From positions 4,712,001-4,776,000 of the forward strand of contig NZ_CP062008.1 in the NCBI RefSeq assembly GCF_005670685.2: a DNA stretch of 64,000 nt. Direction: 5' to 3'. Positions 1 through 64,000 of this stretch are shown here, one piece after another. Within the stretch, counting starts at the first letter, position 1. Each line of letters opens with the position of its first letter. This DNA comes from Mycolicibacterium mucogenicum DSM 44124. Its GTDB lineage: Bacteria > Actinomycetota > Actinomycetes > Mycobacteriales > Mycobacteriaceae. Position numbers and translations under genes: made by a program. The notes beneath the pieces are model-generated. The model searched no databases and was not told the origin of the DNA. It was given only the letters and a program-made list of their open reading frames with translations.

Positions 1-37
1 GACCCGGGGTCGTCGGCTTGTACTTGCGAATTCCCAT
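1..37 (-). CDS. rplB: 50S ribosomal protein L2, 5' end only
   Basis: Only the first 12 codons lie inside the window. They start at an ATG whose first base is position 37 and read MGIRKYKPTTPG, the conserved start of ribosomal protein L2, which binds 23S rRNA near the peptidyl-transferase centre. It follows rplW by 29 bases in the S10 operon (rpsJ-rplC-rplD-rplW-rplB). The gap carries a GGGAGTTAAGGG stretch that can act as ribosome binding site and contains the short palindrome GTTAAGGGATTAAC. The rest of the gene is beyond the left edge. Confidence 0.93.
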   Translation of the reverse strand, partial: MGIRKYKPTTPG

Positions 38-66
38 TATCAGTTAATCCCTTAACTCCCGGCCGA

Positions 67-369
67 TCAGGCCGGAGCTCCGAACAGTTCGATCGGCTTG
101 CTGCCGGCGGACAGGGTCACGATCGCGCGCTTGGTGCTCTTGCGCTGGCCGTAACCGGTGCGGGTGCGCTTGCGCTTGCCCTTCCGGTTCGCGGTGTTCA
201 CCGAGTCGACCTTCACGTCGAAGATCTTCTCGATAGCGATCTTGATCTGCGTCTTGTTGGACTCCGGCGCCACGATGAACGTGTACGTGTTGTCCTCGAT
301 GAGTCCGTAGGACTTCTCCGAGATGACCGGGGCCAGGATGATGTCGCGAGGATCAGTCACGGTAGCCAT
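67..369 (-). CDS. rplW: 50S ribosomal protein L23
   Basis: This 100-residue protein has the normal actinobacterial L23 length. It contains the L23 N-terminal pattern [13 protein letters not shown] and the basic loop around [12 protein letters not shown] (about residues 61-72), which contacts 23S rRNA at the exit of the peptide tunnel, where trigger factor and SRP dock. The ATG overlaps the rplD stop by one base (TGATG), so translation is probably coupled. It is the fourth gene of the S10 operon. Confidence 0.97.
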
Positions 370-1016
370 CAGGCCGACACCTCCTCTTTCGTGTTGGCGG
401 TGATGTAGGCGTTGAGCGCCTCCACCGAGAACACCAGGTCGTCGGCGTTGAGCACGTCGTAGGTGTTCAGCTGATCCGGCGAAATCACGTGGACGCCAGG
501 CAGGTTGCGGACGCTCTTGGCGCCGACCACATCGCTGCGGCCGATCACGACGAGCACCTTCTTGTTGTCGGTCAGCGACGACAGGAACGACTTGGCGCTC
601 TTGGTCGACGGGTTCTGACCGGCCACCAGCTCGGTGATCGCGTGGATGCGCTCGTTGCGAGCCCGGTCCGACAGCGCGCTGCGCAGGGCAGCAGCGATCA
701 TCTTCTTCGGGGTCCGCTGGCTGTAGTCACGCGGCTGCGGGCCGTGGACGGTGCCACCACCGGTGAACTGCGGGGCGCGGGTCGAACCCTGACGGGCGCG
801 GCCGGTGCCCTTCTGGCGGTACGGCTTCTTGCCACCACCGGACACCATGGCCCGGGTCTTGGTGGCGTGGGTGCCCTGGCGAGCGGCGGCCAGCTGGGCC
901 GTCACCACCTGGTGCATCAGCGCGATGTTGGGCTCGACGTCGAACAGCGCGGCGGGCAGCTCGACAGAGCCGTCCTTCTTGCCGTCCGGGGTCTTGACGT
1001 CAATCTTGAGAGTCAT
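369..1016 (-). CDS. rplD: 50S ribosomal protein L4
   Basis: L4, 215 residues. The long basic central loop (about residues 55-100, with [19 protein letters not shown]) is the extension that reaches into the peptide exit tunnel. The globular part binds 23S rRNA domain I. In E. coli L4 also represses its own operon; whether that happens here cannot be read from sequence. The start ATG overlaps the rplC stop by one base (TAATG) and the stop overlaps the rplW start, an arrangement typical of tightly coupled r-protein translation. Confidence 0.97.
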
Positions 1017-1669
1017 TACTTCTCGCCTCGCTTAACTGCGGTGCGGACAACCACCAGTCCACCGTTGCGGCCCGGGATGGCGCCCTTGATGAGCAACACA
1101 CCGTTCTCGGCGTCGACCTTGTGAACCTTCAGGTTCTGGGTGGTGACGCGGTCGCTACCCATACGGCCGGACATGCGGGTGCCCTTGAAGACACGGCCCG
1201 GGGTGGCGCAGCCACCGATCGAACCGGGACGACGGTGCACAGCCTGGGCACCGTGAGCGGCGCCCTGACCCTTGAAGCCGTGGCGCTTCATGGTGCCGGC
1301 GAAGCCCTTGCCCTTGCTGGTGCCGGTCACGTCGACGTACGCGCCGTCGGCGAAGATCTCGGCGGTCAGTTCCTGACCGACCTCGTACTCGGCGACCGCG
1401 GCCTCGTCGTCAAGACGAAGCTCGGCCAGGTGCCGACGCGGGTTGACGCCTGCAGCGGCGAACTGACCGGTGACCGGCTTGTTCACCTTGCGCGGGCTGA
1501 TCTCGCCGTAGGCGAGCTGCACGGCGCTGTAGCCGTCGCGCTCGGGGGTGCGGATACGGGTCACCACGTTGGGGCCGGCCTTCACGACCGTGACCGGGAC
1601 GACTTTGTTGTTCTCGTCGAACACCTGCGTCATGCCCAGCTTGGTGCCCAAAATGCCTTTGCGTGCCAT
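1016..1669 (-). CDS. rplC: 50S ribosomal protein L3
   Basis: L3, 217 residues, starts [17 protein letters not shown], the family signature. A later segment, [17 protein letters not shown] followed by HRRPGSIGG, is the extension that approaches the peptidyl-transferase centre and includes the region altered in linezolid- and pleuromutilin-resistant mutants of other bacteria. No truncation is seen. It lies 13 bases after rpsJ and overlaps rplD by one base in the S10 operon. Confidence 0.97.
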
Positions 1670-1682
1670 TTTTCTGGGTCTC

Positions 1683-1988
1683 CTACTGGATGTTGACGTC
1701 GACGCTCGCCGGCAGATCGATGCGCATCAAAGCGTCAACCGTCTTCGGCGTGGGGTCGAGGATGTCGATAAGGCGCTTGTGGGTACGCATTTCGAAATGC
1801 TCCCGCGAGTCCTTGTACTTATGGGGAGACCGGATAACGCAGTACACGTTCTTCTCGGTCGGCAGCGGCACCGGGCCGACCACGCTTGCCCCTGTACGGG
1901 TGACCGTCTCAACGATCTTGCGCGCCGAGGCGTCAATCGCCTCGTGGTCGTAGGCCTTGAGCCTGATGCGGATCTTCTGTCCCGCCAC
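1683..1988 (-). CDS. rpsJ: 30S ribosomal protein S10 / NusE
   Basis: S10, 101 residues, begins with a GTG codon ([15 protein letters not shown]) after a good ribosome binding site (TAGGAG, 4 bases upstream). S10 sits in the 30S head and, as NusE, links NusG and NusB to RNA polymerase in antitermination. The conserved centre [14 protein letters not shown] and the loop [20 protein letters not shown] are intact. It is the first gene of the S10 operon, with a long leader upstream. Confidence 0.97.
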
Positions 1989-2253
1989 GCTTCTCCTACC
2001 TAACTTTCACGGGCCCGTGCTCGGGCCTGGTCTTCAATACGCACGCCCCGGGACACCCGATGACGCGCGCTGGCTATGCCGCCGCTCTTTACGTTTCTGT
2101 GGTTCACCGACCCCCGCGCTCGGGCGTGTCGCCTTTGCGCACAGTCGTCCGCGCTGGAAATTCCATCTCGGGCGATGCTGGGACCGGATGCGCCCGTGAT
2201 GGGCGCCGGTCGTATGCCCGCAGCGGGCGAACCCGGCGCAAGGCAACCCGAAC

Positions 2254-2282
2254 AGTATGCCCCAGATCCGGGCTCGCTCCAA
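2254..2282 (-). promoter_or_regulatory. Candidate sigma-A promoter of the S10 operon
   Basis: Read on the minus strand there is TTGGAG (2277-2282), a 17-base spacer and CATACT (2254-2259), a fair match to a SigA -35/-10 pair. Transcription would start near 2247, giving a leader of about 260 nt before the rpsJ GTG. Prediction by eye only. Confidence 0.45.
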
Positions 2283-2436
2283 ATCCGCTGCGGAGCCATC
2301 CGCCGCGCCCGGGTTCTGCGGCCGGTCCTGCGGTGATCTCGGGTTCATTCTGCCTTGAATTTGCCTTGAATCTGCGGTGACGACGCTGACGTTCGAGTGG
2401 ATCGCGCCCTGGTTGGAGAGTGGACGCAGACGTCGG

Positions 2437-2579
2437 GTTGACCGTGCGGCGGTGGCGCAAAAATGCGAGTGGGGTGCGCCCCAGGTACAGGGTCAACGCG
2501 TATGCAGCCACCGCGGTCGTTGACTCTGTACTCGTGGCAAAAAAGTGTGAGTAAGGAGCGCCCTGGATACAGCCTCAAC
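2437..2579. repeat. Two tandem copies of a ~61-bp degenerate palindrome
   Basis: Copy 1 spans 2437-2497, bounded by GTTGACC and its exact complement GGTCAAC. Copy 2 spans 2519-2579, bounded by GTTGAC and CTCAAC. Each has a GC-rich inner arm pair (GTGGCGC or GTGGC on the left, GCGCC on the right) around a similar core (AAAAATGCGAGT, AAAAAGTGTGAGT). A third, right-truncated copy starts at 2601 with GTTGACTCTGAACT, nearly identical to the start of copy 2. A relative with the same outer arms lies at 8987-9045. No coding function is seen; it looks like a REP-like intergenic element. Confidence 0.7.
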
Positions 2580-2673
2580 GCACGCCCGGCCGGTCCTCCC
2601 GTTGACTCTGAACTGGTGCTGCAGAAGGGCGAGTGGACCGGGCCGCCGACGCAGAATTGGCGACGGAACCTAA

Positions 2674-2689
2674 CTTACTTTCGAGTAAG
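2674..2689. promoter_or_regulatory. Inverted repeat and -10 before the DUF4442 gene
   Basis: CTTACT-TTCG-AGTAAG is a 16-bp inverted repeat ending 8 bases before the ATG. It overlaps TAAGAT (2686-2691), a good -10 hexamer, so the mRNA is probably leaderless or nearly so and a repressor bound here would block it. The shape suits a TetR- or GntR-type regulator, but which one is unknown. Confidence 0.55.
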
Positions 2690-2697
2690 ATCGAGGC

Positions 2698-3171
2698 ATG
2701 TCGACACTGAGCCCCACGTACCGCGCCTGGAAGCAGCTCTCCGGACGGCCCGGCGGCAGTCTGATGTTCTCGGCGGCCGCGATGGTGCGGGTGCCGTACT
2801 TCGCGTCGGTCCTACCCCGGGTGGTGACGATGGAGCCGGGCTACGCCGAGGTGGCGGTGCCGAAGTGGTTCTTCGTCTACAACCACCTGCACACCGTGCA
2901 CGCCATCGCGTCGTGCAACGCCGCCGAGGCCGCCATGGGCATGGCGATGGAAGCAACAGTGCCGACGAGCCACCGCTGGATCCCGAAAGCCATGAACGTT
3001 CGATACCTGGCCAAGGCCACCACCTCACTGCGGGCGCACGCACGGGTCGACGTCCCTGACTTCGAGACGCTGACCAAAGGCACCGACGTCGTCGTATCGG
3101 TCTCCGTGGTCGACGCGCGGGGCGAAGAGGTCGTGCACGCCGACATCACGACGTGGGTGACCCCCGCCTAA
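2698..3171 (+). CDS. DUF4442 hot-dog-fold thioesterase-like protein
   Basis: The protein has 157 residues and no signal peptide. The N-terminal LSPTYRAWKQL, the central FFVYNHLHTVHAIASCNAAEAAMGMAME helix region and the C-terminal strands ending ADITTWV fit DUF4442 proteins, which adopt the hot-dog fold of acyl-CoA thioesterases such as PaaI/YiiD. The His and Asn residues of YNHLHTVHA lie where the substrate channel is expected. A role in acyl-CoA hydrolysis is inferred from the fold; no substrate can be named. It has its own promoter and operator and converges on a SnoaL-like gene, with stops overlapping by 4 bases. Confidence 0.75.
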   Translation: MSTLSPTYRAWKQLSGRPGGSLMFSAAAMVRVPYFASVLPRVVTMEPGYAEVAVPKWFFVYNHLHTVHAIASCNAAEAAMGMAMEATVPTSHRWIPKAMNVRYLAKATTSLRAHARVDVPDFETLTKGTDVVVSVSVVDARGEEVVHADITTWVTPA

Positions 3172-3521
3172 TCGAGATAGGTGCCGTGACCTTCGCGCAC
3201 CAGATCGCCATCGAAGATCAGCACCTCGTTGACGAGCTGGCCGCGGTGGTTGCGGTAGTTGATGACGAGCGCCTGCGTCCCGATATAGGTGGCCACGATC
3301 TCGAAGTGCAGCTCCGGCACCGCGGCCAGCGCGGTGGTCCAGTACCGGCGGAGTGCATCCTTGCCCCGCACCACTCCCCCGGATTCGGGCACCACGCGCG
3401 CCGCGACGGGTGAGGTGAAGACGGCGTCGTCGTGAAAATGCGCCAGAACCGCCTCGACGTCGTGTGCGTTCCAGGCCGCACACCACTCACGGGCGAATCG
3501 GTCGGCGTCGGGAAGCGTCAT
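3168..3521 (-). CDS. SnoaL-like / NTF2-fold protein
   Basis: I place the start at ATG 3521 (MTLPDADRFAREWCAAWNAHDVEAVLAHF), giving 117 residues. A GGGGCGGC ribosome site precedes it, and the longer upstream frame has no family similarity. The pattern W-x-A-H-D-x-E-x-V-L-x-H-F, then DDAVFTSP and a basic RGKDALRRYW segment, is typical of the SnoaL_2/NTF2-like cone fold. These proteins are small cyclases, isomerases or binding proteins; the substrate is unknown. The 3' end overlaps the convergent DUF4442 gene by 4 bases. Confidence 0.72.
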   Translation of the reverse strand: MTLPDADRFAREWCAAWNAHDVEAVLAHFHDDAVFTSPVAARVVPESGGVVRGKDALRRYWTTALAAVPELHFEIVATYIGTQALVINYRNHRGQLVNEVLIFDGDLVREGHGTYLD

Positions 3522-3644
3522 GCCGCCCCATCGAAGTGGACGCACACCTGGACGGGCAAGCCATTTTTCGTGCGCCGAGCGTGCGACCTGCCGAGATGAC
3601 ACGCCGCTGACGTCACCGGAATCCCCCATGTTCCGACGTAGCAG

Positions 3645-5282
3645 TCAGTGCTGCAGAGTCCCCCAGAACGCACATTGGTGCACCTGGTCGTAGTCCGTGA
3701 CCAATCGGCTTCCGTCGGGACGCAGCGACATTCGCGGGTCGTGGTCGCCGCCGGTCAGCTGCGGCCAGTCCGGCGCACCTTCCGCGCTGGGGTGGCCATC
3801 GCGGACGAAAGAGCTCCAGTAGTCGATCATCTGATCCGAGAGTGCGATCTGCGGCGGCGTCGGCGGCGGCGCTCCACCCATGTTGAAGATGTAGCGCAGG
3901 TCCAGCGAGTGGCTGGCACCGACGGGGAAAGGCAAGTGGCGCAAGGGATCCGGCGTCGGTGGCGTCGGGTCGGCGAACTCGTAGCCGTACACTGGCGCGT
4001 CGGCGACCAGCGCGTCGCCGATGCGGTCCGCCACGCACGCGAACGCCGCGTCGGTGACTGCCGTCGAGTAGGCGACCGCGGCGCTGCCGCCGTAGCGGTC
4101 CAGCGGGTAGCGCTCCGCGACGGCGCCGGCGTCGGCGCCGAACGTCGACTCCAGCAGGCGCGGGTAGGCATCGGCATGGAACCGCTTGCCCGCGCGGAGA
4201 TATTGCAGCGCCACGAAGAGGGTGAACTCGTCGCGGGTGGTACCGATCATCACCGGCACGCGGGCAGCGGCGCCGTCGCTGATGGCCCGCATCGGATCGA
4301 CCGGCAGCAGCGTCGTCCCGGAGACGGGCCCGCTGAGCATGTTCTCGCCGATTCCGTAGAACCACACCGGTTTTCGCAGTTTGTCGACCGGCAGGCTGCG
4401 CAGGCAATCCGCCGCGTTCGCCGGTTCGCCGCACCCCGCGGCTTTCGCATAGGCGAGGCTCGCCCGGGTGGCTTCCGGTAGCGCGCCCTGCGCCTGGCAC
4501 GGCCCGCTCGCGATGATGGCGCCCCGGAAGAGACCGGCCGAGTCGGGAGCGACGAGGTGGTCGCACACCGACATCCCGCCGGCGGATTCGCCCGCGATGG
4601 TCACCTTGCCGGGGTCGCCGCCGAACGCGGCAATGTTGTCACGCACCCAGCGCAGCGCCGCCTGCTGATCGGCCAACCCGTAGTTGCCGACGTCGGGGCC
4701 GGCACCCAGAGCGGGATGAGCCAGAAAGCCCAGCGCGCCGAGTCGGTAGTTGACGGTCACCACCACGACATCGCCGCGTGTGGTCAGCCGCGTCGAGTTG
4801 TAGATATTGCTGGAACCGTTGATGAACCCGCCACCGTGCAGCCAGACCAGCACCGGTCGCCGTTCACCGGAGATCCGCACCGGCGGCGTCCAGACGTTGA
4901 GCGTCAGACAATCCTCGCTGGTGTTGCGGCCCATCTCGAGGTCACCCTTGGGGTCCTGGATGCAGCGGGCGCCCGGTTTCGCGGCGTCGCGCGCACCATC
5001 CCAGGCGAGCGCGGGAGCCGGCGGCCGGAAGCGGAGTGGCCCCAATGGCGGTGCGGCATAAGGAATTCCACCGAAGAACCGCAAGTCCGGATTGACCGTC
5101 CCGCGGACCGTCCCCGATGCGGTGTGCACCAGCGCCGGATCGGCGGTCACCGCGTCAGGTGCGACGGCCGTCGCGCCTTCACTGTGCGAGTCCAGGCCAC
5201 AGCCGGCGACCAACAGCACCGCGGCAGCCACTGCCGCGGCGCGCTGCAGCAGTCGGGGCGGATGGACGGACGACACGACCAC
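3645..5282 (-). CDS. Secreted type B carboxylesterase lipoprotein
   Basis: A GTG start at 5282 gives 545 residues. The first 28 form a lipoprotein signal peptide (two Arg residues, an Ala/Val-rich stretch, lipobox LVAGC), so the enzyme is probably anchored outside the membrane. The catalytic domain belongs to the carboxylesterase/cholinesterase alpha/beta-hydrolase family: an oxyanion-hole region VWLHGGGFINGSS, the nucleophile elbow GESAGG, an acid region near GTTRDEFTLF and a His in SHSLDLRYIFN. Substrates would be acyl or aryl esters, perhaps lipids. It is divergent from a P450 gene, and the 125-bp gap holds a strong palindrome. The start is uncertain; GTG 5276 is also possible. Confidence 0.85.
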   Translation of the reverse strand: MVVSSVHPPRLLQRAAAVAAAVLLVAGCGLDSHSEGATAVAPDAVTADPALVHTASGTVRGTVNPDLRFFGGIPYAAPPLGPLRFRPPAPALAWDGARDAAKPGARCIQDPKGDLEMGRNTSEDCLTLNVWTPPVRISGERRPVLVWLHGGGFINGSSNIYNSTRLTTRGDVVVVTVNYRLGALGFLAHPALGAGPDVGNYGLADQQAALRWVRDNIAAFGGDPGKVTIAGESAGGMSVCDHLVAPDSAGLFRGAIIASGPCQAQGALPEATRASLAYAKAAGCGEPANAADCLRSLPVDKLRKPVWFYGIGENMLSGPVSGTTLLPVDPMRAISDGAAARVPVMIGTTRDEFTLFVALQYLRAGKRFHADAYPRLLESTFGADAGAVAERYPLDRYGGSAAVAYSTAVTDAAFACVADRIGDALVADAPVYGYEFADPTPPTPDPLRHLPFPVGASHSLDLRYIFNMGGAPPPTPPQIALSDQMIDYWSSFVRDGHPSAEGAPDWPQLTGGDHDPRMSLRPDGSRLVTDYDQVHQCAFWGTLQH

Positions 5283-5368
5283 CCAGCGTACTGAACACCC
5301 GCCGATTGCAGCTCGGAAATATTTCGCGCGACCCCCTCCCCATCGGACATCGAACGACCTACACTCCA

Positions 5369-5384
5369 CTTGACAGCTGTCAAG
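5369..5384. promoter_or_regulatory. Perfect 16-bp palindrome before the P450 gene
   Basis: CTTGACAGCTGTCAAG is a perfect palindrome, 24 bases before the P450 ATG and in the gap shared with the divergent esterase. It contains TTGACA, so a bound dimer could mask a -35 element. TetR-family repressors often use sites of this type; the convergent TetR gene at 6624-7271 is a possible but unproven binder. Confidence 0.6.
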
Positions 5385-5407
5385 TTCGCGTTCGTGTGAG
5401 GAGTTCA

Positions 5408-6658
5408 ATGACCGCACCCACCACCGACGAGGCCGCCAAGGTCCTCGCCGACCCCTCCGCCTACGCCGACGACGATCGGTTGCACACCGCACTGACCCAC
5501 CTCCGCGCCACCAATCCCGTTGCCTGGGTTGACAATCCGCCGTACCGGCCGTTCTGGGCGATCACCAAACACGCCGACATCATGGCCATCGAGCGGGACA
5601 ACAACCTCTTCATCAGCGAGCCCCGCCCACTGCTCATGAAGGCCGACGCCGAGGATCTGTTGAAGGCCCAGGCTGATGCCGGTATCGGGCTGCGCACGCT
5701 CATCCACATGGACGACCCGCACCACCGGAAGATCCGCGCCATCGGCGCCGACTGGTTCCGCCCGAAGGCCATGCGCGATCTCAAGGTCCGGGTGGACGAG
5801 CTCGCCAAGCGGTACGTCGACCGGATGCGCGACATCGGACCCGAGTGCGACTTCGTCGAGGAGATCGCCATCCAGTTCCCGCTGTACGTGATCATGTCGC
5901 TGCTCGGCCTCCCCGAGGAGGATTACGACCGCATGCACACCCTGACCCAGGAGATGTTCGGCGGCGACGACGAAGAGTACTCACGCGGCCAGTCGCCGGA
6001 AGAGCTGTTCGCCGTGCTGCTCGAATTCTTCCAGTACTTCGCCGCGCTGACCGCATCCCGGCGGGCCAACCCGACCGGTGACCTGGCGTCGGCGATCGCG
6101 AACGGCCGCATCGACGGCGAACCGCTCAGCGACATGGACACCGCGTCCTACTACGTGATCGTGGCCAGTGCCGGCCACGACACCACCAAGGACGCCATCT
6201 CGGGTGGGCTGCACGCGCTGATCCAGAATCCCGGCGAGTTGGCGCGGCTGAAGGCGAACCCCGACCTGATGCCCACGGCCGTCGAGGAGATGATCCGGTG
6301 GAGCACGCCGGTGAAGGAATTCATGCGTACCGCCACCGCCGACACTGTCGTACGCGGCGTGCCGATCGCGGAAGGCGAATCCGTTTATCTCGCTTACGTT
6401 TCCGGTAACCGCGACGAAGAGGTGTTCGCCGACCCGTTCCGGTTCGACGTCGCACGCGAGCCGAACAAGCACCTGGCGTTCGGCTACGGCGTGCACTTCT
6501 GTCTGGGTGCCGCACTGGCGCGCATGGAGATGAACAGCCTGTTCTCCGAACTACTGCCCCGGCTGGACTCGATCGAATTGGCCGGCGCCCCGGAGCTTTC
6601 CGCGACGACGTTCGTCGGCGGTTTCAAGCACCTGCCGATCCGGTATTCGCTGCGCTGA
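5408..6658 (+). CDS. Cytochrome P450
   Basis: A 416-residue soluble bacterial P450. The ATG follows a GAGGAG ribosome site; the frame continues upstream without P450 features. All core motifs are present: the I-helix oxygen-binding segment SAGHDTT, the K-helix ExxR in EEMIR, and the heme loop FGYGVHFCLG with the Cys ligand at about residue 365. It needs an external ferredoxin and reductase; the reductase at 18453 is one candidate partner in this window. The family number and substrate cannot be assigned by eye; mycobacterial P450s of this size often hydroxylate sterols, fatty acids or terpenes. The end overlaps the convergent TetR gene by 35 bases. Confidence 0.93.
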   Translation: MTAPTTDEAAKVLADPSAYADDDRLHTALTHLRATNPVAWVDNPPYRPFWAITKHADIMAIERDNNLFISEPRPLLMKADAEDLLKAQADAGIGLRTLIHMDDPHHRKIRAIGADWFRPKAMRDLKVRVDELAKRYVDRMRDIGPECDFVEEIAIQFPLYVIMSLLGLPEEDYDRMHTLTQEMFGGDDEEYSRGQSPEELFAVLLEFFQYFAALTASRRANPTGDLASAIANGRIDGEPLSDMDTASYYVIVASAGHDTTKDAISGGLHALIQNPGELARLKANPDLMPTAVEEMIRWSTPVKEFMRTATADTVVRGVPIAEGESVYLAYVSGNRDEEVFADPFRFDVAREPNKHLAFGYGVHFCLGAALARMEMNSLFSELLPRLDSIELAGAPELSATTFVGGFKHLPIRYSLR

Positions 6659-7271
6659 CGCGATGAGTCGCGAGGAATCCGTCGACGGCGGCGACGGCGA
6701 TCTCGCGGTAATCGAAGTCGGGCAACGTGCTGAGCTTGCCCAGCACGATCGGGCCGAGTAACAACGCCGCGGCGCGGACCCGGTCGACGTCGCCCAATTC
6801 GGCGACGGCCTCGGGACTGGACAGCACTGCCTCGAACGGCGCGGCGTACTGCTCGGCCACCCGTTCCCGCAGGTTACGGACCTCGACGCTCTCGGTCCCC
6901 GCCGCGCCCCACGGCAGGTGTTCGAGGTTGCCACCGAGCGTCAGCCACGACATGGCCGCCAGGCTGACCGGCGCCTCGGCGATCAGTTCCGCCTGCGCGC
7001 GCACGAGCGCGATCAACTGCTCGCGCAGGTCGCCCTCGGCGGGCGGCACGGGAGCCGGCGGAATGAGCGCGTGAAATGCCGCTGCCAGCAAGTCATTTCC
7101 GCTGGCGTAGTGCCGGTAGAGGGTCGCCCTGGCCACATTGGACGCGCGGATCACCGCGTCGACGGTCACGGCACTGGGACCGCCGGAGCGCAGCAGGGCG
7201 GTCGCCGCCTCGAGAAGCCGCGCCCGCGACCGGGCCGGCCTGGGGTCACCATGTTCGCTGGACAACTCCAT
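6624..7271 (-). CDS. TetR-family repressor
   Basis: A 215-residue regulator. The N-terminal helix-turn-helix is clear (SRARLLEAATALLRSGG ... VTVDAVIRASNVARATLYRHY, about residues 14-60), and the remainder is helical and suits ligand binding. It is transcribed away from the adjacent efflux pump across a 77-bp gap with an 8-bp inverted repeat, the usual layout for a TetR repressor that controls its neighbour and itself. Its 3' end overlaps the P450 gene by 35 bases on the opposite strand. The inducer is unknown. Confidence 0.9.
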   Translation of the reverse strand: MELSSEHGDPRPARSRARLLEAATALLRSGGPSAVTVDAVIRASNVARATLYRHYASGNDLLAAAFHALIPPAPVPPAEGDLREQLIALVRAQAELIAEAPVSLAAMSWLTLGGNLEHLPWGAAGTESVEVRNLRERVAEQYAAPFEAVLSSPEAVAELGDVDRVRAAALLLGPIVLGKLSTLPDFDYREIAVAAVDGFLATHRVSAANTGSAGA

Positions 7272-7290
7272 TCACCTTTCGGCCGACAAA

Positions 7291-7327
7291 CAAGACTGTT
7301 AGTCTCGTTTGAAGATCATCAGTCTTG
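7291..7327. promoter_or_regulatory. Operator-like inverted repeats between TetR and the MFS pump
   Basis: CAAGACTG (7291-7298) and its exact complement CAGTCTTG (7320-7327) face each other. Inside the left part, AGACT-GTT-AGTCT (7293-7305) is a second, compact inverted repeat. Both lie between the divergent starts of the TetR gene and the MFS gene and are the best candidate operators for the TetR protein. Confidence 0.6.
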
Positions 7328-7348
7328 AAACTACCGGAAGGTGGCCGC

Positions 7349-8911
7349 ATGGCCGACAAGGCGAGCGTGGCGAGCCCCCTGGCCGATTCCACGCAGCCTA
7401 CGGCCACTCCACCCATCTCACGCAACCGCACCTGGACCCTTCTCGTGGCGTGTTGCGGTGTGCTGGTGGTGATTTCGTCGATGGTGGCGCTCAACACCGC
7501 GCTCGGCGACATCGCCATGGCCACCTCGGCGAACCAGACCCAGCTGACCTGGATCATCGACAGCTACACGCTGACGCTGGCCTGCCTGCTGCTGCCCGCC
7601 GGCGCCATCGGCGACCGCTACGGCCGGCGCGGCGCCCTGCTGTTCGGCCTGGCCGTCTTTGCGGTGGCCTCGATTGTTCCGGCACTGAGCACCGATCCCC
7701 TGCACATCATCGGCGCACGCGCGGTCGCCGGCGTCGGTGCCGCATTCATCATGCCGGCGACGCTGTCCCTGATAACGGCGTCGTACCCGGCGGACCAGCG
7801 CACCAAGGCGGTGGGCATCTGGGCCGGCATGGCCGGCTGCGGTGGTGTGTTCGGCATGCTGGGATCCGGTGTGCTGCTGCACTTCTGGCCCTGGCAGTCG
7901 ATCTTCTGGGCGTTCGCCGGTGCCGGGCTGGTCCTCATTGTCATGGCCACGACCATCACGAGTTCGCGCGACGCGGAAGCCCGCACCTTGGACGTCGCCG
8001 GCGCGGTCGTCATCGCCGCGGCCGTCGCCGCGCTGGTGTACGGCATCCTGGCGGCGCCCGATCGCGGCTGGACACATCCGGTGGTGCTGGGTGGTATCGC
8101 CGGTGGCCTGATCCTGGCAGGGCTCTTCGCGATCATCGAGCTACGGGCCCGGTACCCGCTGCTGGATGTCCGGTTGTTCCTCGATCGCCAGTTCGGCACC
8201 GGAGCCGCGGCCATCACGGTGCTGTTCATGGTGATGTTCGGCTTCTTCTACCTGGCGATGCAATTCATGCAACTGGTCATGGGCTACAGCCCGCTGGGAA
8301 CCGCACTGGCCCTGTCCCCGCTGGCGGTGCCGATGCTCATCCTGTCCCCGTTGTCGTCGTGGTATCTGCCGAAGCTGGGCTTGCGCGTCGTGGTGCTCAT
8401 GGGCCTTGGGCTGCTGTCCGCCGGCCTGCTGTCCCTGTGCCTGGTGCGCATCGACTCGTCGTACTGGGCCCTGGCCTGGCCGCTGCTGGTGGTGAGCACC
8501 GGAGTCGGAATCTTCACCGCGCCAACGACTTCGGCGATCATGACGTCGGTGCCGGACGCCAAGCAGGGAGTGGCTTCGGCAGTCAATGACACCACCCGCG
8601 AGGTCGGCGCAGCCCTCGGCATCGCACTGACCGGCTCCCTCCTGGCGGCCGGATACAGCAAGCACATCGGGCCCGCCATCGCCGGTTTTCCGGCTCCGAT
8701 GCAAGACGCCGCACGCGGCTCGCTGGCCGGTGCGGTGGCCGCCGCGCCCCATCTGGGCCCGATCGGCGGTCAGCTCGTGACGGTGGCCCGCGTGGAGTTC
8801 CTCCACGCGATGCAGACATCGCTCGTGGTGCTGGCGTCGATCACCGCGGTCGCGGGCGTACTGATCGCGTTCTGGGCGCCCGGCCGCGAACGCACACCAC
8901 CCAACGACTAA
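7349..8911 (+). CDS. MFS drug:H+ antiporter, DHA2 (EmrB/QacA) type
   Basis: Start ATG 7349 (MADKASVASP) follows GGAAGG by 7 bases; the frame could be extended to a TTG at 7325. The 520-residue product is very hydrophobic, with about 14 membrane segments, the number typical of DHA2 exporters. Motif A occurs as GAIGDRYGRRGALL after the second segment, and a motif C-like glycine-rich stretch (GMAGCGGVFGMLGSG) is in the fifth. It should export lipophilic or cationic compounds using the proton gradient. The divergent TetR gene is the likely regulator. Confidence 0.92.
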   Translation: MADKASVASPLADSTQPTATPPISRNRTWTLLVACCGVLVVISSMVALNTALGDIAMATSANQTQLTWIIDSYTLTLACLLLPAGAIGDRYGRRGALLFGLAVFAVASIVPALSTDPLHIIGARAVAGVGAAFIMPATLSLITASYPADQRTKAVGIWAGMAGCGGVFGMLGSGVLLHFWPWQSIFWAFAGAGLVLIVMATTITSSRDAEARTLDVAGAVVIAAAVAALVYGILAAPDRGWTHPVVLGGIAGGLILAGLFAIIELRARYPLLDVRLFLDRQFGTGAAAITVLFMVMFGFFYLAMQFMQLVMGYSPLGTALALSPLAVPMLILSPLSSWYLPKLGLRVVVLMGLGLLSAGLLSLCLVRIDSSYWALAWPLLVVSTGVGIFTAPTTSAIMTSVPDAKQGVASAVNDTTREVGAALGIALTGSLLAAGYSKHIGPAIAGFPAPMQDAARGSLAGAVAAAPHLGPIGGQLVTVARVEFLHAMQTSLVVLASITAVAGVLIAFWAPGRERTPPND

Positions 8912-8986
8912 TCAGCACAAGCATTTTCGCGATTCGCCTGCGCCAGGTGGCCACTCAGCGGCCAAGAGCGTGGGTCGGCAACACAA

Positions 8987-9045
8987 TTGACTGTGCGTCT
9001 ACGCAGTTCGGTACTCGAGCTTTTCCTGCGCCAGTGCACAGTCAA
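8987..9045. repeat. 59-bp palindromic intergenic element
   Basis: The outer arms TTGACTGTGC (8987-8996) and GCACAGTCAA (9036-9045) are exact complements. Inner arms CGCAG (9002-9006) and CTGCG (9026-9030) also pair, and the centre carries GGTACTCGAGC. It shares size, TTGAC/GTCAA ends and inner GC arms with the copies at 2437-2579. It lies in the 271-bp gap after the MFS gene, where I see no gene. It has no T-run on either side, so it is not a classical terminator. Confidence 0.72.
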
Positions 9046-9182
9046 CGCCAACAAGGCATTTGCTTGTCAAGTGCCCAGCCCCTAGCGGCCGACTGTGCAA
9101 CCAGATCACCTCTGCCCACGAATTCGTGATCTGACCGCACGCTCGCGCTACACCCCAGCCGAACCGTTACCGACCCACGCTC

Positions 9183-10592
9183 CTACGACGCGATGAACTG
9201 CGCGGCCCGGTGCGCCAGCATGACGATGGTCGCGTGCGGGCCCCGGCCGGTGATGCCGGGCAGCGCGGCGCCGTCGGCCACCCACAACCCGTCGATGCCG
9301 CGCACCCGGCACTGCGGATCGAGGACGGCACGTTCGTCGCCGTCGGCGCCCATCGGCGCCGTGGCCGACAGATGCTGCGCGGTGGACCACGCGGGCTCGC
9401 CGCCGGCGACGGCGTCGCCGAACAGGTCGCGACACAGTTCGTGACCGACGTGTAGCGCGGCGGTATCGGCCGGGTCGACGTCGTAGCGGTGTTCGATGGT
9501 GGGACGTACGTCGGGATCGTCCGACACCAGCAGGACCCGGCCCTGCGCGCGCGGCCGCATCAGGGAGATGCCGAGGTGCACCGGGTCCGCACCATCGGTG
9601 ACCCCGCCGGTCATGGCCGCGAAACCCCAGGTGTACGGCCGGATCTCCAATTCGTCGGTGGTGAGCAGCAATTCGAGCGGCGGGCGCCCGAGCTCGGCGG
9701 GCCAGGTGGTCGGCACCACCCACTCCGGATGATCGGCGCACGCGACCCCCACCGGCAGGTCCGCCACCACAGGCACGCCGACGCTCCGCAACTGCGCGGC
9801 CGGGCCGATCCCGGACAGCATCAGCAGATGCGCCGATTCAATTGCCCCGGCGCACAACACGATCCGGTCGGCATACCGGTCCGTCACACCCTCCGGACCG
9901 AGACACCTGACGCCCACCGCGCGGTCACCGTCGAACAGCACCCGCAGCGCGCGGGTACCGGCGAGCACCGCCAGGTTGGCCCGGCCGCGCGCGGCCGTCA
10001 AGTAGACCTCGCCGGGACCGTGCCGGTGCCCGGTGTCATCGATGTTGAGCGGCACCGCACCGAGGCCGGGCCGGACTCCGGCCGCGGCGTTGAGATCGTC
10101 GATCCAGGGGTACCGGCCGCCCGCCGCGTCACGGAAAGCCTGTGAGGACGCTGCGAATTCGCTGATACGGCGCACCGGTACCGGGCCGGTCGCACCGTGC
10201 TCGGCGCCGTCGCCGAAGTCGTGGTCCGTCTCGATGGCGCGGTAGTGCGGTAGGACGTCGGACCAGGACCAGCCCGGCACCGCCCAGGCCGCGAAATCCG
10301 CGGGCCAGGCCCGGCAGAAATAGCCGCCGTTGATCGCCCCGGACCCGCCCAGCACCCGTCCGCGCACGATGTCCACAGACCGCACCGGATTCTGCGTCAG
10401 CGTCGTGCGGTGCTGTCGGGCCACGGTGCTGTCGACGCCGATGGGCAGCACCCAGCCCGGCTCCGGACGGATCGTGCCCCCGGTCTCCAGCAGCGTCACC
10501 CGACATGCGGGATCGGCCGAAAGACGCTCGGCCAGAACGCAGCCGGCGCTGCCGGCCCCGACGATCAGGACGTCATCGCGACGTGAGCTCAA
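9183..10592 (-). CDS. mftG: MftG, mycofactocin-associated GMC oxidoreductase
   Basis: The last gene of the mycofactocin operon. I use TTG 10592, which overlaps the mftF stop as TTGA, giving 469 residues; no ATG or GTG is available close by and the longer frame would run deep into mftF. The FAD-binding site is near the start ([18 protein letters not shown]). GMC signatures follow ([35 protein letters not shown]) and the C-terminal active-site region has HLSATAPMG and [19 protein letters not shown]. MftG is reported to re-oxidise mycofactocinol, linking it to respiration during alcohol metabolism. Confidence 0.93.
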
Positions 10593-12007
10593 GTCCGGAT
10601 CTGCGGCTTGAGCGCACCCAGATGCCGCTCGCGCACCACGCCGCCCCACAGCCCGAGACCGTAGGCGATGTCATCGAGACGCTTGAGCAGCAGGTAGGCC
10701 AGCAGGCCCACGCGCTGGGTGTTGTCGTCGACCGTGTGGTGGCGACGCGCCCAGTCGACGACGCCGTCGACGATCGCGGCGATCAGCACCACTTGACGCC
10801 AGCGCCGGAAACACACCGCCAGCACGAGAGCCACCGGCCAGTAGTGCCGGCACAGCGCGGCGGCGAGTTGCAGGGCCGCGGCCCACAGCCCCTGCGCGGC
10901 GACGGCGGCGACTTCCCGGGGTTCGGTGTCGACCGACCGCAACGAGTTGGCGATGCGCCGGCCGGTGATCGCGGCGGCGATCGTCGAGGCCAGGTAACCC
11001 ACGCCGGACCCCATGGCCAGCAGCACCCAGACCACCAGTGTCCAGCCGGAAATGACCAGCGGCGCCGTCTTGCCGGGGTGCCGGACAGACAGCGGTGCGG
11101 CCGAGGAACCGTAAAAGGCCTTGCGGGCGAACCACTCTCGCAGTGCGGTGCGGTGATCGTGGCCGACCAGCGCGATCGGCTCGTACCGCAGCCGGGCCCC
11201 GGCCTCGATGAACCGCCAGCACAGGTCCACGTCCTCGCCGGACTGCAGCGACTCGTCGAAACCGCCCACCTGGTCCAGCGCCGCGCGCCGGCAGATGATG
11301 GCCGCGCTCGGCACGTAGGCCACCATGCCGTACGGCACCACCGGGGCTTCCCGCATGCCGAGGTCGAGCGACGACCGCACGGCCTCGTAGCGCGCGATCA
11401 GATTGTCGGGCTCGTGCAGGCCGACGATGCGCGGCGCGACCAACGCGACGGCCGGGTCACAAAAGTGCCCCAGCAGCGCTTCCAGCCACCCGCGACGTGG
11501 CACCACGTCGGAGTCCAGGAACGCCACGAAGTCGGTCTCGCAGGCGGCCAGCCCGGTGTTGCGGGCCGCGGCCGGTCCCCGGCTGACGTCGTGCCGGAGC
11601 ACCCGGACGTCGCAGTGCCCGGCCAGGTCGCAGAAGTCCGCGGCCTGCAGCGGCACCACCGAGCCGTCGTCGACCACGACGACGCGCATGCCGCGCAGGG
11701 ACCGCACCAGGCGGGCGACGCCAACGGCGTTGTCACGTACCGGAATCACGACGGTCACGTCGAGGTGCGACGGCCCGGTCGCCGGCCGAGGGTGGGCCAC
11801 CGTGGCGTCGAGCAGCGTGCGGGCCAGCTGCGCGCTCTGCGCGTCGTGGACCTCGAGGCGGCCGCGATCGAGCATCGTCTGAGCCGCCGGCGCCAGCTTC
11901 AGCAGTCGCGTCGGTGAGCCACCGAGCAGCGCGGCGCCCTCACCCAGCACCTTGACTCGGCGATCCACTTGGACGGCAAAACCGTCAGGCAGCCGCGGCC
12001 CAGTCAC
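10589..12007 (-). CDS. mftF: MftF, mycofactocin oligosaccharide glycosyltransferase
   Basis: GTG 12007 lies 13 bases after mftE behind a strong GGGGGTGGGA site and gives 472 residues. An N-terminal domain of about 90 residues precedes a GT2 glycosyltransferase domain ([18 protein letters not shown], a DSD metal site in [12 protein letters not shown] and an ED motif in [11 protein letters not shown]). Hydrophobic C-terminal segments (about residues 320-430) suggest membrane association. MftF is known to add beta-1,4-glucose chains to the cofactor. The stop overlaps the mftG TTG. Confidence 0.95.
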
Positions 12008-12020
12008 TGTCCCACCCCCG

Positions 12021-12767
12021 TCACGCGAGCATCCCCCCAGAGCTCGGCCGCCATGCGCTGATCCGGCGCACGGAGCCTTCGACCATTTCTGCAAAGATAC
12101 GGGACCCGTCGAGGGCGGTGGCAGTCGTCGGATCGCCCAGCACCCCGACCGCGCTGACCGCCGCCACCCCGCCGCGGCGCAATGCCGGCAGCAGCTCCGG
12201 CAACGGCGCGGTGTTGCCGACGACGCTTTCCTCGACCCAGACGTCGGCCGGTGAAAGGTGCAGCAGTACAGACGTTTCGGTATGGCCCGCGTGGGCGTCC
12301 GCACCGGCGGCCGCGCACGGGCACCAGGCCACATCGCGCCCCTCGGCCCGCAGCAGCGTGGTCGCCGCCGTCAGCGCCGCCACGTTGCCGCCGTGGCCGT
12401 TGACGAACACGATCCGGCCGGCCCAGTTACAGGCCGACCGCCCGAACTCGACCAGCAAATGCTCCAGCGCGGCCAGGCCGATCGAGATGGTGCCGGGAAA
12501 GCTCTCGTGCTCACCGCTCGCCCCGTAGCTGATGGCAGACGCGACCAACCACGCCGGCTGAGCGACGCCGCCGGCCTGATCTGATTCCGCAGCCTCACAC
12601 AACCGCGCGGCCACGGACCGCGACACCGCCTCGGCGATCCGGGTATCGGTATCCAGCGGCAGGTGCGGCCCATGCTGCTCGGTGGAACCAATCGGGACGA
12701 TCAACGAAGGCCGCAGGGATTGCAACTGCCTCGACGTCGAGTTCCCGAGCTCGCTGGGAAAAGGCAC
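12021..12767 (-). CDS. mftE: MftE, creatininase-type peptidase
   Basis: A 248-residue product if GTG 12767 is used. It has the creatininase metal-site signatures [29 protein letters not shown] and the later HAGHTETS. MftE cleaves the modified MftA to release the C-terminal Val-Tyr-derived AHDP core. In-frame codons just upstream read AYHRR, similar to the N-terminus I recall for other MftE proteins, but no ATG, GTG or TTG is found at that point; the start is therefore uncertain. It is 176 bp after mftD, the largest gap inside the operon. Confidence 0.93.
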
Positions 12768-12803
12768 CCGCCGATGGTAAGCCGAATTTGCCCGCTGTGC
12801 GCC

Positions 12804-12828
12804 AATTGTTGCCGTATACGCAACAATT
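12804..12828. promoter_or_regulatory. 9-bp inverted repeat between mftD and mftE
   Basis: AATTGTTGC and GCAACAATT are perfect 9-base arms around CGTATAC, 37 bases before the mftE start. This is the only sizeable gap in the operon. The AT-rich palindrome could be an operator for an internal promoter or an RNA hairpin; there is no T-run. Confidence 0.5.
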
Positions 12829-12943
12829 CGTAGCGAATGGTCAAATCGCCGCGGTTGTCAAGACCCCAGCGACCATCACGTCAGCCACGTCAGCACCGCG
12901 CGTATCAGCGGACCCGTCGAATCCCGCCGGACCGCCCGTCGGC

Positions 12944-14119
12944 TCAGCCGCCCAGCCGCCGGGTGAAGCCCTCCGGCACCAGGATGTCGTCGGGCCCGAG
13001 GTCGTGAATCGAGCCCTTGCCCAGACCACGCAGCGCCGAGTCGATGCCGCCGTGCATGATGTCGAGCACGTTCTCGACGCCGGCCTGTCCCTCGGCCGCC
13101 AGCCCCCACAGGTAGGCCCGGCCGAGCATGACCGCACGGGCACCCAGCGCCAGCGCCTTGACCACGTCACTGCCGCGGCGGATACCGCCGTCCAGCAAAA
13201 CCTCGACCTGGTCGCCGACGGCCTCGGCGATGGCGGGCAGCGCCCGGATCGACGCCGGGGTGCTGTCCAGGTTGTTACCACCGTGATTGGACACCGAGAT
13301 GGCCGAAACACCCGCATCCACAGCACGTTTGGCGTCGTCGATGCGCATGACGCCCTTGAGCATGAACGGGCCGCCCCACAGCTCGCGCAGCCAGGCGATG
13401 TCCTCCCAGGTCGGCGCCGGCGTACCCATCCATTCGCCGTAGGCGTGGAAGAACGGCGGCGCGGCCTGGCCGTTGATGGCCTGGTTCGGCACGCACAACT
13501 CCGGCGGACGCAGGGTCTTGCCCCAGGTCCACATGTAGCGCGGCTTGGTGATGACCTCAGGGCTCATCTTGATGATGGTCTTGATGTCCATCTTTTCCGG
13601 GATCTTGGGGCTGCCCCAGTCCCGGCCGTGGCTGAAGCTCCAGTCGGTGGTGACGATCAGGCCCTTCGCGCCGGCCGCGCGGGCCCGCTCCGCCCGGGCC
13701 GCGATGTCGTCGCGGCTGCCGAGCCAGTAGATCTGGAAGAACGTCTTGGGGTTGGCCGCGATGACCTCTTCCATCGGCTTGCTCGCGAACGACGACAGCC
13801 CCATCGCGGTGCCGCGCGCCGCGGCGGCGCGCGCGACGGCAACCTCACCGTCGGGGTGGATCGCCTGCACACCGGTCGGAGAAATAATCACGGGCAGTGA
13901 AATCTCTTGACCCATAACCGTTGTGGACATCTCACGCTTGTCCAGCGCGCCGATGACGTGCGGCGCGAAGCCGAGCTCACCGAACGCCGCGACGTTGTCG
14001 GCGACCGTCAGGCCCTTCTCGCTCGCCGAGATCAGCGAGGAGTAGGCGGACTTGGGGAGCCGCTTCTTCGCGCGCTCCTGCGCGATCGCGACGGTTTCGA
14101 ACCAGGTATCACGGGCCAT
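12944..14119 (-). CDS. mftD: MftD, FMN-dependent premycofactocin synthase
   Basis: A 391-residue enzyme of the lactate/glycolate oxidase fold. Visible FMN-site motifs: PVIISPTGVQAIHPDGEVA near residue 75, the active-site region ISVSNHGGNNLDSTPAS and the phosphate-binding end LLDGGIRRGSDVVKALALGARAVMLGR. MftD oxidatively deaminates AHDP to the alpha-keto amide premycofactocin, the redox-active core. It begins 3 bases after the mftC stop, so it is translationally linked to mftC. Confidence 0.96.
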   Translation of the reverse strand: MARDTWFETVAIAQERAKKRLPKSAYSSLISASEKGLTVADNVAAFGELGFAPHVIGALDKREMSTTVMGQEISLPVIISPTGVQAIHPDGEVAVARAAAARGTAMGLSSFASKPMEEVIAANPKTFFQIYWLGSRDDIAARAERARAAGAKGLIVTTDWSFSHGRDWGSPKIPEKMDIKTIIKMSPEVITKPRYMWTWGKTLRPPELCVPNQAINGQAAPPFFHAYGEWMGTPAPTWEDIAWLRELWGGPFMLKGVMRIDDAKRAVDAGVSAISVSNHGGNNLDSTPASIRALPAIAEAVGDQVEVLLDGGIRRGSDVVKALALGARAVMLGRAYLWGLAAEGQAGVENVLDIMHGGIDSALRGLGKGSIHDLGPDDILVPEGFTRRLGG

Positions 14120-14122
14120 GAT

Positions 14123-15313
14123 CTAAACAGGACTTTCGTTACAGAATTTCTGGGGAGCCTTGGCCGGCATGGCCAACAGCTTGAGCGGAACCGGCCCCTT
14201 GCGGCCGCCGCTGCGGGAGTGGTCGAGATGCGACTTGGGCTTGTCGCGATCGAGCGCCAGGGCGGGCTCGCCGTAGCCCTGCACGCACTCGGGGTCCGGG
14301 CCGTCCATGGGCAGGCCGGTGAAGAACTTGGCCGCCATGCAGCCGCCGCGGCAGCTGTCGTAGTGGTCGCAGCTGCTGCAGGCGCCGGCCGACTGCGGTT
14401 CCCGAAGCTCGCGGAACAGCGGGGCGTTCTGCCAGACGTCCTGGAATCCGTTGTCGCTGAGGATGTTTCCGGCCAGGAAGCGCTCGTGGATGGCGAACGG
14501 GCAGGCGTATACGTCACCCACGGGGTCGATGAGGCACACGACGCGACCGGCGCCGCACAGGTTCAGGCCGGCCAGCGCACCGGGCTCACCGAGGCCCGAC
14601 AGGTGGAAGAACGAGTCACCCGTGAGCACCCGCTCACCCTTGGCGACCAGCCAGTTGTAGAGCTGCACCTGCTGCTCGGCGGTGGGGTGCAGGTCATCCC
14701 ACACGTCGGCGCCGCGACCCGACGGACGCAGCCGGGTGATGCGCAGGGTGGCGCCGTAGTTGTCGGCCAGGGCCTTGAAATCGTCGAGCTGGTCGACGTT
14801 GTGCCGGGTGACGACGACCGAGATCTTGGCGTCCTTGAAACCGGCGTTCTTCAAGTTCTCCAGGGCCCGGATGGCCATGGCGAACGAGCCCGGGCCGCGC
14901 ACCGCGTCGTTGATCTCCGCGGTGGCGCCGTCGAGCGAAATCTGAACGTCCACATAGTCACTCGCGGCCAGCTTGGCCGCGACCGCCTCGTCGATGCGCA
15001 CCCCGTTGGTGGAGAACTTGACGCCGACGTGGTGCTCGGTGGCGTAGTCGACGAGCTCCCAGAAGTCAGACCGCACGGTCGGCTCGCCGCCGCCGATGTT
15101 CACGTAGAACACCTGCATGCGCTCGAGCTCGTCGATGATGTCCTTGCACTGCTGGGTGCTCAGCTCGCGCGGGTCGCGCTTGCCCGACGACGACAGGCAG
15201 TGCACGCAGGACAGGTTGCAGGCGTAGGTCAGTTCCCAGGTGAGGCAGATGGGCGCGTCGAGGCCGTGCTCGAACTGCTCGATCAGCCGGGGCACGGGTG
15301 CCGTAGCGGTCAT
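14123..15313 (-). CDS. mftC: MftC, radical SAM mycofactocin maturase
   Basis: A 396-residue radical SAM protein with the CxxxCxxC cluster at Cys32, Cys36 and Cys39 (YACNLSCVHC), the GGEPT motif near residue 75 and a C-terminal Cys-rich SPASM region (LCGAGRVVCLIDPVGDVYACPF ... CSSCDHYDSCRGGC) for auxiliary Fe-S clusters. MftC decarboxylates the C-terminal Tyr of MftA and forms a carbon-carbon bond to the preceding Val. Its ATG overlaps the mftB stop by 4 bases (ATGA). It is the defining gene of the locus. Confidence 0.97.
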   Translation of the reverse strand: MTATAPVPRLIEQFEHGLDAPICLTWELTYACNLSCVHCLSSSGKRDPRELSTQQCKDIIDELERMQVFYVNIGGGEPTVRSDFWELVDYATEHHVGVKFSTNGVRIDEAVAAKLAASDYVDVQISLDGATAEINDAVRGPGSFAMAIRALENLKNAGFKDAKISVVVTRHNVDQLDDFKALADNYGATLRITRLRPSGRGADVWDDLHPTAEQQVQLYNWLVAKGERVLTGDSFFHLSGLGEPGALAGLNLCGAGRVVCLIDPVGDVYACPFAIHERFLAGNILSDNGFQDVWQNAPLFRELREPQSAGACSSCDHYDSCRGGCMAAKFFTGLPMDGPDPECVQGYGEPALALDRDKPKSHLDHSRSGGRKGPVPLKLLAMPAKAPQKFCNESPV

Positions 15314-15645
15314 GAAGCGGTGGATCCTTCGGGGCTGTTCTGGTCTGCCGGGATCAGCATCTTGGACTGCACCAGCACGCCGAACGCGTGCAGATACGGC
15401 CCCTGCTGGGCATCGTCGATACCGGCGGCGCGGCAGGCGCTGCGCACGTCCGGATGGTCGCCGAGGGAGTTGACGATCTCGACGATGGTGCGATTCTTCA
15501 GGAACGAAAGTTTGCGCGTACCAAAGTGATACAGAAGGGCGCCGAACGGTTCCGGACGGACGGCGACCTGGTGGTGCAGCCGCCAGCCGCGGTCAGGATC
15601 GAAGGCCGCCTCGGGCCCGGTCCGGGCCGCGGCTGGTGCAGACAC
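15310..15645 (-). CDS. mftB: MftB, RiPP recognition element chaperone
   Basis: I use GTG 15645, two bases after the mftA stop, giving 111 residues (MSAPAAARTGPEAAFDPDRGWRLH). The segment GWRLHHQVAVRPEPFGALLYHFGTRKLSFLKN matches the winged-helix RRE fold of PqqD-like proteins; the final ~20 residues are polar. MftB binds the MftA leader and presents it to MftC. A start at ATG 15663 would overlap mftA and is less likely. It shares a 4-base overlap with mftC. Confidence 0.94.
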   Translation of the reverse strand: MSAPAAARTGPEAAFDPDRGWRLHHQVAVRPEPFGALLYHFGTRKLSFLKNRTIVEIVNSLGDHPDVRSACRAAGIDDAQQGPYLHAFGVLVQSKMLIPADQNSPEGSTAS

Positions 15646-15647
15646 GG

Positions 15648-15743
15648 TCAGTAGACCCCGCACATACCGTCGATCGAGACCTCTTCGACCAGAGTCTCGG
15701 TGACCAGTTCGGTGTCGGAATTAGCCTGCTGATTCGAGTCCAT
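15648..15743 (-). CDS. mftA: MftA, mycofactocin precursor peptide
   Basis: A 31-residue peptide found by reading between mftB and mftR. ATG 15743 has an AAAGGGGCG ribosome site. The sequence begins [14 protein letters not shown], continues through an acidic leader (TLVEEVS) and ends IDGMCGVY, the diagnostic mycofactocin C-terminus whose last Val and Tyr become the cofactor core. The stop TGA is followed two bases later by the mftB start. It heads the biosynthetic operon and should be its most abundant translation product. Confidence 0.97.
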
Positions 15744-15767
15744 GGATCGCCCCTTTCGCTACCGTGG

Positions 15768-15790
15768 CAGTTGTCGGGACTCGACAACTG
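15768..15790. promoter_or_regulatory. Palindromic MftR operator candidate
   Basis: CAGTTGTCG (15768-15776) and CGACAACTG (15782-15790) are perfect 9-base arms separated by GGACT, in the middle of the 101-bp gap between the divergent mftA and mftR starts. TetR-family MftR represses the mft operon and is released by long-chain acyl-CoAs in published work. This palindrome is the only strong dyad in the gap, hence the assignment. Confidence 0.72.
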
Positions 15791-15844
15791 TGATCCAAGT
15801 CGCAAGAATATGGCATCGAGTGCCGAAAAGGAAGGGCGGGTCTG

Positions 15845-16477
15845 ATGAGGACCGAAACCGAGCGTCCCGGGCACGATGCCGGGGCTGCCCCAACGCACGG
15901 CCGCGTGGGCCGTCGCCGTTCCACCACGCGCGACCACATCACCCATGTGGCCCTCGAGCTGTTCGCGACCCGCGGCTTCGACGACGTCAGCGTCGACGAC
16001 GTCGCCCACGCCGCCGGCATCTCCCGGCGCACGCTGTTCCGGTACTTCTCGTCGAAGAATGCCATCCCGTGGGCCGATTTCGACGCGAGTCTCACCAACC
16101 TGCGGGACCTGCTGAACGCCGTCCCCCACGACGTCCCACTGGACGCCGCCCTGCGCTCGGCATTGTTGGAATTCAACAGCTTTGACGAATCCGAGACACC
16201 CCGGCACCGGCGCCGGATGCAGGTGATCCTGCAGACCGACGCGCTGCAGGCCTACTCGATGACGATGTACGCGGGCTGGCGCGGCGTCATCGCGGCATTC
16301 GTCGCGCGCCGGCTGGACACCAAGCCGACGGCGCTGGTGCCGCAGACGGTGGCGTGGACGGTGCTCGGGGTGGCGCTGACCGCCTACGAGCAGTGGCTCG
16401 CCGACGAGACCGTCTCGCTCCCCGACGCGCTGGGCGAGGCCTTCGACATCGTCCGCGACGGCATCCGCGCCGTGTGA
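15845..16477 (+). CDS. mftR: MftR, TetR-family regulator of mycofactocin genes
   Basis: A 210-residue TetR protein; ATG 15845 follows GGAAGGG. An Arg-rich N-terminal tail ([14 protein letters not shown]) leads into the helix-turn-helix [24 protein letters not shown] (about residues 48-72). The C-terminal domain contains the SLTNLRD and [16 protein letters not shown] helices found in mycofactocin-system regulators. It is divergent from mftA across a gap with one strong palindrome. Its last bases form the left arm of a 24-bp hairpin. Confidence 0.94.
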
Positions 16478-16526
16478 TTTGTGCACGGTTTTCCGCGGTC
16501 AGCGCGGAAAACCGTGCACAAATCAC
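16474..16526. repeat. 24-bp-stem hairpin, copy 1 of a flanking pair
   Basis: Arms at 16474-16497 and 16503-16526 are perfect complements over 24 bases with a 5-base loop. The core is ATTTGTGCACGGTTTTCCGCG. It overlaps the mftR stop codon and ends 27 bases before the sigma factor start. Copy 2 at 18388-18436 shares 21 of 22 arm positions. No T-run follows, so it is not a standard intrinsic terminator, though it could stop or protect RNA. Confidence 0.85.
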
Positions 16527-16553
16527 AAGAAGTTGCGGTTGGGGCGTCGGAAA

Positions 16554-17111
16554 ATGAGCGCCCGGCGCGACGATAAGGGTGTGAGGGGCGAATCAGACGG
16601 TGATGCTCCGCAGACGCTGCTGGCGCTGTATGACTCGGCGCTGCCCGTGGTCTACGGGTACTTCGTGCGGCGCTGCGGTGATCGGGGCACCGCGGAAGAC
16701 CTGACGTCGGAGACGTTTCTGGCGGCGATGGACGCCGCCCGCCGGGATTCGCCACCGGCGATCTCGGTGCCCTGGTTGATCGGCGTGGCGCGGCACAAGC
16801 TGGCCGACCACTACCGGCGCAGGCACGACCGCTTCACCGTCCCCGTACCCGAAACACCCGAGCCCGCAGAGCCTTTCGACGACTGGGACGCCGAGCTGGA
16901 CCGCATCGTCGCCGAGGCCGCGCTGGCCCGGTTACCCGAACAGCACCGCATGGTGCTGACACTGCGATATCTGGATGACCGTCCCGTGCCCGAATGCGCC
17001 GAATTGATCGGACGAACCGTGCACGCCACCGAGGCCCTGCTGGTGCGGGCCAAGCGGGCATTCAGGAGCGAATACCAGGACACCGAACACCAGGACGGAG
17101 GTGCGTCATGA
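16554..17111 (+). CDS. ECF-type RNA polymerase sigma factor
   Basis: A 185-residue sigma-70 family protein starting MSARRDDKG. Region 2 is seen at about residues 25-75 (TLLALYDSALPVVYGYFVRRCGDRGTAEDLTSETFLAAM ... WLIGVARHKLADHYRRR). Region 4 follows at about residues 120-170 (RLPEQHRMVLTLRYLDDRPVPECAELIGRTVHATEALLVRAKRAF). It lacks region 3, as in ECF sigmas. The stop overlaps the VOC gene start as ATGA, so the two are co-translated. No classical anti-sigma gene is adjacent; the N-terminal part of the next gene may have that role. Target promoters are unknown. Confidence 0.9.
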   Translation: MSARRDDKGVRGESDGDAPQTLLALYDSALPVVYGYFVRRCGDRGTAEDLTSETFLAAMDAARRDSPPAISVPWLIGVARHKLADHYRRRHDRFTVPVPETPEPAEPFDDWDAELDRIVAEAALARLPEQHRMVLTLRYLDDRPVPECAELIGRTVHATEALLVRAKRAFRSEYQDTEHQDGGAS

Positions 17112-18385
17112 CCATGCACAACAGTCACGACCCACTGACGGTCCTGGCCGGCGGTGAAAGCCCCGTGCCACCGGACCCGGCCTTCGCGGTCCGGTTGCGG
17201 GCGCGCCTGGAAGCCGCCGTCACCCTCCCGAAAGGAGTTGTCATGAGTGGAACCGACACCGCCATCGCCGATCTGAACGTACCTGCCGCCGCCCCGGTCG
17301 AGGTGCCCCGGCCCGCGGCCCTGCCCTATCTCGCCGTGGCAGACGCGCGGGCCGCGCTCGCCTGGTACGTCGACGCGCTGGGTGCCGTCGTCGTCGGCGA
17401 TCCGATCGTCATGGACGACGGCCGGATCGGGCACGCCGAGCTGACACTGGCCGGTGGTGTGCTGTACCTGGCCGACGAGTTCCCCGAGCTCGGCCTGAAA
17501 GCACCAGCAGTACAGTCTGTTTCGGTGAGCCTGATGGTCAATGTGCCGGACACCGACGCCGCGCTCGCGCAGGCCCGGCAACACGGCGCGCAGGTGCAGC
17601 GCGAGCCCTACGACGCCCACGGCTCGCGGACCGCGGTGGTGATCGACCCGTTCGGCCACCGCTGGATGCTCACCGGACCGGTCCCCGTCACTGTCCCGAT
17701 CCGGCACGGCGACATCGGCTACATCTCGGTGCAGACGCCGGACGCCCAACGGGCCGCCGCGTTCTACGGGCACGTGCTCGGCTGGGACTACGACCCCGAC
17801 ACCCGCAAGGTGACGAGCAACCGCATGCACACCGGCATCTTCGAGACCACCGGCCCGCAGACGGTGTTCTGCTGCTACGCGGTGCGCGATCTCGACGCGG
17901 CGCGGCAGGCGATCCTGGCCGCGGGCGGCCAGGTCGGCACGCCCGAGCAGCACGAGTGGGGCGCGACGCTCGACGCCACCGATGCACTCGGCACCGACTT
18001 CGCGGTGTTCCAGCCGGTGCCCGGCATTGCCCGGCCGGAGCTGAACGGCGCAGGGCCAGGCGAACTTTCGTATATGACGTACTACGTGACCGACTCGGCC
18101 GCGTTCAGGGACTTCTACGGCGAGGTGCTGGGTTGGACGTTCGAACCGGGGCGCATCGAGGACGGCTGGGCAGTGCAGGGTTGCCACCCCATGTCCGGCG
18201 CGGCCGGCGGCGCCGCACAGACCGTCGCCGTCCCGATGTGGACGGTGACCGACATCGAGGCCGCGGTGGCGCGGGTCCGCGAGGCCGGAGGCACCGTCAT
18301 CGACGAACCGTCCCGGCAGCCGTACGGCATGTCAGCGGAGTGCACCGACGACCAGGGCGCCCGGTTCTACCTCGGCGCCTTCTGA
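17108..18385 (+). CDS. Multi-domain VOC (glyoxalase/bleomycin-resistance fold) protein
   Basis: Starting at the ATGA overlap with the sigma gene gives 425 residues. A 45-residue head (PDPAFAVRLRARLEAAVTLP) is followed by three VOC-like segments beginning near ALPYLAVADARAALAWYVDALGA, GDIGYISVQTPDAQRAAAFYGHVLGW and GELSYMTYYVTDSAAFRDFYGEVLGW. VOC modules pair to form metal or ligand sites; the odd number is notable. A second start at ATG 17243 (MSGTDTAIADLN) has a near-ideal AAAGGAG site and gives a 380-residue form without the head. Function unknown; the sigma partner suggests stress-linked binding or detoxification. Confidence 0.85.
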   Translation: MTMHNSHDPLTVLAGGESPVPPDPAFAVRLRARLEAAVTLPKGVVMSGTDTAIADLNVPAAAPVEVPRPAALPYLAVADARAALAWYVDALGAVVVGDPIVMDDGRIGHAELTLAGGVLYLADEFPELGLKAPAVQSVSVSLMVNVPDTDAALAQARQHGAQVQREPYDAHGSRTAVVIDPFGHRWMLTGPVPVTVPIRHGDIGYISVQTPDAQRAAAFYGHVLGWDYDPDTRKVTSNRMHTGIFETTGPQTVFCCYAVRDLDAARQAILAAGGQVGTPEQHEWGATLDATDALGTDFAVFQPVPGIARPELNGAGPGELSYMTYYVTDSAAFRDFYGEVLGWTFEPGRIEDGWAVQGCHPMSGAAGGAAQTVAVPMWTVTDIEAAVARVREAGGTVIDEPSRQPYGMSAECTDDQGARFYLGAF

Positions 18386-18387
18386 GG

Positions 18388-18436
18388 GATTTGTGCACGA
18401 TTTTCCGCGCCCCGCGCGGAAAATCGTGCACAAATC
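18388..18436. repeat. 22-bp-stem hairpin, copy 2 of a flanking pair
   Basis: Arms at 18388-18409 and 18415-18436 are perfect complements over 22 bases with a CCCCG loop. The arm differs from copy 1 (16474-16526) by one base pair (CGATTTT instead of CGGTTTT), and the change is compensated in the other arm. It begins 2 bases after the VOC stop and sits between convergent genes, so it may end transcription from both sides. Confidence 0.85.
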
Positions 18437-18464
18437 GCTAGAGGACGTCTCGCTAGAGGACGTC
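18435..18464. repeat. Perfect 15-bp tandem duplication over the reductase stop
   Basis: The 15-mer TCGCTAGAGGACGTC occurs twice head to tail (18435-18449 and 18450-18464). It covers the last codons and stop of the reductase gene, so a second, in-frame copy of the gene end lies downstream of the real stop. Its first two bases are also the end of the hairpin's right arm. It looks like a slippage product or a scar. Confidence 0.85.
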
Positions 18465-19625
18465 GGCGATGGGGACGGCGGCCGCGACCTTGGCGCGATT
18501 CTTCATCACCTTGCCCGGCATGCCACCACCGACCACGCCGCTGACCGCGCCGTCGCGCTCGTAGAACGCCAGGAACTTGCGGCCGTCGTCCTCGACGATG
18601 TGCACGGTGTCGCCGGCCTTGGGCTCACCCAGGCACTGGATCTTGACGTCGTACTGGTCGCTCCAGAAGTAGGGCACCACGACGGCGGCGGTGGCATCCT
18701 GGCCCAGCATCGCCGGCACGATCACCCGCGCCTGCTCGGCCACGTTGCTCCAATGTTCCACGCGCACTTGGTGTCCCGCCGCGTCGCGCCAGGAGGCGAC
18801 GTCACCGATGGCCCACACGTTCGGCGCACTGGTGCGGCCGGCGGTGTCGCACACGACGCCGTTGTCGACAGCGATGCCGCTGCCTTCGAGCCAGTCGGTG
18901 GACGGGCGCGACCCGATGCCGACGACGACGACGTCGGCGTCCAGTTCGGTGCCGTCGGCCAGTTGCACCTTCTCGACGTGACCGGTGCCCGTCACGCCGG
19001 TGACCCCGACGCCGCACCGCACATCGACGCCCTCGGCGCGGTGCAGCCGTGCCACCAGTTCACCGATCTCGGTGCCGAGCACCGACGCCAGCGGCGTGGG
19101 CTGCGGCTCGACGATCGTCACCTCGACACCCATCTTGCGCAGGCTCGCCGCCACCTCGCAGCCGATGAACCCGGCGCCGATCACCACGGCGCGCTTGGCC
19201 GAACCGGCGTGCTCGCGCAGCGCCAGTGACTCGTCGTAGGTGCGCAGCACCCGGATGCCGTCGAGGGCGGGCAGCGACGGGATGGTGCGGGGCACCAGAC
19301 CCGTGGCGATGACCAGCTCGTCGTACGCGACGACCTCGCCGTTGGCGCGCGTCACCGTCTGGGCCTCGGTGTCCAGCTTGACCGCACCCGAACCCAGCAG
19401 CAGCGTGATGTCGTTCTCGGCGTAGAACTCGGCGGGCTTGAGCGTCGTGTCGTCGACCTCGGCGCGCAGCACGTCCTTGGACAGCGGCGGCCGGTCGTAC
19501 GGCAGATGGACCTCGTCGCTGATCAGTGTGATCGGCCCGGCGTACTCCGCCTTGCGCAGCTGCTCAGCGGTACGTGCAGCGGCCAGACCGCCACCGACAA
19601 TGACGATGCCTCCGTTTGTAGTCAC
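18453..19625 (-). CDS. FAD/NAD(P)H ferredoxin reductase
   Basis: GTG 19625 gives a 390-residue protein starting MTTNGGIVIVGGGLAAARTAEQLRKAEY. The FAD Rossmann motif GGGLAAA is at the N-terminus, the NAD(P)H motif VVIGAGFIGCEVAASLRKMG is near residue 150, and the second FAD motif PNVWAIGDVASW near residue 265. This is the BphA4/rubredoxin-reductase class, which passes electrons from NAD(P)H to ferredoxins serving P450s or dioxygenases. No ferredoxin gene is adjacent. It converges on the VOC gene. In M. tuberculosis I recall a reductase of this type near the mycofactocin genes. Confidence 0.88.
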   Translation of the reverse strand: MTTNGGIVIVGGGLAAARTAEQLRKAEYAGPITLISDEVHLPYDRPPLSKDVLRAEVDDTTLKPAEFYAENDITLLLGSGAVKLDTEAQTVTRANGEVVAYDELVIATGLVPRTIPSLPALDGIRVLRTYDESLALREHAGSAKRAVVIGAGFIGCEVAASLRKMGVEVTIVEPQPTPLASVLGTEIGELVARLHRAEGVDVRCGVGVTGVTGTGHVEKVQLADGTELDADVVVVGIGSRPSTDWLEGSGIAVDNGVVCDTAGRTSAPNVWAIGDVASWRDAAGHQVRVEHWSNVAEQARVIVPAMLGQDATAAVVVPYFWSDQYDVKIQCLGEPKAGDTVHIVEDDGRKFLAFYERDGAVSGVVGGGMPGKVMKNRAKVAAAVPIADVL

Positions 19626-19701
19626 GTCGGCTTTCTTACACGATGCGGCCGGTGCGAGGTAGGCCACCCTGCGCTTACCTGCTCAGCATTCCGGCAGGGG
19701 C

Positions 19702-20163
19702 TCAGGCCTGGCTCCAGCCACCGACCCGGCGCTCGACGATGTTCGACAGCACCACGATGCTCTCGCTGCGCTCGATCGCCGCGCTGCCCCGGATGCGCTC
19801 CAGCACCGCCTCCAGATGCCGCATGTCCCGCGTCATGAGATGCAGGATCGCGTCGGACGTGCCGGTCACCGTGGCGGCCGAGACCACCTCGGGAATGCCC
19901 TCCCAGGCCTCCCGCAGCTGCGCCGGCGTGATGGTGCCGTGGCAGTACACCTGAACGTATGCCTCTGTCCCCCAACCGATCACGTTCCGGTCGACGACCG
20001 TCGTGAAGCCGCGGATGACGCCGGTGGCCAGCAGCCGGTCGACCCGGCGTTTGACGGCGGGCGCCGACAGGCCCACCCGTTCACCGATCTCGGCGAACGT
20101 GGCGCGCGCGTTGTCCGCCAACTCGGCCAGGATGCGCTCGTCGGTCTCGTCGACGCTTTCCAC
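19702..20163 (-). CDS. Lrp/AsnC-family regulator
   Basis: GTG 20163 lies 9 bases after GGGAGGT and gives 153 residues; GTG 20172 is an alternative. The N-terminal helix-turn-helix is ESVDETDERILAELADNARATFAEIGERVGLSAPAVKRRVDRLLATGVI (residues 1-50), followed by the RAM ligand-binding domain (TEAYVQVYCHG ... VTGTSDAILHLMTRDMRHLEAVL). It is divergent from a dimethylargininase-like/rocD pair, so it probably senses an amino acid such as arginine or ornithine and controls that pair. Confidence 0.9.
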   Translation of the reverse strand: MESVDETDERILAELADNARATFAEIGERVGLSAPAVKRRVDRLLATGVIRGFTTVVDRNVIGWGTEAYVQVYCHGTITPAQLREAWEGIPEVVSAATVTGTSDAILHLMTRDMRHLEAVLERIRGSAAIERSESIVVLSNIVERRVGGWSQA

Positions 20164-20184
20164 CGGCCGCACACCTCCCTCACG

Positions 20185-20222
20185 CAATAGATTGTTGAAT
20201 CGCGAGTGATCACACAATAGAT
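20185..20222. promoter_or_regulatory. Direct repeats, candidate Lrp sites
   Basis: CAATAGAT occurs at 20185-20192 and 20215-20222, exactly 30 bp apart (about three helical turns), in the 121-bp divergent gap. A partial palindrome CAAGC-ATCGATT-GCTTG follows at about 20239-20255. Phased repeats like these suit an octameric Lrp-type regulator. Confidence 0.5.
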
Positions 20223-20284
20223 CCGTTACAAATGCGCAACAAGCATCGATTGCTTGCGTAACGAAGTGCTCCTACCATCGAATT

Positions 20285-21163
20285 ATGACGATTACTGATG
20301 TCGTCAAGATGGCGACACCAAATTCAGGTTGGCGACCGGACCGGGTGGCCCGCCCCCGGCACTATGTGATGACCCGGCCGACGCATTTCGCCGTCGAATA
20401 TGCGATCAACCCGTGGATGGACACCTCCACCCCCGTGGACACGGCGCTGGCGGTGCGACAGTGGGAGCATCTGGTCCGCACGTACCGCAGCCTCGGCCAC
20501 ACCGTCGAACTGGTCGACCCGATTCCGGGACTACCCGACATGGTGTACGCCGCCAACGGCGGACTGGTGCTCGACGACGGGTTCGAGAAGGTCGCCATCA
20601 TCGCGCGATTCGCCTACCCGCAGCGGGCCGGCGAATCGGTGGCCTATGCCGGATGGATGATGGACCACGGCTACTGCCCGCTGTATACCGAGCACACCAA
20701 TGAGGGCCAGGGCGACCTGCTGATCGTCGGGTCGAAGATCCTGGCCGGCTACGGATTCCGCACCGACCGCCAGTCGCACGACGAGGTGGCCAAGCTGTCC
20801 GGGCTGCCTCTGGTCAGCCTGCAGCTCGTCAACCCCCGCTTCTACCACCTCGACACCGCACTGGCCGTGCTCGACGACGAGACCATCGCGTTCTATCCCC
20901 CGGCCTTCGGCGCCACGTCGGTGGCGTTGCTGCGCAAGATGTTTCCGGGCGCCATCGAGGTTTCCGATGCCGACGCCCACGTGCTCGGCCTGAACGCGGT
21001 GTCCGACGGACTGAACGTCGTACATCCGGCCGCGGCCACCGGCTTCGCCGCGCAGCTCGCCGACGCCGGTTTCCGGCCGGTCGGTGTCGACCTGTCCGAG
21101 TTGCTCAAGGGCGGCGGGTCCGTGAAGTGCTGCACCCTGGAGGTGTACCCGACGTCATGCTGA
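20285..21163 (+). CDS. ddaH: Dimethylargininase / amidinotransferase-family hydrolase
   Basis: A 292-residue amidinotransferase-fold enzyme. The N-terminal RPTHFAVEYAINPWM and PDMVYAANGGLVLDD segments supply substrate-binding Asp/Asn residues, HLDTALAVLDDETIAFYPPAF carries the catalytic His region, and the C-terminal GGSVKCCTLEV provides the nucleophile Cys. Relatives hydrolyse methylarginine, arginine or citrulline-type guanidines to ornithine or citrulline derivatives. It overlaps rocD by 7 bases, so the pair likely turns an arginine derivative into glutamate semialdehyde. The substrate (methylarginine or arginine) is not settled by sequence. Confidence 0.85.
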   Translation: MTITDVVKMATPNSGWRPDRVARPRHYVMTRPTHFAVEYAINPWMDTSTPVDTALAVRQWEHLVRTYRSLGHTVELVDPIPGLPDMVYAANGGLVLDDGFEKVAIIARFAYPQRAGESVAYAGWMMDHGYCPLYTEHTNEGQGDLLIVGSKILAGYGFRTDRQSHDEVAKLSGLPLVSLQLVNPRFYHLDTALAVLDDETIAFYPPAFGATSVALLRKMFPGAIEVSDADAHVLGLNAVSDGLNVVHPAAATGFAAQLADAGFRPVGVDLSELLKGGGSVKCCTLEVYPTSC

Positions 21164-22392
21164 AAGCCGTTGCCGGAACACCGGAAAGCACGGCTCAGCT
21201 GATCGCCCTCGACGACCGCTACGCCGCGCACAACTACGCCCCGCTGCCGGTCGTCGCGGCGTCCGCCGACGGGGTGTGGATCACCGATCCGGAAGGACGC
21301 AGCTACCTGGACTGTCTGGCGGCGTATTCGGCGGTCAATTTCGGCCACCGCAATCCCGAGATCCTGGCGACCGCACACGCCCAGCTGGACGCCGTGACGC
21401 TCGTCAGCCGTGCCTTCCACTCCGACCGCCTCGGCCCGTTCTGCGCCGCCCTGGCCCATTTGTGCGGCAAGGATCTGGTGCTGCCGATGAACAGCGGCGC
21501 CGAGGCCGTGGAGAGCGCGATCAAAGTCGCGCGCAAGTGGAGTCGGGACGTCAAAGGAGTGTCGGCGCCCAACATCGTCGTGGCACGGGGCAACTTCCAC
21601 GGCCGCACGACGACGATCATCAGCTTCTCCGACGACGACACGGCGCGGCGCGGTTTCGGCCCGTACACACCGGGTTTCCGGTCGGTGACGTTCGGGGACG
21701 CCGACGCGCTCGCAGCCGCCGTCGATGACGACACCGCCGCGGTGCTGATCGAGCCGATCCAGGGCGAGGCCGGGATCATCGTGCCGCCCGATGACTATCT
21801 GCCCCGCGTGCGCGCGCTGTGCACCGAACGCCACGTCCTGATGATCGCCGACGAAATCCAGTCCGGCCTGGCCCGTACCGGCCGCACCTTCGCGTGCGAC
21901 CACTGGGGCGTGGTGCCCGACGTCTACGTACTGGGCAAGGCGCTCGGCGGCGGCGTCGTGCCGCTGTCCGCGGTGGTGGCCGACAAAGACGTGCTCGGCG
22001 TACTGCACCCAGGTGAGCACGGTTCGACGTTCGGCGGCAATCCGCTGGCCGCAGCCATCGGCACCACGGTGGTCGGCATGCTGCAGCGTGGCGAATTCCA
22101 ATCCAGGGCAACCGAACTCGGCCGGCACCTGCACGCCCGCCTGACGGCGATCGGACACGGCGTGACGGCCGTTCGCGGGCTGGGCCTGTGGGCGGGCGTC
22201 GACCTCGATCCGGCCGTCGGCACCGGCCGGGAGGTCAGCCTGCGACTGGCCGAGCGCGGTGTGCTGACCAAGGACACCCACGGACCGACCCTGCGGTTCG
22301 CCCCGCCGCTGGTGATCACCCGGTCCGAAATCGATTGGGCGATGGACCGATTCGCCGAGGTGCTGGCCGGACCGCCGGATGTGCGGTGGTAG
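21157..22392 (+). CDS. rocD: Ornithine aminotransferase
   Basis: ATG 21157 overlaps the upstream stop (ATGCTGA) and has GGAGG about 12 bases before it; it gives 411 residues. Class III PLP aminotransferase motifs: NSGAEAVESAIKVARKW for phosphate binding, GNFHGRTTTIISFS, the DE pair in LMIADEIQSGLARTG and the PLP lysine in VYVLGKALGGGVVPLS. It moves the delta-amino group of ornithine to 2-oxoglutarate, giving glutamate semialdehyde. It is a single intact gene here; I recall rocD as split into two genes in M. tuberculosis. Confidence 0.93.
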   Translation: MLKAVAGTPESTAQLIALDDRYAAHNYAPLPVVAASADGVWITDPEGRSYLDCLAAYSAVNFGHRNPEILATAHAQLDAVTLVSRAFHSDRLGPFCAALAHLCGKDLVLPMNSGAEAVESAIKVARKWSRDVKGVSAPNIVVARGNFHGRTTTIISFSDDDTARRGFGPYTPGFRSVTFGDADALAAAVDDDTAAVLIEPIQGEAGIIVPPDDYLPRVRALCTERHVLMIADEIQSGLARTGRTFACDHWGVVPDVYVLGKALGGGVVPLSAVVADKDVLGVLHPGEHGSTFGGNPLAAAIGTTVVGMLQRGEFQSRATELGRHLHARLTAIGHGVTAVRGLGLWAGVDLDPAVGTGREVSLRLAERGVLTKDTHGPTLRFAPPLVITRSEIDWAMDRFAEVLAGPPDVRW

Positions 22393-22401
22393 ACCCATAG
22401 G

Positions 22402-23169
22402 ATGCGCTTCAATCCGCCACCCGACTGGCCGCCGTTTCCACCTGACTGGCGGCCGGGCCCGGACTGGCAGCCGGATCCCTCGTGGCCGCCGCCACCACCG
22501 GGATGGGCTCTCTGGGTTGACGACCAATACCATTACGCCCCAACAGAACCAGGCCCGCCGCAGCGGTCCGGAAAACGGAAATGGTGGATCATCGGCGGTG
22601 CGGTGCTCGCCGTCGTCGCCCTGGTGGCGGGCGGCACGGTGGTCGCCACGAAGTCCCTGCGCGACGACGCGGCGGCACCGAGCACGACGCCGACGTCGTT
22701 CAACGGCCTGACCATCGTGCCGACGCACCCACCGGTGCCGACGGACTTCACCGCCTGGACCCGCGTCGGCGGCATCGACACCACGTTCACCAACAACGGC
22801 CGGGCAGTACGCCTCGACCCGCACGCCAACCCGACGACCGCCTGGTCGGGACTGCTCCAGCCCGGCGATCCGGCGTGCTCGCTGCGCTTCACCGGACGCG
22901 TCCGCAGTGCGGCGGGCGGCTACGCCGTCGGGCTCGCCACCGTCGACGGGCCTGCCGACACGGATTCGGGCCCGATCCCGGCACCGCCCGACAACGACTG
23001 GCACACAATCGATGTCACGATCACCAAGGCCGGCGACGTCTCGGTGGACGTCGACGGCAAATCCGCACTGCGGCGCACGACGGCACCCGGTTGCGGCCGG
23101 CCGGCGGTCAGGGTGTCAGCCGGCGCAACGGAATTCGCGGACGTACTGGTCGGGCAGGTCGCGGCGTAA
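22402..23169 (+). CDS. Pro/Trp-rich single-pass membrane protein
   Basis: A 255-residue protein of unknown function. The first 45 residues repeat a P-P-D-W / W-P-P pattern (DWPPFPPDWRPGPDWQPD), as in mycobacterial cytoplasmic tails beside DUF2510 and kinase-type proteins. A basic stretch SGKRK precedes one membrane helix (about residues 60-82). The outer domain (about 90-255) has two Cys residues and beta-rich text (VSVDVDGKSALRR, RPAVRVSAGATEFADVLVGQ), resembling a lectin- or laminin-like sandwich; that is inference. It begins 9 bases after rocD and may be co-transcribed. Confidence 0.8.
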   Translation: MRFNPPPDWPPFPPDWRPGPDWQPDPSWPPPPPGWALWVDDQYHYAPTEPGPPQRSGKRKWWIIGGAVLAVVALVAGGTVVATKSLRDDAAAPSTTPTSFNGLTIVPTHPPVPTDFTAWTRVGGIDTTFTNNGRAVRLDPHANPTTAWSGLLQPGDPACSLRFTGRVRSAAGGYAVGLATVDGPADTDSGPIPAPPDNDWHTIDVTITKAGDVSVDVDGKSALRRTTAPGCGRPAVRVSAGATEFADVLVGQVAA

Positions 23170-23170
23170 C

Positions 23171-24052
<882 letters not shown>

Positions 24053-24075
24053 TCAACCGCCACGCTAGCAGCCAA

Positions 24076-24093
24076 ACTAGAACGCGTTCTAGT
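24076..24093. promoter_or_regulatory. KstR-type operator
   Basis: ACTAGAACGCGTTCTAGT is a perfect 18-bp palindrome 54 bases before the SDR start. Its core TAGAACGCGTTCTA fits the published KstR consensus TnnAACnnGTTnnA exactly. KstR is the TetR-family repressor of cholesterol catabolism in mycobacteria. The site faces only the SDR gene, because the other neighbour ends here. Confidence 0.85.
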
Positions 24094-24118
24094 GGCTCCC
24101 GAAAGGCGGTCGCGTCGG

Positions 24119-24943
24119 CTACAACTCGGCGATGATCTGGGCGCGCTTGGCGGTGTACTCGGCCTCGCTGATGGTGCCCATGGCGCGCAGCGTCTCGATC
24201 TCCTGCAGCCGCTGCGCTGTCGACGGCGCCGGTGGCGCGACGGGCGGCGCCATCGCAGCCGGCGCGGGGGCCGGCGCCCGCTCGGCGGCCGTGGCCCGCC
24301 GGACCACGTCCATCACCTGTTGCCGCACAACCGGATTCGACCGCAGGTCGGCGATCCCGCTGAGCGCCACCCCGTTGGACTTGAGGATCTGCAGGATGTC
24401 CATGATCGGGCCAGAGCGTCCGGTCAGGTCGTAGGTGCGGCCGTCCTGCTCCGAGGTCAGCCGGACCGGCATCATGCCCGACACCAGTGCGCTGCGCTCC
24501 CAGTCGATGTGGAACTTGTTGGTCGCCGGGTTGACCATCACGACGAGCTTGCGGGCCGTGATCATCGGCAACCGGCTCACCGAGGCCAGCACCTTGTCCT
24601 GCGCGTCGAACGGAGCCAGCTGCGGCCCCGTGATGTGCAGATTCAGTTTCACCAGTGGCTGGTCGTTGACCCGGGTACCGGTCTCCCCGATGCCGGTGAC
24701 CTCGGCGAGCCCCAGTATCCCGCTGACCTCGAGTTCCTCGCGCTCCGCCGACCGCATCTGCCCGAAGCCGGCCAGCCCCAGCGCGACCAGTACGTCGATC
24801 GCAGTGACCAGCAGGCCCGTCCAGAACATCCACTTCATCAACTCGTCCTGGCCGGTGTAGAAGTACACCGCCAGGAAGATGGGGCCCACCAGCCCGCCGC
24901 ACAGCAGGACCATGACCTGAGCTTTGAGGTAACGCACCAACAT
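24119..24943 (-). CDS. Membrane protein with C-terminal SHOCT domain
   Basis: ATG 24943 is favoured because AAGGAG lies 10 bases upstream; GTG 24952 is almost on top of that site. The 274-residue product has two N-terminal membrane segments (about residues 5-30 and 38-60), a soluble middle (LEVSGILGLAEVTGIGETGTRVNDQPLVKLNLHI), an Ala/Pro-rich linker and a short C-terminal helix pair QRLQEIETLRAMGTISEAEYTAKRAQII, the SHOCT oligomerisation motif. Function unknown. It lies downstream of the PP2C gene on the same strand with a 52-bp gap. Confidence 0.85.
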   Translation of the reverse strand: MLVRYLKAQVMVLLCGGLVGPIFLAVYFYTGQDELMKWMFWTGLLVTAIDVLVALGLAGFGQMRSAEREELEVSGILGLAEVTGIGETGTRVNDQPLVKLNLHITGPQLAPFDAQDKVLASVSRLPMITARKLVVMVNPATNKFHIDWERSALVSGMMPVRLTSEQDGRTYDLTGRSGPIMDILQILKSNGVALSGIADLRSNPVVRQQVMDVVRRATAAERAPAPAPAAMAPPVAPPAPSTAQRLQEIETLRAMGTISEAEYTAKRAQIIAEL

Positions 24944-24995
24944 GTCAGCCACGCTCCTTGATCAGCTTCACCGATGCGAGAGACTCTAGTGCGGC

Positions 24996-25715
24996 TCAGT
25001 CGCCGAGGACGTCCAACAGGACGAACGAGAAATTGTCGGCGGCGCCGTTGGCCCGCGCCGTCCCGATGATGATGGCCGAACCGTCGCCCCGGTCGTTGCA
25101 CGCCGTGGCCGCCTGCAGATCGTGATGCTCCATCTGCCCGTGCACACCGTCAGAGCACATCAGGTAGCTCCCGGGCTGCAGCGGCGTCGCGGTCAGGTGC
25201 GCAGCGATGGGCACGCCCTGCCCGAGCGACTGGGTGATGATGTTGGTCGGCCGGCCCGACGCGTCGAGGACCGCGTCGTCGACCGACACCTGGGTCAGCG
25301 TCTCGCCCGCGACCGAATACACCCGGCTGTCCCCGACGTTGAAGACGATCACCTCGTCGGCAGTGAGGCAGACACCGGCGATGGTGGTACCCATCCCGGC
25401 CAGTTCGGTGTCACGGCCCATGTCGTACAGCCAGTCGCTGACGTACGACAGCGACGACGTGATGTCGTCGCCACCGGTCCAGCCCGGCGACATCGTCGCG
25501 ATCATGCTCAGCGCCGTCCGGCTCGCCACATCGCCGCCGACGTGCCCGCCCATCCCGTCGCACACCGCGCAGACGAACGGGGAGCCTGGCTGCATCCGCA
25601 TCTCCACCAGGACACCGTTGTGCGTCTGGCTGACCCAGCCGCCGACCATCACCGCGTCTTCGTTGCGCTTGCGCCGCAACCCGGTGTCGGTGAATGCCCG
25701 CACGTTCACCCGCAC
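24996..25715 (-). CDS. PP2C-family Ser/Thr protein phosphatase
   Basis: GTG 25715 gives 239 residues (MRVNVRAFTDTGLRRKRNEDAV). The PPM/PP2C metal-binding motifs are present: RKRNEDAV near the start, CDGMGGHVGGDVAS, GDSRVYSV and the final ADNFSFVLLDV. There is no membrane segment, so it is a soluble Mn/Mg-dependent phosphatase, shorter than PstP and possibly specific for proteins modified by a mycobacterial Ser/Thr kinase. No kinase gene is adjacent. The start is a choice among several GTGs. Confidence 0.88.
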   Translation of the reverse strand: MRVNVRAFTDTGLRRKRNEDAVMVGGWVSQTHNGVLVEMRMQPGSPFVCAVCDGMGGHVGGDVASRTALSMIATMSPGWTGGDDITSSLSYVSDWLYDMGRDTELAGMGTTIAGVCLTADEVIVFNVGDSRVYSVAGETLTQVSVDDAVLDASGRPTNIITQSLGQGVPIAAHLTATPLQPGSYLMCSDGVHGQMEHHDLQAATACNDRGDGSAIIIGTARANGAADNFSFVLLDVLGD

Positions 25716-25815
25716 GACAGGCCACCCCTCATCGTGTTCCCCTCCATCGCGAACGATCCTGCCATCCTGCCGGTAAAAGCACTGCGTCGACACCTCTTTC
25801 TCACCGCAAAACAAA

Positions 25816-25845
25816 GCGCCGCCCACCCTTTCGGGTGAGCGGCGC
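25816..25845 (-). terminator. Intrinsic terminator of the str operon
   Basis: On the minus strand, arms of 13 bases with one mismatch (right arm GCGCCGCTCACCC against left GGGTGGGCGGCGC) enclose GAAA and are followed by TTTGTTTTGC. It lies 20 bases after the tuf stop. Confidence 0.85.
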
Positions 25846-25864
25846 TCCGCTTGGAAAAACTAGA

Positions 25865-27055
25865 TCACTTGATGATCTTGGTAACGCGACCCGCGCCGAC
25901 GGTACGACCGCCCTCACGGATGGCGAAACGCAGGCCCTCGTCCATGGCGACCGGCTGGATCAGCACGACGGAGATGTCGGTGTTGTCACCGGGCATGACC
26001 ATCTCGGTGCCCTCGGGCAGGGTAACCACGCCGGTCACGTCCGTGGTACGGAAGTAGAACTGCGGACGGTAGTTGTTGAAGAACGGCGTGTGGCGGCCAC
26101 CCTCGTCCTTGGACAGGATGTAGACGCTGCCCTCGAACTCGGTGTGCGGGGTGGTGGTGCCGGGCTTCACGACGACCTGGCCACGCTCGACCTCTTCGCG
26201 CTTGATACCACGAACCAGCAGACCGACGTTGTCGCCGGCCTGGCCCTGGTCGAGCAGCTTGCGGAACATCTCGACACCGGTGACGGTGGTCTTGGTCGTG
26301 GTCGGGCGGATGCCGACGATCTCGACCTCTTCGTTGACGTTGATCACGCCACGCTCGACACGGCCGGTCACCACGGTGCCACGACCGGTGATGGTGAAGA
26401 CGTCCTCAACGGGCATCAGGAACGGCTTGTCGGTCTCGCGAACCGGGTCCGGGATGGACTCGTCGACGGCCTCCATGAGCTCCTCGACCGACTTCACCCA
26501 GGTGGCGTCGCCCTCGAGCGCCTTCAGCGCCGAGACGCGGACCACGGGGGCGTCCTCGTCGAAGTCCTGAGCGGCCAGCAGTTCGCGGACCTCCATCTCG
26601 ACGAGCTCCAGGAGCTCCTCGTCCTCAACCATGTCGGACTTGTTCAGCGCGACGAGGATGTAGGGCACGCCGACCTGGCGGGCGAGCAGCACGTGCTCAC
26701 GGGTCTGCGGCATCGGGCCGTCGGTGGCGGCGACCACGAGGATTGCGCCGTCCATCTGGGCGGCACCGGTGATCATGTTCTTGATGTAGTCAGCGTGACC
26801 GGGGGCGTCCACGTGGGCGTAGTGGCGCTTGTCGGTCTGGTACTCAACATGCGAGATGTTGATGGTGATACCGCGCTGACGCTCCTCGGGCGCGTTGTCG
26901 ATCTGGTCGAATGCGCGCGATTCGTTCAAATCGGGGTACTTGTCGTGCAGAACCTTGGTGATTGCTGCAGTCAGCGTGGTCTTGCCGTGGTCAACGTGAC
27001 CGATGGTCCCGATGTTGACGTGCGGCTTCGTCCGCTCGAACTTCGCCTTCGCCAC
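25865..27055 (-). CDS. tuf: Elongation factor Tu
   Basis: A 396-residue EF-Tu beginning at a GTG behind CAGGAGGAC. GTPase motifs: GHVDHGKTT (G1), the G2 Thr in [22 protein letters not shown] (G3), NKSD (G4) and SAL (G5). Domains 2 and 3 (about residues 205-396) contain [13 protein letters not shown] and the conserved end [13 protein letters not shown]. It delivers aminoacyl-tRNA to the ribosome. It is the last gene of rpsL-rpsG-fusA-tuf, 90 bp after fusA, and is closed by a strong terminator. Confidence 0.98.
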
Positions 27056-27145
27056 TTCTGTGTCCTCCTGGACTTGTTGGTGCTTTGGTTAAGCAGTGTT
27101 GATGTGTTCAGTTGTGTGGTCTGCCGCAGCAGAACGGGTCAGAGA

Positions 27146-29248
27146 CTACTGGCCCGTCGCCTTGGCGATGATCTCCTTCGACACGTTCGCCGGAACTTCG
27201 GCGTACGAGTCGAACACCATGGAGTAGTTCGCCCGGCCCTGGGTCTTCGACCGGAGGTCGCCGACGTAGCCGAACATTTCGGACAGCGGAACCTGTGCCT
27301 TGACGACACGCGCACCGCTGCGCTCCTCCATGGCCTGGATCTGGCCACGGCGGGAGTTCAGGTCGCCGATCACGTCGCCCATGTAGTCCTCGGGCGTGGT
27401 GACCTCGACGGCCATGATCGGTTCCAGGATGACCGGCTGCGCGGCAGACGCAGCCTTCTTCAGTGCCTGCGAACCGGCGACCTTGAAGGCCATTTCCGAC
27501 GAGTCGACGTCGTGGTAGGCGCCGTCGAGCAGCGTCACCTTGAGGTTGACCAGCGGGTAGCCGGCCAAGATGCCGTACTGCATGGCGTCCTGCGCACCGG
27601 CATCCACCGACGGGATGTACTCACGCGGGATGCGGCCACCGGTGACCTTGTTCTCGAATTCGTAGGTCGCACCGTCTTCGCCGACGAAAGGCTCGACGTT
27701 GATGATGACCTTCGCGAACTGGCCCGATCCACCGGTCTGCTTCTTGTGGGTGAACTCCACGTTCTGCACGGCCTTGCGGATGGTCTCGCGGTAGGCGACC
27801 TGCGGCTTACCGACGTTGGCCTCGACCTTGAACTCGCGACGCATGCGGTCCACCAGGATGTCCAGGTGGAGCTCGCCCATACCGCCGATGACGGTCTGGC
27901 CGGTCTCCTGGTCCAGGTGCACCTTGAAGGTCGGGTCTTCTTCGGCGAGCTTCTGGATCGCCGTGCCCAGCTTCTCCTGGTCGCTCTTGGTCTTGGGCTC
28001 GATGGCCACCTCGATAACCGGGTCCGGGAAGGTCATGGACTCCAGGACGATCTGGTTGCTCGGGTCGCACAGGGTGTCACCGGTGGTGGTGTCCTTGAGG
28101 CCGATGACCGCGTAGATGTGACCGGCGGCAGCCGACTCGACCGGGTTCTCCTTGTTGGAGTGCATCTGGAACAGCTTGCCCAGACGCTCCTTCTTGCCCT
28201 TGGTCGAGTTGATGACCTGGGCACCGGAGTCGACCTTGCCCGAGTAGACGCGGACGTAGGTCAGCTTGCCGAAGAACGGGTGCGTGGCGACCTTGAACGC
28301 CAGGCCCGAGAACGGCTCGTCGGCCGACGGCTTGCGCGAGATGATCTCGTCTTCCTTGCCCGGGACGTGGCCTTCGGCGGCCGGGACGTCCAGCGGGGTC
28401 GGGAGGTAGTCGATGACCGCGTCGAGCATGGGCTGCACACCCTTGTTCTTGAACGCGGAACCACACAGCACCGGGTACGCGGCGCTGGTGACGGTGAGCT
28501 TGCGCAGACCGCCCTTGATCTCCTCGATGGTCAGCTCTTCGCCGCCCAGGTACTTCTCCAGCAGCGCCTCGTCGGTCTCGGCGACCGCCTCGATCATGGC
28601 GGTGCGGTACTCCTCGGCCTTATCCTGAAGGTCGGCCGGGATGTCGACGACGTCGTACTTCTCGCCGAGCTTGGTCTCGCCGCGCCAGACCTTGGCCTTC
28701 ATCTCGACCAGGTCGACGACGCCCTCGAAGTCACCTTCGGAGCCGATCGGCAGCTGGATCGGGATGACGTTCGCGCCCAGGCGGTCCTTCATGGTCTGGA
28801 CCGAGAAGTAGAAGTCGGCGCCCAGCTTGTCCATCTTGTTGACGAAGCAGATGCGCGGCACGTCGTACTTGTCGGCCTGGCGCCACACCTGCTCGGACTG
28901 CGGCTCCACGCCCTCTTTGCCGTCGAAGACGGCGACGGCACCGTCGAGCACGCGCAGCGAACGCTCCACCTCGACGGTGAAGTCGACGTGGCCCGGGGTG
29001 TCGATGATGTTGATCTGGTTGTCGTTCCAGAAACAGGTGGTGGCAGCGGAGGTGATGGTGATACCACGCTCCTGCTCCTGCTCCATCCAGTCCATGGTGG
29101 CCGCGCCGTCATGGACCTCACCGATCTTGTACGAGATACCGGTGTAGAAGAGGATGCGCTCCGTCGTCGTCGTCTTGCCGGCGTCGATGTGCGCCATGAT
29201 GCCGATGTTGCGGACCTTGTTCAGGTCGGTCAGCACGTCCTGTGCCAC
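27146..29248 (-). CDS. fusA: Elongation factor G
   Basis: A 700-residue EF-G starting with GTG. G1 is [17 protein letters not shown]3 DTPGHVDF and G4 NKMDKLGAD; domain II to V features follow, including the domain IV region near [18 protein letters not shown] and the C-terminal [20 protein letters not shown]. It drives ribosome translocation and, with RRF, recycling. It follows rpsG across 111 bp containing an 11-bp hairpin. Confidence 0.98.
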
Positions 29249-29325
29249 GGCTAGATTCCCACTCTTTCAGTTGCTTTAAGTAAATCCGCGTCGCCCGGGG
29301 AGGGCGGTCAGTTGTGAATCAGATG

Positions 29326-29353
29326 CGCCGGCCGCCGACATTGGCGGCCGGCG
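29326..29353 (-). other. 11-bp-stem hairpin between rpsG and fusA
   Basis: CGCCGGCCGCC (29326-29336) and GGCGGCCGGCG (29343-29353) are perfect arms around GACATT, starting 7 bases after the rpsG stop. There is no T-run, so partial termination or RNA processing/stability between the r-protein genes and the elongation-factor genes is more likely than full termination. Confidence 0.65.
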
Positions 29354-29359
29354 ATTGAG

Positions 29360-29830
29360 TCACCAGCGGTAGTGCGCGAAGGCCCGGTTCGCCTCGGCCA
29401 TCTTGTGGGTGTCCTCGCGTCGCTTGACGGCGGCACCCAGGCCGTTGCTGGCATCCAGGATTTCGTTGGCCAGGCGCTCGACCATGGTCTTCTCGCGGCG
29501 AGCCTTCGAGAAGCTGACCAGCCAGCGCAGCGCCAGCGTGGTCGAACGGTCCGGACGAACCTCGACCGGCACCTGGTAGGTCGCGCCACCGACGCGGCGG
29601 CTGCGGACCTCGAGGGACGGCTTGACGTTGTCCATGGCGCGCTTCAGCGTCACGACGGGGTCGGTGCCGGTCTTCTCACGAGCCTGCTCAAGGGCGCCGT
29701 AGACGATGCGCTCGGCCAGCGACTTCTTGCCGTCCAGCAGCACCTTGTTGACGAGCTGGGTGACCAGCTGCGAACCGTAGACCGGGTCGTTGACCAGCGG
29801 CCGCTTCGGCGCGGGACCCTTGCGTGGCAT
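29360..29830 (-). CDS. rpsG: 30S ribosomal protein S7
   Basis: S7, 156 residues, begins [31 protein letters not shown]. The conserved [16 protein letters not shown] loop and the C-terminal [18 protein letters not shown] are present. S7 nucleates assembly of the 30S head and lines the E site. The ATG overlaps the rpsL stop by one base (TAATG). Confidence 0.98.
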
Positions 29831-30204
29831 TAGCTCTTCTCCTTCTTGGCGCCGTAACGGCTGCGTGCCTGCTTGCGGTTCTTGACACCCTGGGTGTCCA
29901 GCGAGCCGCGGATGATCTTGTAACGCACACCGGGGAGGTCCTTCACACGACCGCCACGCACGAGCACCATCGAGTGCTCCTGCAGGTTGTGGCCTTCACC
30001 CGGGATGTAGGCCGTGACCTCAACCTGGCTCGTCAGCTTCACGCGGGCGACCTTGCGCAGCGCCGAGTTCGGCTTCTTGGGGGTGGTGGTGTACACGCGG
30101 GTGCACACACCACGACGCTGCGGACTGCCCTTGAGCGCCGCGGTCTTGACCTTGGCGGTCTTGTCGTGGCGACCCTTGCGGACCAGCTGGTTGATGGTTG
30201 GCAT
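29830..30204 (-). CDS. rpsL: 30S ribosomal protein S12
   Basis: S12, 124 residues. Lys43 (in [11 protein letters not shown]) and Lys88 (in GGRVKDLPG), the two sites most often altered in streptomycin-resistant mycobacteria, are both wild type. S12 sits at the decoding centre and controls accuracy. First gene of the str operon; the leader is about 200 nt if the promoter proposed here is right. Confidence 0.98.
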
Positions 30205-30228
30205 CTATCGGCTTTCTCTGTTGCGTTC

Positions 30229-30260
30229 GTACTGCGGTTTAAGTCTCTGTACTGCGGTTT
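30229..30260. repeat. 12-bp direct repeat in the rpsL leader
   Basis: GTACTGCGGTTT occurs at 30229-30240 and 30249-30260, a 20-bp period, 25-56 bases before the rpsL ATG. The same leader has GCGACACGCCCG (minus strand, 30285-30296), shared with the rpsJ leader. The rest of the 299-bp gap (30205-30503) holds no gene that I can see. Confidence 0.7.
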
Positions 30261-30412
30261 TCGTCCGATCGCATACCCCGCGTCCGGGCGTGTCGCACGA
30301 GGCTAGGCACAGACCTTTCGGTGCACCACGGACATGCGAATTGGCCCGGCGTGCAGGCATGCCTACAAACACAATGAATGCAAGCGCCCAAGTCGGCCAG
30401 GCACGAACCACC

Positions 30413-30442
30413 ACGATACCAGTACGGACCGCCACGATCCAA
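30413..30442 (-). promoter_or_regulatory. Candidate sigma-A promoter of the str operon
   Basis: On the minus strand: TTGGAT (30437-30442), an 18-base spacer and TATCGT (30413-30418). Start of transcription would be near 30406, giving a leader of about 200 nt before rpsL. By-eye prediction. Confidence 0.4.
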
Positions 30443-30503
30443 ACCCGGACAGAGGGCTCAAACCGCAGGTCAGAGCGGTAGAGCCGGGAGCGTGATCAAT
30501 ACC

Positions 30504-31637
30504 TTACCGCTGGCGCGGCCCCCATCGGGCCATCAGAACCACTCCAATGATGAGGGTGAAGATCACCACGACCCCGCCGCCGAGAACCGCGATGCGTGGT
30601 ACCGACCAGAACGACGGCGCGATCTGATCCGCCCGCACCGACTGCACCGAGATCGGCAGCGGCAGTGGCCCGCCCACCACCACCGCGGCGAACGACTTCG
30701 CCGAATCAGCGGTGAACTGCCCGTGGATCTGGGTGCGCCCCGTCGTGATGGGTTCCAGCAGCGCCGGTGCACTGACGACCTGGGTGTCGACCGTGAACGC
30801 GGTCCGGATACCGGTGTTGGCCGCGGTGAACCTCGACCAGACGTCGGCCGCCTTGTCGTCGAAGGTGACGAAGACGACGTAGTCGCCGCGCTGCCCGCCC
30901 TGCCGCGCCGAGGCGTCCTTGATCTGGTCGCCGCTGATGATCGACTTGTCCAGCAGATACACCTGCTTGCCGTCGTCGGAGCAGGTGACGAGCGGCAGCG
31001 TCGGGTCGTCGTGGTCGGCGAGCGCGTCGGGCTGACCACAGCGCGTGGCCTGGAACTGCAGCGACAACACCTGAATCTGCGGCTGGGTGCTCTGCCGCAG
31101 CGCCTTTTCATCGGCGATGCGCTGGCTGTCGGCCACCTGCGGAGCCCGAGGTGCGGTGGTCCCGTCTGGTTGCGCCGCAATCGTGTGGAGGACGGGCCTT
31201 ATATAGAGGCGGCCGACGGCGGTGACGCCGCGCAGCTGCGCCTCGGTGACGTCGGTGGCGGTGACCTCGAGAGTCTTTCCGTCCAGCTCGACGGACACGT
31301 CGCGTCCACCGAGGTGGTTGATCCGGGATTCGACGACCTTGCGGGTCTGCGCGAGGGCATCCGGCGCCGTTCCGGGTGGCGCCTGAATCTCGACCGCGGC
31401 GTGGACCACCGGGCGAGGCTTGCCGGCGCGCCAGATGTCCCTGGTCACGAAGACCGTCGCGCCATAGCTCAGGATCAGCACCGCCAAGACCAGGGCGACC
31501 AGCCACCGGGGCACACCGGACTGCGCGGCCGCGGGCGGCGGCCATGCGGGTGGCATTCCCGGTGGCACCCAGCCCGCCGGTGGCTGGGGCTGTTGCGGTG
31601 GCTGGGGCGGCTGCCAGCCGCTGTGCTCGTCAGACAT
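30504..31637 (-). CDS. SecD-head-like membrane protein, function unknown
   Basis: A 377-residue protein: a Pro/Trp/Gln-rich cytoplasmic N-terminus (residues 1-40, WQPPQPPQQPQPPAGW), a membrane helix (about 43-65), a periplasmic domain and a second helix near the C-terminus (about 345-370). The outer domain has features of the SecD P1 region: a ferredoxin-like start (DALAQTRKVVESRINHLGG) and a later DTQVVSAPALLEPITTGRTQIHGQF resembling the SecD VxSAPxI...G segment. The multi-pass translocase part of SecD is missing, so it is not a normal SecD. It lies 15 bp after a TetR gene and is probably in its operon. Confidence 0.78.
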   Translation of the reverse strand: MSDEHSGWQPPQPPQQPQPPAGWVPPGMPPAWPPPAAAQSGVPRWLVALVLAVLILSYGATVFVTRDIWRAGKPRPVVHAAVEIQAPPGTAPDALAQTRKVVESRINHLGGRDVSVELDGKTLEVTATDVTEAQLRGVTAVGRLYIRPVLHTIAAQPDGTTAPRAPQVADSQRIADEKALRQSTQPQIQVLSLQFQATRCGQPDALADHDDPTLPLVTCSDDGKQVYLLDKSIISGDQIKDASARQGGQRGDYVVFVTFDDKAADVWSRFTAANTGIRTAFTVDTQVVSAPALLEPITTGRTQIHGQFTADSAKSFAAVVVGGPLPLPISVQSVRADQIAPSFWSVPRIAVLGGGVVVIFTLIIGVVLMARWGPRQR

Positions 31638-31652
31638 CAGACGCTCCCCCGC

Positions 31653-32294
31653 TCAAGCCGAGTCGCGCTCGTTCATCCCTCGTGCCAGCCGTACCACCAT
31701 GTCGGTGAACACCGCATCGGTGTCGACGCCGTCCATCACGCCCGTCATCTCCAGCAACACAAAACCGTGCAAGGCCGACCAGAACTCCAGCGCGGCGTAG
31801 AAGGCGTTCTCACCGTCGAGCCCGTACGACGCCAGGACCGCGATCACCGGCCCGGCCGCCGCGTGCGTCGCGGCGGTGTACTCGGGGTCGTCGCCACCCA
31901 GCGGCATCCGGGTGAAGGCCGAGTACCGGCCCGGATGGTGATGGGCGTAGCTGCGATAGGCACTGGCCATGGCCATGACCGCGTCGTCGCGGCTGCGGCC
32001 CTCGCCGACCGTGTTGAGCATGCCGATGATGTCGTCGATGACGCGCATCCGGACGGTGCGGCGCAGGTCATCGAGGCTCTGCACGTGGTTGTACAGCGAC
32101 GGGCCCTTGGTGCCGAGCTGATTGGCCAGCGCATTGATGGTCAGCGCGTCCCAGCCCTCGCGGTCGAGGAAGGTCAGCGCGGCGCTGACGATCGAGTCCC
32201 GGCTGAGCTTGGTGGCACGCGCCGTCGCCCGCGACCGCGCCGGCGCAGCCGGTCGGGCATCCCCAACCGCTTGCGACTCTGGCCGAGGTGCCAT
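31653..32294 (-). CDS. TetR-family regulator
   Basis: A 213-residue regulator. An Arg/Ala-rich tail (residues 1-30) precedes the helix-turn-helix LSRDSIVSAALTFLDREGWDALTINALANQLGTKGPSLYNHV (about 29-70). The C-terminal half (YRSYAHHHPGRYSAFTRMP ... FYAALEFWSALHGFVLLEM) has the WHG-type ligand domain. It is upstream of the SecD-like gene on the same strand and divergent from a DUF3060 gene. In the M. tuberculosis layout I recall, a TetR gene (Rv0681) also sits beside rpsL. Confidence 0.9.
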   Translation of the reverse strand: MAPRPESQAVGDARPAAPARSRATARATKLSRDSIVSAALTFLDREGWDALTINALANQLGTKGPSLYNHVQSLDDLRRTVRMRVIDDIIGMLNTVGEGRSRDDAVMAMASAYRSYAHHHPGRYSAFTRMPLGGDDPEYTAATHAAAGPVIAVLASYGLDGENAFYAALEFWSALHGFVLLEMTGVMDGVDTDAVFTDMVVRLARGMNERDSA

Positions 32295-32345
32295 CTGCCC
32301 GTTCCTCCGGTGTTCTGTCGTGATTCCACGGACCGCGGCGCGGTC

Positions 32346-32366
32346 GGTTAACTAATGACTCTAACC
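32346..32366. promoter_or_regulatory. GGTTA...TAACC dyad upstream of TetR
   Basis: GGTTA (32346-32350) and TAACC (32362-32366) form a short inverted repeat 52 bases before the TetR start in the 239-bp divergent gap, the only obvious dyad there. It is a weak candidate for autoregulation. Confidence 0.4.
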
Positions 32367-32533
32367 TCTGGACGCTGCAGATACGTCGCCATTTGGGCGA
32401 ATCTTGTAACCGCGTCTCATGGCGAGTCCCACAGAACGGACGAACCCACTCCGCAGCACGTGCCTCGCAACGTAGGCTCCCAGATACCGCACCCCGGTGC
32501 ACATCATCGCGGACCAGAACGAAGGGAACCATC

Positions 32534-32902
32534 GTGAGTCGCAAAGCATGGGGAACCGCATTGCTTGCCGGGCTGCTGACGGTCCCGTTCACGGTCGGTG
32601 CACCGAACGCCGCCGCGATCAACGATGACACCCACATCGTCGGCACGGGCATCACCCAGACCCTCGACTGCCACAACGGCACCCTGCTCGTCAACGGCAG
32701 CGGCAACACCATCACCGCGTTCGGCACCTGCTGGGCCGTCACCGTGCAGGGCTCGTCGAACACCGTCATCGCCGACACGATCGTCAACGACGTCACCGCC
32801 TACGGCTTCAATCAGACGGTCATATTCCACAATGGGGATCCGGCACTCATCGACGTCGGGCGCCAACTCGGTTTGGGTAATCGACTCGCCAAGATTCCCT
32901 GA
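32534..32902 (+). CDS. Secreted DUF3060 protein
   Basis: GTG 32534 follows GAAGGG and gives 122 residues with a cleavable signal peptide (SRKAWGTALLAGLLTVPFTVGAPNAAA). The mature part has short repeats of the form LDCHNGTLLVNGSGNTITAFGTCWAVTVQGSSNTVIADTI, giving a beta-helix-like DUF3060 domain with a Cys pair (DCHNG, GTCWA). Function unknown; it is exported but not a lipoprotein. A related lipoprotein follows 47 bp downstream. Confidence 0.82.
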   Translation: MSRKAWGTALLAGLLTVPFTVGAPNAAAINDDTHIVGTGITQTLDCHNGTLLVNGSGNTITAFGTCWAVTVQGSSNTVIADTIVNDVTAYGFNQTVIFHNGDPALIDVGRQLGLGNRLAKIP

Positions 32903-32949
32903 CCAGGCCCGCACCAGGTGCCGACAACGCCGACAGGGAGGGACACCGT

Positions 32950-33372
32950 ATGAACCCCAACCGAATCGCGATGGCGGCGGGCGTCGCCGCCGCGGCCGCT
33001 CTACTGCTGACCGGCTGCGGATCGCAGGACAACAAGACCGGGGGCAGCAGTTCGTCTACGGCAGGCACCTCGGCTGCGCCGACGACGGCGCAGGTCGAGG
33101 TGGGCAACACCATCAACTACAGCGCCGTCGGCACCACCCGGGAAATCGATTGCGGCACCGGCAAATCGCTGACCGTGGGCGGCGCCAACAACACGCTGAC
33201 AGTCAAGGGCACCTGCGCGAAGGCGAACATCGGCGGCACCGACAACAAGGTGACGTTCGACAAGGTCGACCAGGAGCTCGACGTCGTCGGCATGCACGCC
33301 ACCGTCACCTACAAGGACGGCTCGCCGAAGGTTTCCAACACCGGCACCGGCAACACCGTCACCAAGGGTTAG
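32950..33372 (+). CDS. DUF3060 lipoprotein
   Basis: A 140-residue protein with lipoprotein signal and lipobox LLTGC (Cys at about residue 23), a Ser/Thr/Ala linker and a DUF3060 domain with the same GGANNTLTVKGTCAKANIGGTDNKVTF repeat as its neighbour and a Cys pair (IDCGTG, GTCAK). The pair probably arose by duplication, one soluble and one anchored. I recall a threonine-rich DUF3060-type protein (Rv0679c) at the same chromosomal position in M. tuberculosis. Confidence 0.85.
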   Translation: MNPNRIAMAAGVAAAAALLLTGCGSQDNKTGGSSSSTAGTSAAPTTAQVEVGNTINYSAVGTTREIDCGTGKSLTVGGANNTLTVKGTCAKANIGGTDNKVTFDKVDQELDVVGMHATVTYKDGSPKVSNTGTGNTVTKG

Positions 33373-33375
33373 CGC

Positions 33376-34140
33376 TCACGCCTGAGCGCCGTGCCGGCCC
33401 GCTCCCCCGGCGAACCGCTGCGCGCCCGCGAGCGACTCCTCGGCCACCTGCGCCAGGCTGGCGAACTCGAATTCCATTGCGGATTCCTCGGATTCGCCCC
33501 ACTGCCGCAGCGCGGACATCCGGTCGGCGCGCAGACACAACTGCGGCAGCGCCGCCAGCTGGTGCGCCAGTTCTTCGGCCTTCGCGCGGGCATGCCCGTG
33601 CGGCACGACGCGGTTGGCCAGGCCGATCTGCAGCGCCTCGGCAGCATCGACGGACCGGCCGGTGAGGATCAGGTCCATCGCGCGGCTATGTCCGATCAGC
33701 CGCGGCAACCGGACCGTGCCACCGTCGATGAGCGGGACACCCCAGCGCCGGCAGAACACGCCGAACGTCGCGTCCTCCTCGACGACCCGCAGGTCGCACC
33801 ACACCGCGAGCTCGAGCCCGCCGGCGACGGCGTAGCCGCTGACCGCGGCGATCACCGGTTTGGACAGCATCATCCGGCTCGGGCCCATCGGCCCCGGGCC
33901 CGTGCGGTGCGTCTGATTCATCTCCGGGGTGCCGAACGCCTTGAGATCCGCTCCGGCGCAGAAGGTTCCGTGGTCGCCCCACAACACGGCCACGGCGGCC
34001 GAGTCGTCGCGGTCGAACTCGTCGAACGCCTGGTACAGCGCTGCTGCCGTCGGTCCGTTGACGGCGTTGCGGGCCTGGGGCCGGTCGATGATGACCGTCG
34101 TCACCGGTCCGTTCTTCTCGACACGCACGGGTTCGGTCAT
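33376..34140 (-). CDS. echA5: Enoyl-CoA hydratase / crotonase
   Basis: ATG 34140 (MTEPVRVEKNGPVTTVIIDRP) gives 254 residues; ATG 34143, which makes an ATGA overlap with the previous gene, is equally possible. Crotonase features: the oxyanion-hole segment FCAGADLKAF, then KPVIAAVSGYAVAGGLELAVWCDLRV and a trimer-forming C-terminus. The catalytic Glu pair of classical hydratases is not fully evident (position occupied by RRWGVPLIDGGT), so another crotonase reaction is possible. Last gene of the echA4-PaaX-echA5 run; the symbol rests on matching gene order. Confidence 0.82.
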   Translation of the reverse strand: MTEPVRVEKNGPVTTVIIDRPQARNAVNGPTAAALYQAFDEFDRDDSAAVAVLWGDHGTFCAGADLKAFGTPEMNQTHRTGPGPMGPSRMMLSKPVIAAVSGYAVAGGLELAVWCDLRVVEEDATFGVFCRRWGVPLIDGGTVRLPRLIGHSRAMDLILTGRSVDAAEALQIGLANRVVPHGHARAKAEELAHQLAALPQLCLRADRMSALRQWGESEESAMEFEFASLAQVAEESLAGAQRFAGGAGRHGAQA

Positions 34141-34862
34141 CATGCCTCCATCGGTTCGTCGCGCCGCGCCACCAGTTCGGCGGCGAAGTCTGCATAGGCC
34201 TGCCGTAGGTGCTCGCCGGGCCAGTCGGCCGGGAGCAGTTCGGCAGGTAGCACGGGGTCGGCCAACAGGTGCCGGACGATGGCGGCCGCCGCCACGAACC
34301 GGCCGGGAACGTCGGCGGCCGAGGCGATCTCGTCGAGCAGTTGGCGGGCGGTCGCGGCCCAGGCGGGCAGGTCCCACAGGACGGCGGCCAGGCCGGCGGG
34401 GTCGTCGTCCCGGCTGGTCAAGACCCGGGCGTTCGCCGTGATCTCCTCCGGCAACTCACCCGCCAGATTGGCCGGCCGCAGCCACAGACCCTCGCGGAGC
34501 TCTCCGAACCTGTTCTGCAGCAGGTCGTTTCGCAGGTCCGCCCGGGTCCGGGCATCGGCCCCGATGGTGGTGATGACGACCGTCGTCCAGTCACCTCGCC
34601 AGGGCTTGGTTTTCGGGTCGATGGCGGCATCCTGCCGGCGTTGCCGGGCCAGCAGGCGGTCGGCGAGCCGGTAGCCGTCGGCCGAGCGCACCAGGTCGCC
34701 GGCGCTGACCATCCGCGTCAGCGCCACCCGCAGCGTCTGCTCCTTGATGTCGAAATCCGAAGTGAGCCGGACCAACTCGGCCGCGGACGCCCACGCCGGG
34801 TGGGCACCCAGCAGCACGCTGAGCACCACCGACCGGGCGGTCATCCGCTTCAGATCAGCCAT
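34140..34862 (-). CDS. PaaX-family transcriptional regulator
   Basis: A 240-residue protein with a winged-helix N-terminus (MTARSVVLSVLLGAHPAWASAAELVRLTSDFDIKEQTLRVALTRMVSAGDLVR, residues 7-60), then the PaaX middle domain (DWTTVVITTIGADARTRADLRNDLLQNRFGELREGLWLRPANL) and C-terminal helical domain. PaaX regulators respond to aryl- or acyl-CoAs. It lies between two crotonase genes, 5 bp after echA4 and overlapping echA5, so it probably controls this acyl-CoA operon. Confidence 0.87.
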   Translation of the reverse strand: MADLKRMTARSVVLSVLLGAHPAWASAAELVRLTSDFDIKEQTLRVALTRMVSAGDLVRSADGYRLADRLLARQRRQDAAIDPKTKPWRGDWTTVVITTIGADARTRADLRNDLLQNRFGELREGLWLRPANLAGELPEEITANARVLTSRDDDPAGLAAVLWDLPAWAATARQLLDEIASAADVPGRFVAAAAIVRHLLADPVLPAELLPADWPGEHLRQAYADFAAELVARRDEPMEA

Positions 34863-34867
34863 GGCCG

Positions 34868-35782
34868 TCAGACCCCGGAGGCAACCCGGCCCGCGTCACC
34901 GAACGGATCATCGCGGTGCCGCACCGCCTGCCGGAACCCGTGCTCGACGGCGTCGGCGACGAACGCGTGCCCCTCGGGCGTGTGGCGGGCGATGCCGTCG
35001 AACACCGTGCTGACCATGCGGCTGGTCGCGATCCCCTGCTGCAGCAGCGACGTGTTGCACGCCAGCTTCGCCATGATCAGCTGGTTGACGGGCATCGCCG
35101 CGATCCGGGCGACGAGCCGCTCGGTGCGTTCATCCAGGTCCTCGGGCTCGGGGGCCTCGACCGCCAAACCCCATTCGGCCGCCTGCGCGCCGGTGATGCA
35201 ATCCCCCGTGAACAGCAGACGTTTCGCGCGCTGGTCACCCAGGCGATGCGCCCACAACCCGGCCGCCGGCACACCCCAGACGCGCATGGGCGGGTAGCCG
35301 ATCTTGGCGTCGGACGCCGCGATCACCTGGTCGGCGTGCAGCGCGATGTCCGTGCCGCCGGCCACGCAGTAGCCGTGAATCTTCACCACGGTCGGTTTGT
35401 CGCAGTGCATCAGGCTGGAGAAGCCACGGACGAACCGGCTCATCATCTGATAGTCGATCATCGGGTCCCAGGGCTGGTTCGGCAGGTGGTTGACGGCCTG
35501 CGTCTTGCCGTCGAGCACCGTGCCCTGGTGCTCGGCGCCGCCGGCGGCTCCCGTGCCGTCGGCGTACGCGCTCAAATCGAAACCGGCACAGAAGCCTTCA
35601 CCCCGGCCGGACACCAGGATCACGTGCACGTTCGGATCGAGGTCGGCCCGTTCGACGCACGCGGCCAGCTCCAGCGGGGTGTCCGCGACGATCGAGTTGC
35701 CCTTCTCCGGCCGGTTGAACGTGATCCGGGCGATGCGATCGGCGACCTCGTAGGTCATGGTCTTCAGGTTGTCGAAATCCAC
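34868..35782 (-). CDS. echA4: Enoyl-CoA hydratase / crotonase family protein
   Basis: GTG 35782 with GGGAAGG 8 bases upstream gives 304 residues (MDFDNLKTMTYEVADRIARITFNRPEKGNS). Oxyanion-hole segment FCAGFDLSAYADG, then KPTVVKIHGYCVAGGTDIALHADQ, and a long middle insert with Trp and Met residues (VNHLPNQPWDPMIDYQMMSRF) that marks this larger crotonase subgroup. The role is hydration or a related step of acyl-CoA breakdown; the substrate is unknown. It precedes the PaaX-like gene by 5 bp and follows fadE8 on the same strand. Confidence 0.85.
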   Translation of the reverse strand: MDFDNLKTMTYEVADRIARITFNRPEKGNSIVADTPLELAACVERADLDPNVHVILVSGRGEGFCAGFDLSAYADGTGAAGGAEHQGTVLDGKTQAVNHLPNQPWDPMIDYQMMSRFVRGFSSLMHCDKPTVVKIHGYCVAGGTDIALHADQVIAASDAKIGYPPMRVWGVPAAGLWAHRLGDQRAKRLLFTGDCITGAQAAEWGLAVEAPEPEDLDERTERLVARIAAMPVNQLIMAKLACNTSLLQQGIATSRMVSTVFDGIARHTPEGHAFVADAVEHGFRQAVRHRDDPFGDAGRVASGV

Positions 35783-35801
35783 CAGCTCAGCCTTCCCGCG
35801 G

Positions 35802-35852
35802 GCAGGCGTCAAACTGTCCCAAACGGGGATATTGGGACAGTTTTGCGCCTGC
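35802..35852. repeat. 51-bp palindrome between fadE8 and echA4
   Basis: Arms at 35802-35822 and 35832-35852 are complements over 21 bases with two adjacent mismatches, around a 9-base loop. The core is AAACTGTCCCAA / TTGGGACAGTTT, with GCAGGCG / CGCCTGC at the ends. It fills most of the 83-bp gap, just upstream of the echA4 ribosome site. No T-run, so it resembles the other long hairpins of the window or is an RNA processing site. Confidence 0.75.
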
Positions 35853-35865
35853 TCGACAGTTGAAA

Positions 35866-37488
35866 TCAGCCCTTGACGAGGGCGCGTTCGATGATGGGCG
35901 CGAGGTCGAGGCCGGTCGGCAGCGTGCCGAACGCGCCGCCCCACTGGCGGTCGAGGCGGCTGACGAGGAATGCCTCGGCCACCGCGGGGTGACCGTGGCG
36001 CACCAGCAGCGCGCCCTGCAGGGCCAGCGAAATGTCCTCGGCCACCTTGCGTCCGCGGTATTCGAGGGTCGCCGGATCGGTGAGCTGTGCCTTGAGCGCG
36101 TTGACGTGGGCGTCCAGACGGGGGTCCTGTGCCTGCGCCAACTCGTCGAACAGCACCTCGATGCACTCGGGCTTTGTCGCCATGGCCCGCAGCGTGTCGA
36201 GCGCGCTGACATTGCCCGAACCTTCCCAGATGCCCATCAGCGGGGCTTCGCGGTACAGCCGCGGCATGCCGGATTCCTCGGCGTAGCCGTTGCCGCCGAA
36301 GCACTCCATGGCCTCTGCCGCGTGCGGCGTCGCGCGCTTGCACACCCAGTACTTGGCCGCGGCCAGACCGATTCGGCGGAACAGGGATTCGCGTTCGTCG
36401 CCGCGGACGGCGCGGTCGGTGGCGCCGGCCATGCGCATCGCCAGCATGGTGGCGGCCTCGGCCTCGACGGCCATGTCGGCCAACACGTTGCGCATGAGCG
36501 GCTGGTCGATCAGGTACGCCCCGAAGGCCTTGCGGTGCTGGGCGTGGTGCACGGCCTGCGTCAGGCCGGTGCGCATACTCGTGGCGCTGCCGAGCGTGCA
36601 GTCCAGGCGGGTCAGGTTGACCATCTCGATGATGGTCGGCACGCCGCGGCCCTCCTCACCGACCAGCCAGACGGTGGCGCCGTCGTACTCGATCTCGCTG
36701 GAGGCGTTGGCGTGGTTGCCGAGCTTGTCCTTGAGCCGCTGGATGAACATGCGGTTGCGGGTGCCGTCCGGCAGCACGCGGGGCAGGAAGAAACACGACA
36801 GGCCGCCGGGTGCCTGAGCGAGAACGAGGAAGATGTCGCCCATCGGCGCCGAGGTGAACCACTTGTGGCCGCGCAGCGAGTAGCTGCCGTCGCCGTTGGG
36901 GATGGCCTGCGTGGTGCCGGCGCGGACGTCGGAGCCGCCCTGCTTCTCGGTCATCGACATGCCCGCGGTGATACCTGCTTTGGTGGCAGGCACTTTCAGC
37001 TCGGGGTCGTAGACCCGGCTGGTCAGCAGCGGTTCGTAGACCTTGGACAGTTCAGGATTGGCCCGCAGCGCCGGGACGACGGCGTACGTCATCGAGATGG
37101 GGCAGACGTGACCGGGCTCGGGCGTCCATGCAGACATCTTCGCCGCGCGGACGACGTGCGCGCCGGGACGCTCGTCGGCCCACGGCGCGCCGTGCAGTCC
37201 GTGCGTCACGGCGGCGTTCATCAGCTGGTGGTAGGCGGGGTCGTATTCGACCTCGTCGACCCGATGCCCGTAGCGGTCGTGCGTGTGCAGGATCGGGACA
37301 TTGCGGTCCGCGAGCTCACCCCAGCGCTGCGCTTTGCGGCTGCCGCCGAGTTCGCCGACGGCGTGCACCTCGTCGACGCCCCACTCCCCGCCTTCGCGGA
37401 TGAGGGCCTCGGCGAGTGCCGGGAAGGTGGCGGGGTTGTAGTTCTCCAGGGGCGGAACCTGATTGGTGACGACGTGCGTATCAGCCAT
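35866..37488 (-). CDS. fadE8: Acyl-CoA dehydrogenase, AidB-like
   Basis: A 540-residue flavoprotein, longer than ordinary acyl-CoA dehydrogenases and typical of the AidB subgroup. Features: GMSMTEKQGGSDVRAGTT and HKWFTSAPMGDIFLVLAQA in the flavin domain, TRLDCTLGSATSMRTGLTQAVHHAQHRKAFG and AMECFGGNGYAEESGMPRLYREAPLMGIWEGSGNV in the C-terminal helical domain, where AidB has its FAD-stacking and catalytic Glu region. It probably oxidises a branched or bulky acyl-CoA; some AidB proteins bind DNA instead. It leads the echA4-PaaX-echA5 run. The name is from synteny. Confidence 0.88.
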   Translation of the reverse strand: MADTHVVTNQVPPLENYNPATFPALAEALIREGGEWGVDEVHAVGELGGSRKAQRWGELADRNVPILHTHDRYGHRVDEVEYDPAYHQLMNAAVTHGLHGAPWADERPGAHVVRAAKMSAWTPEPGHVCPISMTYAVVPALRANPELSKVYEPLLTSRVYDPELKVPATKAGITAGMSMTEKQGGSDVRAGTTQAIPNGDGSYSLRGHKWFTSAPMGDIFLVLAQAPGGLSCFFLPRVLPDGTRNRMFIQRLKDKLGNHANASSEIEYDGATVWLVGEEGRGVPTIIEMVNLTRLDCTLGSATSMRTGLTQAVHHAQHRKAFGAYLIDQPLMRNVLADMAVEAEAATMLAMRMAGATDRAVRGDERESLFRRIGLAAAKYWVCKRATPHAAEAMECFGGNGYAEESGMPRLYREAPLMGIWEGSGNVSALDTLRAMATKPECIEVLFDELAQAQDPRLDAHVNALKAQLTDPATLEYRGRKVAEDISLALQGALLVRHGHPAVAEAFLVSRLDRQWGGAFGTLPTGLDLAPIIERALVKG

Positions 37489-37648
37489 GTCCCCACTATT
37501 ACACTTTTACGACAGTCGCACAAGAACTGTATATATGAATGGCAGAACGCGGTCGGGCCATCAAGTGAAAAAATCTCAATACACTCGCGACGAAGCTGAC
37601 CGATGAGTGCCGGCGGTCAGCAGACACGCAACTCCCAGGAGCCCCACC

Positions 37649-38443
37649 ATGCCTCTGGCCCAACAAGGTTGTGCTGCATTGGTTGTCGGCGGCCCGACCA
37701 CCGTGCTCGATCTCGGCGGACTACGCATCGTCAGCGACCCGACCTTCGACGCCCCCGGGCCACAGGGGTACTTGACGAAAACCCAAGGCCCGGCCGTCAC
37801 CGAGGAACAAATCGGCACCGTCGACGTCGTCCTCGTCAGCCACGACAACCACGCTGACAACTTCGACGAGCGCGGCCGCGCCTTCGCCAAGAACGCGCCG
37901 TTGCTGCTCACCACCATGGGCGCAGCCAGACGCCTGGGCAGCCCAGCCGTCGGATTGCGACCGTGGAGCACCTACACCCTCACCCGGCCCGACACCGGCG
38001 AGTTCAACGTCACCGCCGTCCCTGCCGTCCACGGGCCCGAAGACGGTGACCGGGACCCCGACGGGTACGTCAACTGCGAAGTCATCGGGTTCGTGCTTTC
38101 CGGCAGCACGGTGCCCACCGTCTACATCAGCGGCGACAACGCGTCCCTTCGCACCGTCGCCGAGATCGCCCGTCGCGTCGGCACCATCGACGCAGCCGTC
38201 CTGCACGCCGGCGCCGCCCGCGTGCCCGGAAAGTTCCGGCATCGACCGGTCAGTCTCGACAGCATCCGAACAGCGGCCGCCGCCGCGGTTCTGGGCGCCC
38301 CGGTCAACATCCCTGTTCACTACGACGGTTGGGCACACTTCACCGAAGGCCGCGACGACATCGCACGCGCCTTCGACGACGCCGGTATCACCGCCGCCCT
38401 GCGCATCGCCGACCATGGCACCTGGCTGTCGTTGCAGCCGTAG
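37649..38443 (+). CDS. UlaG-like metallo-beta-lactamase-fold hydrolase
   Basis: ATG 37649 with AGGAG 7 bases upstream gives 264 residues. The variant metal motif SHDNHADNFD (normally HxHxDH), later HGPEDGDRDPDG, the GDNAS segment and the final VHYDGW are typical of UlaG/L-ascorbate-6-phosphate lactonase-like proteins, including mycobacterial relatives of unknown substrate. No sugar-phosphate genes are adjacent, so a lactonase role should not be assumed. It converges on the amino acid permease gene. Confidence 0.82.
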   Translation: MPLAQQGCAALVVGGPTTVLDLGGLRIVSDPTFDAPGPQGYLTKTQGPAVTEEQIGTVDVVLVSHDNHADNFDERGRAFAKNAPLLLTTMGAARRLGSPAVGLRPWSTYTLTRPDTGEFNVTAVPAVHGPEDGDRDPDGYVNCEVIGFVLSGSTVPTVYISGDNASLRTVAEIARRVGTIDAAVLHAGAARVPGKFRHRPVSLDSIRTAAAAAVLGAPVNIPVHYDGWAHFTEGRDDIARAFDDAGITAALRIADHGTWLSLQP

Positions 38444-38470
38444 GCGGTGCCGCGTCGGGGCTGCGATTCG

Positions 38471-39883
38471 CTAGTGCCGCGTCACGACCTCGGTGGCACG
38501 GTCGCCGCGGTGCACGAAGTAACCCAGCGTCACGATGACGAACCAGATGGCACCCACGAGGATCGCGGTCCGTCCGTCGTCGGTGAAGAACAGCAGCACG
38601 ACGACGAGCGCCAGGAACCCGAGCGCCAGGAACGTCGTGTAGGGCGCGCCCGGCAGGCGGTAGTCCGATGCCGGCAGCACGCCGGCGGCCACCCGCTGGC
38701 GATAGATGAAGTGCGACACCAGGATCGAGCCCCACACGAAGATGATGCCGATGGTCGACACCGAGGTGATGTAGGCGAACGCCTTGTCCGGCGACAGGTA
38801 GTTCACCAGGACGCCGACGCCCATCGTCAGGGCCGAGAAGCAGATGGCGAGCATCGGTACGTGCCGGCTACTCAGCGACTGCAGACCGGCGGGCGCGTCG
38901 CCACGCTGGGCGAGACTGCGCACCATGCGGCCCGTCGAATAGATGCCCGAGTTGCACGACGACAGCGCCGCCGTCAGCAGGATGAAGTTCACGATGCCCG
39001 CGGCGGCGGGGATGTTCAGGTACTGGAACACCGCGACGAACGGGCTCTGGCCGGCGTGGTAGTGCCGCCAGCCCTGGATCGACAGGATGACGATCAGGGC
39101 GCCGACGTAGAACAGGCCGATGCGGAAGGGCAACGTGTTGATGGCCTTGCGCAGCGTCACCTTCGGGTTCTCGGCCTCGCCCGCGGTGACACCGACGAGC
39201 TCGACGCCGACGTAGGCGAACACCACGATCTGCAGGCTCAGCAACGCCGAGCTGAACCCGGTCGGGAAGAAGCCGCCGTCGTTCCACAGGTTGTTCAGGC
39301 TCGGGCCGGTGGCCGGGCCGAAGCCGGCGATCGGCAGCAGCACACCGATGCCGATGATGATCATGCCGATGATCGCGGTCACCTTGATCATCGAGAACCA
39401 GAACTCGGCCTCACCGAAGATCTTCACCGAGATCAGGTTGGCCACGAACAACACCAGCAGCACGACCAGCGCCGTCACCCACTGCGGGATGTCGTGCCCC
39501 CATGGCCAGTACTGCACGTACTTGCCGGCGACCGTGATCTCGGCCATGCACGTCGTGGCCCACACCGCCCAGTACGTCCAGCCGTTCGCGAACCCGGCGA
39601 ACCGGCCCATGAATTCCTCGGCGTATTCCGAGATGCTGCCCGACACCGGGCGGTAGACCAGCAGCTCACCGAGCGCGCGCATGATGACGAACACGGCCAG
39701 GCCCGCCGTGAGGTACGCCAGGATCAGCGCCGGACCGGCCTTCTCGATGGCCCCGCCGGCGCCGTAGAACAGGCCGGTACCGATGGCCCCGCCGATCGCG
39801 ATCATCTGCACGGTTCTGGCGGACAGGCCACGCTCGTAACCGGCGTCGGGTGTCTCTGTTACCTCAGTGTTGGCGTCTTGCAC
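38471..39883 (-). CDS. Amino acid permease (APC/AAT family)
   Basis: A 470-residue protein with about 12 membrane segments. Family signatures: MIAIGGAIGTGLFYGAG in helix 1, ALGELLVYRPVSGSISEYAEEFMG after helix 2, GWTYWAVWATTCMAEI in helix 3 and the FAYVGVELVGVTAGEAENP consensus of helix 6. The relatives I recall transport asparagine, GABA, proline or aromatic amino acids with protons; which one applies here cannot be told. It lies 31 bp downstream of endonuclease IV on the same strand. Confidence 0.92.
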   Translation of the reverse strand: MQDANTEVTETPDAGYERGLSARTVQMIAIGGAIGTGLFYGAGGAIEKAGPALILAYLTAGLAVFVIMRALGELLVYRPVSGSISEYAEEFMGRFAGFANGWTYWAVWATTCMAEITVAGKYVQYWPWGHDIPQWVTALVVLLVLFVANLISVKIFGEAEFWFSMIKVTAIIGMIIIGIGVLLPIAGFGPATGPSLNNLWNDGGFFPTGFSSALLSLQIVVFAYVGVELVGVTAGEAENPKVTLRKAINTLPFRIGLFYVGALIVILSIQGWRHYHAGQSPFVAVFQYLNIPAAAGIVNFILLTAALSSCNSGIYSTGRMVRSLAQRGDAPAGLQSLSSRHVPMLAICFSALTMGVGVLVNYLSPDKAFAYITSVSTIGIIFVWGSILVSHFIYRQRVAAGVLPASDYRLPGAPYTTFLALGFLALVVVLLFFTDDGRTAILVGAIWFVIVTLGYFVHRGDRATEVVTRH

Positions 39884-39914
39884 CCGACGGGTTTATCACA
39901 ATTGTCGGTGCTGA

Positions 39915-40664
39915 CTAAACGTTCTCGCGGAGGAACGCGATGTCGTCCTTGCGGCCGTCCTCGGACGTCTCGCAGATGACGGGAGCGTCCGCAGCGCGGA
40001 CCACCGCTGCCAGCAACTGCGGGTCGATCTGGCCCGAACCGAAGTTCGCGTGCCGGTCGGCCCCGGAACCGGCGGCGTCACGGGAGTCGTTGCAGTGCAC
40101 CAGATCGATGCGCCCGGTGATCGACTTGATGCGCTCCACCGCGTCGACCAGCGCCTCCCCCGCCGCCCACGCATGGCAGGTGTCCAGGCAGAAACCGATG
40201 CCCTTGTCGCCGATGCGGTCCCACAGCCGCGCGATGGTGTCGAAGTGCCGCGCCATGGCGTGATCGCCGCCGGCGGTGTTCTCGAGGTACACGGGCATGT
40301 CGGTCTTGAGTGCGTCGAGCGCCTTCACCCACCGCTCGAAGCCGGCGTCCATGTCGTTGTCGTCGGCGTGTCCGCCGTGCACGATCACGGCCGTCGCGCC
40401 GATCTCGGACGCGGCATCGCACGTGTCCTGGAGGATCTTGCGCGACGGGATGCGCACCTTGTTGTTGGCCGATGCGACGTTGATCAGGTACGGCGCGTGG
40501 ACGTACAGCGGCACCGTCGCGGCGCGCAGGATCTCGGCGTCCTCGCGCGGCGCGGGTTTCTTCCAGCTCTGCGGGTTGCCGAGGAAGAACTGCACCACAT
40601 CGGCACCGTCGGCGGCGGCCGCGGCCAGAGGATCGGTGTTGTCGACGTGCGAACCAATCAGCAT
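39915..40664 (-). CDS. nfo: Endonuclease IV (AP endonuclease)
   Basis: ATG 40664 ([13 protein letters not shown]) gives 249 residues. The metal-binding residues of the TIM-barrel active site are visible: His in VHAPYLIN, His in VHGGH, Glu in YLENTAGG, Asp and His in [11 protein letters not shown], His and Asp in LVHCNDSRD, then DRHANFGSG and Glu in VICETSED. It cuts the DNA backbone 5' of abasic sites in base excision repair. M. tuberculosis calls the equivalent gene end (Rv0670). It is divergent from the type III PKS operon, 71-74 bp away. Confidence 0.94.
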
Positions 40665-40738
40665 GTGGCCCAGCCTAGTTGCGTGGTGCATGTGAACCGA
40701 TCCGACCTGGATCTCGTGGTCTGGGTAGAGGAGGGATG

Positions 40739-41797
40739 ATGAGCGTAATCGCAAGTGTCCGTAGCGAACTGCCGCCCCACCGCTATACCCAGGAACAAAT
40801 CACCGATGCGCTGCTGGAGCTCCCCGGTTACGCCGAGCACGAGGACGCAATCCGCAAACTGCACCGCAGCGCGCGGGTCGAGACCCGCCACATGGTGCTG
40901 CCGCTGGCGGACTATCCGGATCTGACGGACTTCGGCCGCGCCAACGACGTCTTCATCGAACACGCCGTGGCCCTCGGCTGCGCCGCGATCCGCGGGGCGC
41001 TCGACGATGCCGGGCTGGAGCCCGCCGACGTCGACGTCATCTACACCACCACCGTCACCGGGGTGGCGGTGCCGACGCTGGATGCCCGGATCGCGGGCCG
41101 CATCGGGCTGCGGCCCGACGTGCGGCGGGTGCCGTTGTTCGGGCTGGGGTGCGTCGCCGGTGCCGCCGGCGTCGCGCGGGTCGACGACTACCTGCGCGGC
41201 GCACCCGACGGCGTCGCGGTGCTGCTGGCGGTCGAGCTGTGCTCCCTGATGCCGAAGACCGAACCGTCGATGGCGACCGTCGTCGGTTCCAGCCTGTTCG
41301 GTGACGGTGCGGGCGCCGTCGTCATGGTCGGAGACCGGCGCGCCGAGACCGTCGACACGGCAGGACCCGAGGTGCTCGATTCCCGTAGCCACCTCTATCC
41401 CGACTCTGAACGGACGATGGGCTGGGACATCGATTCGAGCGGCTTCCGCCTCGTCCTGTCCCCTGACGTGCCGAAGGTCGTCGAGACGTACCTCGGCGAC
41501 GACGTCACGAATTTCCTTGCCGCGCATGGCCTCGAGACCGCCGACATCAGCACCTGGGTCAGCCACCCCGGCGGGCCCAAGGTGATCGAGGCGATCACCG
41601 CGACGCTGGGCCTGCCCGACGATGCCCTGGAACTGACGTGGCGATCGCTCGCCGAGGTCGGCAACTTGTCGTCGGCGTCGGTGCTGCACGTGCTGCACGA
41701 CACCATCGCCAAGCGTCCGCCCCCGGGCAGCCTCGGCCTGATGATGGCGATGGGCCCGGGGTTCTGCTCCGAACTGGTCCTGCTGCGGTGGCGCTGA
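40739..41797 (+). CDS. Type III polyketide synthase
   Basis: ATG 40739 (ATG 40736 also possible; GAGGAGGG lies directly upstream) gives 352 residues. The Cys-His-Asn triad of the chalcone-synthase family is visible: Cys138 in [11 protein letters not shown], His in [12 protein letters not shown] and Asn in GNLSSASVL; the C-terminal GPGFCSEL loop is intact. These enzymes extend a starter, often a long acyl-CoA, with malonyl-CoA to give pyrones or resorcinols. Followed at once by a methyltransferase and an FAD hydroxylase, it matches operons making alkylresorcinols and methoxy-alkylquinones. Confidence 0.92.
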
Positions 41798-41801
41798 TCC
41801 G

Positions 41802-42311
41802 GTGGCCTGGTACCTGGCGCTGATCGCGGCCGTCGCTGCCGAGCGGCTCGTCGAGCTCGTCGTCTCCAAGCGCAACCTGGCGTGGTCACTGGCACATGGC
41901 GGCACCGAGTACGGCTTCGGCCACTACCCGGTCATGGTGGTGTTGCACGTCGGGTTGCTCGTGGGGTGCGTGCTCGAACCCGTGCTGCTCGACCGCCCGT
42001 TCCTCCCCGCACTCGGCTGGCCGATGCTCGCCGCGGTGCTGGCCTCGCAGGCCCTGCGGTGGTGGTGCATCGCCACGCTCGGCCCGCAGTGGAACACCCG
42101 CGTCGTCGTCGTGCCGGGCGCGTCGCGGGTCGTCAGCGGTCCGTACCGGTGGCTGTCGCACCCCAACTACGTGGCCGTGGTGGTCGAGGGATTCGCACTG
42201 CCGCTGGTCCACACCGCCTGGCTGACGGCCGCGGTGTTCACGGTGCTCAACGCACTGCTATTGCGCACCCGGCTGCGCGTCGAGAACACCGCGCTGGCGA
42301 GCCTGTCGTGA
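41802..42311 (+). CDS. Isoprenylcysteine carboxyl methyltransferase-like protein
   Basis: GTG 41802, 4 bases after the PKS stop, gives 169 residues with about four to five membrane helices. The C-terminal consensus SGPYRWLSHPNYVAVVVEGFALPL is the SAM-binding ICMT/PEMT signature (R-H/S-P-x-Y). In Streptomyces the equivalent protein of srs-type operons methylates the phenolic lipid made by a type III PKS. Here it probably O-methylates the PKS product in the membrane. Its stop overlaps the next start (GTGA). Confidence 0.9.
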   Translation: MAWYLALIAAVAAERLVELVVSKRNLAWSLAHGGTEYGFGHYPVMVVLHVGLLVGCVLEPVLLDRPFLPALGWPMLAAVLASQALRWWCIATLGPQWNTRVVVVPGASRVVSGPYRWLSHPNYVAVVVEGFALPLVHTAWLTAAVFTVLNALLLRTRLRVENTALASLS

Positions 42312-43324
42312 TCGACCTCCTCGTGATCGGCGGTGGTCCGGCAGGGTTGGCGACGTCGCTGTGCGCGGCCCGCGCGGGTCTGGAGGCGGTCGTCGTCGAG
42401 CGGCGGCCGGGCACGCTGGACAAGGCCTGCGGCGAAGGCCTGCTGCCGCACTCGCTCGCCCAGCTGGACCGGCTGGGCGTGACGGCACCGGGCCGGACGC
42501 TGCGCGGCATCAGCTATCACGCGGGCGCGACAAGGGTCGAGGCTCCGTTCCGTGACGGTGTCGGCCGCGGGGTGCGCCGCACGACGCTGCACGCGGCGAT
42601 GTCCGACGCCGCCCGGGCCGCCGGGGTCAAGGTCGTGCAGGCGGCGGCCGCCGAGATCACGCAGGACGCGGACGGCGTGCGGGCGGCGGGGATGCGTGCC
42701 CGCTATCTGGCGGCGGCGGACGGCCTGCACTCGGCGATCCGCCGCGACCTCGGGCTGGCGCGACCGGCTGACGGCCCGCGCCGCTGGGGTATCCGGCGGC
42801 ACATCCAGATGACGCCGTGGACCGACAACGTCGAAGTGCATTGGAGCCGTGAGGCCGAGGCGTACGTGACGCCGGTGGCCGACGACTGCGTCGGCATCGC
42901 GATCCTGTCCGCCGGCCGCGGCGGCTTCGATTCGAAGTTCGCGGTGTTCGACGAGCTGCGTCAACGGGTCGAGGGACACGAGTTCGGTCCCGACCTGGCG
43001 GCCGGGCCGTTGCGGCAGCAGGTCCGGGCGCGCGTCGCCGGCCGGGTGCTGCTGGTCGGCGACGCCGCGGGCTACGTCGACGCGTTGACCGGCGAAGGCC
43101 TCGGGTTGGCGTTCAGCGCGGCCGAGGCACTGGTCGACTGCGTCGTCCGCGACCGGGTCGACGAGTACGACCGCCGCTGGCGCAACCTGACCCGGCGCTA
43201 CCGGCTGCTGACCGAGGCGCTGGTGCGGGCCGGCTCGGTGCCGGTGGTCCGGTCCCGCATCGTCCCGGCCGCTGCCGCCCTGCCCTGGGTGTTCGCGAGC
43301 GCGGTGAACCAACTCGCCCGCTGA
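42308..43324 (+). CDS. FAD-dependent hydroxylase/oxidoreductase
   Basis: GTG 42308 gives 338 residues. FAD site IGGGPAGLATSLCAARAGLEAVVVERR at the N-terminus; middle motif YLAAADGLHSAIRRDLGL and GRVLLVGDAAGYVDALTGEGLGLAFSAAEAL, the second FAD motif of aromatic hydroxylases and geranylgeranyl reductase-like enzymes. In a PKS-methyltransferase-flavoprotein operon the likely job is hydroxylation of an alkylresorcinol, leading to a quinone. It ends 6 bp from a convergent lipoprotein gene. Confidence 0.9.
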   Translation: MIDLLVIGGGPAGLATSLCAARAGLEAVVVERRPGTLDKACGEGLLPHSLAQLDRLGVTAPGRTLRGISYHAGATRVEAPFRDGVGRGVRRTTLHAAMSDAARAAGVKVVQAAAAEITQDADGVRAAGMRARYLAAADGLHSAIRRDLGLARPADGPRRWGIRRHIQMTPWTDNVEVHWSREAEAYVTPVADDCVGIAILSAGRGGFDSKFAVFDELRQRVEGHEFGPDLAAGPLRQQVRARVAGRVLLVGDAAGYVDALTGEGLGLAFSAAEALVDCVVRDRVDEYDRRWRNLTRRYRLLTEALVRAGSVPVVRSRIVPAAAALPWVFASAVNQLAR

Positions 43325-43330
43325 GCAACC

Positions 43331-44038
43331 TCAGTGCACCTTGTCCAGGATGCCGTTCAAGATGGCGGTCGCCGGACCTGCCGGATCCGGCGAACACACC
43401 ACGTTGTCGACGACGACCGCGTTCTTGGCAGCCAGCGTGCGCATGCACTGCATGGGCCCGAACGCGTACGACAACGACAACGAATCTCCGCCCGCCTGCA
43501 GCGCATTGTCGTGTTGGGTACCGCTCTGGTCACCGATCGTTATCCCGACGTCGATGTTGGCGCACTGCTGCCAGACCGGCTGCTGCGCCGCGATCATGGC
43601 ACGCGCGGCGGCCGGGTCGGCGAAACCGACGACGCCCTGGGTCACCTGCACCATCACCGACGCGGTGCTGGTGTAGCTCACGTAGTAGACCCCGGTGTTG
43701 CCGCTGGCATCGAGGGCCGCCCGCATACCCGGTGTCGCGACGACGCTGCACTGCGGGGGCGTGAAAACGACGCTGAGGCCGTCGCTGCCGCGGCGCCAGG
43801 TGGAGATCTTGACCATCGTTGGGTCGTTCATGATCCGGCGTAGTTCGTCGGTCGGCAGGACCAGGGGCTGCAGATCGGCCCCGGGCGGTGGTGCTGCCGT
43901 CGGACTCGGCGCCGACGATGTGACGGTCTGCGGCGCGGCAGTGGGACTGCCGTCGACAGCAGAGGTGCACGACGACAGTAGTGCGGCCGCAGCGAAAACC
44001 GTTGCTGGCCAAAGCTTCTGGCACAGAGAATTCGTCAT
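43331..44038 (-). CDS. Lipoprotein with PknH-like sensor domain (B)
   Basis: A 235-residue lipoprotein: signal peptide with lipobox LLSSC (Cys at about residue 24), a Pro/Ser/Thr/Ala linker (to about 55), then a domain of about 180 residues with paired Cys (PPQCSVV, QQCANIDVGI, MQCMRTL, VVCSPD). LPTDELRRIMNDPTMVK and the repeated amphipathic strands resemble the extracellular domain of mycobacterial PknH and related PknH-C-type lipoproteins. Ligand unknown. It overlaps the upstream paralogue by 4 bases (ATGA). Confidence 0.83.
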   Translation of the reverse strand: MTNSLCQKLWPATVFAAAALLSSCTSAVDGSPTAAPQTVTSSAPSPTAAPPPGADLQPLVLPTDELRRIMNDPTMVKISTWRRGSDGLSVVFTPPQCSVVATPGMRAALDASGNTGVYYVSYTSTASVMVQVTQGVVGFADPAAARAMIAAQQPVWQQCANIDVGITIGDQSGTQHDNALQAGGDSLSLSYAFGPMQCMRTLAAKNAVVVDNVVCSPDPAGPATAILNGILDKVH

Positions 44039-44787
44039 GCCGGCACCTTCGCGACGATCTGGTTGACCAATGCCGTGGCCCCGGCACCGACGGCGGCGGG
44101 ATCACTGCCGCACACCGTCAGATCGATCACGACGTTGTTCCGGGCCGTGATGCCCCGCCCGCAGGCCCAGCCGGGTCCCGGCGGTGCGGTGCGGTTGTTG
44201 ACGACGGTGTTGACGCCACCGGCGACCGATGCCGTACCGACGGTGAAGGTCGCGGGTGTGGCCATCTTGACCTGGATCTGCTTGCCGGCACACCCATGCC
44301 ACGCGTTGACCGTCGACGTCACCAGATCCTGCGCGTCCTGCGCCGTCTCATAGAGGACAGCAGAGACGGTGGCCAGGAAGGTACCCGAGCCGTCGGCCGG
44401 CGCGTAGTCCTGGGTGCGGACCAGCACGACGGGCGTCTCCGAGTACGGCTGGATGGCGGCATCAGAGAGCGCACTCACGCAGGTCATGTCCGAGGCGTAG
44501 TCGTCGGGCAGCAGGTCAAGCGAGTCGTGGCTCTCGCTGATCCCGAGGTTCGGGACGTTGACGGCCGCGCTCACCTGGCCGGGGTCCGGCATCAGCCCCT
44601 TGAGCTGCGGTATCTGCACCAGGGGCCCGGCCGGTGGTGGTGGTGGCGGTGGCGGCGCGGTCGACGCCGAGGTCGACGTTGTGGTCGACGTTGTGGCCGG
44701 GCTGCCGGCGTCGCCGGATTGACAGCCCGCGCTGGTCGCGACGATGAAGACGGCAGCACTGACCGCCGTGATGGTGCGTGTTCGCAT
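44035..44787 (-). CDS. Lipoprotein with PknH-like sensor domain (A)
   Basis: ATG 44787 behind GGGGGAGG gives 250 residues. Signal peptide with a lipobox ending SAGC (Cys at about residue 22), a Thr/Ser linker followed by eight prolines, and a C-terminal domain with Cys pairs (MTCVSAL, WHGCAGK, WACGRG, TVCGSDP) like that of its downstream neighbour. The two are probably tandem duplicates. They are transcribed away from rpoC's terminator on the same strand. Function unknown; a signal or lipid sensor is a guess. Confidence 0.83.
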   Translation of the reverse strand: MRTRTITAVSAAVFIVATSAGCQSGDAGSPATTSTTTSTSASTAPPPPPPPPAGPLVQIPQLKGLMPDPGQVSAAVNVPNLGISESHDSLDLLPDDYASDMTCVSALSDAAIQPYSETPVVLVRTQDYAPADGSGTFLATVSAVLYETAQDAQDLVTSTVNAWHGCAGKQIQVKMATPATFTVGTASVAGGVNTVVNNRTAPPGPGWACGRGITARNNVVIDLTVCGSDPAAVGAGATALVNQIVAKVPA

Positions 44788-44851
44788 GTGATCCTCCCCC
44801 GGAACGATCCTGACACGTCGTTCGGAGGCCAGGACACACGAAAATGAAAAA

Positions 44852-44876
44852 GGCCCCCGCGCAGAGCGCGAGGGCC
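44852..44876 (-). terminator. Intrinsic terminator after rpoC
   Basis: On the minus strand, an 11-bp stem with one mismatch (GGCCCTCGCGC / GCGCGGGGGCC) and a 3-base loop is followed by TTTTTCATTTT. It begins 15 bases after the rpoC stop and closes the rpoB-rpoC unit. Confidence 0.88.
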
Positions 44877-44890
44877 TTCTCCTTGACTGA

Positions 44891-48892
<4,002 letters not shown>

Positions 48893-48907
48893 CTACGGGC
48901 GGACGGT

Positions 48908-52411
<3,504 letters not shown>

Positions 52412-52967
52412 CTGATGCGACCATTCCGGTGCCGGTCGAAACCGGTCCGAATTGCCGCTCTATCTGCGTCGGTCCGGCTGGCGTTCTCACAGTCCGGGCC
52501 TTACAGGACACAGGGCACGCGTCTAGATCACTGAGCAACGCTCAGGCTAGAAGGTGTCAGGTGCGGGTGAGGTGGGCAGGATGCAGCCAGCGCAACGTCC
52601 AACATTAGCGTAGGACGGCGCATTCCTCAACCACGGCATGTTTGGGGAGAGTTTCAACGGATAACGCTGGCTGGCGTCTGAACCCATCAACACAACTCTC
52701 GAATACATGCTGCCCAACAGATTGGCCCGTTTGCGGGCATCAGTCAAGACTTGCCACGGTGTTTGGTGTGGAGTTTTGCCGGCAAATGGCGAACCGGGGC
52801 GCTTTCATCGTGACGCAGCAGGTCCGCCGGCGCCACTCACAGGGCACGGCCGGCAGATCAGGCGTGACCAAGATCACGGTCCGTCCACCCCTCCGCAACG
52901 CCTCGAGCGTGCCCGCAGCGCCCGCCGAGCGGAGTTTCGCCGTCTGAGTGCACCCTCACCGAGACAA
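52412..52967. other. rpoB upstream region, no gene
   Basis: Between the rpoB start and the mkl terminator there is no convincing gene. On the minus strand it contains the rpoB leader (52412 to about 52595), with the hairpin CTGAGC-AAC-GCTCAG (52531-52545) framed by TCTAG/CTAGA, and a promoter (52602-52630). From 52640 to 52967 I see nothing specific; a second, more distant rpoB promoter is possible. Confidence 0.75.
52602..52630 (-). promoter_or_regulatory. Candidate rpoB promoter
   Basis: Minus strand: TTGAGG (52625-52630), a 17-base spacer and TAATGT (52602-52607). Predicted start near 52595, giving a leader of about 184 nt. This is the best SigA-type match in the 600-bp gap. Confidence 0.6.
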
Positions 52968-53008
52968 AATCGCGCCCGGGCTGGATTCCAGCCCGGGCGC
53001 GATTTTCG
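52968..53008 (-). terminator. Bidirectional intrinsic terminator after mkl
   Basis: Perfect 19-bp arms (52968-52986 and 52990-53008) with a 3-base ATT loop; the arm starts AAAATCGCGCCCGGG, so both strands end in four Ts. It begins 12 bases after the mkl stop on the minus strand. Confidence 0.85.
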
Positions 53009-53020
53009 ACGTTCTGCGGA

Positions 53021-54046
53021 TCAGGCCCGCGGAATCTGGGCGGTCACCGGGTCGTCAGCACCGCGGCCGTTCTTGTTGAGGTCTTCGAGGATGGCGGCCT
53101 GCGCGGCGGGCGGCAGGGTGTGCAGGATCGAACGCACGCGCGCCTGACGGCGGGCGACGGCCTGCCGGACGGGCATGCCCGGGGTGACCTCGATCTGCGG
53201 CGGCACACCCTCGATCTCCTCGACACCACCGTCGGAGTGACCGGCGTCGATCGCGGCCTGCTCGGCGGCAGCGGTCGCGGCGTCCTTCTCCTCGGACATA
53301 CCGATCGGGCCGATACGACGACCGTTGAGGAACTGCTTGACCGCGGGCTCCTCACTGGTCAGCAGCACCTCGCGGGGACCGAACATGACCAGGTGCTTGC
53401 GGTAGAGCATGCCGATGTTGTCCGGCACCGTACGCACGATGTTGATGTTGTGGGTAACGATCAGCACCGTCGCGTCGATCTGGGCGTTGATGTCGATCAG
53501 CAGCTGCGACAGGTAGGCGGTACGGACCGGGTCCAGACCGGAGTCCGGCTCGTCGACCAGGATGATCTTGGGGTCCAGCACGAGGGCGCGGGCCAGGCCG
53601 GCACGCTTGCGCATACCACCGGAGATTTCGCCCGGGAACTTGTGACCGTCGTTGGGCATACCCACGACGTCCAGCTTCTCCATGACGATCTTGCGGATCT
53701 CGGACTCGGACTTCTTGGTGTGCTCACGCAGCGGGAAGGCCGTGTTGTCGTAGATGTTCATCGAGCCGAACAGCGCGCCGTCCTGGAACAGCACACCGAA
53801 CAGGGTGCGGATCTCGTACAACTCCTTGGCCGAGCACTCGATGATGTTGGTGCCGTCGATGACGATCGAGCCGCGCTCGGGGCGCAGCAGGCCGATCAGG
53901 GACTTCAGGAACACGGACTTACCGGTACCGGACGGACCCAGCATGACGCTGACCTCACCGGCGGGAATGGTCAAAGTGACGTCTTCCCAAATCTTCGACG
54001 ACCCAAAGGACTTGCTCAGTCCCGTTACGTCGATTTGGACGCCCAT
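53021..54046 (-). CDS. mkl: Mkl/MceG, ATPase of Mce lipid importers
   Basis: ATG 54046 (MGVQIDVTGLSKSFGSSKIWEDVTL) follows GGAAGGG and gives 341 residues. Walker A GPSGTGKS, signature SGGMRKRAGLARAL, Walker B IILVDEPDSGLDPV and the His switch VTHN are all present. The C-terminal extension of about 90 residues (from GPIGMSEEKDA to the end) is typical of MceG, which powers the Mce systems that import cholesterol and fatty acids. It stands alone here, away from yrbE/mce genes, as in other mycobacteria. Confidence 0.94.
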   Translation of the reverse strand: MGVQIDVTGLSKSFGSSKIWEDVTLTIPAGEVSVMLGPSGTGKSVFLKSLIGLLRPERGSIVIDGTNIIECSAKELYEIRTLFGVLFQDGALFGSMNIYDNTAFPLREHTKKSESEIRKIVMEKLDVVGMPNDGHKFPGEISGGMRKRAGLARALVLDPKIILVDEPDSGLDPVRTAYLSQLLIDINAQIDATVLIVTHNINIVRTVPDNIGMLYRKHLVMFGPREVLLTSEEPAVKQFLNGRRIGPIGMSEEKDAATAAAEQAAIDAGHSDGGVEEIEGVPPQIEVTPGMPVRQAVARRQARVRSILHTLPPAAQAAILEDLNKNGRGADDPVTAQIPRA

Positions 54047-54254
54047 GTGAGATCCCTTCCGCCAGCGCTCGCGCGCCATTTGCTGCCCTGCCTGTGGCTT
54101 GAGTCACTGTAGCGCATCGATCGCGGCCTGTTGCACCTTGTTCCAACTATCGGACGGCCCGCCACAAAGTCACTCCGATGGATGCGGAGCCAACTACCCC
54201 ATCGTCCCCCGGATGGTCCGAAATGCCCCGATTTATATCCCCTGAAAAGCGAAA

Positions 54255-54285
54255 TCCCCCGGAGTCCACAAGGGACTCCGGGGGA
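54255..54285 (-). terminator. Intrinsic terminator after rplL
   Basis: 13-bp perfect arms (TCCCCCGGAGTCC, 54255-54267, and its complement, 54273-54285) with a 5-base loop; the minus strand continues TTTCGCTTTTC. It lies 20 bases after the rplL stop. The remaining gap to mkl (54047-54254) holds the mkl ribosome site and no gene. Confidence 0.87.
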
Positions 54286-54305
54286 AAACGTCAGTTCTGG
54301 CGAAC

Positions 54306-54692
54306 TTACTTGACGGACACCGAAGCGCCGGCGGCCTCGAGCTTGGCCTTGGCGTCCTCGGCGGCCTCCTTCGAGACCTTCTCCAGCAGCGGCTTGGGAG
54401 CGCCGTCGACCAGGTCCTTGGCTTCCTTCAGGCCCAGGCCCGAAACGATCTCGCGGACGACCTTGATGACGCCGATCTTCTTGTCGCCGGCACCCTCGAG
54501 GATGACGTCGAACTCGGACTGCTCTTCACCGGCCTCAGCGGCGGCGGGAGCGGCACCAGCGGCGGCAACGGCGACCGGAGCGGCGGCGGTGACGTCGAAG
54601 GTCTCCTCGAACTGCTTCACGAACTCCGAGAGCTCCAGCAGGGTCATTTCCTTGAACGCGTCGAGCAGTTCTTCGGTGGACAGCTTGGCCAT
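54306..54692 (-). CDS. rplL: 50S ribosomal protein L7/L12
   Basis: L7/L12, 128 residues, acidic. N-terminal dimerisation helices ([28 protein letters not shown]), an Ala-rich hinge ([17 protein letters not shown]) and the C-terminal factor-binding domain ([33 protein letters not shown]). It recruits EF-Tu and EF-G to the ribosome stalk. It follows rplJ by 60 bases and ends at a strong terminator. Confidence 0.97.
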
Positions 54693-54752
54693 GTGAATGG
54701 TCCTTCCTTATTACTTCTTTTGTGGTTGTGGGGTTTCGGTTGAAGCCGAGCC

Positions 54753-55277
54753 TCAGTTTTCTGAGGCGGCCTTCTTGTCCTGCAGAGCGGCCGCCAGGCG
54801 GGCGATCTGAGACGCGGGCGCAGCGAACAGCGCGGCGGTCTGAGACTGCTTTGCCTTCATGGCGCCGGCCAGCTTGGACAGCAGCACTTCGCGCGACTCG
54901 AGGTCGGCGATCTTCTCGACCTGGGCCACGGACAGCGCAGCGCCGTCCATGTAGCCGCCCTTGATGACGAGCTGCTTGTGATCCTTCGCGAACTTCTTGA
55001 GTGCCTTCGCGGCATCGACCGGCTCGCCGGTGATGAACGCGATGGCGGTCGGACCTGCGAACAGGTCGTCGAGGCCTTCGATCCCGGCCTCCGAGGCGGC
55101 GCGCTTGACCAGGGTGTTCTTGGCGACGGTGTAGGTCGCGGAAGCACCAAGGGAACGACGCAGCTCGGCGAGATTGGCAACCGTCAGACCGCGGTACTCG
55201 GTCACGACAGTGGCCGTCGAGGCCTTGAACTGTTCGGCGATGTCAGCGACCGCAGTGGCTTTTTCAGCCGTGGCCAT
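54753..55277 (-). CDS. rplJ: 50S ribosomal protein L10
   Basis: L10, 174 residues. The N-terminal rRNA-binding region ([33 protein letters not shown]) and the C-terminal helix that carries L7/L12 dimers are complete. In other bacteria the L10-L12 complex represses this operon by binding its leader, and a leader with a terminator-like hairpin is found here. Confidence 0.97.
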
Positions 55278-55505
55278 ACATGCCTCCTTGTGGTGTATTC
55301 ATCGGCCCACTGGAGACTGCCGGGGATTCGGTCCGGAAATGCAAAGCGCCCCGACACAGAAAGGTCGGGGCGCGCAGAATCAAAACTCTGAAAACCTCGT
55401 CCTCCTGCGTGGGCCGCCCGGAAAATCCGGAACCTTCAACCGATTGCCGAGCTACTTACTCTTCGCGCAAGCGGCTCATCGGTGACCGACGGTCTTCGGT
55501 GGAAC
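55278..55505 (-). ncRNA. L10 leader (5' UTR of rplJ-rplL)
   Basis: The expected transcript from the promoter at 55512-55541 runs about 228 nt before the rplJ ATG. It contains a 10-bp terminator-like hairpin (55346-55373) and several GC-rich stems upstream. Leaders of this sort in Firmicutes and Actinobacteria form the L10 autoregulatory RNA; the binding kink-turn itself was not verified by eye. Confidence 0.65.
55346..55373 (-). terminator. Attenuator hairpin in the L10 leader
   Basis: Arms GCGCCCCGAC (55346-55355) and GTCGGGGCGC (55364-55373) are perfect complements with an 8-base loop. The minus strand continues TTTGCATTT, a weak U-rich tract, 69 bases before rplJ. It can act as the regulated terminator of the L10-L12 feedback loop. 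Confidence 0.75.
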
Positions 55506-55511
55506 TGGACC

Positions 55512-55541
55512 AGAGTAGCCGACGACCTGCCGATCAGCCAA
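55512..55541 (-). promoter_or_regulatory. Candidate rplJ promoter
   Basis: Minus strand: TTGGCT (55536-55541), an 18-base spacer and TACTCT (55512-55517). Predicted start near 55505. Confidence 0.5.
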
Positions 55542-55558
55542 AACGGCGGTGCCGCGGG

Positions 55559-56470
55559 CTACGGCTGCCCGCGGCGCACCGCATCCGGCGCCGGCAACTG
55601 CCACTGCCGGCCCTGCTCGAGGTCGAAGCTCATGGGCTCGTAGCGCAGCATGCCGGTGCCCGGGTACGGGGTGTACTCGCCGAACCACACGTCGCCGTCG
55701 ACGGCATAGAGGTCGACGCGGATGAAGTCCCAGTCGGCGCCCAGGACCCTCGCGATCTCCAGCATCTTGTCCAGCTCGACGGGCCGTTCCTCGGGTGCGA
55801 CCGGGTGAATGCGCCAGCGCACCGGCAGCTGACGCCAGTCGGCGTCCAGAAAGGTGGTGGTCTGCTTGTTTCCGAACCGGCCGCGGTTCACCTGGATCAG
55901 CTCGACGCGGCCGTCGAAGACGAAGAACTTGTAGTCGACGGGCGCTTCGCCGTCCGGCGTCGGGATGCGCTCCTCGAGCAGCAACAACGGCCGCGCTTCG
56001 CTGTAACCCCACTCGCCGAGCTCGAGCGGCGTCTCCTGGAACCAGCTTCTGGTCTGGTCCCGCAGGCGGTCCAGATCGGTGTGCGGATCAGGACCGAACA
56101 GCGCCTGGCCGCTGCTGGCATTGGGTTTGAGCACCCAGGACGGGAGCGACGCCAGGTCCGGCGCGTCGCGCAGGTCGGTGCCGGACCAGTACGTGGCGGG
56201 AATCCGGAGATCGGCGCCGGGGTACGCCGCGCAGGCCATCTCCTTCATCCACATCTTGTCGCAGGCCTTGACGATCCGGTCCCGCCGATCGTGGAAGATG
56301 CGCCAGTTGACCTTCTCGTTGAAGGTCGTCGGCTCATCGAAGTTGCCCCGCTTGCGGATCATCAAGAGATAGAGGACATGCCGCAGGAACCGGACCGGAA
56401 TCAGCGCAAGCAGCCGGCGCCGGACGGACATGAGCCACGACGGCGTCGCGATGTATGTCAGCAGCGGCAC
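55559..56470 (-). CDS. TupA-like ATP-grasp protein
   Basis: GTG 56470, 4 bases after the upstream formyltransferase stop, gives 303 residues. The N-terminus (RRRLLALIPVRFLRHVLYLLMIRKRGNFDEPTTFNEKVNWRIFHDRRDRIVKACDKMWMKEMA) and the ATP-grasp core (WVLKPNASSGQALFG, LLLLEERI, VDYKFFVFDGRVELIQVNRGRFGNKQ, FIRVDLYAVDGDVWFGEYTPYPGTGM) match TupA-like ATP-grasp proteins, which join carboxylates to amines, for instance Glu to a polymer. The product is unknown. With the formyltransferase it forms a two-gene, iron-box-controlled operon. Confidence 0.82.
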   Translation of the reverse strand: MPLLTYIATPSWLMSVRRRLLALIPVRFLRHVLYLLMIRKRGNFDEPTTFNEKVNWRIFHDRRDRIVKACDKMWMKEMACAAYPGADLRIPATYWSGTDLRDAPDLASLPSWVLKPNASSGQALFGPDPHTDLDRLRDQTRSWFQETPLELGEWGYSEARPLLLLEERIPTPDGEAPVDYKFFVFDGRVELIQVNRGRFGNKQTTTFLDADWRQLPVRWRIHPVAPEERPVELDKMLEIARVLGADWDFIRVDLYAVDGDVWFGEYTPYPGTGMLRYEPMSFDLEQGRQWQLPAPDAVRRGQP

Positions 56471-56474
56471 GGGT

Positions 56475-57413
56475 TCAGACCCCGGTGGTGAGGTAACCGC
56501 CGCGGCGGAAGAACTCCGCTCCCCCGTGTTCCACCCCGTCGGCCGTGCGGAGCCGGGTGATGACCAGGCCGAGGTTCCCGCCGCGGTGGGCATGCGCGCC
56601 GCACACCACCGCGCCGCCGCCCTCCTGCACGATCACCCGGCCGGGGGTGCCGCCGTAGCGGATGTCGGACACCTTGGACTCGAGCACCTCGATGCGCTCA
56701 CCGCGGTAGAAGGTGAACGCGCGCGGGTAGGGGTCCGACAGCGCGCGGACGAGGCGCTCCAGATCCTCTGCCGGCCAGCTCCAGTCGATGAGGCTGTCGC
56801 GTTCGGAGCGCTTGTGGAAGTAGGTCCGCTCGGCCTTGTCCTGCGGCCGCCACTGTGCGGTGCCCGCTTCCAGCGCGGTCAGCGCCTCGTCGAGCGCACC
56901 GGGGATCAGGTCGATGCCGCGCATCACCAGTTCCGTGCCGGTGTCGTCGGGTCCGATGGACAGCGAACGCTGGACCAGGATGTCGCCGGCGTCGAGCTCG
57001 GCGTTCATGCGATGGATGGTCAGGCCGATGTGCGATTGGCCGCTGATCAGCGACCAGATGACCGGCGAGAAGCCGGTGCCCTTCGGCAGCAGGGAGTCGT
57101 GCAGGTTCAGGGTGCCGTGCGGCGGCAGGTCGTAGAGCTCGTCCGTCATCCGCGTGTACCAGCTGTTGACGACGATGACGTCGGGTTCGGAGCGCTTGAC
57201 GAGGTCGATGGTCTCGTGGTCGGCGCGCATGGTCAGGTGGACCGGGATGTCGTGCGCCTGGGCGAGTTCCTCGACCGAGTCCGAGAAGATCGCCTTGTAC
57301 GACTCGGTGCTGGTCGGGTGCGTGACGACCATCGGCACGTCGTGTCCCAGATCGATCAGCGCCTGCAGCGTCTTGACCCCCCACGTCTGATAACCGAAGA
57401 AGACGACGCGCAT
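56475..57413 (-). CDS. FxbA-like N-formyltransferase
   Basis: A 312-residue formyl-tetrahydrofolate-dependent transferase. The N-terminal domain starts RVVFFGYQTWGVKTLQALIDLGHDV. The active-site region NLHDSLLPKGTGFSPVIW with the later MNAELDAGDILVQRSL supplies the Asn, His and Asp of the family. A C-terminal OB-like domain (YPRAFTFYRGERIEVLESKV ... GRVIVQEGGGAVVCG) is like that of Fmt/ArnA proteins. The text is close to FxbA, which I recall as the formyltransferase of exochelin synthesis. An iron box 72 bp upstream supports a siderophore role. Formylation of an amino sugar is the alternative. Confidence 0.85.
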   Translation of the reverse strand: MRVVFFGYQTWGVKTLQALIDLGHDVPMVVTHPTSTESYKAIFSDSVEELAQAHDIPVHLTMRADHETIDLVKRSEPDVIVVNSWYTRMTDELYDLPPHGTLNLHDSLLPKGTGFSPVIWSLISGQSHIGLTIHRMNAELDAGDILVQRSLSIGPDDTGTELVMRGIDLIPGALDEALTALEAGTAQWRPQDKAERTYFHKRSERDSLIDWSWPAEDLERLVRALSDPYPRAFTFYRGERIEVLESKVSDIRYGGTPGRVIVQEGGGAVVCGAHAHRGGNLGLVITRLRTADGVEHGGAEFFRRGGYLTTGV

Positions 57414-57484
57414 GCCAATACCTCACTAAGTCTGATTCCGCTGTCGATCGGCACGATGTCCGCCGACCGTTCATCAAGATCAAC

Positions 57485-57503
57485 TTAGCTAAGTCTTGCC
57501 TAA
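57485..57503. promoter_or_regulatory. IdeR-type iron box
   Basis: On the minus strand TTAGGCAAGACTTAGCTAA matches 14 of 19 positions of the IdeR consensus TTAGGTTAGGCTAACCTAA. It lies 72 bp before the formyltransferase ATG in the 116-bp gap. Iron-loaded IdeR would repress the formyltransferase/ATP-grasp pair. Confidence 0.72.
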
Positions 57504-57529
57504 GTTGGTGAGCTACCCTCCCAGGCGGT

Positions 57530-57979
57530 TCACAGCTTCGCCGTCCCGGCAAGCACTACCAGGACAAACGCCACGAGCAGGAGCGCCACCCGCACCCAGT
57601 GCAGCCGGTCCCAGCGGTGTGCCAATTCCCGGCTGGTCGGCGCCTCGTCAGTGCCGGCACCCGCCCACGCCGCGACGCGGTTGTTGATCGGAACCAGGGC
57701 GGTCAGCGTCAGGACCATCACCACCGCCATCAGCACCACCGCGGCGATGGGCAGCGGCGTCGGGTCGAACACCGCATTCCCCACCAGCAGCGCGGCCGCG
57801 GCGGCGTACCAGAACGGCATCACCGTCCCGAGGATCCGGCTGCCGGTCGCGCGCGCCTGGCGGTAGGCGTCGTCGGGCAGTCGTTCGAAGATCGGATTGG
57901 TGAACGCGGCGACGCCGAACTCCACGCCGACGAGCGTGCCGACGATGATCACCGTGAGAACCTGCGCGATGTGCTCCAT
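57530..57979 (-). CDS. DUF1772 membrane protein
   Basis: ATG 57979 is preferred because the longer frame would begin inside the operator for the divergent HxlR gene; it gives 149 residues with four membrane helices. The pattern GTLVGVEFGVAAFTNPIFERLPDDAYRQARATGSRILGTVMPFWY and the end HRWDRLHWVRVALLLVAFVLV are DUF1772 (anthrone oxygenase-like) features. HxlR-DUF1772 divergent pairs are frequent in actinobacteria; the biochemical role is uncertain. Confidence 0.82.
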   Translation of the reverse strand: MEHIAQVLTVIIVGTLVGVEFGVAAFTNPIFERLPDDAYRQARATGSRILGTVMPFWYAAAAALLVGNAVFDPTPLPIAAVVLMAVVMVLTLTALVPINNRVAAWAGAGTDEAPTSRELAHRWDRLHWVRVALLLVAFVLVVLAGTAKL

Positions 57980-58000
57980 GACATCGAGCCTGGTCACTAC

Positions 58001-58035
58001 ACTGACAAATAACAAGGTACTGACAAATTAGTCAG
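58001..58035. promoter_or_regulatory. HxlR operator candidate
   Basis: ACTGACAAAT occurs twice 18 bp apart (58001-58010, 58019-58028), and CTGAC (58020-58024) pairs with GTCAG (58031-58035). It lies between the divergent DUF1772 and HxlR starts. Confidence 0.6.
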
Positions 58036-58058
58036 TGCAGGAGCGACGGGAGCGCATC

Positions 58059-58487
58059 ATGGCGGTGTCGAAGAAGGAAATCGGTGAGTGCCCGATCGAC
58101 GCCGCCCTGTCGGTGGTCGACGGCCGCTGGAAAGGCACCATTCTGTGGCGGCTCACGGACGGACCGATGCGCACCGCCGAGCTCCGGCGCAGCATTCCCG
58201 AGATCACCGAGCGCATGCTCATCCGGCACCTGCACGAGCTCGTGGCCGACGGCATCATCGACCGCCACGACGCCGGCACGGTGCCGCCCTGCGTGCACTA
58301 TTCGATCTCGGAGTACGGCAAGACACTGGGCCCGGTGTTGTGGGCGCTGTGCGACTGGGGCCGAAAGCACATGGAACGGGCCGCTTCTCAGGGACGGAAG
58401 AGCGCAGCCGCGCCGACGAGTCCGGCGTCGCCGCCGAGTTCGGCGGGCACCACGCGCAGGCCGCGCAGGAAGCTGAGCCCCGCGTAG
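58059..58487 (+). CDS. HxlR-family winged-helix regulator
   Basis: ATG 58059 with GGGAGC 6 bases upstream gives 142 residues (MAVSKKEIGECPIDAALSVVDGRWKGTILW). The conserved Cys of HxlR proteins is in GECPIDAAL, and the winged helix reads WRLTDGPMRTAELRRSIPEITERMLIRHLHELVADGIIDR. The last ~35 residues are Ala/Pro/Ser/Arg-rich and are encoded over the 3' end of the convergent ROK gene (100 bp shared); this tail is not part of the family domain. It is divergent from the DUF1772 gene and likely controls it in response to thiol stress or electrophiles. Confidence 0.85.
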   Translation: MAVSKKEIGECPIDAALSVVDGRWKGTILWRLTDGPMRTAELRRSIPEITERMLIRHLHELVADGIIDRHDAGTVPPCVHYSISEYGKTLGPVLWALCDWGRKHMERAASQGRKSAAAPTSPASPPSSAGTTRRPRRKLSPA

Positions 58488-59299
58488 CGCGGCAGCGCCG
58501 CCCGCAGCGGCCCGAACAACACCTCCCCCGCGTTCGCCACGCCGCCGCCGATCACCACCAGGTCGAGATCGCAGACGGCCGCGGCCGAGACGATGGCGAC
58601 GGCGATCGCTTCAGCGCCACGCGAGAATGCCTGCACCGCAACCGGATTCCCGCAGCGGGCAGCCTCGGCCAGCGCCTTCGCGTCGGCGTCCGGCGGGGCG
58701 TCCCAGCCGTGCTCGTGCGCCCACTTCGCCAGATGCGGGCCGGAGGCCACCGCCTCCACGCAGCCCTGCCCGCCGCACGCGCATCGCGGGCCGTCGGGTT
58801 CGACGACGACGTGGCCGATGTGTCCGGCATTGCCGGTGCGGCCGAGGTACGGCGCACCGCCCTGCACCAGGCCGCCGCCGATACCGGTCGACACCACCAT
58901 GCCGAGCAGGAATTCCGCCTCCTGACCGGCCCCGCGCCAGTGCTCGCCCATGGCCAGGCACACGACGTCGCCGGCCAGCCGAACCGGCAGTCCGGTGCGC
59001 TCGGCGAGCTGCCGGACCAACGGAAACTCGCGCCAGACAACGACATTGAGCGGACTGACCGTACCCGCCACCACATCGATGGGACCGGCGCAGCCGACGC
59101 CCACGCCGCGCACCGGCCGCCCGCCCGCGGCGGCGAGTGCTTTCCCGAGCAACACGTCGACCGTCGCCCACACCTGCTCGCTGTGCCCGTGCGGGGTGGG
59201 GAGCTGCTCACGGTGCACGAGCGCGCCGTCGGCGTCGACGAGGGCCGCGGCGATCTTGGTGCCGCCGATGTCGAGGGCGAGGATCAGGTCGGACATCAT
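58388..59299 (-). CDS. ROK-family sugar kinase
   Basis: A 303-residue ROK kinase. ATP-binding motif LALDIGGTKIAAALVD at the N-terminus, the sugar-site segments TGIGGGLVQGG and GRTGNAGHIGHVVVEPDG, and the zinc motif CACGGQGCVEAVASG. Relatives phosphorylate glucose, mannose, N-acetylglucosamine or ManNAc. It follows the mannosidase and SurA-like genes on the same strand (7 bp gap), so mannose released by the GH38 enzyme is a reasonable substrate, by inference. Its 3' end is overlapped by the HxlR gene. Confidence 0.9.
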   Translation of the reverse strand: MMSDLILALDIGGTKIAAALVDADGALVHREQLPTPHGHSEQVWATVDVLLGKALAAAGGRPVRGVGVGCAGPIDVVAGTVSPLNVVVWREFPLVRQLAERTGLPVRLAGDVVCLAMGEHWRGAGQEAEFLLGMVVSTGIGGGLVQGGAPYLGRTGNAGHIGHVVVEPDGPRCACGGQGCVEAVASGPHLAKWAHEHGWDAPPDADAKALAEAARCGNPVAVQAFSRGAEAIAVAIVSAAAVCDLDLVVIGGGVANAGEVLFGPLRAALPRYAGLSFLRGLRVVPAELGGDAGLVGAAALFRP

Positions 59300-59305
59300 G
59301 CGCTT

Positions 59306-59917
59306 TCAGTGCCGGTGGACGTGGTCGGGCTGACGCGGGTCGCCGGGATGTTCGTAGCCGGGCGCCAGGTGCACCGACTCGGCGCGGCGGGCGTCGAGCC
59401 AGTGCCGGAAGACCCGCCGGCGCGCCGAACCCAGCAGGTGTGCGGTGACCTGCGGCCGCACCTCATCCAGCTCGGGGTCGACGGTCGGCGCGGTGGACCA
59501 GCCGTCGGGTCCGGGCACGGGCGGCGCGAACCGCAGTGGGTTGCGGGCGTGGTAGCTCTCGACGTCCGCGTCGGGGATCCGCACCTCGGCGGTCACCCGG
59601 ACGAACAGCGCCCGCGCCAGCGGCTGTTCGAGCGCGGCCGCGGCGATACTGCCGAGCTCCATGCGAGCGGCGGCGTCGGGCAGCAGGTCGGTTTCGGCGG
59701 GCGCGCCGCTGTCGGTGACCCCGAGTTCGCCGGCCGCCACGCGCACCACCTCGTCGGTGACGAGCAACTGGGCCAGCCAGCGCCGCAGCTGCCGCCCCTC
59801 ACTGGTCCCAGGCGCCGGAAGCGACGGCGCCAATGCGCCTGCCCGCAAACGTGATTCGCGCTCATCGAGGGCGGTGACGGAAATCTCGCGCCCGGCCACG
59901 GTGGCGACGCAGTTCAT
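59306..59917 (-). CDS. SurA/PpiC-N-domain-like protein
   Basis: ATG 59917 overlaps the mannosidase stop (ATGA) and gives 203 residues. The start VATVAGREISVTALDERESRLR, the later VRIPDADVESYHARNPLRF and VRPQVTAHLLGSARRRVFRHWLDAR resemble the SurA/PrsA chaperone scaffold. The parvulin PPIase domain itself is missing and there is no signal peptide. I recall the M. tuberculosis gene at this position annotated as fabD2, but I see no malonyltransferase GHSxG motif here. Function unknown; it may help the mannosidase fold. Confidence 0.75.
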   Translation of the reverse strand: MNCVATVAGREISVTALDERESRLRAGALAPSLPAPGTSEGRQLRRWLAQLLVTDEVVRVAAGELGVTDSGAPAETDLLPDAAARMELGSIAAAALEQPLARALFVRVTAEVRIPDADVESYHARNPLRFAPPVPGPDGWSTAPTVDPELDEVRPQVTAHLLGSARRRVFRHWLDARRAESVHLAPGYEHPGDPRQPDHVHRH

Positions 59918-62900
59918 CGGACGCGCACCGATACCGCCGGCGTGTAGAGCACGCGGCCCGCCGCAGCGATCCGGATCAGCGCCCACCACTGCCCGGGCTC
60001 GACCCACGACGGTGCGGCGACATCGAAATCGAACGCGACGGTGCCGCCGGCGGGGACGTCGGCACCGAGCACGGCCGGACCCAGCCATTCCCAGGTCCCC
60101 CACGGGCTGATCAGGTGCGCCTCCAGACTCAAGGGCGCCCCTGCAGCCGAGCCGACGACGACGCTCAGGTCGGCGTGGGCACCGGCGACCACGTCGACGG
60201 GTTGCGGCTCCTCGACCAGCCGCAGCAGCGGGGCCTCGCCGGGTTCGCCGACGGTGACGACGCAGACGTCCTCGACCATCTGACGCCACGCGGCGGGAAT
60301 CTGGTGGTGCTTGTCGCCGCCGGTGACCGCCAACTCGACCCGCACCGGATACCGGCCGGCGGGGACGTCGGCCGGAAGTTCCAGCTGCACTTCGGTTTCC
60401 AGATAGCCGCCCGGCGGCAGCACGAAGGGCAGCTCGTCCGGGGTGGCCGACCAGCCGTCGGGACACAGCACGCGGACCCGGCCGTGGAGCGTGGCGTCGG
60501 TGCAATCGCTGGCGGCAGTGACGCGCACCTGCACTGGCGCGCCCGGTGTGCCGGCCAGTTCGGTGGGGTGCACGTGAGCCACCGCGGGCAGTCCGCCCAG
60601 CGGTGCCGGGCCGCGGTTGTGCAGCCAGTACCGGGCGTAAACCGGTTGCGCGACTTCGGCATCCGGCGCCAGGGTGGCGTGGTCGCCGTTGAGCACATGC
60701 GGCAGGTCGAGCCGGGCCCGCACGGTGGCGATCTCGAAACCGTGCAGCCGCAGGTCTTTTCTGCCGGCAATCGGTTGTTCGAGGAGGTCCAGCCGTTCGA
60801 CGTCCTCGAGGTGCCGCAGGCCCGAGGTGACGTTGACCTCGGTCGGCCGTCCCGATGTCTGGACCAGGCGCAGGGTGATGCCCGAGCTCGGGTCGACGGG
60901 CGCGCTGCGGCCCGCGGCGATCGGGTTGCCGGTGGCCTTCAGCGCGGCCAGCGTCACCTCGGACGCGGGTTCGACGCCCAACAGCGAACCGGTGCACGGC
61001 AATCCGCCGGCCACCGCGGGATGGTCGGTGTGCACCGCGAGCAGTGGCTGGGAGTATTCGGCGCTGCGGCCCGGGATGCCCGCGGCGCGCCAGTCACCGT
61101 CGCCGGCCGCGATGGCGTAGTCGAAGGTGTGGGTCCAGTGCTGGAGCTGGAAGTTCGAGCCGTCGGGTGCGGTGCGGCGCGGCGGGTCGATCCAGGTGCC
61201 CGACGGCCACCCGGTGCACGACCGCATCAATGAGGTGTGCAGGACGCCGTCCGGTTCGACGGCGAAACCCGGTACGCCGCGGTTCAGCACGGCCACACTG
61301 CGGGCCTCGAAGGGCCCGATGCCGGCCGCGGCCTCCTGTTCGACGGTGATCTCGGTGGTGGCGAGGGCGGCGATCAGCTCGTCGATGGCGCCGGGTCCGG
61401 CGACGATCAACACCGGTAGCGCGCGCACGCCGGTCAGGTCGGCGCCGGGTATCCAGCGCTGTACCAGGTCGGCATCGGCGGGCACCCAGAGCCGGGCGCT
61501 CCCGGCCGTCAGGCGCCGCTGCAGTTCGGCGCCGTAGCGGGGTTCGGCGGCCGCCAATACCGCTGCGGTGAAAGCATTCTCGTCGGGCCCGCCGAGCGCG
61601 ATGCGGGCGTCGGGCAGGTTGGAGTCGACGGCGAGGTCGCCGTAGCGCGGCTTGTCGGCGCTGCTGCAGGTGGCCGTCACCCCGGACCGCACCAGCGCGA
61701 CCATCAGGTCGCGGGTCGGTGCGTCCGGATCCGCCGCGTTCGGCGCCACCACCTCGGCGACCGACACCGCCCGCATACTCTCACCGTGCGCGTCGCGGAC
61801 CCGGACCCGCACCGCCGAGGACAGCCCGAACCACCCGTAGGCAGGGTTGTCCAAGGTGTAGGGATGCTCCGCGGTGTCGACCGCATGGCGCGAATCCCGT
61901 TGGTGCAGTAGGCCAAAACCCCGGCCGATCACCGCGTCGCCGACCTCACTGACCGTCATCGCGCCCGGCACCGAGCAGGGCCAGCGCAGCCGCAACAGCT
62001 TGTCGGCGCCGGTGAATTCGTCGATCACGGTGCGGCAGTCCACGCGGTCCACGCCTTGCCACAGCGTGATGGTCTGGGTGTACCGCAGCACGTCGCCGAT
62101 GCGCCCGGTGACCACCAGCCGCTCCCCCAGCGCGCTGCGGTAGGCCTGCACCGACTGGGCGGCGCGTTCGGCGGAGCCCACCACCGGCCCCTTGGGCAGC
62201 AGGTGCCAGGGCCCTTCATGTTCGGTCGGATGCGCGGAATGCTCGTCGTAGACGGCGATCTCGTTGCCGAACCGGCCCGCATCGATCAGCTCGACGCCTT
62301 CGCGCACCAGCGACGACACCGCGCCACCGCGGTCGGGGTCGACGGTGCAGCGGTATCGATCGCTGCCGATGGTGGTGCCGGGCAACGGTTCCCAAGAGGT
62401 GGACTCGGACTGCGCCGCGGCATCGCCGAGCGTGTATCCCCGCCACCCGAGCGACGGCACGTCGTGGGCCGCCCAGGTGACGGTGTGGCCGTCGTCTTCG
62501 ATCAGGACCGGGACCGGCGCGCCGTCCGCGTCGAGCACCGGCCCGTCCAGCGGTTCGTCGAGGTGGACGGTGACGATGTCGGTCCGGCTGTGCGCCAACG
62601 GGTTCCACACCACGATGTCACCGTCGACAGCCCGCGACAGTAGCGCCAACGCGTTGTCGCGGGCGGTCCGGCCGAGTTCCCAGGCGTCGCGCCAGCCGGT
62701 GAGCAGGTCCAGGTACACCTGGTCGGATTCCGATCCGGTGATGGCATCGTGGTGAGCGCCGTAGGCCAGTTGCACCCAGGCCTTGGCCAGCGCCGCTTGC
62801 GGATACGTGGCGCCGGTCAGCAGTCCGGCGAACACCGCGAACCGTTCGGCTTCCAGCACGACGTTCTCGGCGGCCCGGTTGGCCTGCTTGGTGTCGATGT

Positions 62901-64000
62901 ACGACACGTCCTTGCCGGTGTAGATCGGGTTCATGTCCCGCGTCTGCGGCGACGGCTGGGTGCCACCGGCCTCGAGTTCCGCACGCACCGCGGCGAAGAA
63001 CTCCCGCGGCAGCGCACACACGAAGCGGGGCCAGGTGTAACGGGCCGCCCAGTCACGGTGAATCTCGGTGACCCACTTGTTCGGCGGGGTGTAGTCGGTA
63101 CCGACCGGCAGGAGCACATTACGGGTCAGCGCAACCTTTTTCAGATTGGCGAACGTGGCGTAGGTGGCGTCCTCGGCCTCCTGCAACGACGCCGACGAGT
63201 CCATCCACCAGCCGGCCGCGTAATGCGCGGGCATGTAGTGGGTCAGCAGCCCGCGGCCCGAGGGTGCGATCCAGTCGAATTCACTCGCGAACTGCATGCG
63301 CTCGGGGTCGCCGTCGCGGTGCATCGGGCCCCACTGGTGATGTGGACCGCGGGCCCACGAGCTGGAGGTCAGACCGGCGTCGGCGGCCATCCCCGGGAAC
63401 TGCGGGTCGTGGCCGAACACGTCCAGCTGCCAGGCCGTCGCCGGAGCGGCGCCCATCACGTCGCGCTGAAAACCGATGCCGTGCACGAAGTTCCGGATCG
63501 CCGTCTCGGGACTGGTCAGGTTGGTGTTCGGCTCGTTGTAGGTGCCGCCCATGATTTCGACCCGGCCCTCGGCGAGCAGCGCCCGCAGCTGGGCGCGCTG
63601 CTCGGGATGGGTGTCCCAGTAGGGCTTGAGGTAGTCGACCTCGGCCAGCACGAACTTGTATTCGGGTTCCCGCCTTGCCATTTCGAGGTGCGCCGTGACC
63701 AGCTCGAAGCCGTTGGTCTGCCGGCACCGGCCGGGTGGGTCCTCGGTCCAGACGCTGGTGTAGGCGGCCTGGGTGTTCCACCACACCGGGTCGTAGTGGA
63801 AGTGGCTGATCATGTGCATGGTCCAGCCGGGCTCGGCGACGACGAACTCGAACGGCGTCTGCTCACCCCCGATCTCGAGATGCGCGGCCCGGACCTGGTC
63901 CGGTCGGCCGCCACGCACCGCCACCGGAATCTCCAGGGTGCCGGCGCCGGGCTGTGCCACCGCCTGGCCGCTGATCCCGTCGCCGGCGACCCGGACCTCG
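59914..64000 (-). CDS. Alpha-mannosidase, GH38 (5' end outside the window)
   Basis: Open to the right edge; at least 1361 residues are visible. The GH38 domain carries the metal/active-site motif HFHYDPVWWNTQ near its start, the nucleophile-type WQLDVFGHDPQFPGM, MNPIYTGKDVSYIDTKQANR and the Ca/Zn-region YGAHHDAITGSESDQVYLDLL. Central and C-terminal beta-sandwich domains follow (SDRYRCTVDPDRGG onwards), with a last ~200 residues of Ig-like strands (GTPGAPVQVRVTA ... VFAPxWVEPGQWW-type end) beyond the usual family length. No signal peptide can be judged because the start is missing. It heads the operon with the SurA-like and ROK genes and probably trims mannose-containing glycans. Confidence 0.9.
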   Translation of the reverse strand, partial: EVRVAGDGISGQAVAQPGAGTLEIPVAVRGGRPDQVRAAHLEIGGEQTPFEFVVAEPGWTMHMISHFHYDPVWWNTQAAYTSVWTEDPPGRCRQTNGFELVTAHLEMARREPEYKFVLAEVDYLKPYWDTHPEQRAQLRALLAEGRVEIMGGTYNEPNTNLTSPETAIRNFVHGIGFQRDVMGAAPATAWQLDVFGHDPQFPGMAADAGLTSSSWARGPHHQWGPMHRDGDPERMQFASEFDWIAPSGRGLLTHYMPAHYAAGWWMDSSASLQEAEDATYATFANLKKVALTRNVLLPVGTDYTPPNKWVTEIHRDWAARYTWPRFVCALPREFFAAVRAELEAGGTQPSPQTRDMNPIYTGKDVSYIDTKQANRAAENVVLEAERFAVFAGLLTGATYPQAALAKAWVQLAYGAHHDAITGSESDQVYLDLLTGWRDAWELGRTARDNALALLSRAVDGDIVVWNPLAHSRTDIVTVHLDEPLDGPVLDADGAPVPVLIEDDGHTVTWAAHDVPSLGWRGYTLGDAAAQSESTSWEPLPGTTIGSDRYRCTVDPDRGGAVSSLVREGVELIDAGRFGNEIAVYDEHSAHPTEHEGPWHLLPKGPVVGSAERAAQSVQAYRSALGERLVVTGRIGDVLRYTQTITLWQGVDRVDCRTVIDEFTGADKLLRLRWPCSVPGAMTVSEVGDAVIGRGFGLLHQRDSRHAVDTAEHPYTLDNPAYGWFGLSSAVRVRVRDAHGESMRAVSVAEVVAPNAADPDAPTRDLMVALVRSGVTATCSSADKPRYGDLAVDSNLPDARIALGGPDENAFTAAVLAAAEPRYGAELQRRLTAGSARLWVPADADLVQRWIPGADLTGVRALPVLIVAGPGAIDELIAALATTEITVEQEAAAGIGPFEARSVAVLNRGVPGFAVEPDGVLHTSLMRSCTGWPSGTWIDPPRRTAPDGSNFQLQHWTHTFDYAIAAGDGDWRAAGIPGRSAEYSQPLLAVHTDHPAVAGGLPCTGSLLGVEPASEVTLAALKATGNPIAAGRSAPVDPSSGITLRLVQTSGRPTEVNVTSGLRHLEDVERLDLLEQPIAGRKDLRLHGFEIATVRARLDLPHVLNGDHATLAPDAEVAQPVYARYWLHNRGPAPLGGLPAVAHVHPTELAGTPGAPVQVRVTAASDCTDATLHGRVRVLCPDGWSATPDELPFVLPPGGYLETEVQLELPADVPAGRYPVRVELAVTGGDKHHQIPAAWRQMVEDVCVVTVGEPGEAPLLRLVEEPQPVDVVAGAHADLSVVVGSAAGAPLSLEAHLISPWGTWEWLGPAVLGADVPAGGTVAFDFDVAAPSWVEPGQWWALIRIAAAGRVLYTPAVSVRVR

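Follow-up and report, generated by a model that had tools for sequence, protein, structure and literature searches.

A recurrent, iron-boxed N-formyltransferase/ATP-grasp gene pair in Mycolicibacterium mucogenicum and its possible role in an NRPS-free hydroxamate pathway

To our knowledge, the known mycobacterial siderophores are all NRPS products. N-formyltransferases of the TerH type belong to the nocobactin-like siderophores terpenibactin, formobactin, and brasilibactin. Nocardia clusters in which an N-formyltransferase replaces the N-acetyltransferase are linked, in the available part of the source, to N-formyl-N-hydroxylysine siderophores (PMC7413640), and for M. abscessus the accessible text of another study gives a mycobactin without an acyl group on the internal hydroxylysine, together with a missing mbt-2 locus (PMC9505556). 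With respect to ATP-grasp enzymes, the ATP-grasp domain of Campylobacter Cj1438 amidates a uronic acid (PMC11800379), and the terms “ATP-grasp” and “NRPS-independent” both occur in the available portion of a paper on fungal E-64 (PMC12568646).

Gene pair and iron box

The window, i.e., the whole analysed stretch of 64,000 nt, covers bases 4712001-4776000 of the 6.10-Mb single-contig genome G000. It contains the gene of an N-formyltransferase (FT), followed by that of a TupA-like ATP-grasp amidoligase (AG) and preceded by an IdeR-type iron box (Table 1). The TGA stop codon of FT (56475-56477) and the GTG start codon of AG at 56470 are separated by four bases, as originally predicted. The closest AG relatives comprise 303 aa as well, in agreement with this start; a longer frame of 344 aa, starting with ATG at 56593, is an unlikely alternative that overlaps FT. 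The pair is flanked by ROK-kinase and anthrone-oxygenase-like genes on one side and by genes which we take by eye to be rplJ-rplL on the other; an alpha-mannosidase-like gene lies near the pair in the window as well. No condensation domain was detected by domain search within the window, in agreement with the original prediction of an orphan pair lacking nearby NRPS genes. Both genes are under purifying selection, with dN/dS values of 0.13-0.27 for FT (versus six relatives) and 0.13-0.26 for AG.

Table 1. Location of the genes, gene clusters, and the iron box considered in this study; positions without prefix refer to the window.
Feature	Location	Strand	Description
FT, N-formyltransferase	56475-57413	minus	312 aa; PF00551 2.1e-27, PF02911 1.1e-16
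AG, TupA-like ATP-grasp amidoligase	55559-56470	minus	303 aa from GTG; PF14305 9.8e-25
IdeR-type iron box	57485-57503	minus	TTAGGCAAGACTTAGCTAA; 72-90 bases 5' of FT start
NRPS	G000:C1:5527055-5558008 (L116-L118)		single 10,317-aa frame; 8 adenylation motifs; followed by MmpL gene
Acyltransferase and N-hydroxylase genes	L122:7880-9968 (G000:C1:847880-849968)		OlsB-like GNAT acyltransferase gene overlapping a lysine/ornithine-type N-hydroxylase gene; behind MFS efflux gene
Glycolipid-type cluster of G231	L187:1-19901		GT2, GT28-type glycosyltransferase, UDP-glucose dehydrogenase, FkbM methyltransferase, MmpL-like, AMP-binding enzyme
NRPS-module operon (genus g9, same family)	L303:3814-11129		A-T protein, P450, C-A-T NRPS module, ATP-grasp (AG relative) last; 4-base overlap (Pfam)
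Single FT + AG frame of G206	L161:1498-3138		546 aa

The iron box agrees in 14 of 19 positions with what we take to be the IdeR-box consensus, TTAGGTTAGGCTAACCTAA, and in 16 of 19 with its presumed degenerate form, TWAGGTWAGSCTWACCTWA. It is the only such site in the window, and none occurred in 100 shuffles. In the entire genome (6.1 Mb), 13 matches with at most three mismatches to the degenerate consensus were found, two of them overlapping, compared to one for the reversed pattern. Most of the other boxes adjoin usual IdeR targets, recognised by eye rather than from annotation, among them presumably genes for salicylate synthase, an ABC transporter, MbtK, MbtL/M, ESX-3, a siderophore-interacting protein, and glutamate synthase. 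Among related FT loci, a box with at most four mismatches is present within 300 bp 5' of FT in 66 of 68 (absent in L013 and L028; L033 and L067, with the upstream region cut off, were left out of the 70), mostly at a similar distance to FT. For comparison, 77 of 1400 randomly placed 300-bp segments from these loci contained a box, true boxes being among them. The box predicted from the window sequence is thus present, above chance, and conserved. Judging by this conserved box at promoter distance, the locus would belong to the IdeR regulon.

Taken together, FT and AG form a real, recurrent, iron-boxed gene pair. A description of this pair was not found in the accessible parts of the literature on ATP-grasp/siderophore, rhodochelin, fxbA/exochelin, TupA, nocobactin, and mycobactin/formyl topics, so that its designation as undescribed holds to that extent.

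Affinities of the two enzymes

Residues N103, H105, and D141 of FT align with ArnA residues which we presume to be catalytic. Since ArnA is also the best match among solved structures and all NCBIfam models remained below their own cut-offs, database names leave the substrate of FT unsettled; in PHROGs, FT matches a phage formyltransferase family. Genomic context does better. FT relatives were retrieved from 70 loci in named genomes, the closest being those of Mycolicibacterium sp. lyk4-40-TYG-92, CBMA 234, Mycobacterium sp. ST-F2, and M. llatzerense; in six of the 70 an ATP-grasp gene follows, four times at the site found in the window. The members of the FT clade mostly occur in mycobactin/nocobactin-like or other NRPS clusters, and FT groups with two Nocardia rows (node 100/100; TerH itself is absent from the tree), the Nocardia relatives being 71-78% identical and adjoining NRPS genes. 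Hence the assignment of FT to the siderophore type, as opposed to tRNA or sugar loci, was borne out. According to this clade, the sequence points to N6-hydroxylysine rather than N5-hydroxyornithine as the putative substrate.

The proposed likeness to FxbA was not supported. Exochelin-type enzymes form a sister clade (separation support 100/100) with 56-62% identity to FT, where the label “exochelin-type” was derived from an adjoining NRPS and N-hydroxylase homologue and from the grouping of the M. smegmatis enzyme in this clade. In all eight exochelin-type loci fetched, an NRPS gene lies divergently upstream of the formyltransferase gene, and in seven of them an N-hydroxylase homologue is located 69-128 bp behind it; the source annotation of these relatives is methionyl-tRNA formyltransferase. 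The M. smegmatis enzyme (P0164), which groups with the exochelin-type rows in a FastTree analysis and is 58% identical to FT, we take to be FxbA, a name given by none of our sources.

AG scores 87.9 bits against PF14305 (cut-off 25), which confirms the ATP-grasp assignment; it has no match in PHROGs. K115 and E265 are invariant in 35 aligned relatives. The predicted structure (pLDDT 91) has an ATP-grasp fold and resembles carboxylate-amine ligases, for example D-Ala-D-Ala ligase, LysX/ArgX, RimK, and an L-amino acid ligase; Foldseek and VIA returned general ATP-grasp enzymes for the model and indicated no substrate. Outside the genus, an AG relative is the last gene of the NRPS-module operon of L303 (Table 1), and by eye L304 of the same genus has an operon of this type as well. 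Seven further extra-generic AG loci (L284, L285, L286, L289, L290, L295, and L296) adjoin one shared gene family by eye, of which the L295 copy matches no Pfam family.

Co-occurrence, genomic sites, and alternative readings

In a survey of 248 genomes of the genus (cut-offs E ≤ 1e-60 for FT and E ≤ 1e-40 for AG), FT was found in 72, of which 53 carry the group with 72-100% identity and 19 the 56-62% group only; G187 has the former plus one copy of the latter. Sixty of 73 FT places outside the window were examined, leaving out 12 of the lower-identity group and the second copy in G092. AG occurs in 18 of the 248 genomes, all of them among the 53 with this FT clade. An NRPS gene is located behind FT in 35 of the 53, in 32 cases as the next large gene on the same strand; in G046, G061, and G199 the first NRPS match lies approximately 2.5 kb after the FT start. 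Only one of these 35 genomes has AG (G202, on another contig), compared to 17 of the 18 FT genomes without NRPS behind FT, where AG adjoins FT in 11 and is located apart in six. Fisher tests gave 6e-14 for the association of AG with FT and 1e-11 for its avoidance of an NRPS neighbour, both ignoring kinship. Counting against the function proposed below, G220 has FT with neither NRPS behind it nor AG, and in four genomes an NRPS-like adenylation match occurs 4.7-6.1 kb after the FT start.

The search for conserved pairs suggested with the original prediction yielded adjacent FT and AG in the 11 genomes mentioned, at seven genomic sites as judged by shared neighbours; a GT2 family recurs in one pair of these sites and an acyltransferase-like family in another pair. 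The gene order in G233 is presumably bioB-DUF2567-FT-AG-lipase-nadA, and in the six genomes with separated genes AG stands alone beside what appear to be bioB, DUF2567, and lipase genes, FT and its iron box being located elsewhere (except for DUF2567, names were assigned by eye). The FTs of these six genomes constitute one supported clade, and all 17 AG-linked FTs may be of single origin. In G206, FT and AG occur as a single frame (Table 1), which is a frameshift or an assembly error. In G096 (L231) an interruption separates the first part of the FT gene from the rest by approximately 1.25 kb; AG is located elsewhere in this genome and has no internal stop.

The movement of the pair among sites is better evidence than the Fisher tests uncorrected for kinship, and there is good support for a partnership of FT and AG. 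Due to the near exclusion of AG and NRPS, the occurrence of the pair at seven sites, and the retention of both genes where they are split, we conclude that AG takes the operon slot of the NRPS. Alternatively, FT could be a remnant after loss of a nocobactin-type NRPS, with AG as a chance passenger. The interrupted FT of G096 and the retained mycobactin genes would fit such a relic, but the seven sites, the six split genomes, the low dN/dS, and the mostly kept box make it hardly credible.

With at most three mismatches, the box is present in 15 of the 17 AG genomes without NRPS behind FT, G096 being counted from its interrupted FT gene. Counting against the function proposed below, no box was found 5' of the pair in G233 and G014, and none within approximately 1.5 kb of AG in the six genomes in which it is apart from FT. 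Iron control of both enzymes is therefore not general: the original notion that the pair operates under iron limitation only agrees with the conserved box 5' of FT, but does not extend to AG in these six genomes.

The main rival to a hydroxamate product is the decoration of a glycan. In this case AG would amidate a uronic acid in a glycolipid or surface glycan, using an amine that FT produces or caps when iron is limiting. AG belongs to the PF14305 family like Cj1438, the precedent for such an amidation. Furthermore, the pair of G231 is situated inside a glycolipid-type cluster (Table 1), FT of G014 has a GT2 homologue next to it, and in 5 of the 27 extra-generic AG loci polysaccharide-type genes were recognised by eye next to AG, in one case with Pfam confirmation. 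The G231 and G014 contexts also count against a hydroxamate product. By contrast, no glycosyltransferase gene adjoins the pair, by eye, in the window, G042, G233, G011/G133, and G084, although the pair of the latter is followed by trehalose/glycogen-type genes and that of the window lies close to the ROK kinase and alpha-mannosidase-like genes. In view also of the siderophore-type character of FT clade and box and of the nearly complete mutual exclusion of AG and an NRPS located behind FT, we regard glycan decoration as unlikely.

Among the 35 NRPS neighbours of FT, 17 match mycobactin MbtE/MbtF at 40-46% identity and 18 are other NRPSs. These 17 mycobactin-like loci are L193, L195, L197, and 14 others. 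MbtC, MbtD, and MbtT homologues, often MbtA and MbtG as well, are encoded divergently in 15 of the 17 (those with enough flank fetched). Twelve of the 17 genomes lack an MbtK match at E ≤ 1e-40, in line with the non-acylated mycobactin and missing mbt-2 locus of M. abscessus. The genome of the window has a mycobactin locus at approximately 1.74-1.76 Mb with MbtG and a separate MbtK, all gene names being our own assignment. FT might thus supply formyl-N6-hydroxylysine to the ordinary mycobactin NRPSs, resulting in a polar formyl-mycobactin beside the long-acyl form, with AG as an accessory. The absence of MbtK in the 12 genomes, the MbtG and mycobactin NRPSs of the genome itself, and the link of formyl nocobactins to such an FT in the accessible part of PMC7413640 are compatible with this route. 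However, all 18 AG genomes possess MbtK, which makes FT dispensable for N-acylation in them, and the retention of AG with FT would remain unexplained, which renders the route improbable.

The genome contains 19 condensation-domain matches, i.e., those of the mycobactin locus, those of a 10,317-aa NRPS at 5.53-5.56 Mb, and three single-domain matches. FT could act in trans with this distant NRPS, similar to rhodochelin, which requires three independent clusters according to the available text of PMC5550956, and the first 1000 residues of the protein are 54% identical to the FT-adjoining NRPS of M. ostraviense. Against such a supply, no iron box with at most five mismatches occurs in the 60 kb around the NRPS gene, and its MmpL neighbour fits a lipopeptide. 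The adenylation codes, extracted by motif with several positions doubtful or missing and no amino acid assigned, are as far as extracted unlike those of FT-adjoining NRPSs in relatives. We consider this arrangement highly improbable.

A further candidate partner is the N-hydroxylase encoded at 0.85 Mb (Table 1), with no iron box at up to five mismatches before the acyltransferase/hydroxylase genes. Its relatives (E ≤ 1e-60) occur in 49 of the 248 genomes, exochelin-type copies included; the only copy of G187 lies beside its exochelin-type FT. As close relatives are present in only five of the 18 AG genomes (G000, G157, G204, G206, and G233), it was rejected as an obligate partner.

Proposed function and comparison with known systems

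We propose, with a probability of roughly 0.4, that FT and AG constitute an operon serving, under iron limitation, the NRPS-free synthesis of a small formyl-hydroxamate. This reading rests on the box 5' of FT, the conserved cores of both proteins, their co-occurrence, and the position of AG in the NRPS slot; on the resemblance of the AG model to carboxylate-amine ligases and the AG relative ending the operon of L303; and on the mycobactin locus with MbtG and separate MbtK in the same genome. Iron-loaded IdeR would repress the operon. Upon iron shortage, FT would formylate an N-hydroxylated diamino acid with 10-formyl-tetrahydrofolate as donor; the most likely acceptor is N6-hydroxylysine provided by MbtG of the resident mycobactin pathway. 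AG would use ATP to convert a carboxylate into an acyl phosphate and then form an amide bond, presumably ligating the FT product and thereby performing the peptide-bond step of the absent NRPS. As the putative product, an accessory iron ligand of the hydroxamate type would be expected beside full mycobactin, either dipeptide-like or a modified mycobactin precursor; substrates and product are deduced from the genes.

More tentatively, an NRPS-free class of mycobacterial hydroxamate iron ligands can be envisaged, in which an iron-controlled FT and an AG replacing the NRPS in the same slot are fed by N-hydroxylysine of the mycobactin pathway. If true, the two-gene route would add a further kind of siderophore to the genus and provide an example of an ATP-grasp enzyme occupying the NRPS position within an operon. 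From the genome comparison, producers of formylated mycobactins among the mycobacteria can be predicted as well: in the 17 genomes with FT beside mycobactin-like NRPSs, 12 of them without MbtK, nocobactin-type products are expected.

In comparison with the TerH type, FT shares a clade with Nocardia enzymes encoded beside NRPSs, most of them preceded by a box (TerH itself was not compared), but it is located outside any mycobactin/nocobactin cluster, is paired with an ATP-grasp gene, and coexists with MbtK. FxbA of the exochelin pathway has the formyltransferase family and the iron box in common with FT, which differs in its clade and in lacking an adjoining NRPS or N-hydroxylase gene, the strong hydroxylase match being located at 0.85 Mb. 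The C-terminal PF14305 domain of Cj1438 corresponds to AG in domain and fold, and amide-forming chemistry is expected for AG; unlike Cj1438, AG is a stand-alone protein encoded behind an iron-boxed formyltransferase gene, without an adjoining glycosyltransferase at the site of the window. In the E-64 pathway the condensations are reportedly catalysed by ATP-grasp enzymes, and we know of neither a formyltransferase nor iron control in it. This pathway belongs to another kingdom and leads to another product, but would resemble the proposed FT/AG route in combining NRPS independence with ATP-grasp enzymes.
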